From NCBI GenBank assembly GCA_028823145.1, contig JAPKCA010000010.1, positions 1-38,999 of the forward strand: a stretch of 38,999 nt of DNA. The letters are read 5' to 3'. Positions 1 through 38,999 of this stretch are shown here, piece by piece. The notes beneath the pieces are model-generated. The model was not told where the DNA came from. It saw nothing but the letters and a program-made list of their open reading frames with translations, and did no database searches. The DNA comes from Flavobacteriales bacterium (GTDB lineage Bacteria; Bacteroidota; Bacteroidia; Flavobacteriales_D; Sanyastnellaceae). A program made the position numbers and the translations under genes. The stretch's first letter is position 1. The number at the start of each line of letters is the position of its first letter.

Positions 1-2
1 TA

Positions 3-71
3 CCCAACGTCGGAGAACGCACGCTGAAATGGTTCGGCATCATGCGGCCTACCGACTTGGATAATTTCTGA
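3..71 (+). CDS. 3' end of an unidentified gene (partial)
   Basis: An open frame enters from the left edge and ends at TGA 69-71, giving the last 22 residues of a protein (ending RPTDLDNF). The PorV-like gene starts 18 bases later, so the two are probably co-transcribed. In many Bacteroidota porV follows porU, but this tail is too short to test that, and I do not recognise it. That it is coding is inferred from the open frame and the close spacing only. Confidence 0.4.
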   Translation, partial: PNVGERTLKWFGIMRPTDLDNF

Positions 72-89
72 TCTGACTACGATATCACC

Positions 90-1145
90 ATGAAGAAGCT
101 CTATCCCTTCCTCCTCACCACCGCTGCTTTGGCAGTGTGTTTCGTGATCCCCACTGCCAGTCAGGCAGGCAACCCAGACCGTGCAGGTTCTGCCGGAGCT
201 GGACAATTGCTCATCAACCCATGGGCGCAGTCCAACGGGCTCGCAGGGACCAATATGGCTACGGTACGTGGCTTGGAATCTGTTTTCTTGAATGCCGCTG
301 GCTTATCGTTCGTTAAAAAGAACGAATTGGCATTTGCCAACACGCAATATCTCTCAGGCTCTGGTATCAGCATCAACACGGTAGGTTTTGCTACAACGAT
401 TGGTGATGGCAGTGTCCTTGGATTGAGTGTCATGAGCATGGGCTTTGGAGACATTCCAATCACGACGGAATTTTTGCCTGAAGGAGGCATAGGATCCTTC
501 TCGCCGTCCTTTTCCAATATTGGCGTAACCTATGCCAAAGCTTTCTCTAACTCCATTTACGGTGGGGTTACGCTGCGCATTGTCGGGGAATCCATTTCCA
601 ACGTTCGCGCTTCAGGCGTGTGCTTCGACGCCGGCATCACCTACATCTCTGGTGAGGATGAGCGATTAAAATTTGGAATTTCACTTCGTAACGTAGGAGC
701 TCCCATGCGCTACGCTGGGGATGGTCTCACCGTTTCAGCTACGCCACAAGGAAGTCCAACTACGTTGACGATGTTACAGCGATCCGAACGGTATGAATTG
801 CCTTCATTGGTCAACATAGGCTTCGGATATGAACTCTTCAGCACAAAAGCGACTGCAGCAACGTTAACAGGTCAGTTCGTTTCCAATTCGTTCACCAAAG
901 ACACCTTCGGTGGTGGCCTCGAGTTAGGCGTGACCGATATTTTGGTTTTGCGTGCTGGATATATTTGGGAGTCAGGCCTGGGAAATGAAGAAGAGGTGAC
1001 CACTGCTTTCACTGGACCTGCCGCTGGATTCACTTTGAACATTCCAGCCAATTCAGATGGTGGCGTAATCGGGATCAATTATAGCTACCGGACCACCAAT
1101 CCATTTGATGGAAATCATTCCATTGGCGTCCACTTAACCCTCTAA
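90..1145 (+). CDS. PorV/PorQ-family outer-membrane beta-barrel protein
   Basis: The 351-residue protein begins with a Sec signal peptide (Lys2-Lys3, hydrophobic stretch to about residue 22, cleavage near SQA-G). The mature part opens with a glycine-rich segment (about 28-75) of the kind found in the PorV/PorQ/UPF0164 family: SAGAGQLLINPWAQ, then GLAGTNMATVRG and a NAAGL motif. The rest alternates short amphipathic strands and ends in the aromatic/leucine pattern HSIGVHLTL expected of a barrel. PorV is the outer-membrane shuttle of the type IX secretion system, passing cargo to the PorU sortase. PorQ and gliding-related relatives share the fold. The length is slightly below PorV (usually about 380-400), so I assign the family and not the exact member. 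It follows an unidentified gene by 18 bases and is followed by a hairpin at 1219-1250. Confidence 0.75.
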   Translation: MKKLYPFLLTTAALAVCFVIPTASQAGNPDRAGSAGAGQLLINPWAQSNGLAGTNMATVRGLESVFLNAAGLSFVKKNELAFANTQYLSGSGISINTVGFATTIGDGSVLGLSVMSMGFGDIPITTEFLPEGGIGSFSPSFSNIGVTYAKAFSNSIYGGVTLRIVGESISNVRASGVCFDAGITYISGEDERLKFGISLRNVGAPMRYAGDGLTVSATPQGSPTTLTMLQRSERYELPSLVNIGFGYELFSTKATAATLTGQFVSNSFTKDTFGGGLELGVTDILVLRAGYIWESGLGNEEEVTTAFTGPAAGFTLNIPANSDGGVIGINYSYRTTNPFDGNHSIGVHLTL

Positions 1146-1205
1146 GCTCTGAGATCCTGTTCGGCTACTCAGCTGACCTGAACCTCATTAGCTTTTGTTT
1201 TTCAT

Positions 1206-1213
1206 TATCTTTG
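1206..1213 (+). promoter_or_regulatory. -7 promoter element (TATCTTTG) ahead of greA
   Basis: TATCTTTG is an exact match to the Bacteroidota -7 element TAnnTTTG. I see no TTG at the usual 17-23 base distance upstream. The element overlaps a perfect 12-base palindrome CTTTGTACAAAG at 1209-1220. Transcription would start near 1216-1218, just before the hairpin at 1219-1250, so the greA message would begin with a terminator-like stem. Confidence 0.5.
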
Positions 1214-1218
1214 TACAA

Positions 1219-1255
1219 AGAGAAAGCCCGTTATCCTTCGGGTTTTCTCTTTTTT
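1219..1255 (+). terminator. Intrinsic terminator or greA leader attenuator
   Basis: The arms 1219-1230 (AGAGAAAGCCCG) and 1239-1250 (CGGGTTTTCTCT) form a 12-bp stem with one G-U pair and an 8-base loop, followed directly by a T run to 1255. It can end the transcript of the PorV-like gene. It also lies immediately after the -7 element at 1206-1213, so it could terminate most transcripts started there, as the terminator in the E. coli greA leader (GraL) does. Confidence 0.8.
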
Positions 1256-1320
1256 AGTCCATCAACTGAAGGCCTGCAAGCCTACAAAAGGGACCCATCG
1301 TTTTTTAAGAGAATTCTGTC

Positions 1321-1806
1321 ATGTCAAACATTTCCTATTTCACCAAAGAAGGACTGCAGCGTCTGAAAGACGAAGTCCGTCAATTCGAGACTGTTCAGCG
1401 ACCGCGCATTTCTGCGCAAATCGCTGAAGCCCGAGATAAAGGAGACTTGAGTGAAAATGCAGAATACGATGCTGCCAAAGAAGCACAAGGCATGCTCGAA
1501 GCGAAAATATCCAAACTAAAAAACACCTTAGCCAACGCAAGACTGGTCGATGATTCCCAAATCGACGATTCCAAGGTGTACATCCTGAGCACGGTGAAGA
1601 TCAAGAATTTGAAGAACAATGCCGAAGTTTCGTACACCCTAGTAGCGGAGAACGAAGCAAGTCTCGCACTGAAGAAGATTTCCGTGGATTCTCCCATCGG
1701 TCGGGGTTTGTTAGGGAAATCTGTGGGAGATGTCGCGGAGGTTTCTGTGCCAGCGGGGGTCATTCCCTTTGAAATCATGGAGATCACCCGGAACAGCAAT
1801 AACTGA
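1321..1806 (+). CDS. greA: Transcription elongation factor GreA
   Basis: The 161-residue protein has the normal GreA length. GreA enters the secondary channel of RNA polymerase and stimulates cleavage of backtracked RNA. Residues 8-75 are the antiparallel coiled coil, with the tip motif GDLSENAEYD at 41-50 carrying the acidic residues Asp42 and Glu45 that act at the polymerase active site. The C-terminal FKBP-like domain ends with the typical SPIGRGLLGKSVGDVAEV region (about 125-142). The leader is long (about 65 bases past the T run) and holds the hairpin at 1219-1250. The stop overlaps the next start by one base (TGATG), so the HIT gene is translationally linked. Confidence 0.97.
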   Translation: MSNISYFTKEGLQRLKDEVRQFETVQRPRISAQIAEARDKGDLSENAEYDAAKEAQGMLEAKISKLKNTLANARLVDDSQIDDSKVYILSTVKIKNLKNNAEVSYTLVAENEASLALKKISVDSPIGRGLLGKSVGDVAEVSVPAGVIPFEIMEITRNSNN

Positions 1807-2195
1807 TGGCGTCTTTATTTAGCAAAATCGTGTCGGGCGAGATTCCTTGCCACCGCATAGCTGAAAACGAAAAGTTCTTGGCCTTTTTGGACATTGCTCC
1901 GCTTGCAGAAGGCCACACATTGGTCATCCCCAAAATAGAAGTGGATTACTTCTTCGACTTGGAAGACGATATCTTGGCAGAAATCAATGGCTTTGCACGT
2001 GACGTCGCAAAACAACTGGAACGCGCCATTCCCTGCAAGCGCATCGGTGTAGCCATCATCGGATTGGAAGTGCCGCATGCCCATGTTCATTTGGTGCCCC
2101 TTCAAAACGTCTCCGACATCAATTTCGAGCGCCCCAAATTGAACTTTACACAGGAAGAGTTAGCCAGTACGGCGGAGAAGATTCGGCGAGCTTAA
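1806..2195 (+). CDS. HIT family nucleotide-binding protein
   Basis: The 129-residue protein has the HINT/HIT layout. The N-terminal segment (FSKIVSGEIPCHRIAE, 5-20) is characteristic of the Hint branch, and the catalytic histidine triad HAHVHLVPL lies at 91-99 (His91, His93, His95). HIT proteins hydrolyse nucleoside phosphoramidates or dinucleoside polyphosphates in the cytoplasm. The exact substrate cannot be read from the sequence. The start overlaps the greA stop by one base, and greA-HIT pairing is common in Bacteroidota. The gene converges on the sialidase-like gene, with nine bases between the stops. Confidence 0.93.
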   Translation: MASLFSKIVSGEIPCHRIAENEKFLAFLDIAPLAEGHTLVIPKIEVDYFFDLEDDILAEINGFARDVAKQLERAIPCKRIGVAIIGLEVPHAHVHLVPLQNVSDINFERPKLNFTQEELASTAEKIRRA

Positions 2196-2204
2196 ACCGC
2201 CTGA

Positions 2205-3524
2205 TTACTCGTAGCCGTCCATAAAGGCGGTCCAGATGCTCAGCACCCCTCCATCGTTTCGGGTCCAAATAGGCCGAACGCGCCCATCGTGCGCCGAAAT
2301 ATTGTTGTAATCGCCGAAAAATCCTTTACCGGTCGGTTCAAAAGGTTTTTCACTGACTTCCAGATTTTTCCACGTATCGCCCCCATCGGTTGAGGTGGCC
2401 ACATAGACATCGGTGCGCCATGAAGGACGCATTCGTGGATCTGGGTAACGTGCGGCAGCAGCACGGCGATCATAAAAAACGATATGAACGTGTCCCGTCA
2501 CGTTGTCGACCGCCATCCAAGGGAAGAACTGCTGAGCTCCGGCCGGATCATCGTTGACCCGGATCGGTGCCGTCCAGTTATTTCCTCCATCGTCCGAATA
2601 GCACAACCATACATCCTGGTCGTCTTCGCCATTTCGGTCATCCGTCCAATTGACATAAATCCGCCCACGGTTTGGACCATCGCTCCGATCTACTCGCGTA
2701 ACAGGCATTCCGTTGGAGCGTCCCAAGCCGCGAATTTTTTGGTCCCATCCGCCACTGATTCGAGCGACCTTCAAATCCCGCTCCAGCCACGTCACACCTC
2801 CATCCAATGAACGATCCATCCAAATGGTATCTGCATGTGCCCATGCGACATAGATTTCGCCATCCGGTCCAAAATCTGGCACAGCGCCCTCGACGGTCAA
2901 ATCTCCATCTAAACAATCCCCGGCTATACGATTCACACGCACCGGATCGGACCATTTCTTGGCCTTGCGATTGGAAGTGCTGCACAAAATGACGGTGCTG
3001 TCCGCCGCTTCAGGGCTCCCGTATTTATCGAATTGGGTCCAACAGGTAACCATAGAATGGCCATCGTCACTGACTGATGCCCATTCCTTGTCTTGGTCCT
3101 TCTTGTCATTCAATCCCATTCCATACCCCTTATTCCAAGATCGGCCCTGACGCTTTCCGCGTTGCACCACAATGCGATCCAAAAGCGCATCGCTCTCCCA
3201 GCCAGTGCCATCCGGATTGGACAAGTGGAGGTAGTAGAAATCGCCATTGGGTGCGGCTACGACACATGGATCGCCAAACACACCGTACCGCGAAGTCAAG
3301 GTATCCGTTTTCCAAGTCCAACCTCCATCGGTGGAACGGTGTACGTTGTCCAAAATAGATCCAGCTACCATGATATCTGGGTCCTTCAAGCTGATCGCAA
3401 TGGAAGGTTCGCAAGGTTGGTAGGACAAGCCTTCTCCATCAAAAATCATCACATTGTCCGGTGCACGCTGGGCCAACAAACTGCCGGCCAAACCTGTTAG
3501 TAAAAGCATCAAAATTCCTCTCAT
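2205..3524 (-). CDS. Secreted sialidase-like (BNR/Asp-box beta-propeller) protein
   Basis: I chose the ATG at 3524, four bases after the hemB stop, because it begins a clean signal peptide (MRGILMLLLTGLAGSLLAQ). A longer start at 3572 lies inside hemB and would spoil that peptide. The 439-residue product carries four Asp-box repeats of the form S-x-D-x-G-x-x-W at 64-71, 239-246, 310-317 and 378-385, the hallmark of sialidase-type six-bladed propellers. The C-terminal run RVRPIWTRNDGG...SIWTA (about 415-433) resembles bacterial exo-alpha-sialidase-like proteins. I could not identify the complete arginine triad and Tyr/Glu pair of true sialidases, so a glycan-binding or other hydrolase role is equally possible. 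It has no type IX C-terminal sorting domain. Confidence 0.75.
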   Translation of the reverse strand: MRGILMLLLTGLAGSLLAQRAPDNVMIFDGEGLSYQPCEPSIAISLKDPDIMVAGSILDNVHRSTDGGWTWKTDTLTSRYGVFGDPCVVAAPNGDFYYLHLSNPDGTGWESDALLDRIVVQRGKRQGRSWNKGYGMGLNDKKDQDKEWASVSDDGHSMVTCWTQFDKYGSPEAADSTVILCSTSNRKAKKWSDPVRVNRIAGDCLDGDLTVEGAVPDFGPDGEIYVAWAHADTIWMDRSLDGGVTWLERDLKVARISGGWDQKIRGLGRSNGMPVTRVDRSDGPNRGRIYVNWTDDRNGEDDQDVWLCYSDDGGNNWTAPIRVNDDPAGAQQFFPWMAVDNVTGHVHIVFYDRRAAAARYPDPRMRPSWRTDVYVATSTDGGDTWKNLEVSEKPFEPTGKGFFGDYNNISAHDGRVRPIWTRNDGGVLSIWTAFMDGYE

Positions 3525-3528
3525 GGCA

Positions 3529-4518
3529 TCAAAGTGTTCCAGCTTGGTATCGTTCAGCATATTCCCGAGCAAAATAAGTCAAAATGACGGAAGCCCCCGC
3601 TCGGTGAATGCTGGTCAACATCTCCGGCATGGCTCGGTCGTAATCAATCCAACCCTTGGCGGCAGCCGCCTTGAGCATCGCATATTCCCCACTGACATTG
3701 TATGCAGCAATGGGCAAATCCAAATTCACCGAGAGTTCATAAATCACATCCAAATAGCACAAGGCCGGCTTCACCATAAGCATATCAGCTCCTTCTGCCG
3801 CATCCAATTCTGCCTCCCGCAATGCTTCAACACGGTTGGCAGGATCCATTTGATACGTTTGTTTGTCACCCGACTTCGGTGCACTTTCCAAGGCATCGCG
3901 AAACGGACCGTAAAATGCGCTCGCATACTTCGCACTGTAAGCCAAGATGCCTGTTCCGGTAAGCCCAGCATCATCCAATGCTTCGCGGATTGCTCCTACC
4001 CGTCCATCCATCATATCCGAAGGACCAATGAAATCAAATCCCGCCTCTGCTTGAGCTACTGCTTGTGCTTCCAAAAGTGGCAACGTTTCATCATTGAGGA
4101 TTTCACCATCCACCACCAATCCATCGTGGCCATCACTGCTGTAAGGATCCAACGCCACATCGCTCATCAACATCGACTCTGGAAAGGCCACTTTAATCGC
4201 TTTGGCTATTCGAAAGTAAAAATTCGTAGGGTCCACTCCATATGCGCCGTTTGGTGTTTTCAAGGCATCCTCCACCACTGGGAACAACACAAAAGATCGA
4301 ACACCCACAGCCATGCATGCCGCAACCTCTTCCAGGACAAACTCTTCGGTCATCCGGAACACTCCGGGCATGGAAGCAATTTCCTGCTTGATGCCATGGC
4401 CGTCCATCACAAACAACGGCATAATTAAATGGCCTGGAGTCAGATGCGTTTCACGCACCAAGTCCCGAACAGCTGCAGATTGACGATTTCGCCGCGGGCG
4501 ATGTGGGATGTCGTACAT
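3529..4518 (-). CDS. hemB: Porphobilinogen synthase (delta-aminolevulinate dehydratase)
   Basis: The 329-residue enzyme joins two 5-aminolevulinate molecules into porphobilinogen, the second common step of tetrapyrrole synthesis. The two Schiff-base lysines are visible: Lys197 in YSAKYASAFYGPFRDA and Lys250 in MLMVKPALCYLD. The metal region at 120-133 reads DVALDPYSSDGHDG. It has aspartates where zinc enzymes have cysteines, so this is the magnesium/potassium-dependent type seen in plants and many bacteria. The start (MYDIPHRPRRNR) is the normal N-terminus. The gene follows the His-rich lipoprotein gene by three bases and precedes the sialidase-like gene by four. Heme made through this pathway would serve the oxidase encoded at 20594-25926. 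Confidence 0.97.
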   Translation of the reverse strand: MYDIPHRPRRNRQSAAVRDLVRETHLTPGHLIMPLFVMDGHGIKQEIASMPGVFRMTEEFVLEEVAACMAVGVRSFVLFPVVEDALKTPNGAYGVDPTNFYFRIAKAIKVAFPESMLMSDVALDPYSSDGHDGLVVDGEILNDETLPLLEAQAVAQAEAGFDFIGPSDMMDGRVGAIREALDDAGLTGTGILAYSAKYASAFYGPFRDALESAPKSGDKQTYQMDPANRVEALREAELDAAEGADMLMVKPALCYLDVIYELSVNLDLPIAAYNVSGEYAMLKAAAAKGWIDYDRAMPEMLTSIHRAGASVILTYFAREYAERYQAGTL

Positions 4519-4521
4519 GGG

Positions 4522-5016
4522 CTATTCGACATTCAATTTCAACGCCTCAATAGACTGATCATACTTGACCTTCAAGGCTTCCAGTTCAGCCATCAATGCA
4601 TGTTGAATGGCCAAGATATCTTCGTCGCTCATGCCCTCCATTGACGGAGCTCCATGATCATGGGCGCCGTGGTCGTGACCTGCGTGGTCATGCCCGCTGT
4701 GGTCATGCTCCAAACCCGGAACCTCCACAACTGTTTCGCTCCAGTCGTGAAAGAGCACATCCAACTCGTCCAATTGGCCTTCAACTCTCGCCAACTTCAT
4801 GGCCAATAGCGAATCTCCTGCTACCATAGCCGCTTCTACATCGGCCTCCAAGGATTGCAATTTCGCAACCATGTTTTCATGCAATTCACCCGATAATCGA
4901 GTCAATTGATTGTGGATTTTCTGTGCTTCTTGCATGCTCGCACTCTTCTCCGGTTCACCGCAGCTGATGGCAAGAATGGCAATGGCAAAAACAGACAGGA
5001 CTTTATAGGTTTTCAT
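4522..5016 (-). CDS. Lipoprotein with a histidine-rich metal-binding segment
   Basis: I chose the ATG at 5016 because it starts a lipoprotein signal: [18 protein letters not shown] followed by Cys19. The 164-residue protein has two acidic/helical halves (about 25-97 and 129-163) joined by an unusual linker at 104-121 with eight histidines in 18 residues, in HDH and GHDH repeats, a likely site for zinc, nickel or copper. The helical parts recall small Bacteroidota lipoproteins of unknown function that are sometimes mis-annotated as viral A-type inclusion proteins. Its first 14 bases overlap the end of yidD, and hemB follows three bases downstream. The metal role is inference. No specific function is known to me. 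Confidence 0.75.
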
Positions 5017-5242
5017 CGGAAGAGTGTTTAGGGGGTACAGGGTCATAAGCGGACTCCGTCCAAGGGTGGCATTTCCCAATCCTGCGCACGGCTAACCAAC
5101 TGCCGCGAAAAGCACCGTGAACCTGAATGGATTCAGTTGCATACGAAGAGCATGTCGGCTGGAATCGGCAATTCGAACCCAATAGAGGACTCAACAAGCG
5201 CTGGTACAAACGAATGAGAAAGAGGAATAAGGCCCGCATCAT
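5003..5242 (-). CDS. yidD: Membrane protein insertion efficiency factor YidD
   Basis: The 79-residue protein carries the YidD signature [11 protein letters not shown] at 25-35, after an amphipathic N-terminal helix ([19 protein letters not shown]) and before the conserved KCHPW (58-62). YidD is a small peripheral inner-membrane protein that helps the YidC insertase. It is normally next to rpmH-rnpA-yidC, but here rpmH is 29 kb away. The start is set by a leaderless-type promoter: TACCTTTG lies exactly four bases before the ATG at 5242. The next codon is also ATG (5239), which would be the alternative. Confidence 0.93.
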
Positions 5243-5246
5243 GCAA

Positions 5247-5281
5247 CAAAGGTAGTCAGAGCATTCGCTTCGCATATCAAA
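5247..5281 (-). promoter_or_regulatory. Leaderless-type promoter of yidD
   Basis: Reading the minus strand, TTTG (5281-5278), 23 bases, then TACCTTTG (5254-5247), then four bases and ATG (5242). This is an exact TAnnTTTG match. It splits the minus-strand block: yidD, lipoprotein, hemB and the sialidase-like gene form a unit separate from thyA-folA-hupE. The 127-base gap 5276-5402 holds nothing else I can support. Confidence 0.65.
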
Positions 5282-5402
5282 ATAAACGAAGTCGTGAAAG
5301 TGACGGTTGATTCATGGCCCACGTAGGTGCAAAACCCCCAAGCTTCAAACCAGATGGCTTTATCCGGCACATCATGCACAATGGGCGTGTCGTAATGCTC
5401 CG

Positions 5403-5978
5403 TTAAAAAGGCAAACGATCGAGTGCCATCATAACCGCAATGGTTCCTGTGACGGCACAAATGAAGACTTGTTGATCTCTTGCACGCACGCCAACCGCGC
5501 GAAGAAGTGAGGCCATCGCTAAAAAGCCCAAGAGCAGTGCCAACTGACCGATTTCTACCCCGACATTGAATCGAAAGAGGGGCAGAATGATGCTGTCCCC
5601 ATGATCCTGCATCATCCGGAAAAAGGAGGAAAACCCGAGGCCATGGATGAGACCAAACATGACCGTCATGAGATAAGTCAGGATACTGTATCGCTTGGAA
5701 CTCTCTTCCGGCGCCGCTGATCTTCGCAAATTCCACAAAGCCGTCAACGCAATGGTGACGGGAATCAGGAATTCAATCCATGCGCCGTTGGGATGCACCC
5801 AGCCCATGCCTGCGAGGAGCAAGGTGATGCTATGCCCAACGGTAAATGCGGTTGCCAAAACCAGCACACGCCAAGCGTTACTTAAACTCGCCCACGCGAT
5901 GAGGGCCAAGAGGTAAAGCATGTGATCATAGCCCTTCCAATCAGTGATGTGCTCCACGCCCAACAGGATTTCATCCAT
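5403..5978 (-). CDS. HupE/UreJ-like membrane protein
   Basis: The 191-residue protein has about six hydrophobic segments and the family's histidine signatures: GVEHITDWKGYDH (7-19), TVGHS (46-50), GLIHGLGF (109-116) and FNVGVEIGQ (137-145). HupE/UreJ proteins are inner-membrane carriers linked to nickel or cobalt supply for hydrogenase or urease. Bacteroidota carry a shorter family version without these enzymes nearby, as here, so the substrate is unknown. The gene follows folA by 11 bases and is probably the last of the thyA-folA operon. A His-rich lipoprotein is encoded two genes downstream, which may hint at shared metal handling. Confidence 0.82.
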   Translation of the reverse strand: MDEILLGVEHITDWKGYDHMLYLLALIAWASLSNAWRVLVLATAFTVGHSITLLLAGMGWVHPNGAWIEFLIPVTIALTALWNLRRSAAPEESSKRYSILTYLMTVMFGLIHGLGFSSFFRMMQDHGDSIILPLFRFNVGVEIGQLALLLGFLAMASLLRAVGVRARDQQVFICAVTGTIAVMMALDRLPF

Positions 5979-5989
5979 GGCTCCAGAAT

Positions 5990-6496
5990 TTACAGTCGAT
6001 CGTAACGGCTGACAACAAATGCGTGTTCATTCCGGTCGTTCGATTCCTGCTGCATCAACGTTTCAACCCTCCAAGAACCCAAGCCTTCCAATGGAAAAAA
6101 GGTGTCCCCATTTGGCTCAGCATCAACGTGGGTTACATATTGCCGATCCACACGTCCTGACTTCAAACACTCGGCATAAATCTGGCCCCCGCCGATGATG
6201 AACACTTCCTCTTCTCCACTGGAAGCGGCGGCTTCCAATGCAGCTTCCAAAGAATGCACCACCACGGCACCCGGTGCGACATACGCGCGATTGCGCGTTA
6301 CCACAATATTGGTTCGGTCTTTCAAGGGGCGAAACCGTTCGGGAATGGATTCGTAGTTCTTTCTTCCTGTAATGATCGCATGGCCTCGCGTCGTCGATGC
6401 AAAAAATTGCATGTCATCCCGTAATTTCCATACCAGGTCGTTGTTGTTCCCAATGACACCATTTTTCGCTACTGCGACAATGAGACTGATCAACAT
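5990..6496 (-). CDS. folA: Dihydrofolate reductase
   Basis: The 168-residue enzyme reduces dihydrofolate to tetrahydrofolate with NADPH. Visible landmarks are the N-terminal strand LISLIVAVAKNGVIG with the Met20-type loop (13-23), the catalytic acid Asp28 in WKLRDDMQFF, the NADPH-binding GRKNYESIP (44-52) and the IIGGG turn (100-104). The length is typical for the chromosomal enzyme. It begins nine bases after the thyA stop, the standard pairing in which ThyA produces the dihydrofolate that FolA recycles. Confidence 0.97.
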   Translation of the reverse strand: MLISLIVAVAKNGVIGNNNDLVWKLRDDMQFFASTTRGHAIITGRKNYESIPERFRPLKDRTNIVVTRNRAYVAPGAVVVHSLEAALEAAASSGEEEVFIIGGGQIYAECLKSGRVDRQYVTHVDAEPNGDTFFPLEGLGSWRVETLMQQESNDRNEHAFVVSRYDRL

Positions 6497-6505
6497 GGGC
6501 CCTGA

Positions 6506-7300
6506 TTAAACGGAAATCGCCGCTTTGATGTGAGGCATGGGATCGTAATCGACCAATTCGAAATCTTCATAACAGAAGGCGAACAAGTCCTTCACCTCTG
6601 GATTGATCCGCATCTTGGGCAACGCCCGCGGCTCGCGGGTGAGTTGTTCTCTGGCTTGCTCCACGTGGTTGGTATAGAGGTGTACGTCACCAAATGTGTG
6701 CACGAATTCTCCTGGCTCCAAATCACAAACTTGCGCCATCATCATGGTCAGCAAGGCGTAGGAGGCAATATTGAAAGGCACTCCCAGAAAGGTGTCCGCA
6801 GACCGCTGGTACAACTGGCAATTCAACTTTCCATTGTCCACGTGAAATTGAAACAAGCAGTGGCATGGCGGCAACGCCATTTCATCGATGAAGCTCGGAT
6901 TCCAAGCACTCACGACATGGCGACGGGAATACGGGTTGTTTTTAATCTGTTCGATCAGCTTGGCAATTTGATCGGTCGCCGTTCCATCGGGATTGGGCCA
7001 ACTCCTCCATTGATAACCATACACAGGACCCAAGTTGCCTTCCTCATCGGCCCAATCATCCCAGATCCGAACGCCATTTTCTTTCAAATAGGCGATGTTG
7101 GTGTCGCCTTGCAAAAACCAAAGCAATTCGTGGATGATGGACCGGAGGTGCAATTTCTTGGTGGTCATGACAGGAAAGCCTTCCGCTAAATCGAATCGCA
7201 TTTGGTATCCAAAGCAGCCCAATGTACCGGTTCCGGTCCGGTCTTCCCGGAGTGTACCGTTGGTCAGTAAGTGATCGAGGAGGTCGAGGTATGCGCGCAT
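6506..7300 (-). CDS. thyA: Thymidylate synthase
   Basis: The 264-residue protein matches the length of E. coli ThyA and converts dUMP and methylene-tetrahydrofolate to dTMP and dihydrofolate. The active-site cysteine is Cys146 in PPCHCLFQF. The phosphate-binding arginines Arg21 and Arg126/127 and the dUMP contacts [13 protein letters not shown] (165-177) are present. The start ATG at 7300 lies six bases after a TATCTTCG element, so it heads the thyA-folA-hupE operon. Confidence 0.98.
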
Positions 7301-7306
7301 GACTTA

Positions 7307-7314
7307 CGAAGATA
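7307..7314 (-). promoter_or_regulatory. -7 element (TATCTTCG) of the thyA-folA operon
   Basis: On the minus strand TATCTTCG fits TAnnTTYG and ends six bases before the thyA ATG. This predicts a transcript with almost no leader. I see no good TTG at standard distance upstream. The 74-base gap 7301-7374 holds nothing else that I can identify. Confidence 0.45.
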
Positions 7315-7374
7315 CCCGGTGAAAGCAATCGTTTTCCCAAGCGTTGATACAACGTGGAAAACCTACAAACGAAA

Positions 7375-8136
7375 TCAAGTCAGGAGCCGCTTCCACATCG
7401 GCTGACCGCTAAATGTTTCATCCGCGGAAGTCCATCGATAGATGGCATTGATAACCACCAAATGAATGACCAGCCCCGCATGCAAAGCAATGATGTAAAA
7501 TGGCCAAGGCCATAAAGGCACAAACGGATTGTCCACCTTAGGCGCTTCCCACATGTACATGTAGTTGGCGATCACATCATTGGGAACATACGTATTCAAC
7601 AACCAGTTCACTCCTCCAATCGCTGTAGATAGCACGGCCGCCACAACATAAATCCACATCCATGCAAATTTGGGAATCCGAAACCCAAAGGACCGTGACA
7701 TAATGATGGGGATGATGATGATGGAGGTGTGGCGCAAATAGTAGTCTGCAAGAACCAAGGGCGCATCACCAACCGTCAATTGAGGAGTCAGGACTCCATG
7801 AAGTCCTCCAATTGTACCAAGGAATGCCGTAAAGGTGAATAGAGCGCGATTACGGGCAAAACAATTGACAGCAATCAAGATGTAATTCATGCCACAGAAA
7901 TGCAACGGAATGGACCGATGCCAAGTCAGGGACTGCTCAGGATCAAGCATCGAGAAAATCGGCAAAGAGAAGTTTGCCACGATGAAGAAATAGCCCATCT
8001 GCCTAAGGGTGCGATCTCTACGGTCCTGATTCAAGAGATCAAATCGACGAATGAACAAGGCTCCCAAAAGCAGGCTCGCCAGCAAGAAAAACCAATATCG
8101 CGGCTCGCTTGACTCAATAATTACGTCGTATTTCAA
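7375..8136 (-). CDS. YwaF-like (TIGR02206) integral membrane protein
   Basis: The 253-residue protein has six or seven hydrophobic segments. It has the family pattern of a first-half PLHFCGMN motif (about 76-83), a GGLHGVLTPQL loop (about 109-119), and ANYMYMWEAP (about 190-199) before the last helices. Members of this YwaF/TIGR02206 family are inner-membrane proteins of unknown function. The start must be the TTG at 8136: a TAA lies two codons upstream in frame, and the next ATG would remove the first helix. It lies 74 bases upstream of thyA and may share or precede that operon. Confidence 0.75.
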   Translation of the reverse strand: MKYDVIIESSEPRYWFFLLASLLLGALFIRRFDLLNQDRRDRTLRQMGYFFIVANFSLPIFSMLDPEQSLTWHRSIPLHFCGMNYILIAVNCFARNRALFTFTAFLGTIGGLHGVLTPQLTVGDAPLVLADYYLRHTSIIIIPIIMSRSFGFRIPKFAWMWIYVVAAVLSTAIGGVNWLLNTYVPNDVIANYMYMWEAPKVDNPFVPLWPWPFYIIALHAGLVIHLVVINAIYRWTSADETFSGQPMWKRLLT

Positions 8137-8197
8137 CTTTTATGAATTTAATAAAGCCCGTCCTTCAAACCCTGCAAGCCGGCAAGATATCAAATCT

Positions 8198-9268
8198 TTA
8201 TTTCGAACCATTATCGGCACTCCCTTCATGAATGAGGGTTTGTGTAGGAAAGGCAAAATCAAGCTTCGCTTCATTGAACCGCCGCAATATTTCCAAATTG
8301 ATGGCGCCAGGGGTCAACATAACATCGGCATCTTTTCGAACATAGTAAATCGCACTAACATTCAGAGAAAAGTCACCAAAGCCATTGAACCAAATGATGT
8401 TGTCCTCCTCCGTTCCAGCATGTTTGACCACGATTTCATTCAGGATTGCGATAGCCTCTTCTATGCGTTCCGGGGCTGTATCATAGGTCAGTCCAAGGTC
8501 CACGCGAACTTTTCTCGCAGGTTCGGCTGTCACATTCTCAACCACACTGTCCGTGAATTTGTGATTAGGAATGGTCACAATTCGACCGGCAAGGGTCTTG
8601 ATTCGGGTGGACCGAATGCCAATTTCTTGTACCATTCCATCGACACCGTCCAGTTGAACCCGGTCTCCGACTACAAATGGTTTGTCCACAAAAACGGTGA
8701 TTCCTCCAAAGATGTTGGCCACAAAATCCTTGGCAGCCATCGCCATCGCCAAACCACCAATTCCAACCCCAGCGAGCAATGCCCCTACATCGTAACCGGC
8801 ATTGTTCAGCGCCATGATCACGCCCAAAGCCCAGACGGTGGAGCGCAATGTTTTACGCAAGATGGGCGCAATCTGGGAAACCATCTTAGAATCCGATTTT
8901 TCCGAAATAGATGACAACACATTGCCCACGAGAGAATCCACCAATCGCGCGATGAGCCATGTGATATCCAAGGCTACAGCCATGCTAAAGGCATGGCCCA
9001 TGAAGACATCCGCGCTCTCCCCGAAGTACAAATGGTCATATCCAAACCAAAGCCCCATGATTACGAGGCCCATTCCGATAGGCTCTTCTACCTGGTCAAT
9101 GATCAAATCATCCAACTTGTTCGCCGTCTTTCCGGCTATTTTCTTCAATCTTCGGCTGACCCACTTGAACATAATACCACCGATTAATACCCCGCCAAAG
9201 GCCCATAAAAGAGCAATCCCCCACTCACTGAGCGGGTTGCCTAAAAAATCATTGTCTAAGAATTCCAT
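8198..9268 (-). CDS. MscS-family mechanosensitive ion channel
   Basis: The ATG at 9268 gives 356 residues with three N-terminal transmembrane helices (about 17-36, 64-82, 90-112). The pore helix VGALLAGVGIGGLAMAMAAK with DFVANIFGGI (161-190) has the Gly/Ala ridges that pack in MscS. The beta domain follows: FVVGDRVQLDGVDGMVQEIG (198-217) and RIVTIPNHKF. MscS channels open under membrane tension and release osmolytes after osmotic downshock. A longer start at 9343 would overlap purK and add non-membrane sequence. The chosen ATG sits four bases after GATTTTCG, a near-match to the recurring leaderless promoter motif. Confidence 0.93.
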   Translation of the reverse strand: MEFLDNDFLGNPLSEWGIALLWAFGGVLIGGIMFKWVSRRLKKIAGKTANKLDDLIIDQVEEPIGMGLVIMGLWFGYDHLYFGESADVFMGHAFSMAVALDITWLIARLVDSLVGNVLSSISEKSDSKMVSQIAPILRKTLRSTVWALGVIMALNNAGYDVGALLAGVGIGGLAMAMAAKDFVANIFGGITVFVDKPFVVGDRVQLDGVDGMVQEIGIRSTRIKTLAGRIVTIPNHKFTDSVVENVTAEPARKVRVDLGLTYDTAPERIEEAIAILNEIVVKHAGTEEDNIIWFNGFGDFSLNVSAIYYVRKDADVMLTPGAINLEILRRFNEAKLDFAFPTQTLIHEGSADNGSK

Positions 9269-9272
9269 ATGG

Positions 9273-9295
9273 CGAAAATCGCCTGAATATCTTTG
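9273..9295. promoter_or_regulatory. Interlocked divergent promoters of mscS and purK
   Basis: Minus strand: TTG (9305-9303), 22 bases, GATTTTCG (9280-9273, one mismatch to TAnnTTYG), four bases, mscS ATG (9268). Plus strand: TATCTTTG (9288-9295, exact), four bases, purK ATG (9300). Only 31 bases separate the two start codons. Each promoter's upstream part therefore lies within the first codons of the other gene, so the two cannot be occupied at once. Confidence 0.55.
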
Positions 9296-9299
9296 CCAC

Positions 9300-10466
9300 A
9301 TGCAACGAGACGACGAAAACCCAATTTCTTTTGGTCCGACCATGCGATTAGGAGTCCTTGGCGGAGGCCAATTGGGACGTATGATGATTCAATCTGCGAT
9401 TGATTTCGACATCCGCGTGGAAGTCATGGATCCCTCGATCGACGCGCCATGCAGCCACTTGACACATCGTTTTGTACAAGGTGATTTGAATGATGCCGAG
9501 GCCGTTTTTGCATTCGGTCAGGGCCTCGATGTCGTCACCATAGAAATTGAACATGTTTCTGTCGAAGGTTTGCGCCTCTTGGAAGCCTCGGGGGTGCGGG
9601 TCATTCCCAAACCCGACCATATTGATATGATCCAGGACAAGGGAACACAAAAAGCATTTTTCGAAAAACACGGCATCCCTTCCTCCCCTTTCAAGTTGGT
9701 GGAGAACGTTTCCGAAGCCGGACAGCACGGATTTCCTGTCGTTCAGAAATTGCGCCGCGGAGGATACGATGGAAAAGGAGTTCAATTTCTTCAAGATGCC
9801 ATGGAGGCCTCGGCCAAAGGGTTTGACGCGCCTTGTGTCTTGGAACACCCCGTCGATATTGACAAAGAACTGAGCGTCATCATCGCCCGCAACACAGCCG
9901 GCCAAACCGCCTCTTTCCCCGTGGTCGAAGCGGTCTTTGACCCCCAAGCCAACCTGGTTGATTATCTCGTGGCACCAGCAGCCATTTCCGACGAAATCGC
10001 GGCGAAGGCGCAAACTTTAGCGTTGCGTGTCGTCGAAGCCATGGACTTTGAGGGGTTAATGGCCGTGGAGCTATTCTTGGATCGAAGCGGGGAATTATCC
10101 GTCAATGAATTGGCTCCTCGAACGCACAACAGTGGGCACCACACCATCGAAGCGAACCAAACCTCGCAATTTGAGCAGCATCTGCGCGCTGTGCTCAATT
10201 TGCCTTTGGGTTCCACCCAACCCATTCATCCTTTTGGAGCGATGTTGAATTTGGTTGGAGGTCGGGACGCTCAAGGCACTCCCGTTTATTCTGGATTATC
10301 TGAAGCCACGAGAACACCGGGTGTCCACCCGCATCTCTATGGTAAGTCACGCGTCAAGCCATTCCGGAAAATGGGTCACGTCACGGTCACCGGCAATTCA
10401 CTCGAAGAAGTCCAGGATTTGGTGATGCGTCTCCGTGAACAATTGACGGTGAATGGAAAGTCCTAG
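9300..10466 (+). CDS. purK: N5-carboxyaminoimidazole ribonucleotide synthase (PurK)
   Basis: This ATP-grasp enzyme carboxylates AIR to N5-CAIR in purine synthesis. The first Rossmann motif RLGVLGGGQLGRMM lies at 16-29. Further landmarks are GDLND (about 59-63), DKGTQKAFFEKHGIPSSPF in the middle domain, KLRRGGYDGKGV (the ATP-binding loop) and ELAPRTHNSGH. The start at 9300 (388 residues) is supported by TATCTTTG exactly four bases upstream and by the flavobacterial habit of about ten residues before the Rossmann strand. The ATG at 9342 (374 residues) is the alternative. The frame is open far upstream to 8802, but that part is antisense to mscS. purE is not adjacent. Confidence 0.95.
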   Translation: MQRDDENPISFGPTMRLGVLGGGQLGRMMIQSAIDFDIRVEVMDPSIDAPCSHLTHRFVQGDLNDAEAVFAFGQGLDVVTIEIEHVSVEGLRLLEASGVRVIPKPDHIDMIQDKGTQKAFFEKHGIPSSPFKLVENVSEAGQHGFPVVQKLRRGGYDGKGVQFLQDAMEASAKGFDAPCVLEHPVDIDKELSVIIARNTAGQTASFPVVEAVFDPQANLVDYLVAPAAISDEIAAKAQTLALRVVEAMDFEGLMAVELFLDRSGELSVNELAPRTHNSGHHTIEANQTSQFEQHLRAVLNLPLGSTQPIHPFGAMLNLVGGRDAQGTPVYSGLSEATRTPGVHPHLYGKSRVKPFRKMGHVTVTGNSLEEVQDLVMRLREQLTVNGKS

Positions 10467-10556
10467 TTGCCTTATCCAGAGCGTCACCTATCCGGTTAAT
10501 TTGCCATTGTAGATTCCGCGGAAGCGATGCGACCGCATTAACTGATTGTTTTCCTC

Positions 10557-11537
10557 ATGCCTGAACGCCTTGCCATCGCCGTCCTGACCGGCGGCTATTC
10601 CGAAGAAGCACCGATTTCTCGAAAATCAGCCGCCATGGTCATGAACCACATCGATGCAGATCGCTTCGATGCCACTTTGGTGCATGTAGATCCCGATGGT
10701 TGGTGGGCCGAAATTGATCATGCACGTGTTCCCTTTGATCATGAAAGCTTTACCGTGGCCGGCAAAAATTTTGACGGCGCCTTCATTGTGATTCATGGAA
10801 CCCCTGGTGAGGATGGGCGCATTCAGGCCCAACTAGAAGCATTGAATATTCCCCACACCACTGGCGATGCGAAATGCATGGCCATGACGTTTCATAAAGG
10901 GAAGACCACTGATTTTCTCAGGGAACACCAGATTGCTGTGGCACAATCCATCCGAATTGAAAACAACGAATCATGGGATGGCGATGCCATCGAGAAGTTG
11001 ATTGGATTCCCATGCTTTGTCAAACCCAATGAAGCCGGATCCAGCTTTGGCATCAGCCTTGTAGAGACCCGAGCAGCCTTGAGTGATGCGATACAAAAGG
11101 CACTCGGCACAGGTGGAGGTGGAGCTTTGGTGGAGACTTTTCTTCAAGGACGGGAGTTCACCATCGGTGTCATTCCTGATGAACAAGGGGCGCCTATGGC
11201 ATTGCCTGTAACAGAAATACGGACCGATCGTACCTACTTTGATTATGAGGCGAAATACGGCGGTGAATCAGAAGAAACAACCCCTGCCAATATCGATGAT
11301 TCAGTCCGCCAAGAGATGCAAGCTCAAGCAATCGCGGTCTACAAGGCAACCGCGTGTAGAGGGATGGCTCGGGTAGATGCCATCTGGATGAATCGTGAGG
11401 TTCCCACAGTCATAGAAGTGAATGGGATTCCGGGGTTTTCTGAAGTCAGCATATCCCCCAAACAAGCAGAAGCCGCAGGCATCAGTAAAACAGCGCTGAT
11501 CACTCGGATTATCGAACAGACGATTCTAAAAAAATAG
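10557..11537 (+). CDS. ddl: D-alanine--D-alanine ligase
   Basis: The 326-residue ATP-grasp enzyme makes the D-Ala-D-Ala dipeptide of peptidoglycan. The N-terminal domain has LTGGYSEEAPIS (10-21) and the conserved HGTPGEDG turn (80-87). The ATP-binding part has FVKPNEAGSSFGISLV (about 155-170). The C-terminal metal and product site is EVNGIPGFSEVSISPKQAEAAG, where most family members have N-T-x-P-G. The gene follows purK by 90 bases. I see no clear -7 element in that gap, so it may be read through from purK. Downstream lies the hairpin cluster 11551-11664. Confidence 0.96.
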   Translation: MPERLAIAVLTGGYSEEAPISRKSAAMVMNHIDADRFDATLVHVDPDGWWAEIDHARVPFDHESFTVAGKNFDGAFIVIHGTPGEDGRIQAQLEALNIPHTTGDAKCMAMTFHKGKTTDFLREHQIAVAQSIRIENNESWDGDAIEKLIGFPCFVKPNEAGSSFGISLVETRAALSDAIQKALGTGGGGALVETFLQGREFTIGVIPDEQGAPMALPVTEIRTDRTYFDYEAKYGGESEETTPANIDDSVRQEMQAQAIAVYKATACRGMARVDAIWMNREVPTVIEVNGIPGFSEVSISPKQAEAAGISKTALITRIIEQTILKK

Positions 11538-11550
11538 GATATAACAAAGA

Positions 11551-11664
11551 GGGTCCTCCCGTTGGACGACCCCCCCCTGTTGAATGAAAACAAGTAAACT
11601 GTTATGGAGCACGAGGCTCCGGGGTCTTGTACGGGAGCCGCTCGAAAAAGGTTTCATTTTCGAG
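11551..11664. other. Hairpin-rich spacer between convergent ddl and ruvC
   Basis: Three inverted repeats lie in this gap. 11551-11572 pairs GGGTCCTCC with GGACGACCC (8 bp, one mismatch, CGTT loop) and is followed by a C run and no T run. 11606-11620 pairs GGAGC with GCTCC. 11641-11664 pairs CTCGAAAA with TTTTCGAG perfectly. The segment 11612-11620 (CGAGGCTCC) can instead pair with 11634-11644 (GGAGCC-G-CTCG), which would break both the second and third hairpins. None has a standard terminator T tract, although they probably serve as 3' ends for both genes. Confidence 0.5.
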
Positions 11665-11687
11665 TAAAAATTATAAACACCTTTTTA

Positions 11688-12263
11688 TCAGCGCTTTACG
11701 CGGTCCGATTGGTCGGATACAAAAGCCTTCCAACCGCTATACCCCGCTTGCATGCGAGGGGAAGCCAATTGAAAATAATGGCACAACGCTACGGCCACGC
11801 CATCGGTGGCGTCCAGTTCTTTCGGCAAGCTCTCCATGGGGATTTTGAGCGTGCGCGCCACCATCGCAGCTACTTGCTCCTTGCTGGCAGCACCCGAACC
11901 TGTGATGGACTGCTTGATTTTCCGAGGTGCGTACTCCGAAATGGGAATGTCTCGGGACAATGCCGCAGACAATGCCACTCCCTGCGCGCGACCTAGTTTC
12001 AGCATGGATTGCACATTTTTACCGAAAAAAGGCGCCTCCACGGCCATGTGATCCGGTGCATGGGATTCAATCAACGATGCACATCGATCAAAAATGCGTT
12101 TCAACTTTACCGCATGATCCGGGTACTTCGATAGGTGGAGCGCTCCCATTTCCAGCAATTCCACCTCCTTGCCAATCACCCGAATTACACCATACCCCAT
12201 GATGGTGGTTCCAGGGTCGATACCGAGAATAATCTGTTCCGTTTGATTTTTAGCAGGAGGCAT
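11688..12263 (-). CDS. ruvC: Holliday junction endodeoxyribonuclease RuvC
   Basis: The 191-residue nuclease resolves Holliday junctions made by RuvAB. The four metal-binding acids are present: Asp16 in LGIDPGTTIMGYG, Glu76 in AVEAPFFGKNVQS, and Asp151/Asp154 in ELDATDGVAVAL. The order and spacing match E. coli RuvC, with a short N-terminal extension and a C-terminal tail of about 20 extra residues. ruvA and ruvB are not adjacent. The gene is divergent from the UPF0104 gene, and their -7 elements overlap. Confidence 0.97.
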   Translation of the reverse strand: MPPAKNQTEQIILGIDPGTTIMGYGVIRVIGKEVELLEMGALHLSKYPDHAVKLKRIFDRCASLIESHAPDHMAVEAPFFGKNVQSMLKLGRAQGVALSAALSRDIPISEYAPRKIKQSITGSGAASKEQVAAMVARTLKIPMESLPKELDATDGVAVALCHYFQLASPRMQAGYSGWKAFVSDQSDRVKR

Positions 12264-12270
12264 ACGTCAA

Positions 12271-12284
12271 CGAAGGTACATTTG
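12271..12284. promoter_or_regulatory. Overlapping divergent -7 elements sharing one TA
   Basis: Plus strand: TACATTTG at 12277-12284 (exact TAnnTTTG), 21 bases before the UPF0104 ATG. Minus strand: TACCTTCG at 12278-12271 (TAnnTTYG), seven bases before the ruvC ATG. The self-complementary TA at 12277-12278 belongs to both, so polymerase can open here for only one direction at a time. No convincing -33 box is visible for either. Confidence 0.5.
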
Positions 12285-12305
12285 GAAGAGCGTTTCCGCA
12301 TCCAC

Positions 12306-13241
12306 ATGAATCGAGTCTCTCTATCTCCATCCGTTAAACGACTCACCGCTTGGGCCTTCACTCTTGCGGCGATGGCGTATATCGCCTGGAAAGTCGTGCA
12401 CCATGAGGCGGTTGCGGATTGGAATGCAGCATCCCTCATTCCCGCATCTCCGATCGCTTTGTTCATCGTCATTGCCATGATGCCAGTCAATTGGGGAGTA
12501 GAAGCCTGGAAATGGCATCGGTTAATGGGAGTCAACAGGCCTTTCAGCCAATCTATTCGTGAAGTGCTTGGCGGAGCGGCCTTGGGATTTTTTACACCCA
12601 ATCGAAGCGGCGATGCAGTGGCGCGGGTGGCTTTATTGCCACGAGAAGCTCGAGAACAAGGTGCCCGTGCTTTCATTTCGGGTGCTTTCGCGCAAATGTG
12701 GATGACCCTTGCTGCCGGAACGTTCGCGTGGTGGATGATGGCCACGCATCTCGAGTCCGTCTTTCTGGCACGCCCCATCATCGGATGGCTATTGTCATTG
12801 ACCACAGCCATCACCTTGGTGGCTTATTTACGGTGGCAATTGCCCCTTCAAACCTGGGGTAAACGATGGCCAAGGCTCGGATCGTGGTTTTCCGCCAATT
12901 CAGTACCTACACCTTTGCCTCTACGGATTGAATCACTCGCATGGAGCGGTATTCGGTTCGCTGTTTTCGGTGGACAGTTCGCCCTGGCTTTGGTCGCTTG
13001 GGGCTATCCCTTGGACTCTTTGTCCATCTGGAACATTCCATTGATTTACCTCGGCAACATGCTCGTACCGACAGCTGCATTGGCTGAAATGGGCATCCGA
13101 GAAGCTCTAGCCGTGTATTTCTTTCAACCGAGTGCATGGATGCTTTGGCCGGTTGTCCAGGCCGCTTTTACCATTTGGCTCATTAATTTGGCCTTGCCTG
13201 CCATTCTAGGCACTTGGCTCACCACAAAACCTAAACTCTGA
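12306..13241 (+). CDS. UPF0104/LPG-synthase-TM-type membrane protein
   Basis: The ATG at 12306 gives 311 residues. Upstream in-frame sequence overlaps ruvC antisense and is not membrane-like. The protein has about eight hydrophobic helices. It has family marks such as NWGVEAWKWHRL (about 58-69) and GFFTPNRSGDAVARVALL (about 90-107), as in UPF0104/lysylphosphatidylglycerol-synthase transmembrane domains. It lacks the cytoplasmic aminoacyl-transferase domain, so it would act alone as a lipid or polyprenyl-sugar flippase-like protein. That role is inferred. Its stop overlaps the next gene's start by one base (TGATG), so it works with the glycosyltransferase. Confidence 0.8.
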   Translation: MNRVSLSPSVKRLTAWAFTLAAMAYIAWKVVHHEAVADWNAASLIPASPIALFIVIAMMPVNWGVEAWKWHRLMGVNRPFSQSIREVLGGAALGFFTPNRSGDAVARVALLPREAREQGARAFISGAFAQMWMTLAAGTFAWWMMATHLESVFLARPIIGWLLSLTTAITLVAYLRWQLPLQTWGKRWPRLGSWFSANSVPTPLPLRIESLAWSGIRFAVFGGQFALALVAWGYPLDSLSIWNIPLIYLGNMLVPTAALAEMGIREALAVYFFQPSAWMLWPVVQAAFTIWLINLALPAILGTWLTTKPKL

Positions 13242-14329
13242 TGGGATTCTTCGCTCTGTCCATCCTCATCTTGTCATCATACGCTTGGGCCATTGGCAAG
13301 TGGATCAACCGTTGGAGAAAGGTTTCAAAAGTAAACGAAGGTGCTGCATCGATTTTAGTAGATTCTGGGTTGACCGTCATTGTCCCAAGCCGAGACGAAG
13401 CAAGTCATCTGCCACTTTTATTGGCGGATCTAAAAAACCAATCGCTTTCCGTTCGGGTTCTGGTGGTGGATGATCAAAGCGAGGACGACACAATGGCCCA
13501 AGCAAGCGCCCTCGGCGTTGAGGTTATACCATCAGAAGGCGTGGGGAAAAAGGCCGCCATCATCACAGGAATGAAGGTGATCAAAACTCCTTGGGTCGCC
13601 ACCTTGGACGCGGATGTCCGTGTTGGGCATGATTGGGCAAAAAGCATGGTTCAAGCAGCGGCTGATCGATCAGCTCAAGCTGTTGTCGGTACTGTCCGTT
13701 TGACTCCTCATGCTCACGGATGGCAAAGGTTTCAGGCATTGGAATACGGCTGCATGATGGTCTGGATCGGAGGGGGAATCAGCAAAGGAACTTTGGCCAT
13801 GGGAAGCGGCGCCAACTTGCTTTTCAGTCACGCTCATTACCCCATCGACGAACTTCAAACCCACTGGGCTTCTGGGGATGACTCCTTCGCCTTGGAGGCC
13901 CTAAGAGAAGCCGGACATTCCATCGTTTGGAATGGCGATCAAGCAGCACGAGCTGATACGGCAACGGCCCCTGACTGGCCAACTTTGTGGATGCAGCGTG
14001 CGCGGTGGGCATCGAAAGCACAGGGCTATGAAAACGAAGAGTCACGCAACATTGCCGGATTGGTCGCTGCGGTTTCTTTGGTGCTCTTCGCATGGATTGT
14101 TGCTTCTGTTCTACTCCTTAATCTCCGGGTATTCGGAGCGACATGCCTCCTCTGGATGATCAAAACACTCGTGGATGGTGCAATGCTTCGCACCACATCT
14201 CGTGGATTCGAAATTTCATTGAATCTCCGTGACATCATGCTCTTTCCCATACGTTACCTCATCTTGGTGGTGGGGTCTTGGGTGAAAATGATGTCTGGAA
14301 AAATGGTTTGGAAAGGCCGACGAATTTAA
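13241..14329 (+). CDS. Membrane-anchored family 2 glycosyltransferase
   Basis: The 362-residue protein has an N-terminal membrane helix (3-18), a GT-A domain (about 43-265) and two or three C-terminal helices. The domain shows VIVPSRDEASHLP (47-57), VVDD (75-78), the nucleotide-sugar/metal motif DAD (123-125), SGDD (211-214, acceptor-side acid) and QRARW (252-256), the layout of processive or lipid-linked family 2 enzymes. The sugar and acceptor are unknown. It overlaps the UPF0104 gene by one base and the next gene starts 11 bases after its stop. Confidence 0.88.
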   Translation: MGFFALSILILSSYAWAIGKWINRWRKVSKVNEGAASILVDSGLTVIVPSRDEASHLPLLLADLKNQSLSVRVLVVDDQSEDDTMAQASALGVEVIPSEGVGKKAAIITGMKVIKTPWVATLDADVRVGHDWAKSMVQAAADRSAQAVVGTVRLTPHAHGWQRFQALEYGCMMVWIGGGISKGTLAMGSGANLLFSHAHYPIDELQTHWASGDDSFALEALREAGHSIVWNGDQAARADTATAPDWPTLWMQRARWASKAQGYENEESRNIAGLVAAVSLVLFAWIVASVLLLNLRVFGATCLLWMIKTLVDGAMLRTTSRGFEISLNLRDIMLFPIRYLILVVGSWVKMMSGKMVWKGRRI

Positions 14330-14340
14330 CTTCACAGCAC

Positions 14341-15210
14341 ATGTTTCGTTTCATCCTTCGCTCCTTCGGAAATCATTCCACGGCATTCGCTGGAGCGTGT
14401 TGGATTTTGCTATTGGCAGCGGTCGCCTTGGCAGGGCCCCTTCTGCGACCGGATCCAGCGCCTCATGCCAATACCCAACATTTGGAATGGGCCTTGTTGG
14501 ACCCAGGATCGGAAGTGGTGTTGGCTGATGGAACCACGCAACGATTCTGGTTGGGCACCGATCGGTACGGACGGGATTTTCAAAGCCGACTCATGGCCGG
14601 TTCCGCCATCAGTTTGAGTGTCGGTGCAATTGCCGTCTTGATTTCACTTTTGATTGGCATTTTTCTAGGCGCTTGGGCAGGATACCGCGGTGGCAAAGTA
14701 GATGCGGTTATTAGTTGGCTCATCCAAGTCGTCTGGACGTTGCCTACCCTGTTGATGGTCTTGGCCATCACGCTGGCATTTGGCAAGGGCTTTTGGCAAG
14801 TCTTTGTCGCCATCGGATTGACCATGTGGGTCGATGTGGCACGGGTAGTCCGCGGACAATTCATAGCCCTTCGAGAGCAAGAATTCGTGGAAGCTGCTCA
14901 GTCCCTTGGGTTTTCAGACGTTCGTATTATGTTTCGGCACATGCTGCCCAACGCGGCTGGTCCGATCATCGTCGTGGCAGCCGCAAATTTCGCTGCTGCC
15001 ATCTTGATTGAATCCGGATTGAGCTTCCTCGGCTATGGAGCGCAAATACCCATGCCGAGTTGGGGCAACATTGTCCAAGAACATTATCACTTGATCACAG
15101 GCAGGCATGCATGGCTCGCCATTGCTCCAGGATTACTTATTGTCAGCGTCGTGTTGGCTTTTACCTTCATCGGAGATGGCATTCGATCCGCTCAAAATCA
15201 AATGAGCTGA
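14341..15210 (+). CDS. DppC/OppC-type ABC transporter permease (no partners nearby)
   Basis: The ATG at 14341 gives 289 residues beginning with a membrane helix (about 17-36). DppC/OppC features are the external LGTDRYGRDFQSRL segment, five further helices, and the cytoplasmic EAA loop EAAQSLGFSDVRIMFRHMLPN that docks the ATPase. The PSWGNI motif near the C-terminus is also typical. Dipeptide/oligopeptide permeases need a DppB partner, ATPases and a binding protein, none of which are in this window. It lies 11 bases after the glycosyltransferase gene. Confidence 0.9.
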   Translation: MFRFILRSFGNHSTAFAGACWILLLAAVALAGPLLRPDPAPHANTQHLEWALLDPGSEVVLADGTTQRFWLGTDRYGRDFQSRLMAGSAISLSVGAIAVLISLLIGIFLGAWAGYRGGKVDAVISWLIQVVWTLPTLLMVLAITLAFGKGFWQVFVAIGLTMWVDVARVVRGQFIALREQEFVEAAQSLGFSDVRIMFRHMLPNAAGPIIVVAAANFAAAILIESGLSFLGYGAQIPMPSWGNIVQEHYHLITGRHAWLAIAPGLLIVSVVLAFTFIGDGIRSAQNQMS

Positions 15211-15231
15211 CAAGACAAGGCCGTTGCGCCC

Positions 15232-15239
15232 TATTTTTA
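15232..15239 (+). promoter_or_regulatory. Candidate leaderless-type -7 element of the fucose synthase gene
   Basis: TATTTTTA (one mismatch to TAnnTTYG, final A for G) lies four bases before the ATG at 15244, the spacing repeated at seven other genes here. No -33 box is visible. Confidence 0.4.
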
Positions 15240-15243
15240 TCCC

Positions 15244-16182
15244 ATGCAACAAGCGAAGCATCCGAACACCAAAATTTATATCGCGGGACACCGTGGCATG
15301 GTCGGTTCCGCCATCGCAAGGAGGCTGAGAAATCTTGGTTATCAAAATATTGTCACAAGAACTCGACAGGAATTGGATTTGGTCAATCAAGCTGCTGTCG
15401 ATGCTTTTTTTGAGGCTGAAAAGCCGGATCAGGTGTACTTGGCCGCAGCCAAAGTTGGAGGCATCCACGCCAATAACACCTACCGAGCACAATTTCTGTA
15501 TGAAAATCTGATGATTGAATCCAACACCATTCATGCGGCATGGAAGCACGGAGTGGGCAAGTTGCTTTTTCTCGGATCGAGTTGCATTTATCCCAAGCTC
15601 GCTGCCCAGCCCTTGGTAGAAGATGCGCTGTTGACGGGGCCTTTGGAACCCACGAATGAACCATACGCCATTGCCAAAATTGCTGGCATCAAATTGTGCG
15701 AAACCTACCGGGATCAGTACGGAGCGAACTTCATCAGTGCGATGCCAACCAACCTCTATGGCCCGGGAGACAACTATGACCTTGAAAATAGCCACGTCTT
15801 GCCGGCATTGCTTCGAAAAATTCACACAGCCAAAATCACGGGCGCGCCATCTGTGCCGCTCTGGGGAACGGGCTCCCCCAAACGGGAGTTTTTGCACGTG
15901 GACGATTTGGCCGAAGGTTGTGTGCATTTAATGGACTCATACGACGGGTCTCAATGGGTCAACATAGGAACGGGTGTAGACCTGAGCATCAAAGATTTGG
16001 CCGATATGATCTGTCAAATTGTAGGGTACGATGGAGCGTTGGACTGGGACACTTCCAAACCCGATGGGACACCGCGAAAACTGATGGATGTGAGCCGAAT
16101 CAACGCATTGGGTTGGAAAGCGAGTATCGGCTTGCGCGAGGGCATCGAGCGGGTATATGCAGAAGTCAAAAGCACATTTTAA
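15244..16182 (+). CDS. fcl: GDP-L-fucose synthase
   Basis: The 312-residue short-chain dehydrogenase epimerises and reduces GDP-4-keto-6-deoxymannose to GDP-L-fucose. The NADP-binding GHRGMVG lies at 15-21. The catalytic Ser/Tyr/Lys set is present: the GSSCIYPK segment (111-118), Tyr141 and Lys145 in [10 protein letters not shown]. The epimerase residues Cys114 and His184 (NSHVLPALL) are also in place. Its substrate is made by the gmd product encoded at 36218-37303. The Wzi-like gene follows directly after the stop. Confidence 0.96.
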
Positions 16183-17604
16183 GTGTTCAGTCAGAGAGAC
16201 ACGCTTACACGATGCAACGCCCTTCGTCAGGCTATTTTAACCAGCGGGATTGGGGTAATTTCTTTGATGGCTCATAGCCAAACGTACCAAGACAGCACGG
16301 GACATGTTCCAGCAATTCGGGTGCAAGAACCCTTTGTTGCACCTGAAGGAAGCTATTGGCAGCGCTTGCCAAATCAGCATCTGTTTGATTTCTCTGGAGA
16401 AAATGGAAGCGTTTATGTCGATCCCGTCGTTCAAGTGCATGGGGGTGGGACCAAAAACATGGAAGCGGAGGTCGTGTGGGACAACATCCGAGGAGCACGG
16501 GTCCAAGCTACAATTGATGGTATTTGGCATCTCGGCGGAGAGCTTCTCGAGCGCCAAGGAGTGGCCGACCCCATACTCGGCTATTGGGCTGTGCAAAACC
16601 GAATTCCCGGTTGGGGACGTTCGAAATTGGGACGGCAAGGAGCTTGGAACACGTTGGAAACAGCCTATTACGATGTGTCGAGAGCCCGGGGATGGTGCGG
16701 CTGGAGCGATGGCCAGTGGTCTGTCGATGGAGGAATCGATGCATTGCACATTGGGGCAGGCAACAGGAGCGCATTCGCGTCCATCGACGCGGCGCCTTCG
16801 CCCTATTTACGCATTGGATTTGAGCACGGAGGGTTGAAGAGTGAGTGCTGGGCCACCCAATGGAATAGCACAGAAAGGGGACCTTTAGGTGAAACAGCTG
16901 AATCTTTGTTCAACCGCTCCCGGGTGTTCTACGCCGTTCAATCGTGGAATTTTCATTCGAACTGGATTGTCCAAGGGGTCTATTCTTACGTTCGCGATAA
17001 AGAAGCTTCGATCGCTGAAGAGGGATGGCAGGCTTTTGGACTGGAAGAAAACAAACCGTATCACGCCGAACGGCATTGGGGTGGTTTGGAATTGCAACAT
17101 CATATGCGTTTCTCTGAACGATCCAAAGGAATCCTCTATGGGCAAATATCCACAGATTTTGGAGGGCCACGATGGTCAGCTGGGGTATCATCTTCTCGTG
17201 GGCGAAGGTTAACATCACTGGCTGGCTGGCGCTTTGCCAGCAAGAAGTGGAGCGCGCGACTGGAGTGGGTTCAACGCACCCGCAATCACCAAGCCGAAGT
17301 AGCATTCCAAGAAAGTCCCAAGTTGGCAGCTTTTGAGCACGCTGGGATTTCAGTGCATTCGCTTTGGGAAAATGCCCTGACCCTTCAAAGTAGGTACCAT
17401 CCAATCCCAAAACTTGAATTGGCCGCAACCGGAGAAATCAATGACCAGTTCATCTGGGGTCGACTCGCGATTGGGTGGCAATTTCAATCGGTTTGGCCCA
17501 TGCAATGCTTTGCGTCCATGTCGAGGATTAACAGCTCCTCTTCAACAAGCGACCTCGATATTTATTCCTGGCAAATAGGAATTCAATCAGCGATTCGTCC
17601 TTGA
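16183..17604 (+). CDS. Wzi/RemB-like outer-membrane barrel protein (first copy)
   Basis: The gene begins at GTG 16183, the base after the fcl stop. The only nearby in-frame ATG (16267) would remove the signal peptide, which ends near residue 33 (HSQ). The 473-residue product is strand-rich with many Trp and Tyr. At 189-211 it has HIGAGNRSAF followed by APSPYLRI, matching the pattern of a Gly/Arg/Ser loop then P-Y-x-R seen in Wzi-type and RemB-like proteins, and in the second copy at 18906-20522. Wzi binds and anchors capsule at the outer membrane. RemB relatives occur in gliding bacteria. Assignment rests on motif pattern and glycan context. Confidence 0.65.
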   Translation: MFSQRDTLTRCNALRQAILTSGIGVISLMAHSQTYQDSTGHVPAIRVQEPFVAPEGSYWQRLPNQHLFDFSGENGSVYVDPVVQVHGGGTKNMEAEVVWDNIRGARVQATIDGIWHLGGELLERQGVADPILGYWAVQNRIPGWGRSKLGRQGAWNTLETAYYDVSRARGWCGWSDGQWSVDGGIDALHIGAGNRSAFASIDAAPSPYLRIGFEHGGLKSECWATQWNSTERGPLGETAESLFNRSRVFYAVQSWNFHSNWIVQGVYSYVRDKEASIAEEGWQAFGLEENKPYHAERHWGGLELQHHMRFSERSKGILYGQISTDFGGPRWSAGVSSSRGRRLTSLAGWRFASKKWSARLEWVQRTRNHQAEVAFQESPKLAAFEHAGISVHSLWENALTLQSRYHPIPKLELAATGEINDQFIWGRLAIGWQFQSVWPMQCFASMSRINSSSSTSDLDIYSWQIGIQSAIRP

Positions 17605-17689
17605 ATAGGTTCATATAAAACAGCTCCCCCAAAGTCATTTGGTCCTGAATTATCCACAATTGTTTTGGATACTTTAGTTGCCCTAATGG

Positions 17690-17719
17690 TTTGGCCATCA
17701 TTGTTTTATCGTATTTTAG
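17690..17719 (+). promoter_or_regulatory. Promoter of the WecA/MraY-type gene
   Basis: TTTG (17690-17693), 18 bases, then TATTTTAG (17712-17719, one mismatch to TAnnTTTG), seven bases before the ATG at 17727. The spacing fits Bacteroidota promoters. It also argues against the in-frame TTG at 17691, which lies inside the -33 box. The rest of the gap 17605-17689 shows nothing further. Confidence 0.55.
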
Positions 17720-17726
17720 CTATCAA

Positions 17727-18815
17727 ATGATATCGTTAGTCGCCATTTCTTCGTTCTTGATGACCATTTTAGGGCTGCCAACCCTCATCAAAGTCGCGAA
17801 ACTAAAACGGTTGGTCGACGAGCCCGGAGAAGAAAGGAAAATTCATCATCGAAGTGTTCCAACCATTGGCGGGGTCATGATTTTCGTTGCCTTGCTCTTC
17901 AACTTTCTATTTTGGAGTTCTTTCAATTTCGGTTCAGAAAGTACGGGTATGGTCGGACAATCACTGGTCATGGCTTCCTTGATCCTTATTTTCTTCATGG
18001 GCTTGAAAGATGATATCATTGGGGTATCTCCAAGTAAAAAACTGCTGACCCATATGGTGATTGGCGGCATTCTTGTGGGGATTGGTGGATTCCAAATTCA
18101 TTCATTCAGCGGGCTATTTGGAGTCCAAGAATTGCATGAACCAATCAGCATCGTCTTTTCGGTTTTCGTGTACATCGTCATCGTCAATGCCTTCAATTTG
18201 ATTGATGGAATCGATGGGCTCGCGGCCGGATACAGTGCGGTGGCGATGGGCGCTTTTGCCTTCTGGTTCTTGTCAACAGGGGCTTATTCTGAAGCCATTC
18301 TCGCCCTGGCCGCTGGAGGAAGCATGTTGGGATTCTTGGTTTTCAATTTCGCGCCAGCAAGAATATTCATGGGAGATTGCGGTTCTTTGGTTATCGGGTT
18401 GATTGGGTATGTTCTCTCTGTTCAATTGATGAACACCCCAACCGAATCCATTCCAGATCATTTGATCTTGGTTTCCAAGGAAGTCTTCGCCATGGGTCTT
18501 TTGGCCTACCCGCTGGTCGACACATTGCGGGTCTTTTGCCTAAGAGCGGCGCGAGGAATTTCTCCTTTCCATCCGGACCGAAATCATTTGCATCACCGAT
18601 TGATGATGCGATTCGGAACGCATCAAAAGACCGCTGTTTTTGTTTATGTCTACAGCATCGTGTTTTGTGCCTTGCCTTTTTTGTCCAGTTCATTCCATGG
18701 CATTTTATCCAATGAAGTGTTTTTCTTCATGCTTCTAGGCTTGGCATTTGCTTGTTTCATTCCAATTCTGCGGTCTACAAAATCGGATCTTAAGACGGAA
18801 TTGAAATCCGATTAA
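17727..18815 (+). CDS. WecA/MraY-type undecaprenyl-phosphate sugar-1-phosphate transferase
   Basis: The 362-residue protein has about ten or eleven membrane helices. It carries the family's cytoplasmic motifs: RLVDEPGEERKIHHRSVPTIGG (29-49), the Mg-binding Asp pair in LKDD (93-96), NAFNLIDGIDG (154-164), MGDCGS (215-220, usually MGDTGS) and HPDRNHLHHRL (282-292). It would transfer a HexNAc-1-phosphate (probably GlcNAc) from a UDP-sugar to undecaprenyl phosphate and so start a surface glycan. The HLHH motif places it in the WecA/TagO branch and not with MraY. It lies between the two Wzi/RemB-like genes. Confidence 0.93.
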   Translation: MISLVAISSFLMTILGLPTLIKVAKLKRLVDEPGEERKIHHRSVPTIGGVMIFVALLFNFLFWSSFNFGSESTGMVGQSLVMASLILIFFMGLKDDIIGVSPSKKLLTHMVIGGILVGIGGFQIHSFSGLFGVQELHEPISIVFSVFVYIVIVNAFNLIDGIDGLAAGYSAVAMGAFAFWFLSTGAYSEAILALAAGGSMLGFLVFNFAPARIFMGDCGSLVIGLIGYVLSVQLMNTPTESIPDHLILVSKEVFAMGLLAYPLVDTLRVFCLRAARGISPFHPDRNHLHHRLMMRFGTHQKTAVFVYVYSIVFCALPFLSSSFHGILSNEVFFFMLLGLAFACFIPILRSTKSDLKTELKSD

Positions 18816-18893
18816 CAGACGCTGAGCGTGGACTTGAGTCTATCGAATCGAACAAAGGCTGCTTCAGGAGACACGACATCCTTCACAGAAGCG

Positions 18894-18901
18894 TAATTTC
18901 G
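18894..18901 (+). promoter_or_regulatory. Leaderless-type -7 element of the second Wzi/RemB-like gene
   Basis: TAATTTCG (exact TAnnTTYG) lies four bases before the ATG at 18906. The same octamer and spacing occur before the ABC exporter gene at 34314. Confidence 0.55.
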
Positions 18902-18905
18902 GGTC

Positions 18906-20522
18906 ATGCCAAGCGACCCAAAAAGCACATCTTTCGTCTCCTTTGTTCTCGTTCTATGGGTTGGATGGTGCATCAGCTCGTGCGTTCCATGCTTTGGACA
19001 AGCCCATCAAACGCGAGCTTGGCACATGACATCAGCGACTCCATTGAATGGCGCCCAAGTGATGCCCTTGAATCCGTTTGAGTTCGAGTCCGACTCGCTC
19101 ACTTCGCTCCGAGTGTTTGAAGTCAATGGCTACGCCACACCTCAATGGTCACCAGGAGCGCGTCTCCAAGGAAGTTGGATTGAACTGCCTTCTGCTGGTG
19201 GCGTAGGTTGGAGAGCGGGCTTGACCATTCAAGGTGGGCACAAGCGCTGGAAATGGGAAGGGACGGCTGATCATTGGCGCGTGGCTGGCGTCCACGAGTC
19301 GGACTGGAATGAGGCCTGGCAATGGGGCGTTTGGGATGGAATCGGATACGCCTGGAATCCAAACCCTGCAGATATCGCTATCGCGCGTGCTACCGGTTCG
19401 GTCAGCTATCAAGTCAGCCCCTCAGTGGCATTGGATTTAGGCAAAAACCAACACCATTGGGGCAAAGGTTGGCGCTCTCTTTGGCATGATCGTCAAGCAG
19501 CGGCATTGCCTTATGCCCGACTAAGCGCAAATGCTGGAAAAGTGCACTACACTCACCTCATAGGCTCCACCATGCACCTGGGCGTCGGAAGCCCTCCCGC
19601 TTTACCGTCCAATGGGAGAAACAACCCCGGCACCTACACCACAAAAAAAAGAGCATGGATGGCTTCTCATGTGGTCGACGTTGAGCTTGGGGGAGGATGG
19701 AATGCTGGGCTCTTTGGTGCGGTGACCTGGCTCCACGCAGATTCCGGTTATTCCCATCGATTCGAACCGGCTTATGCCTTGCCATTCATCGCCTTTCGCC
19801 CGACAGAATACGCTATTGGATCTGCGGATAACGCGCTCATAGGGGCATCACTGGAGTGGATTCCGCGGTTCGCTAAAAAGCAAGTTTTGATCTACGGTCA
19901 GCTGTTGTTTGATGAAATGGTCGTGAGTGAATTGCTCTCATCCGACGGATGGTGGGCGAACAAATGGGGTGTTTTAGGTTCCGTCCAGTGGCGAAGTTCC
20001 AATGAGCATTGGTTCGTTGTACTTGAGGCTTCTGGTGTCCGTCCTTACACCTATTCCCATGCCTCTAGTGCTCAATCATGGACGCACCAACATCAACCTT
20101 TGGCCCACCCCAGCGGAAGCAACTTCGTTGAAGGACGATTTCATGTCCAATGGAAAAACAACAAGTGGAGTTGGCATACCGGTGCGGTTTATATTCGAAA
20201 AGGCAAAGATGAGTTCGCGGAACTGGGGATGGAGCCATCGGCGTCCGTTGGATCGAACCCGCTCCTGTCTTATACGACCCGTCCCGAGGACTACGGAATC
20301 GATTGGATCTATGATGGAAATGGCCTTGTCGAAGACGCCGGTATCCAGGATGTCGCTCGCCTGTGGATGGATTTGGGTTATACCCTGCCTCAATTAGGTG
20401 GGCAAGAGGCCTTTGTCCGCGGCATGATGAGAAAAGAGTCCGGCGCACAAGCCGACCAAGCGTGGTGGAGACTGGAGGTCGGAATTCGGGTCAACCGAGT
20501 TTTTGAAGAGCGGAACTGGTAA
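18906..20522 (+). CDS. Wzi/RemB-like outer-membrane barrel protein (second copy)
   Basis: The 538-residue protein has a long signal peptide (hydrophobic 9-30, cleavage near FGQ-A) and many tryptophan-rich strands. The core signature is LDLGKNQHHWGKGWRSLW (177-194 region) followed by LPYARLSANAGKVHYTHL (201-218 region). This resembles the G-x-G-x-R-S ... P-Y-x-R pattern of gliding-associated RemB and capsule-assembly Wzi proteins. It probably forms a barrel that anchors or exports a surface polysaccharide. A promoter element four bases upstream of the start suggests it is transcribed independently of the WecA-type gene. Confidence 0.72.
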   Translation: MPSDPKSTSFVSFVLVLWVGWCISSCVPCFGQAHQTRAWHMTSATPLNGAQVMPLNPFEFESDSLTSLRVFEVNGYATPQWSPGARLQGSWIELPSAGGVGWRAGLTIQGGHKRWKWEGTADHWRVAGVHESDWNEAWQWGVWDGIGYAWNPNPADIAIARATGSVSYQVSPSVALDLGKNQHHWGKGWRSLWHDRQAAALPYARLSANAGKVHYTHLIGSTMHLGVGSPPALPSNGRNNPGTYTTKKRAWMASHVVDVELGGGWNAGLFGAVTWLHADSGYSHRFEPAYALPFIAFRPTEYAIGSADNALIGASLEWIPRFAKKQVLIYGQLLFDEMVVSELLSSDGWWANKWGVLGSVQWRSSNEHWFVVLEASGVRPYTYSHASSAQSWTHQHQPLAHPSGSNFVEGRFHVQWKNNKWSWHTGAVYIRKGKDEFAELGMEPSASVGSNPLLSYTTRPEDYGIDWIYDGNGLVEDAGIQDVARLWMDLGYTLPQLGGQEAFVRGMMRKESGAQADQAWWRLEVGIRVNRVFEERNW

Positions 20523-20569
20523 TTCAAATGCAGGCATGATTTGATGGGTGAGAAACGCGAGGTGGCATG

Positions 20570-20577
20570 TACTTTTG
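20570..20577 (+). promoter_or_regulatory. -7 element (TACTTTTG) of the ctaB-cox operon
   Basis: TACTTTTG is an exact TAnnTTTG match 16 bases before the chosen ctaB ATG. A TTTG at 20540-20543 lies 26 bases upstream, slightly farther than usual. The element would lie inside the coding sequence if the upstream start at 20567 were used, which favours the ATG at 20594. Confidence 0.5.
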
Positions 20578-20593
20578 TGCCCACGCTAAGCTC

Positions 20594-21457
20594 ATGCCTG
20601 AACGCTTCAAAGACATTGCCGCCTTATTCAAAATCCGCCTCGGATTTTTTGTTGTGCTTTCCGCCATTCTAGGTTGGTTTATGGCCGTGGACACCATTGA
20701 TCTGAATGCTCTCTTGTTGTTGAGCATCGGTGGATATTTGTTAACCGGCGCATCCAATGGTCTAAATCAAATCATAGAAACCCGGGTCGATGGTTTGATG
20801 GCACGAACCTCGAATCGTCCTTTGCCCACGGGGAGAATGAGTGTCCGTGAAGCATGGGTGTATAGCATCTTAGCGGCATCCGTTGGTTTGTTTTGTTTGT
20901 TTTCGTTAAATGCCCTGAGCGGATGGCTAGGGGTTGCAGCGCTGGTAAGCTATGCATTCATTTACACCCCCCTCAAGGGGAAAACATCCTTGAGTGTCTT
21001 CGTTGGGGCCTTTCCTGGCGCGCTCCCGCCCATGATTGGCTATGTGGCGGCAACGGGCGACTTCGGAATTGAACCTGGATCGCTGTTTGCTGTTCAGTTT
21101 ATGTGGCAATTCCCTCATTTTTGGGCCATCGCTTGGCTCGCACACGACGACTATCAGCTGGCTGGCTATCAAATGCTGCCCTTCCAAGCTGGCCGCAGTA
21201 AACGCAGTGCTTGGCAAATCCTGATGTACACCCTTTTTTGCATTCCCGCCTCTATGCTTCCGTGGGCACTTCCCAGCGGAACTCCGATGGTAGGCGACTA
21301 TGCTTTGGTGGTTGCCATCCTGTGCGGAATTATGTTCATCATTCCCGCCGCTCAATTGTACCGCTCCTTGGATATGAAGCACGCACGACGATTGATGTTT
21401 GCCTCTTTTATCTATTTGCCCGTTGTGCAACTCGCATACGTTCTCGATAAGCTTTGA
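20594..21457 (+). CDS. ctaB: Protoheme IX farnesyltransferase (heme O synthase)
   Basis: The 287-residue UbiA-family membrane protein adds a farnesyl group to heme B to make heme O for heme-copper oxidases. The first prenyl-diphosphate motif lies at 55-80: NGLNQIIETRVDGLMARTSNRPLPTG, with Asn55, Glu62, Asp66 and the RTxNRP tail typical of CtaB. Other marks are YTPLKGKTSLSVFVGAFPGALPP and the second motif HDDYQLAGYQMLP. Eight or nine helices are predicted. It leads the oxidase assembly operon, with the cox3 genes directly downstream. Confidence 0.96.
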   Translation: MPERFKDIAALFKIRLGFFVVLSAILGWFMAVDTIDLNALLLLSIGGYLLTGASNGLNQIIETRVDGLMARTSNRPLPTGRMSVREAWVYSILAASVGLFCLFSLNALSGWLGVAALVSYAFIYTPLKGKTSLSVFVGAFPGALPPMIGYVAATGDFGIEPGSLFAVQFMWQFPHFWAIAWLAHDDYQLAGYQMLPFQAGRSKRSAWQILMYTLFCIPASMLPWALPSGTPMVGDYALVVAILCGIMFIIPAAQLYRSLDMKHARRLMFASFIYLPVVQLAYVLDKL

Positions 21458-21472
21458 ACCCCGATTCCAACC

Positions 21473-22279
21473 ATGGCCATGAATAACCAAAGCCCCTCTG
21501 CATCCAAAATGGATGTTTTTGACGGTCTCGAACCTGAGGTTCGCGAGCGCACGAAAAAAATGCTCATGTATTTCATCGTATTCGCGGTGGTCATGTTATT
21601 TGCTGGATTTACAAGTGCCTATATCGTTTCCAACATGGGGCAGTATTGGGTACATGTCGATCCCACGAGTGCCTTCTGGATTTCGAACGTTTTGTTGTTG
21701 GGGTCTAGCACCTCACTCTGGTTTGCGATCAAGAGCATGCGTTCCGGCAAAAAAAACAACACCTTGGTCGGATTGGGCTTGACCCTGGCCATGGGAATTG
21801 GATTTACCTTGAGTCAAGCTGAAGGTTGGAAAAATCTTTCTGACATGGGGCTGGGTTGGAATGTTACAGACCATGAATCCGGCATGCAAGCATACCGGTG
21901 GAACAACATCGAAGCCATGATGGAAGGACCCGCTGTTTACGGCCAAGATTATTCGATCACACGAAACGGAGAGCCGATCCTTTTTGATGCGAGCAAGAAT
22001 GAATTTTACGCCACAAAAGACGTCCTGATGGTTCGCCCAGTCACCCGAGAAGTCGCTCGGACATCCAATTCGGGTGGAGGCTACCTATGGATTCTAATGG
22101 GCGTTCACATCCTGCACTTGACATTTGGATTTGTGTATTTGGTGATCAATGGGATTCGGGTTGCCAAAGGCACGATCCATTCAAACGATGTAGTGCAGCT
22201 TCAGACCCTCAGTATATACTGGCATTTCATGGGTGCCCTCTGGCTTTATCTTTTTCTGTTCTTGTTTTTTATGCATTGA
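21473..22279 (+). CDS. Heme-copper oxidase subunit III (first copy, with periplasmic-type insertion)
   Basis: The 268-residue protein has five hydrophobic helices (about 31-52, 68-87, 98-116, 204-225, 248-267) and the family ending QTLSIYWHFMGALWLYLFLFLFF. An insertion of about 85 residues (118-203), rich in charged and polar residues, separates helices three and four. Subunit III stabilises the catalytic core of cytochrome oxidase. It starts 15 bases after ctaB. A second ATG at 21479 is an alternative start. The catalytic subunits I and II are not in the window. Confidence 0.87.
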   Translation: MAMNNQSPSASKMDVFDGLEPEVRERTKKMLMYFIVFAVVMLFAGFTSAYIVSNMGQYWVHVDPTSAFWISNVLLLGSSTSLWFAIKSMRSGKKNNTLVGLGLTLAMGIGFTLSQAEGWKNLSDMGLGWNVTDHESGMQAYRWNNIEAMMEGPAVYGQDYSITRNGEPILFDASKNEFYATKDVLMVRPVTREVARTSNSGGGYLWILMGVHILHLTFGFVYLVINGIRVAKGTIHSNDVVQLQTLSIYWHFMGALWLYLFLFLFFMH

Positions 22280-22404
22280 ATAACTCAGCCTGAAACGTCA
22301 GATTTTAAGGGACTTGGCCCAATAAATATCTCCCCAACAATCCCCGCTATTTTGATTGGATATCAATTGCGCAGAAAGTGGTGGTCTGAATGGGATTCAT
22401 TGCA

Positions 22405-22412
22405 TAAATTTG
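22405..22412 (+). promoter_or_regulatory. Internal -7 element before the second cox3 gene
   Basis: TAAATTTG (exact TAnnTTTG) lies 16 bases before the ATG at 22429, the same distance as at ctaB. The 149-base gap 22280-22428 is the largest inside the oxidase operon and probably carries a second promoter. No -33 box is clear. Confidence 0.45.
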
Positions 22413-22428
22413 CCGCCAAATTGCAACC

Positions 22429-23409
22429 ATGGGCGGAGAAGCGACAAAAGTGATTTCAAAGGATGTTCTCTGGGGAGGAGGGCAATCTCCCTTTAGCGTC
22501 AGTTATGGCAAAATGATGATGTGGTACTTCCTCGTTTCAGACGCCTTGACGTTTGGAGGATTGTTGACCGCGTACGGTTTCGTTCGCGCGAGCAGCACGG
22601 ACCCATGGCCGATTGGGGAACAAGTATTCCGGGCACTTCCGTTCATGGATGGAGAGTACCCCCTGATTTACGTCGCATTGATGACTTTCATTCTCATTGT
22701 TTCTTCGGTCACCATGGTGATGGCTGTTGAAGCGGGGCACCGCAACGATAAAAAAAGAGTGGTCACTTGGCTCGGCTGGACCGTGCTCGGAGGGTTCATC
22801 TTTCTAGGCTCGCAGGCTTGGGAGTGGTCGCACTTCATCCATGGGAGTGGTGGTTCTTTTTTATTGACTAAAAATGTCTCGGTCACTTCGGATGACGGCC
22901 AAGAATTTGACTTGCTCAAGGGCGAAGCGGTCTTCATGGACCACCATTTTGGATATCTGGCAGAGCCTTGGATCGAAGGCGAACCTCAGGTCTCTTTGGT
23001 AGAGAGTGATCACGGAGTGAAATTGGTGGAAATGGGAGAGCATCCTCATGAAGCGGAATTGCACAGCCTGACGCTGAACAAATACATCGCCAACGAGGTG
23101 CACGTCAGCGGAGAAGACGCTTTGAAATTGTGGAACGCTCGCTCCGAGAGTTTCTCGTTTGGAGCCAACATGCACGACAATGAATACGCTATCCAACAAT
23201 CGTATGCCAACTTCTTCTTCTTCATTACGGGATTCCACGGATTCCACGTGTTTTCTGGAGTCCTCATCAACTTGATCATTTTCATTATGGCTTATCGCGG
23301 GGTGTTTGAACGCCGTAAGCACTATGAAATGGTAGAAAAGATTGGATTGTATTGGCACTTTGTGGACTTGGTGTGGGTCTTTGTATTCACCTTCTTCTAC
23401 CTCATCTGA
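22429..23409 (+). CDS. Heme-copper oxidase subunit III (second copy, longer insertion)
   Basis: The 326-residue protein has helices at about 29-50, 77-101, 113-130, 258-289 and 305-326 and a conserved end (GLYWHFVDLVWVFVFTFFYL), typical of CoxC/CtaE. An insertion of about 115 residues (140-255) between helices three and four contains many histidines and acidic residues (MDHHFGY, GEHPHEAELH). It sits at the same place as the insertion in the first copy. Two subunit III genes in tandem are usual in Flavobacteriales oxidase loci. Confidence 0.93.
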   Translation: MGGEATKVISKDVLWGGGQSPFSVSYGKMMMWYFLVSDALTFGGLLTAYGFVRASSTDPWPIGEQVFRALPFMDGEYPLIYVALMTFILIVSSVTMVMAVEAGHRNDKKRVVTWLGWTVLGGFIFLGSQAWEWSHFIHGSGGSFLLTKNVSVTSDDGQEFDLLKGEAVFMDHHFGYLAEPWIEGEPQVSLVESDHGVKLVEMGEHPHEAELHSLTLNKYIANEVHVSGEDALKLWNARSESFSFGANMHDNEYAIQQSYANFFFFITGFHGFHVFSGVLINLIIFIMAYRGVFERRKHYEMVEKIGLYWHFVDLVWVFVFTFFYLI

Positions 23410-23446
23410 CTCGGCCCTTACCAGCAAACCGCTCAAATTACGCCTC

Positions 23447-23824
23447 ATGGAACGCGACGATCTCATAGTCAACGACAACTACGCCTTGAACGCTCATCAC
23501 AGCGAGGAGGAAGGTGCTAAAATCCGTAGGAACACCTGGAAAGTCACAGCGATACTGACGGTTTTGACGAGCCTTGAAGTAGCGATGGGCATTTATTTCA
23601 AGCGCTCTGATTCCTTCTCTTGGGTCATGATCAAATGGACCTTTATTGTCTTGACCTTAGTCAAAGCTGCATACATCGTTCTCGTATTTATGCACCTGGG
23701 TGACGAGCGGAGCAATTTAAAAAAAGCAGTCCTGGCCCCTTATATCTTGTTCGTCGGCTACTTGCTGTTCATAGCCATCACCGAAGGGTTTGGGCATATG
23801 AATCTCAGCAACGAGCACCACTGA
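23447..23824 (+). CDS. Cytochrome c oxidase subunit IV (prokaryotic type)
   Basis: The ATG at 23447 gives 125 residues; the in-frame extension to 23342 overlaps cox3. After a soluble N-terminus rich in His and acid residues, three helices follow (about 31-48, 55-76, 90-109). The family motif TFIVLTLVKAAYIVLVFMHLGDE lies across the second. CoxD-type subunit IV assists assembly and stability of the oxidase. It starts 37 bases after the second cox3 gene. Confidence 0.9.
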   Translation: MERDDLIVNDNYALNAHHSEEEGAKIRRNTWKVTAILTVLTSLEVAMGIYFKRSDSFSWVMIKWTFIVLTLVKAAYIVLVFMHLGDERSNLKKAVLAPYILFVGYLLFIAITEGFGHMNLSNEHH

Positions 23825-23903
23825 TTGGCCATTGACCTCCATTGAACCAGCCGAGGTGGGCAAAGGTTTTGCCCTTGTGTAAAGGCCCACTTGAATTCCA
23901 CCA

Positions 23904-25139
23904 ATGGAACCGACCCCTACCAACCGCCTGAAGAAGATCGTAATTCTGACCAGCATCATGCTCGGTCTACCGCTAACGGGATTGTTGCTCCTTGGTGTAT
24001 TCGGAGAGCACCATTTCAACACACTTCCATACTTCAGCACCGAAGGTCCTATCGAAGCCTGGTCAATCGATGCCCGAAAAGTCCATGATTTCGAATTGAC
24101 GAATCACGAAGGGGTCCCCTTCTCTTCTTCCGCGCTAGATGGCAAGGTTTGGCTCGCCTCTTTTTATGGGACCAATGCACCCCATGTCGCACAAATGACC
24201 AAGCAGTTATTGTGGCCCAATTTCAGGTACCGGGATGAGAGTGACATTGCAACCGTCTGTTTTACGCTTGACGCAACGCATGACCAGCCCGACGTATTGA
24301 AAACATACGTAGACCAAAACACGCGCTACAACGGTTCCGCAGGAAAATGGCAATTCCTCACTGGCAACCAATCAGAAATTGACGCCCTGATCGCCGAATC
24401 GTTCATGATTCAAAGAGATTCTGCTGACCTCAATAACGTGGCTACGCTTTGGTTGGTTGACGCCAAGGGGTATTTACGCGGCGTATACCATGCGGCATCC
24501 GAAGATGGCATCAAGGACGCCGTTGAAGATATTGCATTGCTTCAAAAGGAAATGGACGAGGCATCTTACCACCAGAAAAAGGCACGGCAAAAAGCAGAGA
24601 AGCTTCCGGCCCTTCCAGTCTTGGGCACACCAGAACATGTCGTGCCGCCTTTCGCCCTTCTTCAGATGGACAGCACCGAATTTTCTCATCGGAATGTGAG
24701 AGGACGACTGCGCATTGTGGATTTCTTCTTTACCCGCTGCCCTTCGATCTGCCCTATCATGAGTAGCCAGATGGCTCGTCTTCAATTCGCATTACGTCAA
24801 CGGGATATGGAACACGATGTGCTCTTGTTGAGCCATTCGGTCGATCCGACCTATGACACCCCGAGCAAACTGACTGCGTACGGTCAACGACTTGGTGTCG
24901 ACACGACGCAGTGGCAGCTTTTGACAGGAGACCAGGAGGTCATATACGATCTTGCACGGAACGGGTATTTCATGACCGCTTTGGAAAGCGATACCGCTGC
25001 CGGAGGCTTTTTTCATAGCGATGTGTTCGCGTTGGTCGATCGTCAGGGTCAGATCCGTGGCTACTATGATGGCACTTCCACTGAATCTGTCGATCAGCTG
25101 CTCAACGACACCGAAACTTTGTGGCTCTTAAATCAATGA
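23904..25139 (+). CDS. Double-domain SCO protein: metal-dead first domain fused to an intact SCO domain
   Basis: The 411-residue protein has an N-terminal anchor helix (12-33) and two SCO/thioredoxin-like domains. The second (about 245-405) is a normal SCO: Cys279 and Cys283 in TRCPSICPIM and His371 in GGFFHSDVF form the copper site used to mature the CuA centre. The first (about 58-212) has the same strand order, including WQFLTG (149-154, matching WQLLTG at 337-342) and LVDAKGYLRG (matching LVDRQGQIRG). Its three ligands are replaced by Ala92, Ala96 and Asn178. Residues 213-235 form a charged helical linker. SCO normally has about 200-220 residues. The first domain may be structural or partner-binding. 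The stop overlaps the DUF420 start (ATGA). Confidence 0.85.
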   Translation: MEPTPTNRLKKIVILTSIMLGLPLTGLLLLGVFGEHHFNTLPYFSTEGPIEAWSIDARKVHDFELTNHEGVPFSSSALDGKVWLASFYGTNAPHVAQMTKQLLWPNFRYRDESDIATVCFTLDATHDQPDVLKTYVDQNTRYNGSAGKWQFLTGNQSEIDALIAESFMIQRDSADLNNVATLWLVDAKGYLRGVYHAASEDGIKDAVEDIALLQKEMDEASYHQKKARQKAEKLPALPVLGTPEHVVPPFALLQMDSTEFSHRNVRGRLRIVDFFFTRCPSICPIMSSQMARLQFALRQRDMEHDVLLLSHSVDPTYDTPSKLTAYGQRLGVDTTQWQLLTGDQEVIYDLARNGYFMTALESDTAAGGFFHSDVFALVDRQGQIRGYYDGTSTESVDQLLNDTETLWLLNQ

Positions 25140-25684
25140 TTATGCTTAAAAACGAACGCGCCGTCAAACGATTCATTTGGATTGTCGCCGTGGCCATTCC
25201 AGCCGCAGTTGCCATCTTGTTCTTCATTCCACCTGCAGAAAACTTAACGAAAGAGACTCAGGAGGCGCTGTACTTTTTGCCACAATTGAACGCCTGGTTC
25301 AATGGAACGGCTTTCTGTTGTCTCATCGCCGCTCTCGTGGCCATCAAACAGAAGAACATTGCCGTGCACCGCGCATTGACCACCACAGCTTTGGTGCTCA
25401 GTGTGCTTTTCTTGCTCAGTTATGTGACGTTTCACCTCACAACGGCTTCTACTCATTACGGCGGCGAAGGATGGATGAGAACCGCCTACTTCATCATCCT
25501 CATTTCACACATTGTGCTGTCGACGGTCATCATTCCACTGGTTTTGTTCACCTATGCCCGCGGTTTGGGAATGCAAGTGGAGCGGCATCGTAAAATTGCT
25601 CGCTATACTTGGCCGATTTGGGTGTACGTGACCGCCACGGGTGTCATTGTTTATTGGATGATCTCCCCTTTTTATCCCGTTTGA
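25136..25684 (+). CDS. DUF420 membrane protein (CtaM-like oxidase assembly factor)
   Basis: The ATG at 25136 overlaps the SCO stop (ATGA) and gives 182 residues; the next codon but one is also ATG (25142). Five hydrophobic helices are visible, with conserved histidines in VHRAL, YVTFH, ISHIVLS and RHRKIARYTWPIW. DUF420 proteins next to cox genes include CtaM of Staphylococcus aureus, needed for maturation of an aa3-type oxidase, so a role in heme or copper handling is likely. Its stop overlaps the next start by one base. Confidence 0.87.
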   Translation: MIMLKNERAVKRFIWIVAVAIPAAVAILFFIPPAENLTKETQEALYFLPQLNAWFNGTAFCCLIAALVAIKQKNIAVHRALTTTALVLSVLFLLSYVTFHLTTASTHYGGEGWMRTAYFIILISHIVLSTVIIPLVLFTYARGLGMQVERHRKIARYTWPIWVYVTATGVIVYWMISPFYPV

Positions 25685-25926
25685 TGTCAAATCGTGCTCT
25701 CCACTTGATTTTTGCAATGGGCCTCCTCTTTATGATGTTGCCCGATTCATTGGAAGCACAATGTGTAATGTGCAAAGCCGTTGCGGAAGACAGCGCCGCT
25801 GATGGCGGCCTAGGAGCTGGACTCAATCGGGGCATTCTCTACCTGATGGCCGTGCCTTACATTTTGTTATCCGCTTTATTTTTCGTAATTTATAAATGGC
25901 GGAAGGAATCTTCTGCCACATCTTAA
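25684..25926 (+). CDS. Small CxxC membrane protein of the oxidase operon
   Basis: The start overlaps the DUF420 stop (TGATG). The 80-residue protein has a signal peptide ending near EAQ (26), then at once a CVMC motif (Cys27, Cys30), a short polar region and one membrane helix (50-70: GILYLMAVPYILLSALFFVIY) with a basic end. I recognise similar QCxMC small proteins after DUF420 in other Bacteroidota oxidase loci, but know of no assigned function. The CxxC on the periplasmic face suggests copper or disulfide chemistry for oxidase assembly. That is inference from context. Confidence 0.8.
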   Translation: MSNRALHLIFAMGLLFMMLPDSLEAQCVMCKAVAEDSAADGGLGAGLNRGILYLMAVPYILLSALFFVIYKWRKESSATS

Positions 25927-25931
25927 TTACG
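25924..25931 (+). promoter_or_regulatory. Candidate leaderless-type -7 element of the OmpA-like gene
   Basis: TAATTACG (one mismatch to TAnnTTYG) overlaps the TAA stop of the preceding gene and ends four bases before the ATG at 25936. Confidence 0.35.
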
Positions 25932-25935
25932 TTAT

Positions 25936-26676
25936 ATGCTCTGGACTCACCATTCCTCATTTCTAAGCAAATCCGCGATTTTCTTATTTGTGATGTCCAC
26001 TGGGGGGTTGGCCAACATCGCACTTGGACAATTTACCGTTGAGCGGAGTCCTTGGCTCGATAGTGAAGCGGTAACTGACGAACCCATTGAACAGGTTTGG
26101 AGCGTTCGCGATGGAGGCAATGGCCTGCCGTTGGATGTAATCTTCCGGGTGGAAGGCATCAATCCAAGAAAAACGGTTCATTTGAACATTCACGAAGACA
26201 CCGTATTGCAATTGCAGCCCTATCGGAGGTACACCCGAATTTGCGTCGAACCTCAATTCATGATGCATACCGACCGGATTTGGGCAGATCCTGAAATCGC
26301 GGCAGATACCGTGCGTTTGTTGCCTTTAAAAATTGGACTAGAATTGGACTTGGAGCCCATCGAATTCACGCCAGGCGCTAGCACCTTGTACCACACTTCC
26401 ATCCCCACATTGGAGGCTTTGTTTGAATTCATTCAAGTCAACCCGACACTGGGCCTTGCTTTGATTGGCCATGAGCAATCTTCCAGCGATAACACCGAAT
26501 TCGAAAGCCGTGAACGAGCCCGTGCTGTTTGGGAATATCTTGTAACCCAGGGCATTGATCCGAGGCGCATACAAGTGGAGGGACGGGGCAGCGACCAGCT
26601 TCGTTTTCCACACCCAAAAACGGTGGAACAAGCCGAGGCAAATCGCAGAATAACCATTCGCGTAATAGACTACTAG
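25936..26676 (+). CDS. OmpA-family (peptidoglycan-associated) envelope protein
   Basis: The 246-residue protein has a signal peptide (about 12-31, cleavage near ALGQ) and a unique middle region (32-135) without recognised domains. The C-terminal OmpA domain is about 138-246, where ERARAVWEYLVTQGIDPRRIQVEGRGSDQ and the EANRRITIRV end are diagnostic for binding diaminopimelate in peptidoglycan. No barrel precedes it, so it is a soluble or peripherally attached envelope protein. It begins nine bases after the CxxC gene but appears to have its own promoter. Confidence 0.9.
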   Translation: MLWTHHSSFLSKSAIFLFVMSTGGLANIALGQFTVERSPWLDSEAVTDEPIEQVWSVRDGGNGLPLDVIFRVEGINPRKTVHLNIHEDTVLQLQPYRRYTRICVEPQFMMHTDRIWADPEIAADTVRLLPLKIGLELDLEPIEFTPGASTLYHTSIPTLEALFEFIQVNPTLGLALIGHEQSSSDNTEFESRERARAVWEYLVTQGIDPRRIQVEGRGSDQLRFPHPKTVEQAEANRRITIRVIDY

Positions 26677-26704
26677 CCAGCGCCAAAAAAACTATGTGTT
26701 GCAG

Positions 26705-26712
26705 TAGCTTTG
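26705..26712 (+). promoter_or_regulatory. Leaderless-type -7 element of the TolC gene
   Basis: TAGCTTTG (exact TAnnTTTG) lies four bases before the ATG at 26717. If it is active, the in-frame ATG at 26756 is not needed as a start, although it would also leave a good signal peptide. Confidence 0.55.
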
Positions 26713-26716
26713 CTCC

Positions 26717-28201
26717 ATGCAATCATTGGTATCTATTTTTCGTGCACCCCCCCGGATGTGGACCCTTCGGATCACGTTCTTGGTCATGATCTTTTCCCTC
26801 GGGAATGGTTTTTCCATTGCTCAAACAGGTTGGACCTTACAGCGATGCTTAGACCACGCCTTTGAACACAACCTGCAGATCAAACTCGCGGAGCTGGGAG
26901 AAGTCAGTGCATCCATCGGCACACAATCCGCCAAAGGCGCATTCCTGCCCAACCTTAACGGCAACGCATCACACGGATACAACTTTGGACGGACCATTGA
27001 TCCGTTCACCAATCAATTCGTGGAATCCTCTCGAATCCAGTCCAATAGTTTTAGTGTCTCCACTGGGCTCACCCTTTTTAACGGATTTCAAAACCATCTG
27101 AATTTGCGTCGAGCCGTTTTGGCTCAACGAAGTGCAGAAGCCAACCGAGGCATTGCCGAAAACAATGTGGTGTTGACCATCGCAGGTGCCTACCTCAATG
27201 TGCTTTTCCAGGAAGAATTCATCCGTGTTGCCGAAATCAACCTAGAAGCCACTGGCCGCCAAGTTAATCGCGTGACAAGTTTGGTTCAAGCGGGAGCTGC
27301 CGCTGAAGCCGATTTGTATGACGTGCAGGCACAATTTGCCTCCGACGAAGCGACTTTAGTTGGGACAACCAACGCACTGGGATTGGCCAAATTAAATTTG
27401 GTTCAACTCCTCCAACTTCCAGCCTCCGAAATGGATTCATTCGAAGTTATGCGGCCTTCCGATGAGGATTTGGAACGCAATAACTTGCCTCCCTCGCCAG
27501 ATGCGGCGGTATCGCATGCTTTGTCCTCTTTTCCAGAAATACTGCAAGCCACTTACACCGTGGAAGACTCGGAAATAGCCCTAAAATTGGCCCGTGCGAG
27601 TAGCATGCCTCGGGTCTACGCGAGTTTCAATCTCGGAACAGGTTATTCTGGGGCTTCGCGCATGGTCGATGGTCCACCAACGACAGAAGAATTATTGATT
27701 GGAACATTGCAAGTCAATGACTCCTTGGCCTACGATTTGATTGCACAGCAAGATGTATACAATTTCATCACCACACCATTCAACGACCAGCTCGACAAGA
27801 ATTTCAATCAGAGTCTATTCTTCTCAATGAGCATCCCCATCTTCAACAACTTCAGTGTGAAGTCCGCTCGAGAACAAGCCCAAGTCAATGTGTTGCGTTC
27901 CGAGTATCAACTGGAACAAACCAGGCAAATTCTAACCGCCAGTATCGAATCCGCATGGGCTGATTCGCGAGCCGCGAGCCAAAACAGCGTCGCTCAGGAA
28001 ACAGCATTGATTGCTGCAGATCGAGCTTTTTTGAATTCAGAGAAACGATTTGAAGCGGGCGCTACCACGGCGGTTGACTACGCCGATGCGCGCAGCCTTC
28101 TAGACAATGCACGGGTCAATGCGCTCCGAGCCAAATACGATTTAGCATTTAAGAGTCGTATCCTCGAATTTTACATGGGCCGAGCCATCACCTTCCGCTA
28201 A
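26717..28201 (+). CDS. TolC-family outer-membrane efflux protein
   Basis: The 494-residue protein has a signal peptide (cleavage near SIAQ, residue 36) and two repeats of long helices with short barrel strands. TolC-family marks include WTLQRCLDHAFEHNLQIK at the start of the mature protein, LTLFNGFQNHLNLRRA and SIPIFNNFSVKSAREQAQV. The C-terminal helix carries EKRFEAGATTAVDYADAR. It forms the trimeric exit duct of a tripartite pump or type I secretion system. The MacA-like adaptor gene follows after nine bases. Confidence 0.93.
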   Translation: MQSLVSIFRAPPRMWTLRITFLVMIFSLGNGFSIAQTGWTLQRCLDHAFEHNLQIKLAELGEVSASIGTQSAKGAFLPNLNGNASHGYNFGRTIDPFTNQFVESSRIQSNSFSVSTGLTLFNGFQNHLNLRRAVLAQRSAEANRGIAENNVVLTIAGAYLNVLFQEEFIRVAEINLEATGRQVNRVTSLVQAGAAAEADLYDVQAQFASDEATLVGTTNALGLAKLNLVQLLQLPASEMDSFEVMRPSDEDLERNNLPPSPDAAVSHALSSFPEILQATYTVEDSEIALKLARASSMPRVYASFNLGTGYSGASRMVDGPPTTEELLIGTLQVNDSLAYDLIAQQDVYNFITTPFNDQLDKNFNQSLFFSMSIPIFNNFSVKSAREQAQVNVLRSEYQLEQTRQILTASIESAWADSRAASQNSVAQETALIAADRAFLNSEKRFEAGATTAVDYADARSLLDNARVNALRAKYDLAFKSRILEFYMGRAITFR

Positions 28202-28210
28202 ATCTTTCCC

Positions 28211-29500
28211 ATGAAAATCACCAAAAAATTCTGGGTTGTTTTCGGTATCGTGCTGATCATCATGCTAGCCTTGGCCAAATGGTTTGGAGGAGAGGAATCG
28301 GTCGCGCAAGTTGAAACCGACCAAGCTCAATTTCGAGATGTCGTCGAGCGCGTTTCAGCTTCCGGTAAAATTCAACCAGAAGTTGAAGTGAACATCACCG
28401 CACAAGTCAGCGGGCAGATTACCGCTCTCCCCGTGAAGGAAGGCGACGCGGTGGATAACGGCGATTTACTCGTTCAAATCAATCCCGATTTATACATCGC
28501 CGCATTGAATCGAGCTGAGGCAGCCTCCAATTCAGCACGCTCGAATCTGGCTTCAGCAAGAGCACAAGAAGCACAAGCTGATGCGCAGTTTTTCGCGACG
28601 AGCAAGAGCTGGAAACGGACGCAATTGCTCTTCCAAGACCGGGTCATATCCCAAGCCGATTACGATACTGCTGAAGCAAATTATCGCACTGCTGACGCCA
28701 CGAAAACATCCGCCATCGAATCCATCCGAAGTGCTGAATTCGCTATCTCCAGCGCTGAAGCATCTGTTCAGGAAGCCCGGGACAATCTCTCGCGCACCAC
28801 CCTTACAGCTCCTCAATCGGGAACGGTGACGGCTCTCATGAAAGAGGTTGGGGAAAGTGTTCAGGGAAATGGATTCACGGCTGGTGAGGTGGTCATGAAA
28901 GTGTCAGACCTCTCCACCATGGAAGTCAACGTTGAAGTCAACGAAAGCGACATCGTCCGAGTCAGTATTGGGGACCAAGCGGAAGTCGAAGTGGATGCCT
29001 ATTTGGATGACGTATTCCTTGGGGTCGTGACGGAGATTGGAAACACAGCTTTGAATGCTGGACTGAATGGATTTTCCATGGACCAAGTCACGAATTTTTC
29101 CGTCAAAGTCCGATTGCTTCAACCCAGCTATGCGCATTTGCTCGAGGAAGATTCCACCATGATTTCGCCATTCCGTCCCGGCATGAGCGCCAAAGTGGAC
29201 ATTCTGACCCGCGAAATGAAGCAGGTTTTATCTATCCCCATTCAATCCGTTACCACACGCGAGAGCGATGAGGAAGGGGGCGAAAGCGAATTGGGGGTAT
29301 TTGTGATGGAAGAGGGCCATGCCATCTGGAATCAGGTGGAAACGGACATCCAAGACAACCGATACATCGCCGTGACCATGGGGCTCGATTCCAGCGCGCA
29401 AGTGATCACGGGACCTTATGAGAAGGTTTCTCGGACTCTGGAGAATGGGGATGCGATCGAAGTCGAGCCCGCGTCTGATGATGACATCAAAAGAAAGTGA
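28211..29500 (+). CDS. MacA-like periplasmic adaptor protein (HlyD family)
   Basis: The 429-residue protein has an N-terminal membrane anchor (7-25). The first lipoyl half is at about 58-90 (ITAQVSGQITALPVKEGDAVDNGDLLVQI). An alpha-helical hairpin about 95-190 rich in Ala, Ser and Gln follows, then the second lipoyl half (LTAPQSGTVTALMKEVGESV) and beta-barrel domains. These adaptors join an inner-membrane pump to TolC. The expected MacB-type ABC permease does not follow; tsaB comes next, its ATG overlapping the stop by one base. The pump must be encoded elsewhere. Confidence 0.92.
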   Translation: MKITKKFWVVFGIVLIIMLALAKWFGGEESVAQVETDQAQFRDVVERVSASGKIQPEVEVNITAQVSGQITALPVKEGDAVDNGDLLVQINPDLYIAALNRAEAASNSARSNLASARAQEAQADAQFFATSKSWKRTQLLFQDRVISQADYDTAEANYRTADATKTSAIESIRSAEFAISSAEASVQEARDNLSRTTLTAPQSGTVTALMKEVGESVQGNGFTAGEVVMKVSDLSTMEVNVEVNESDIVRVSIGDQAEVEVDAYLDDVFLGVVTEIGNTALNAGLNGFSMDQVTNFSVKVRLLQPSYAHLLEEDSTMISPFRPGMSAKVDILTREMKQVLSIPIQSVTTRESDEEGGESELGVFVMEEGHAIWNQVETDIQDNRYIAVTMGLDSSAQVITGPYEKVSRTLENGDAIEVEPASDDDIKRK

Positions 29501-30249
29501 TGGGTGTGCTTGTTTTGTCCATAGAAACTGCGACCCTCGCCTGCTCTGTCGCTTTGTTCGAAGACCAGAAAATTCTTGGCCGAATCAGTGAAGTTACTCA
29601 TGCATATATCCATGCCGAACGCCTGCTTCCACTGATCGACCAAATCATAAAGGACCATGGCAAGACCAGGAATCAGCTGACTGCCGTGGCCGTTTCTTCA
29701 GGGCCAGGAAGCTATACCGGATTGCGAATCGGAGTTTCAACCGCAAAAGGCATCTGCCATGCACTGAACATTCCCCTTATCCCCGTTGGATCATTGGAAT
29801 CGCTCGCACATCAGGCCATACGTTCCAAACAAGGGCCGTGGGACGTCATCCTAACGGTTCTCGATGCTCGAAGGGATGAAGTGTTTACTGCGACCTTTAT
29901 TCCCTCATCAGACGGCTCATTTACAAGCGGAGAAGTGCGGGCGTTGGTCTTGGATCAACCCCTGCCAGAATTGTTTCCTAAGGCCTGTGATTTGCAACGA
30001 GTCTGTGTCATTGGGGATGCCGCGGAAAAGACTCAAACGTTGCTCGGAGAGAGAGTCGAGCATTGGACCTTCATTCAATGCTATCCCGATGCCCAGGATG
30101 CTTGGAAGCCCGCTCTATCAGCGATCAAAGACCGTGCATTTGCAGATGTTGCCTATTTCGAGCCACGCTACCTCAAAGAATTCATCGCCGGAAAACCGCG
30201 TGATCCGTTGGGTCTTCGTTCACGCTCTGCTGAAAAAAATCTCCCATGA
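29500..30249 (+). CDS. tsaB: tRNA threonylcarbamoyladenosine biosynthesis protein TsaB
   Basis: The ATG at 29500 gives 249 residues. TsaB is a catalytically inactive ASKHA-fold protein that dimerises with TsaD to make the t6A37 modification of ANN-decoding tRNAs. The N-terminal phosphate-loop strand is LVLSIETATLACSVAL (4-19) and the diagnostic GPGSYTGLRIG lies at 68-78. The length is slightly above E. coli TsaB. It overlaps the adaptor stop by one base and the next gene by four (ATGA), so the unit is translationally linked. Confidence 0.95.
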   Translation: MGVLVLSIETATLACSVALFEDQKILGRISEVTHAYIHAERLLPLIDQIIKDHGKTRNQLTAVAVSSGPGSYTGLRIGVSTAKGICHALNIPLIPVGSLESLAHQAIRSKQGPWDVILTVLDARRDEVFTATFIPSSDGSFTSGEVRALVLDQPLPELFPKACDLQRVCVIGDAAEKTQTLLGERVEHWTFIQCYPDAQDAWKPALSAIKDRAFADVAYFEPRYLKEFIAGKPRDPLGLRSRSAEKNLP

Positions 30250-30683
30250 AAAATCGATGTTTTTCCCGTCAGCTTCTTTGGTTCATTTTGACTCCGTTCG
30301 TTTTGATGCAATCCCGATGTGACGACCCGAGTCAATACATCCCGTATGTCCCGGTTGATTTCGAAATCAATGTGGACCTTCCATCATACATTGATTTGTC
30401 GGTTCCCAGCGGCCACTTGTTGGTCAGCGGTGGTTCCCAAGGCATCATTTTATACCGCTACACCTTGGATCAATTCGTGGCCTTGGACCGCCACGCCACA
30501 GCCGACATCGAAGCGGCTTGCCAAGTGCAAATCGCAGAAGATGGATTGATGCTTTTGGACCCATGCAGCGATGCACAATGGTTGATTATCGATGGGTCAG
30601 TGGTCAGCGGTGACGTCTCCTTGCCATTGCACAGATATGCAACGACCTGGAATCCGCCGATCCTCCGCGTTTACAACCCCTGA
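30246..30683 (+). CDS. Rieske-fold lipoprotein-like protein lacking the iron-sulfur ligands
   Basis: The 145-residue protein has a signal sequence ending at Cys25 (MQSRC-DD), probably a lipobox variant. Its middle and C-terminus follow the Rieske pattern: GHLLVSGGSQGIILYRYTLDQFVALDRHA, then DPCSDAQWLIIDGSVVSGDVSLPLHRYATTW, the place of the CxxHG...G-x-V...P-L-x-x-Y segment. Only isolated cysteines remain and both Cys-x-His pairs are gone, so no [2Fe-2S] cluster is expected. Bacteroidota encode small Rieske-like lipoproteins, and this seems a degenerate member. The stop abuts the stop of the convergent gene in the sequence TGATCA. Confidence 0.6.
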   Translation: MKNRCFSRQLLWFILTPFVLMQSRCDDPSQYIPYVPVDFEINVDLPSYIDLSVPSGHLLVSGGSQGIILYRYTLDQFVALDRHATADIEAACQVQIAEDGLMLLDPCSDAQWLIIDGSVVSGDVSLPLHRYATTWNPPILRVYNP

Positions 30684-31244
30684 TCAGGAACGCTCCATTT
30701 CCCGCATGCGTTCAAACAGTGTGGGAACAAGGACAATCATCAGGGACGGAAGCGGCGATTGCAAAAACGACAAGAATTCATGTACCACACTGTATCCCAC
30801 CCTCTCTGGAACCGCTAGCGCAAACACCAGCATAACAACTCCCGCCAAGAGGTAGATGACGACCAACCACGGCCAGCGCTTGATGTGCCCCGTCGTTTGA
30901 AGAAACAATCCGTCAAGCAAGAAAAAAACCAGGAGAATTCCAGCACTCAAAAGCCATTTCGCCCAGGTCAATTCTCGGATGGTCATGCGATGAAATCCGT
31001 CCCATGTCCCATTCAAAATGTAGTAATGCACCCGTTTGGGCTGATTCAATTCATTCCACCATTCCGCCCTCTTATCCGCATCGACCGCATCCATTTCTGG
31101 ATACATAGACAACGTCTGGGCATAGTGGTTCAAATGCACCTTGGCGAATTTTTGGTAAAAGCCAAACACCAACATCGCCAACAAAACCAACATCCAAGTC
31201 GGTCGTTTCCACGGCAGCATCGGTGGAAAGGGCTTCGCTCTCAT
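30684..31244 (-). CDS. Exosortase-associated membrane protein
   Basis: The ATG at 31244 overlaps the exosortase stop (ATGA) and gives 186 residues; the longer open frame is antisense noise within the exosortase gene. It has an N-terminal helix (about 17-33), a soluble part with EWWNELNQPKR (about 60-70), and three more helices (about 90-110, 121-142 and a C-terminal one). In Flavobacteriia a small membrane protein is found next to XrtF exosortases (TIGR04127 type). This one is longer, so it may be a different associated family. Its function is unknown and the name rests on position. Confidence 0.7.
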   Translation of the reverse strand: MRAKPFPPMLPWKRPTWMLVLLAMLVFGFYQKFAKVHLNHYAQTLSMYPEMDAVDADKRAEWWNELNQPKRVHYYILNGTWDGFHRMTIRELTWAKWLLSAGILLVFFLLDGLFLQTTGHIKRWPWLVVIYLLAGVVMLVFALAVPERVGYSVVHEFLSFLQSPLPSLMIVLVPTLFERMREMERS

Positions 31245-31819
31245 GGCGAAGCCTCTTTGACCTTCAATTTCAACCCACTGAAGTGCATCCCCCACAGGTA
31301 CCACAACAAGAAGATGATGCTGTAAACAAACACCGTGAAGGTGTAGTCGTGGTTGAATTCCAAGGCCTCCGGCGCATAAAATTGGATTAGCAGCAAGCAA
31401 ATAATTCGAAACACATTGGCCGCATGCAACACGACAATACCGAGGGGGATATACCAGAGCTTGCGCTTCCATTTTCCGGGGAAGGATGCAATGAAAATGC
31501 CAAAGAGGGCAAACAATACCACGCCGTCGCACGGCGCACCAACCTCAACCCCTGCTGCTCCCATGATTCCAACATGACTCCGGAAATCCCCATCGTACAA
31601 TTCGAAGAAGGCATTCAGTTCATAGCCTACAAATTGAAGAATCGACTCGGATACCACGATGACATAATGCTGGACGTATTCGTCCAATAAGGTGGAAGGC
31701 TTGAGGAATTCCTCGTACGTCAGATGCCAAGCGATGTAGCCGCCAAAACCAAAAGCCAAAAAACGGAAAACGTCCGGCTGAGACCGAACGAATTCACGCA
31801 ATTGGTTGAGTATCTGCAT
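31241..31819 (-). CDS. Exosortase (XrtF-like, Bacteroidota type)
   Basis: The ATG at 31819 gives 192 residues with about six membrane helices. The transpeptidase triad of the exosortase family is present: Cys97 in VGAPCDGVVLF, Arg138 in NVFRIICLL and His157 in NHDYTFTVF. Exosortases cleave PEP-CTERM-like sorting signals at the membrane and attach proteins to the envelope, often together with exopolysaccharide. The size and C-G-V-L-F region resemble XrtF of flavobacteria. It follows ahcY by nine bases and overlaps its membrane partner by four. No substrate with a sorting tail is encoded in the window. Confidence 0.88.
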   Translation of the reverse strand: MQILNQLREFVRSQPDVFRFLAFGFGGYIAWHLTYEEFLKPSTLLDEYVQHYVIVVSESILQFVGYELNAFFELYDGDFRSHVGIMGAAGVEVGAPCDGVVLFALFGIFIASFPGKWKRKLWYIPLGIVVLHAANVFRIICLLLIQFYAPEALEFNHDYTFTVFVYSIIFLLWYLWGMHFSGLKLKVKEASP

Positions 31820-31828
31820 CAATCCGAA

Positions 31829-33148
31829 TCAATAGCGGTACAAATCAGACTTGAATGGACCGTTGACGGGAACACCGATGTAGTCAGCTTGATCTTGGGT
31901 CAGGGTTTCCAGGACGACATTGATCTTGGGCAGGTGCAAACGTGCTACCTCCTCGTCCAAATACTTGGGCAGTGTGATGACTTCGTTTTTGTAAGCTGCA
32001 CCATTGGTCCACAATTCCAACTGAGCCAACGTTTGGTTCGTGAAGGAATTGGACATCACGAAACTCGGGTGGCCCGTGGCACAACCCAAGTTGACCAAAC
32101 GACCTTCCGCCAATAAAATGATATCGTTGCCATTTACATTGTACAGGTCCACCTGTGGCTTGATTGTATCCTTGGTAGCGCCATGGTTGTCGTTCAACCA
32201 AGCTACATCAATCTCATTGTCAAAGTGACCAATGTTGCACACGATGGTTTTGTCCTTCATCAATTCGAAATGCTCTCCTGTGATGATATTTTTGTTGCCC
32301 GTGGCCGTGACAATGATGTCGCATTCCTTGACGGCATCGACCATGCGCTTGACTTCGTAACCGTCCATGGCTGCTTGCAAAGCACAAATTGGATCGATTT
32401 CTGTGACCATCACACGGCAACCGGCACTTCGAAGCGACTCTGCAGTTCCCTTACCGACATCCCCGTATCCACCCACAACGGCAACCTTACCGGCCATCAT
32501 GATGTCTGTCGCACGGCGAATCGCATCCACGGCTGACTCGCGGCATCCGTATTTATTATCGAACTTGGACTTGGTGACAGAATCATTGACGTTGATGGCT
32601 GGCATCGGCAAGGTGCCTGCCTTCATCCGGTCATACAAACGCAACACCCCGGTGGTGGTTTCCTCTGACAATCCTTTGATGTCAGCCGCCAATTCAGGAT
32701 AACGATCCAAAACCATGTTGGTCAAATCGCCTCCATCGTCCAAAATCAAGTTGAGGGGGGCGCGCTCTTCACCGAAGAACAACGTCTGCTCGATGCACCA
32801 ATCGAATTCTTCTTCACTCAGTCCTTTCCAAGCATAAACCGGAATGCCCGCAGCAGCAATGGCCGCAGCAGCATGATCCTGTGTCGAAAAGATATTGCAC
32901 GAAGACCATGTCACGTCGGCACCCAACTCCACAAGCGTCTCAATCAACACCGCCGTTTGAATGGTCATGTGCAAGCAACCTGCAATGCGAGCTCCTTTCA
33001 ATGGCTTGGTAGTTCCGTGCTGGGCACGCAAGGCCATCAAGCCGGGCATTTCGGCTTCGGCCAAACGAATTTCCTTCCGACCCCAATCGGCAAGGCTAAT
33101 GTCTTTTACTTTGTAGGGCAATTTCTCTGTAGTCATGGACGTGCTCAT
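31829..33148 (-). CDS. ahcY: Adenosylhomocysteinase
   Basis: The ATG at 33148 gives 439 residues, matching flavobacterial enzymes that begin with a short tail before [16 protein letters not shown]. The frame is open to 33187, but that part overlaps the promoter element; the ATG codons at 33154 and 33136 are alternatives. The enzyme splits S-adenosylhomocysteine into adenosine and homocysteine using bound NAD. The NAD-binding GYGDVGKG, the catalytic region [14 protein letters not shown] and the C-terminal PFKSDLYRY (with the conserved Lys and Tyr) are all present. It leads an operon with the exosortase pair. Confidence 0.97.
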
Positions 33149-33168
33149 CTGCATTAAATTTCTGGGTA

Positions 33169-33176
33169 CAAAAATA
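33169..33176 (-). promoter_or_regulatory. -7 element (TATTTTTG) of the ahcY-exosortase operon
   Basis: On the minus strand TATTTTTG is an exact TAnnTTTG match 20 bases before the ahcY ATG at 33148. No TTG at the usual distance was found. Confidence 0.5.
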
Positions 33177-33237
33177 CACACATTCAACCGGTTCAGGTCC
33201 GTCTTGGTTCAATGACCGGATTTCTCTTCTAAGCACC

Positions 33238-33912
33238 ATGCCATCCATTACTTCATTTTTCAAAAATGACCTCCCGATCATGGAAGGTGTCTTGATCGAA
33301 ATGGAGGATGATGAAATTACTCCATGGGCTCAAAATCAACAACGATTCCCGGAAAGGGATGTTCTCGCCATGACGGCCGAGCGGAGACTAGAGCATTTCG
33401 CTGTCCACCAGGCATTGGAACTAGCCGGGTGGAAAGAAGCGCATTTGAAAGTCATCCATAACGATCACGGGCGCCCCCTCATTCTGAAGACTGAAGAAGC
33501 TGTCGCATCGCTTTTTCTGAGTATTGCGCACCACAGCACACCCGGAAAGTGTTTTGCCCTCATCGCGCTATCGAAGCTTCCCGTCGGATGCGACATCGAA
33601 GTAGAGCGCGAATCTCTTCGTGGCGTAGCAACCCGGGTCATGAATCCCGAAGAAGGCTCGGTCGATTCCAACTTAGGACAGCTCTGCGCCGTATGGTGCG
33701 TGAAAGAAGCGATGTTCAAGGCCAAGGGGCCTGGCCTCGACTTCCGAAAAGACTTGAGCGTGACCCCTCCAACTCTATGGCCAAGCGTGATCAATGAACC
33801 GTTGGTCCTCCGTGGGTCCGTGCGGAACGAAACCGGACAATGGATGGTTTGGAACATCCCCAAATCGTCCCTTGCAATGGACAGTCTCTGGCTCAGCTGT
33901 GGGCCCCTCTGA
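33238..33912 (+). CDS. 4'-phosphopantetheinyl transferase (Sfp type)
   Basis: The 224-residue protein transfers phosphopantetheine from CoA to carrier proteins. The two Sfp motifs are VGCDIEVE (116-123; metal ligands Asp119 and Glu121) and WCVKEAMFKAKG (153-164; Glu157 and Lys161). The preceding LFLSIAHHS (92-100) is the usual SxSH-like region. The size suggests the broad Sfp/Gsp class and not AcpS. It is divergent from ahcY and ends at the strong hairpin 33941-33956. Confidence 0.93.
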   Translation: MPSITSFFKNDLPIMEGVLIEMEDDEITPWAQNQQRFPERDVLAMTAERRLEHFAVHQALELAGWKEAHLKVIHNDHGRPLILKTEEAVASLFLSIAHHSTPGKCFALIALSKLPVGCDIEVERESLRGVATRVMNPEEGSVDSNLGQLCAVWCVKEAMFKAKGPGLDFRKDLSVTPPTLWPSVINEPLVLRGSVRNETGQWMVWNIPKSSLAMDSLWLSCGPL

Positions 33913-33931
33913 CTTGCCCAAAAGTCAACGC

Positions 33932-33963
33932 AAAAAAAAAGGAGCTCGTAAGCTCCTTTTTTT
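33932..33963. terminator. Bidirectional intrinsic terminator between PPTase and rpmH
   Basis: GGAGCT (33941-33946) and AGCTCC (33951-33956) form a 6-bp stem with a CGTA loop. A nine-base A run lies on the left and a seven-base T run on the right, so it terminates transcripts from both strands: the transferase gene and rpmH. Confidence 0.9.
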
Positions 33964-34015
33964 GGTCCGTTCAATGCCTCGTGGAGGCGGTCAATTCATT
34001 CTATCATCCAGCGAA

Positions 34016-34183
34016 TTAACGCTCGATTCCCTTGTGACGACGCTCTGTGCTAACGCTCAGTTTCTTACGTCCCTTCAAGCGACGAGCGCTCAATACATTG
34101 CGACCATTGGCAGAAGCCATGCGCTTGCGAAAGCCATGCTTGTTGCGTCGCTTGCGAACAGAAGGTTGAAAAGTCCGTTTCAT
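34016..34183 (-). CDS. rpmH: 50S ribosomal protein L34
   Basis: The 55-residue basic protein has the universal L34 sequence start [20 protein letters not shown] (1-20), followed by [15 protein letters not shown] and KGRKKLSVS. It is small and overlaps long but meaningless frames, so it is easy to miss. L34 lies near the exit of the large-subunit tunnel region. Unlike in most bacteria it stands alone: rnpA is absent from the next position, and yidD lies 29 kb away. It has its own strong promoter and a shared terminator. Confidence 0.97.
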
Positions 34184-34228
34184 TTTCGTCAGTATAACGG
34201 CGGGAAAGCCCTACCGAATTAGGGACGG

Positions 34229-34259
34229 CAAAGATAGTCACAGAACTCCTGCTTCCAAA
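34229..34259 (-). promoter_or_regulatory. Full consensus promoter of rpmH
   Basis: On the minus strand TTTG (34259-34256), a 19-base spacer, then TATCTTTG (34236-34229). This is the textbook Bacteroidota -33/-7 arrangement and the best promoter in the window. Transcription should begin near 34225, leaving a leader of about 40 bases. Confidence 0.75.
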
Positions 34260-34275
34260 TTCAAAGACACAAAGA

Positions 34276-34309
34276 TTGCATCTTCTCCCTTGAAAGAAGT
34301 GTAATTTCG
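34276..34309 (+). promoter_or_regulatory. Leaderless-type promoter of the ABC exporter gene
   Basis: TTG (34276-34278), 23 bases, TAATTTCG (34302-34309, exact TAnnTTYG), four bases, ATG (34314). It is divergent from the rpmH promoter, with 16 bases between the two -33 boxes. Confidence 0.6.
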
Positions 34310-34313
34310 CACC

Positions 34314-36179
34314 ATGGTGAAAAAAGGGCGGAACTCCATTCGATCGGTCGAAGGAAAAACTGGGGGCGATCCCCCGAAAAAATTCAGTTGGAAAAATTGG
34401 AACGCCATGGGCAAAATGGGGCACTACTTGCGTCCTCATGCCTGGGGATACATCTTGGGCATTCTCATCATTAGCGCTAGCGGAATCCTCACGTTGTTAG
34501 TCACGCGGCTATGGGGACAGCTAGGTGGAGTCGGCTCTACTTCGGACAGTCCTACCCAAGTCGAATCGCCGTTGCAAGCACTCCAGATTGATTTGAATGA
34601 CCTCGCGACTATTGGATGGACCATCCTTGCGGTTCTGTTCATCCAAGCCGTTCTAAGTTTTGTTCGTGTCGTACTCTTCGCTCGCATGACTGAAGACATG
34701 ATGCTGGCGATGCGGCATGATGCATTCCAGGCGATCATCAGCATGCCCATGCGGTTTTTTGACACCCGAAGCGTGGGCGATTTGAATAGCCGTGTTTCTG
34801 CGGACATCACCTCCATTCAGGATATTTTTACCACGACCATGGCGGAATTGCTCCGGCAGCTCATCATCATCATTGGCGGCATCATGGCCCTGCTCTATTT
34901 TTCGGTGACGCTCACCCTCTTGATGTTGGCCACACTGCCTGTCATGATCATCGCAGCCATCTTGTTCGGTAAGTTTATCCGAACCCTTTCCAAAAAGACC
35001 CAAGATCAAGTCGCCGAATCCAACACCATTGTTCAGGAGTCATTGACGGGCATCATCAGTGTGAAGAGTTTCGCCAACGAAGCACTCGAATTGCTGCGTT
35101 ATGGGACAAGTATTCGGACTATCCGCAGCCTGGCCATGAAAGGCGCCATTTGGCGTGGGGCATTTGCCTCGTTTATCATTTTGTTCATCTTCGGTGCCAT
35201 CACGTTGGTCATTTTCAAAGGGGCCGACCTGATGGCATCCGGTGGCTTGGCGAGCGAACATTTCTTTACCTTTCTTCTCATGACGGGCTTGGTCGCGGGT
35301 TCCATAGGGGGAATAGCTGCTCAGTTTTCTGCTCTACAGAAAGGACTGGGGGCCATCGAATCTTTGATGGAATTGATGGAAGAGCCCCAAGAAGACATCG
35401 AGACTTCAGAGGGGCCCACGGAAGAACCCCTGCGCCTGAAGGGCCATGTGCAATTCCAACAGGTCTCCTTTCATTACCCCAATCGAGAAGACATCGAGGT
35501 GCTCGAAGGGGTGGATTTCCACATCGCTCCCGGAGAACGGGTTGCCCTAGTTGGACCTTCCGGAGCCGGGAAGTCCACCATTGCATCTTTGCTCTTGCGA
35601 TTTCATGAACCCAATGCTGGACAAATTTTGGTGGACAACCTACCCATAGAGACATATCCTTTAACTGCTTTCCGAAAACGGGTGGCGTTCGTTCCTCAAG
35701 AGGTGATTCTTTTCGGAGGAGATATCCAAAGCAACATCGCCTATGGCAAACCTGGAGCTTCGAAAGAAGAAATTGTTGCGGCGGCTGAAAAAGCCAATGC
35801 GCTCGAATTCATCGAGTCCTTTCCCGAAGGGTTTTCAACGTTGGTGGGCGAACGCGGTGTGCAGTTATCCGGTGGTCAACGCCAACGTATTGCCATTGCG
35901 AGAGCCATATTACGTGATCCCGAAATCCTCATTTTGGACGAAGCCACCAGTGCCCTCGATTCCACCAGTGAGAAGGAAGTCCAGTCTGCTCTCGACACTT
36001 TGATGGAAGGAAGGAGCAGCCTCATCATCGCCCACCGCCTGAGCACCATTCGAGGTGCCGATCGCATTGCGGTTCTTGAAAATGGCAACATCACCGAATG
36101 GGGCAAGCACGAGGAGCTCATCGCTGCAAAAGGAGCGTACCACCGGTTGGTAGAAAACCAAGAAATTAGTTTGACTTAA
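34314..36179 (+). CDS. MsbA-type ABC exporter (fused membrane and ATPase domains)
   Basis: The 621-residue half-transporter has a basic N-terminal tail (1-40) and six membrane helices in 42-345. The ATPase carries Walker [10 protein letters not shown] (414-422), Q-loop Gln462, signature LSGGQRQR (518-525), Walker B ILILDE (538-543) and switch His574. It would act as a homodimer exporting a lipid, lipid-linked sugar or drug. The MsbA/lipid A role is possible but not shown by sequence. The neighbouring gmd gene and glycan genes make a lipid-linked substrate plausible. Confidence 0.94.
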
Positions 36180-36197
36180 CTATTCGGCTTATCTTTA
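36170..36197 (+). promoter_or_regulatory. Promoter of gmd
   Basis: TTTG (36170-36173), 16 bases, TATCTTTA (36190-36197; one mismatch to TAnnTTTG), then 20 bases to the ATG at 36218. The -33 box overlaps the end of the exporter gene. Confidence 0.5.
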
Positions 36198-36217
36198 GAT
36201 TAGGTAAATTGACAACA

Positions 36218-37303
36218 ATGAAAAAGGCTCTTATAACAGGGATTACAGGACAAGATGGAGCCTATTTGACCGAATTGTTATTGGAGAAAGGCTATGAAGT
36301 GCACGGCGTGAAACGGCGCGCTTCGTTGCTTAACACGGACCGGATCGACCACCTTTACCAAGATCCACATGAAAGCGGGATTCGCCTCAAGCTGCATTAC
36401 GGTGACCTAACCGATTCGACCAACCTCATCCGAATCATCCAAGAGGTGAAACCCGATGAAATCTACAACCTCGCCGCGATGAGTCATGTCGCAGTGAGCT
36501 TTGACACGCCCGAATACACCGCCAACGCTGACGGCATTGGCACGTTGCGCATCTTAGAAGCTTTGAGGATTTTGAGCATGGAGAAAACCTGTCGATTCTA
36601 CCAAGCATCGACTTCTGAACTCTATGGGCTGGTGCAGGAAACGCCACAAACTGAAACCACGCCATTTTATCCTCGCAGCCCATATGGCGTTGCGAAATTG
36701 TATGGCTTCTGGATTGTGAAAAATTACCGGGAATCGTATGGGATGCACGCTTCAAACGGCATCCTTTTCAACCATGAAAGTCCCAAGCGAGGGGAAACAT
36801 TCGTTACCCGAAAAATAACCCGTGCTGTCGCTCAAATCCACCTCGGATTATTGGATCAGTTGTACCTCGGTAACTTGGATTCCAAGCGGGATTGGGGACA
36901 CGCCAAGGATTACGTTGAAGGCATGTGGCGTATGCTGCAGCAGGAGACTCCCGACGATTATGTGCTCGCCACAGGGCGCACCGTTCCGATTCGTGATTTC
37001 GTAAACATGGCATTCGCCGAAGTGGGACGCTCTTTGGAATGGAAAGGGTCTGGAGTTGACGAGCAGGGAATTTGCACGAAGACGGGGGATGTATTGGTCA
37101 GCGTAGACCCACGTTACTTCCGGCCGGCTGAAGTGGACGTACTCGTGGGAGATGCATCGAAAGCCAAGCGTGTCTTGGGATGGGAGCCTACCCACACATT
37201 GGAGCAATTGTGCCAAGAAATGGTAGCTTCAGACATCAAGTTGTTCGAGCGCAACAAGTACTTGCGCGATGGAGGCCACGAAGTGCTGAATCAGTACGAG
37301 TAA
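36218..37303 (+). CDS. gmd: GDP-mannose 4,6-dehydratase
   Basis: The ATG at 36218 (361 residues) is preferred over a TTG nine bases upstream. The enzyme makes GDP-4-keto-6-deoxymannose, the precursor used by the fucose synthase encoded at 15244-16182. The NADP motif GITGQDG lies at 8-14. The catalytic residues Thr132 and Glu134 (STSELYG) and Tyr156/Lys160 (SPYGVAK) fall at the numbers expected for the E. coli enzyme. [16 protein letters not shown] and [11 protein letters not shown] are family-specific. Its stop is six bases from the stop of the convergent glycosyltransferase. Confidence 0.97.
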
Positions 37304-37309
37304 GCTCCT

Positions 37310-38632
37310 TTAGTCCGTGCCTGCCAATTCAGCACTCTCCAATAAAGAGAGGAAGGTTTGCATTTGATTTTTCCTATCGTACTGAGATAGAGCAGCAACA
37401 TGGGCGGTCGAAATTTGACTTTCCATTCTTTTCCTAACGAGGCTCTCACAATAAATCGCTAGACCTTCTCCCTCGGTCCGGTCAAACGTGACCCCAGAAT
37501 TGCATTCTCGGATAATCTGTGCTACATCAGAATCATGATTTCCCAGGTGCACAATTGGACGCATAGCTCGCGGGTACTCAAAGAGTTTCCCCGCAACCAT
37601 TCCACGGTAATTCCTGGCATTTGCAGCGACTAGAAAAAGCGCATCGGCCTGCTCTTGAATAGCCCGAATTTCTGAATGCGATTTTTCCCCATGGAAGGTA
37701 ACGCAATCATATTCTTCTAGAATCTCGTTTTGAATTTGAACAGGGATTGGGCCATAAACTTCCACGGAAATCGAACATTCGGGAATGCTTTTTCTGGCAA
37801 AATCTATTGCATCAAAAAATGCTTCAGCCTGATAAGAATCAGCGAATGATCCAGTGAAAACAAAATGAAATTGCCCTTGCTTTGGTGCATAAGCATGGGA
37901 TGACAAACCATGATCAAATCCATTCGAAATTACACGGAATTTCTCATAAGAGTCCTGATCCAATTTTTGTTTTAGCAGCTCTACAAAACCGGTGGAGACA
38001 GCAACCACCCAGTCCGCCTCTTGCAAAACACTCCTCTCAAGTTTCAAATCGATCCATCGTGAAAAGCGGCTATGGCCCAATCGATCGTAATAGAATATAT
38101 CTGTCCAGGGATCACGAAAATCTGCAATCCACTGGATGTCTAAATTCCGCTTCAAACGCTTTCCAATCAGATGTACACTTGCAGGAGGACTCGTCGTTAT
38201 AACGTTTGTTATCTGATTTTCTTTTAAAATTTGCGTTGCCATCCGCACCGCTCTCCGGTTCCATGTCTTTCGGGGATCCGGAATGAACAGGTGACTTCTT
38301 AAAAATGAGATCCAATTCAAGCGACGTTCCTTCTCTCCGGATGCAAAGCCCGTTGATGGAATGCCCGATTTCATCACCTTCTTAGCAAGAACGAACGGAT
38401 TCCAGGCCTTGACTCTCGTAACTTGAACTTTCGAATCAATGCGACTCCAAAGTGATTCATCACGAACCGGGTAGAATGCCGAGGTTGCATCAATGGTCAG
38501 CACAAACACCTCCACGCCCGATTGCGCAAGACCATTCGCTAAATTCATCCACCTTTGCACCGCCATACCTCCACTTGGGGGCCAATAGTAAGTGACAATG
38601 AGGACTTTAGTGACCGGATTCCCTTTCGACAT
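37310..38632 (-). CDS. Family 4 glycosyltransferase
   Basis: The 440-residue protein has a GT-B fold. The N-terminal domain starts KVLIVTYYWPPSGGMAVQRW (9-28) with the Gly-Gly acceptor loop and contains ADFRDPW (about 170-176). The C-terminal domain has FVFTGSF (about 259-265) and the nucleotide-sugar-binding segment MVAGKLFEYPRAMRPIV (about 351-367), matching the E-x7-E region of family 4 enzymes in modified form. Its base composition is more AT-rich than its neighbours (roughly 45% GC by eye), which may mean later acquisition. It starts four bases after the TolC-like gene and probably builds a surface glycan with gmd products. Confidence 0.88.
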   Translation of the reverse strand: MSKGNPVTKVLIVTYYWPPSGGMAVQRWMNLANGLAQSGVEVFVLTIDATSAFYPVRDESLWSRIDSKVQVTRVKAWNPFVLAKKVMKSGIPSTGFASGEKERRLNWISFLRSHLFIPDPRKTWNRRAVRMATQILKENQITNVITTSPPASVHLIGKRLKRNLDIQWIADFRDPWTDIFYYDRLGHSRFSRWIDLKLERSVLQEADWVVAVSTGFVELLKQKLDQDSYEKFRVISNGFDHGLSSHAYAPKQGQFHFVFTGSFADSYQAEAFFDAIDFARKSIPECSISVEVYGPIPVQIQNEILEEYDCVTFHGEKSHSEIRAIQEQADALFLVAANARNYRGMVAGKLFEYPRAMRPIVHLGNHDSDVAQIIRECNSGVTFDRTEGEGLAIYCESLVRKRMESQISTAHVAALSQYDRKNQMQTFLSLLESAELAGTD

Positions 38633-38636
38633 GCGT

Positions 38637-38999
38637 TCAATTTACACGGATTTCACCAGCAAAAGCGCCGCGCAAGACTTGCAAATCTGTTAGGGCCGCA
38701 TTCCATCCTTGAATAGCGCGGAGATTTTCAACTTCAGCCCGCTGGTGATTCAATTGCAATTCTCGAAATTCCAATGAACTCATGGCACCAAATTGGAATC
38801 GCTCTTCGCCAATGGCCAACGCGTCCTTCGTATTCTTTACCAGTTGCCTGCTCAAACGATGGCCCAATCGCTGGGACTCAAGCCGATCATACGCATTGCG
38901 CAACAATATGTACACTTCTTGGCCCTGGTTGTGGAAGCTCATCTCTGCAATATCAACCTGAATCTTCGCTTGCTGAATAGCACGACGTGTCGCACCACC
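38637..38999 (-). CDS. TolC-family protein, C-terminal end (partial)
   Basis: The frame is open from the right edge of the window, so the N-terminal part is outside it. The 120 residues seen form a long Gln/Ala/Arg-rich helix. GEERFQFGAMSSLEFRELQLN is the TolC-family C-terminal repeat motif (compare the EKRFEAGATTAVDYADAR motif in the TolC gene at 26717-28201). It is thus a second outer-membrane factor in this region. It is followed after four bases by the family 4 glycosyltransferase, so its job may be polysaccharide or drug export. Confidence 0.8.
   Translation of the reverse strand, partial: GGATRRAIQQAKIQVDIAEMSFHNQGQEVYILLRNAYDRLESQRLGHRLSRQLVKNTKDALAIGEERFQFGAMSSLEFRELQLNHQRAEVENLRAIQGWNAALTDLQVLRGAFAGEIRVN

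Follow-up and report, generated by a model that had tools for sequence, protein, structure and literature searches.

A pseudo-SCO domain fused in front of a canonical SCO domain in a cytochrome c oxidase operon of Flavobacteriales

In the window, by which we mean the whole stretch of 38,999 nucleotides of contig JAPKCA010000010.1 (Flavobacteriales bacterium, GCA_028823145.1) that was analysed, one gene raises the question of what a SCO domain stripped of its metal ligands is doing in front of an intact one. The gene (23904-25139, forward strand, stop included) is a single open reading frame (ORF) of 411 aa, with two SCO domains, here termed D1 and D2, behind a single membrane helix (Table 1). 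Both domains were matched separately by the SCO1-SenC profile of Pfam (PF02630, curated cut-off 22.8 bits), D1 with 44.6-45.6 bits and D2 with 91.1-91.4 bits, and they retrieved each other by phmmer (34.8 and 36.2 bits); no NCBIfam model matched either D1 or D2. These matches bear out the two SCO domains that a preliminary description, made from the sequence alone, had reported in one ORF, and the paired motifs it had named (WQFLTG/WQLLTG and LVDAKGYLRG/LVDRQGQIRG) are present in the protein. D2 has the CxxxC and distal His of SCO1/SenC chaperones (C279, C283, H371); D1, in which the same description had placed Ala92, Ala96 and Asn178 at the ligand positions, was verified on the DNA to carry these residues and is thus a ligand-less SCO, both cysteines and the histidine being absent. 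The fusion of a pseudo-SCO to a SCO is therefore confirmed as an observation, and the interpretation that accompanied it is, as a whole, partly supported.

Table 1. Features of the fused gene and of its neighbours in the window.
Feature	Position	Strand	Evidence
UbiA/CyoE-like (heme O synthase, CtaB) gene	20567..21457	+	Pfam PF01040, 178 bits
COX3 gene, first copy	21473..22279	+	Pfam PF00510
COX3 gene, second copy	22429..23409	+	Pfam PF00510
COX4_pro gene, true start probably further in	23342..23824	+	Pfam PF03626
Fused pseudo-SCO/SCO protein	23904..25139	+	411 aa ORF; Pfam; AlphaFold2 model (pLDDT 87.9, pTM 0.70)
N-terminal membrane helix, residues 5-32, without lipobox	23916..23999	+	Model helix; hydrophobicity and lipobox rule on homologues
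D1, pseudo-SCO domain, residues 43-199	24030..24500	+	Pfam 44.6 bits; D1-alone model; PDB matches
Ala92 and Ala96 at CxxxC cysteine positions (D1)	24177..24191	+	DNA, sequence comparison
Asn178 at ligand-His position (D1)	24435..24437	+	DNA, sequence comparison
Long helix linking D1 to D2, residues 200-233	24501..24602	+	AlphaFold2 model
D2, canonical SCO domain, residues 248-408	24645..25127	+	Pfam 91.1 bits; AlphaFold2 model
Cys279 and Cys283 (CPSIC) of D2	24738..24752	+	DNA, sequence comparison
His371 of D2	25014..25016	+	DNA, sequence comparison
DUF420 membrane protein, gene next after fused SCO	25121..25684	+	Pfam PF04238, 144.6 bits; neighbour also in relatives

AlphaFold2 models were built for the full-length protein on an alignment of 42 fused proteins and for D1 alone on an alignment of 49. 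D1 alone was predicted with a pLDDT of 93.4 and a pTM of 0.89, and the top PDB matches of this model were SCO proteins, both with Foldseek (4hde, E 4e-15; BsSco 1xzo, E 5e-14) and with VIA-align (4hde, Z 20.9; 1xzo, Z 19.4). All six sequence-profile matches of D1 in the PDB were likewise SCO proteins (4hde, E 9e-23). The preliminary description had made its reading depend on a thioredoxin/SCO fold in the first domain, and a SCO fold is what the model of D1 alone predicts. Assignment of D1 to another thioredoxin-fold family was rejected, as SCO proteins came out on top in both the sequence-profile and the fold comparison, and so was a TlpA/ResA-type thiol oxidoreductase, since D1 has no redox-active Cys pair and ResA fell below the SCO entries among the fold matches.

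The gene order around the fusion (UbiA/CyoE, COX3, COX3, COX4, SCO, DUF420, small CxxC protein) is that of a cytochrome c oxidase operon, with the fused SCO gene between COX4 and DUF420; the PF01040 gene is presumably CyoE. The MAG of the window (85% complete) yielded no subunit II match and no further SCO over the cut-off, three other matches being weaker. Within the genus, subunit II was matched in 18/22 genomes, every time weakly, and all six subunit II loci that were read contain C-x3-C-x3-H-x2-M, which we take to be a CuA-type motif, so that a target for SCO exists in the genus. Neither Cox11 (PF04442) nor PCuAC (PF04314) was matched in any of 60 related genomes (43 with a completeness of 90% or more), with Caulobacter as positive control for both and Thermus and Corynebacterium also for PCuAC. 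As this absence is common to families with and without a SCO pair, it is background to the pair and not its explanation.

Relatives were searched within the family of the window (f1; f-codes are working labels for the families of the order). Of the 21 other genomes searched in the genus, 19 have the same fused ORF, which rules out a sequencing or assembly artefact; in the two exceptions the locus is cut by a contig end (G004) or a different SCO is the only one seen (G017). The other genera of the family (15 genomes) have the fused form in 5 cases and the halves as adjacent separate genes in 10, and hence the separate gene of the first-domain type, which the preliminary description had proposed to look for, does occur. 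Because the halves are neighbouring separate genes in many relatives, they probably work as a pair. Among the best 80 of 117 relatives, 77 pair loci were recovered; of these, 52 are fused, 22 are split and 3 run into contig ends. The family rows include two genomes a second time (L134 = L230, L128 = L234). At one locus (L049, 4085-4697) the downstream SCO lies in two fragments, by a frameshift, a stop or a sequencing error. A profile of D1 matched strongly (>=142 bits) in 50 of 52 family genomes, being missing in G129 and G145. In the 147 genomes searched from the rest of the order no score exceeded 118.5 bits, and these weaker matches were taken as generic SCO.

Selection on D1 was assessed by dN/dS in 1326 pairs of fused genes, 23 of which had usable dS in both domains. 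Over these 23 pairs, which share loci and are not independent, the median was 0.069 for D1 and 0.081 for D2; D1 is under purifying selection like D2 and is not decaying. It has invariant residues of its own (T..LL..N..Y, KW, R..Y, ED and a K near the end). The earlier judgement that the two copies have diverged strongly and have nevertheless been retained was right.

For the wider distribution, the oxidase slot was read in 12 of the 13 families met in the order (f12 was left out). Six of them (f1, f3, f9, f10, f11 and f13) carry two genes at the slot, a SCO-like one upstream and a SCO downstream, and the other six (f2 and f4-f8) have one SCO. The two genes of a pair are neighbours at this position of the operon; two f9 genomes have 757 and 1092 bp between them (L215, 3015-3771; L217, 3042-4133). 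From other orders, 40 regions around SCO genes were fetched, of which 15 lie in the slot: 14 have a single SCO, all with C, C, H, and the remaining one is an in-slot pair (L253, 4160-5532, genome G214). In this single case, from another order of the class, the upstream copy is transmembrane and lacks CxxxC, and the downstream copy is a lipoprotein with C, C, H. The domain order of the window, for which a search in other Bacteroidota had been suggested, was also found fused in a second family (f3, L196-L199). Four of six separate upstream copies tested score under the Pfam cut-off, and some may therefore be annotated as hypothetical.

Metal sites and N-terminal anchors were then counted by position in the slot. 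Contig-end loci (L090, L091, L121, L123, L131), generic matches (L132, L133, L135) and ORFs <150 aa (fragments in L169 and L214) were left out of both counts, and the anchor counts additionally exclude the unlinked SCOs L232 and L233. Of 129 downstream rows, 128 have C, C, H and the last is masked, and single in-slot SCOs keep C, C, H in 24/25. Upstream rows of f1 have no Cys in either CxxxC column (77/77), the residues there varying freely, and a His in the aligned ligand column in 4/77; Cys119 is nearly invariant in fused D1 and is not kept in split D1 rows. Outside f1, 52 of 53 upstream rows keep the two Cys, and in none of the 53 does a His fall in the aligned ligand column. In 6 of 13 f3 upstream rows a His stands one residue past the ligand column, the aligned column being uncertain at such divergence, and in these copies a metal site may persist. 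One further observation concerns an f4 genome (G068), the sole slot SCO of which lacks both cysteines (FTRSSTNGPI) and keeps the His (L225, 2971-3672); a second, unlinked SCO of this genome is intact (L282), and G057 of the same genus keeps C, C, H (L054).

The anchors divide along the same line; that two copies share out the features in this way is the principal new finding. A hydrophobic N-terminal helix was found in all upstream copies (75/75) and a lipobox in none of them (0/75), while 70 of 74 downstream copies have a lipobox; of the other four, two are lipoprotein-like by eye and two have odd, probably miscalled starts. Fused proteins have the membrane helix in 55/55 and a lipobox in 0/55, and single in-slot SCOs have the helix in 24/25 and a lipobox in 0/25. 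The lipobox rule had been loosened after a stricter regular expression hit 57 of 74 downstream copies, and the loosened rule still gave zero hits in upstream, single or fused rows. What the upstream copy has in common with the single in-slot SCO is thus the anchor, and what the downstream copy has in common with it is the metal site. Since single SCOs have both the membrane anchor and C, C, H, the pair looks like the features of one protein split over two copies.

To follow the history of the fusion, a tree was built from the concatenated copies of 53 of the 77 pairs of the family, after removal of near-copies and of one long branch. The fused rows fall into two lineages, one of which also takes in the split pairs L108 and L110 (support 100/99), and a single clade of all 34 fused rows was rejected (AU p 1.6e-5). 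Two fusions within f1 are the simpler account, compared with one fusion and a later split in which the lipoprotein signal was regained. The fusion in f3 is a further one, of about 400 aa, and its upstream half still has CxxxC. Fusion therefore arose at least twice and probably three times, and every fused form examined has the same order of parts and no lipoprotein signal in the linker. To the preliminary description the fusion looked old; this is true of the gene pair but not of the fusion in the window, given that the fused forms of f1 are not one clade and that f3 has a fusion of its own.

The origin of the pair was approached with three trees. In a quick 115-row tree, constraining all upstream copies to one clade raised the likelihood by 19.5 over the free search, and constraining f1 upstream and downstream copies to one clade raised it by 24.5; as constrained likelihoods lie above the free search, this tree was poorly searched. 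A careful 70-row tree, from which 23 loci were left out (three for long branches, the others for thinning), placed the two upstream clades, of f1 and of the other families, apart, and rejected none of the groupings of all upstream copies (p 0.12), of f1 upstream with downstream copies (p 0.096) and of all pairs (p 0.093). A broader tree, of 98 rows, shows a star at its base, so that a lipoprotein SCO may equally have been captured in place of a tandem duplication; off-slot lipoprotein SCOs do occur in the class. The trees allow each of three origins, and the pair may have come from one duplication, from two, or from capture of a lipoprotein SCO from elsewhere.

We consider it fairly probable that the protein in the window is a two-domain SCO chaperone of cytochrome c oxidase, in which D2 would do the chemistry and D1 would serve as anchor and docking part. 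With Cys279, Cys283 and His371, D2 would perform SCO chemistry, i.e. the delivery of copper and/or thiols to the CuA site of subunit II. D1, which has the predicted SCO fold and the membrane anchor but neither CxxxC nor the ligand His, would most likely hold the live SCO at the membrane beside subunit II or the assembling oxidase. In the split species the transmembrane SCO-like protein and the lipoprotein SCO would presumably form a heterodimer, and fusion has turned the pair into a single chain more than once, with loss of the lipoprotein signal of the second copy. We infer docking, heterodimer and oxidase target from the divided anchors, the adjacent genes, the repeated fusion in the same order, the selection on D1 and the CuA-type subunit II of the genus. 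The preliminary description had let the dead domain bind subunit II, apo-SCO or a copper donor; the division of anchors points to a more specific role, and a D1 that docks on subunit II or on the live SCO would be compatible with it. Extended beyond the window, the proposal becomes more tentative, and we hold it with some reserve: in six families of Flavobacteriales, and in at least one case in another order of the class, bacteria with no detectable protein of the PCuAC or Cox11 families might use a heterodimeric SCO in which a transmembrane SCO-like protein docks and a lipoprotein SCO carries copper. The window protein would then be a natural single-chain version, and the complementary losses would have been reversed by fusion about three times.

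Several observations count against docking and have to be weighed with its rivals. Six families of the order do without the partner, which is thus not generally needed. That SCO works without D1 in those families also suits a D1 that is an independent factor (for subunit II folding, for a COX3 subunit or for a copper donor), joined to D2 by their common oxidase alone and not holding it; the shared operon and the conserved D1-specific residues would agree with this as well. We regard such a factor as unlikely, because it does not account for anchors that complement each other, nor for fusions that recurred and lost the lipobox. The wide spacing at L215 and L217, and the upstream copies, which do not resolve as one clade, are further points against docking.

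The two cysteines kept by upstream copies of other families (52/53) make a redox task possible there, and together with the nearby His of some f3 rows and the near-invariance of Cys119 in fused D1 they weigh against docking and in favour of a D1 that is still chemical. Such a domain might have a thiol, redox or metal role, for instance by reducing the D2 cysteines, as proposed for SCO2 towards SCO1, or by lending a ligand to an interdomain site. In f1, however, the CxxxC columns are without Cys in every upstream row and vary freely, and Cys119 is not kept in split D1, which makes a chemical role quite improbable. That D1 is a decaying passenger, retained for its membrane helix alone, could be argued from the lost ligands and from the single slot SCO of another family that also lacks both cysteines (L225), but a dN/dS as low as that of D2, a complete predicted SCO fold, the invariant residues and the strong D1 in 50/52 family genomes make it very hard to believe.

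Compared with known systems, the window protein is like the SCO1/SenC chaperones (PF02630; BsSco, human SCO1/SCO2) in fold, Pfam family, N-terminal anchor, oxidase operon and the CxxxC and His of D2, and differs from them in having two domains per chain, the first without a metal site. The nearest analogue of D1, likened here by its published description, would be plant HCC2, a SCO homologue that is reported to lack both cysteines and the histidine (PMC3971200) and, according to a review, interacts with the metallochaperone module (PMC6696091); the protein is described as mitochondrial and, from its knock-out, as dispensable for oxidase activity (PMC3971200, PMC6696091). Unlike D1, HCC2 stands alone in the mitochondrion and is neither in an operon nor fused. 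Paracoccus ScoA and ScoB are a paralogous SCO pair of reportedly overlapping function (PMC9145763, PMC6696091), likewise two SCO proteins per cell, which are not reported there as ligand-less, divided by anchor or fused. In the mixed-disulfide complex of Bradyrhizobium TlpA and ScoI (4txo, by the title of its entry) a SCO is also paired with a second thioredoxin-fold protein, but TlpA works through its cysteines and D1 has no Cys at the site.

Among the top-listed papers of the open PMC literature, no title or abstract opening reports a Bacteroidota SCO that is tandem or lacks its ligands, nor was an account found there of a SCO-like partner paired in an operon with, or fused to, a lipoprotein SCO. 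Ligand-less SCOs and paralogous SCO pairs are already known, and an operon-paired or fused pseudo-SCO and SCO is without an earlier account in the literature so covered. A keyword search of the main text of two reviews (PMC9145763 and PMC6696091) gave neither Bacteroidetes nor Flavobacteri; as these reviews are silent and 0/60 genomes have Cox11 or PCuAC, copper loading of this oxidase in Bacteroidota seems little described. Docking and copper handling are hard to tell apart in a single-domain SCO; a retained SCO-like partner, found in pairs and more than once fused, would allow them to be studied separately, and the natural fusions could serve directly as constructs for this in a laboratory Flavobacterium. 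F. johnsoniae, whose complex III has already been altered by genetic means (PMC8552683), would be expected to have the SCO pair.

Two other genes were noted. Most genomes of the genus also encode, at an unlinked place, a membrane-anchored SCO from a different subfamily (e.g. G018:C135), with a DFIHTEN-type His motif in relatives; the incomplete MAG of the window has none over the cut-off. Directly after DUF420, at 25684-25926 on the forward strand, lies the gene of a small protein of ~80 aa with a signal peptide, QC(A/V/P)MC(K/R) or similar, and a C-terminal membrane helix, for which no Pfam or NCBIfam family was found. By phmmer it matched 123 ORFs in the fetched loci, near-duplicates included, all with CxxC, and these relatives stand in oxidase operons across the class; the product is a candidate for an oxidase-assembly factor or copper protein not yet annotated in bacteria that lack both PCuAC and Cox11.
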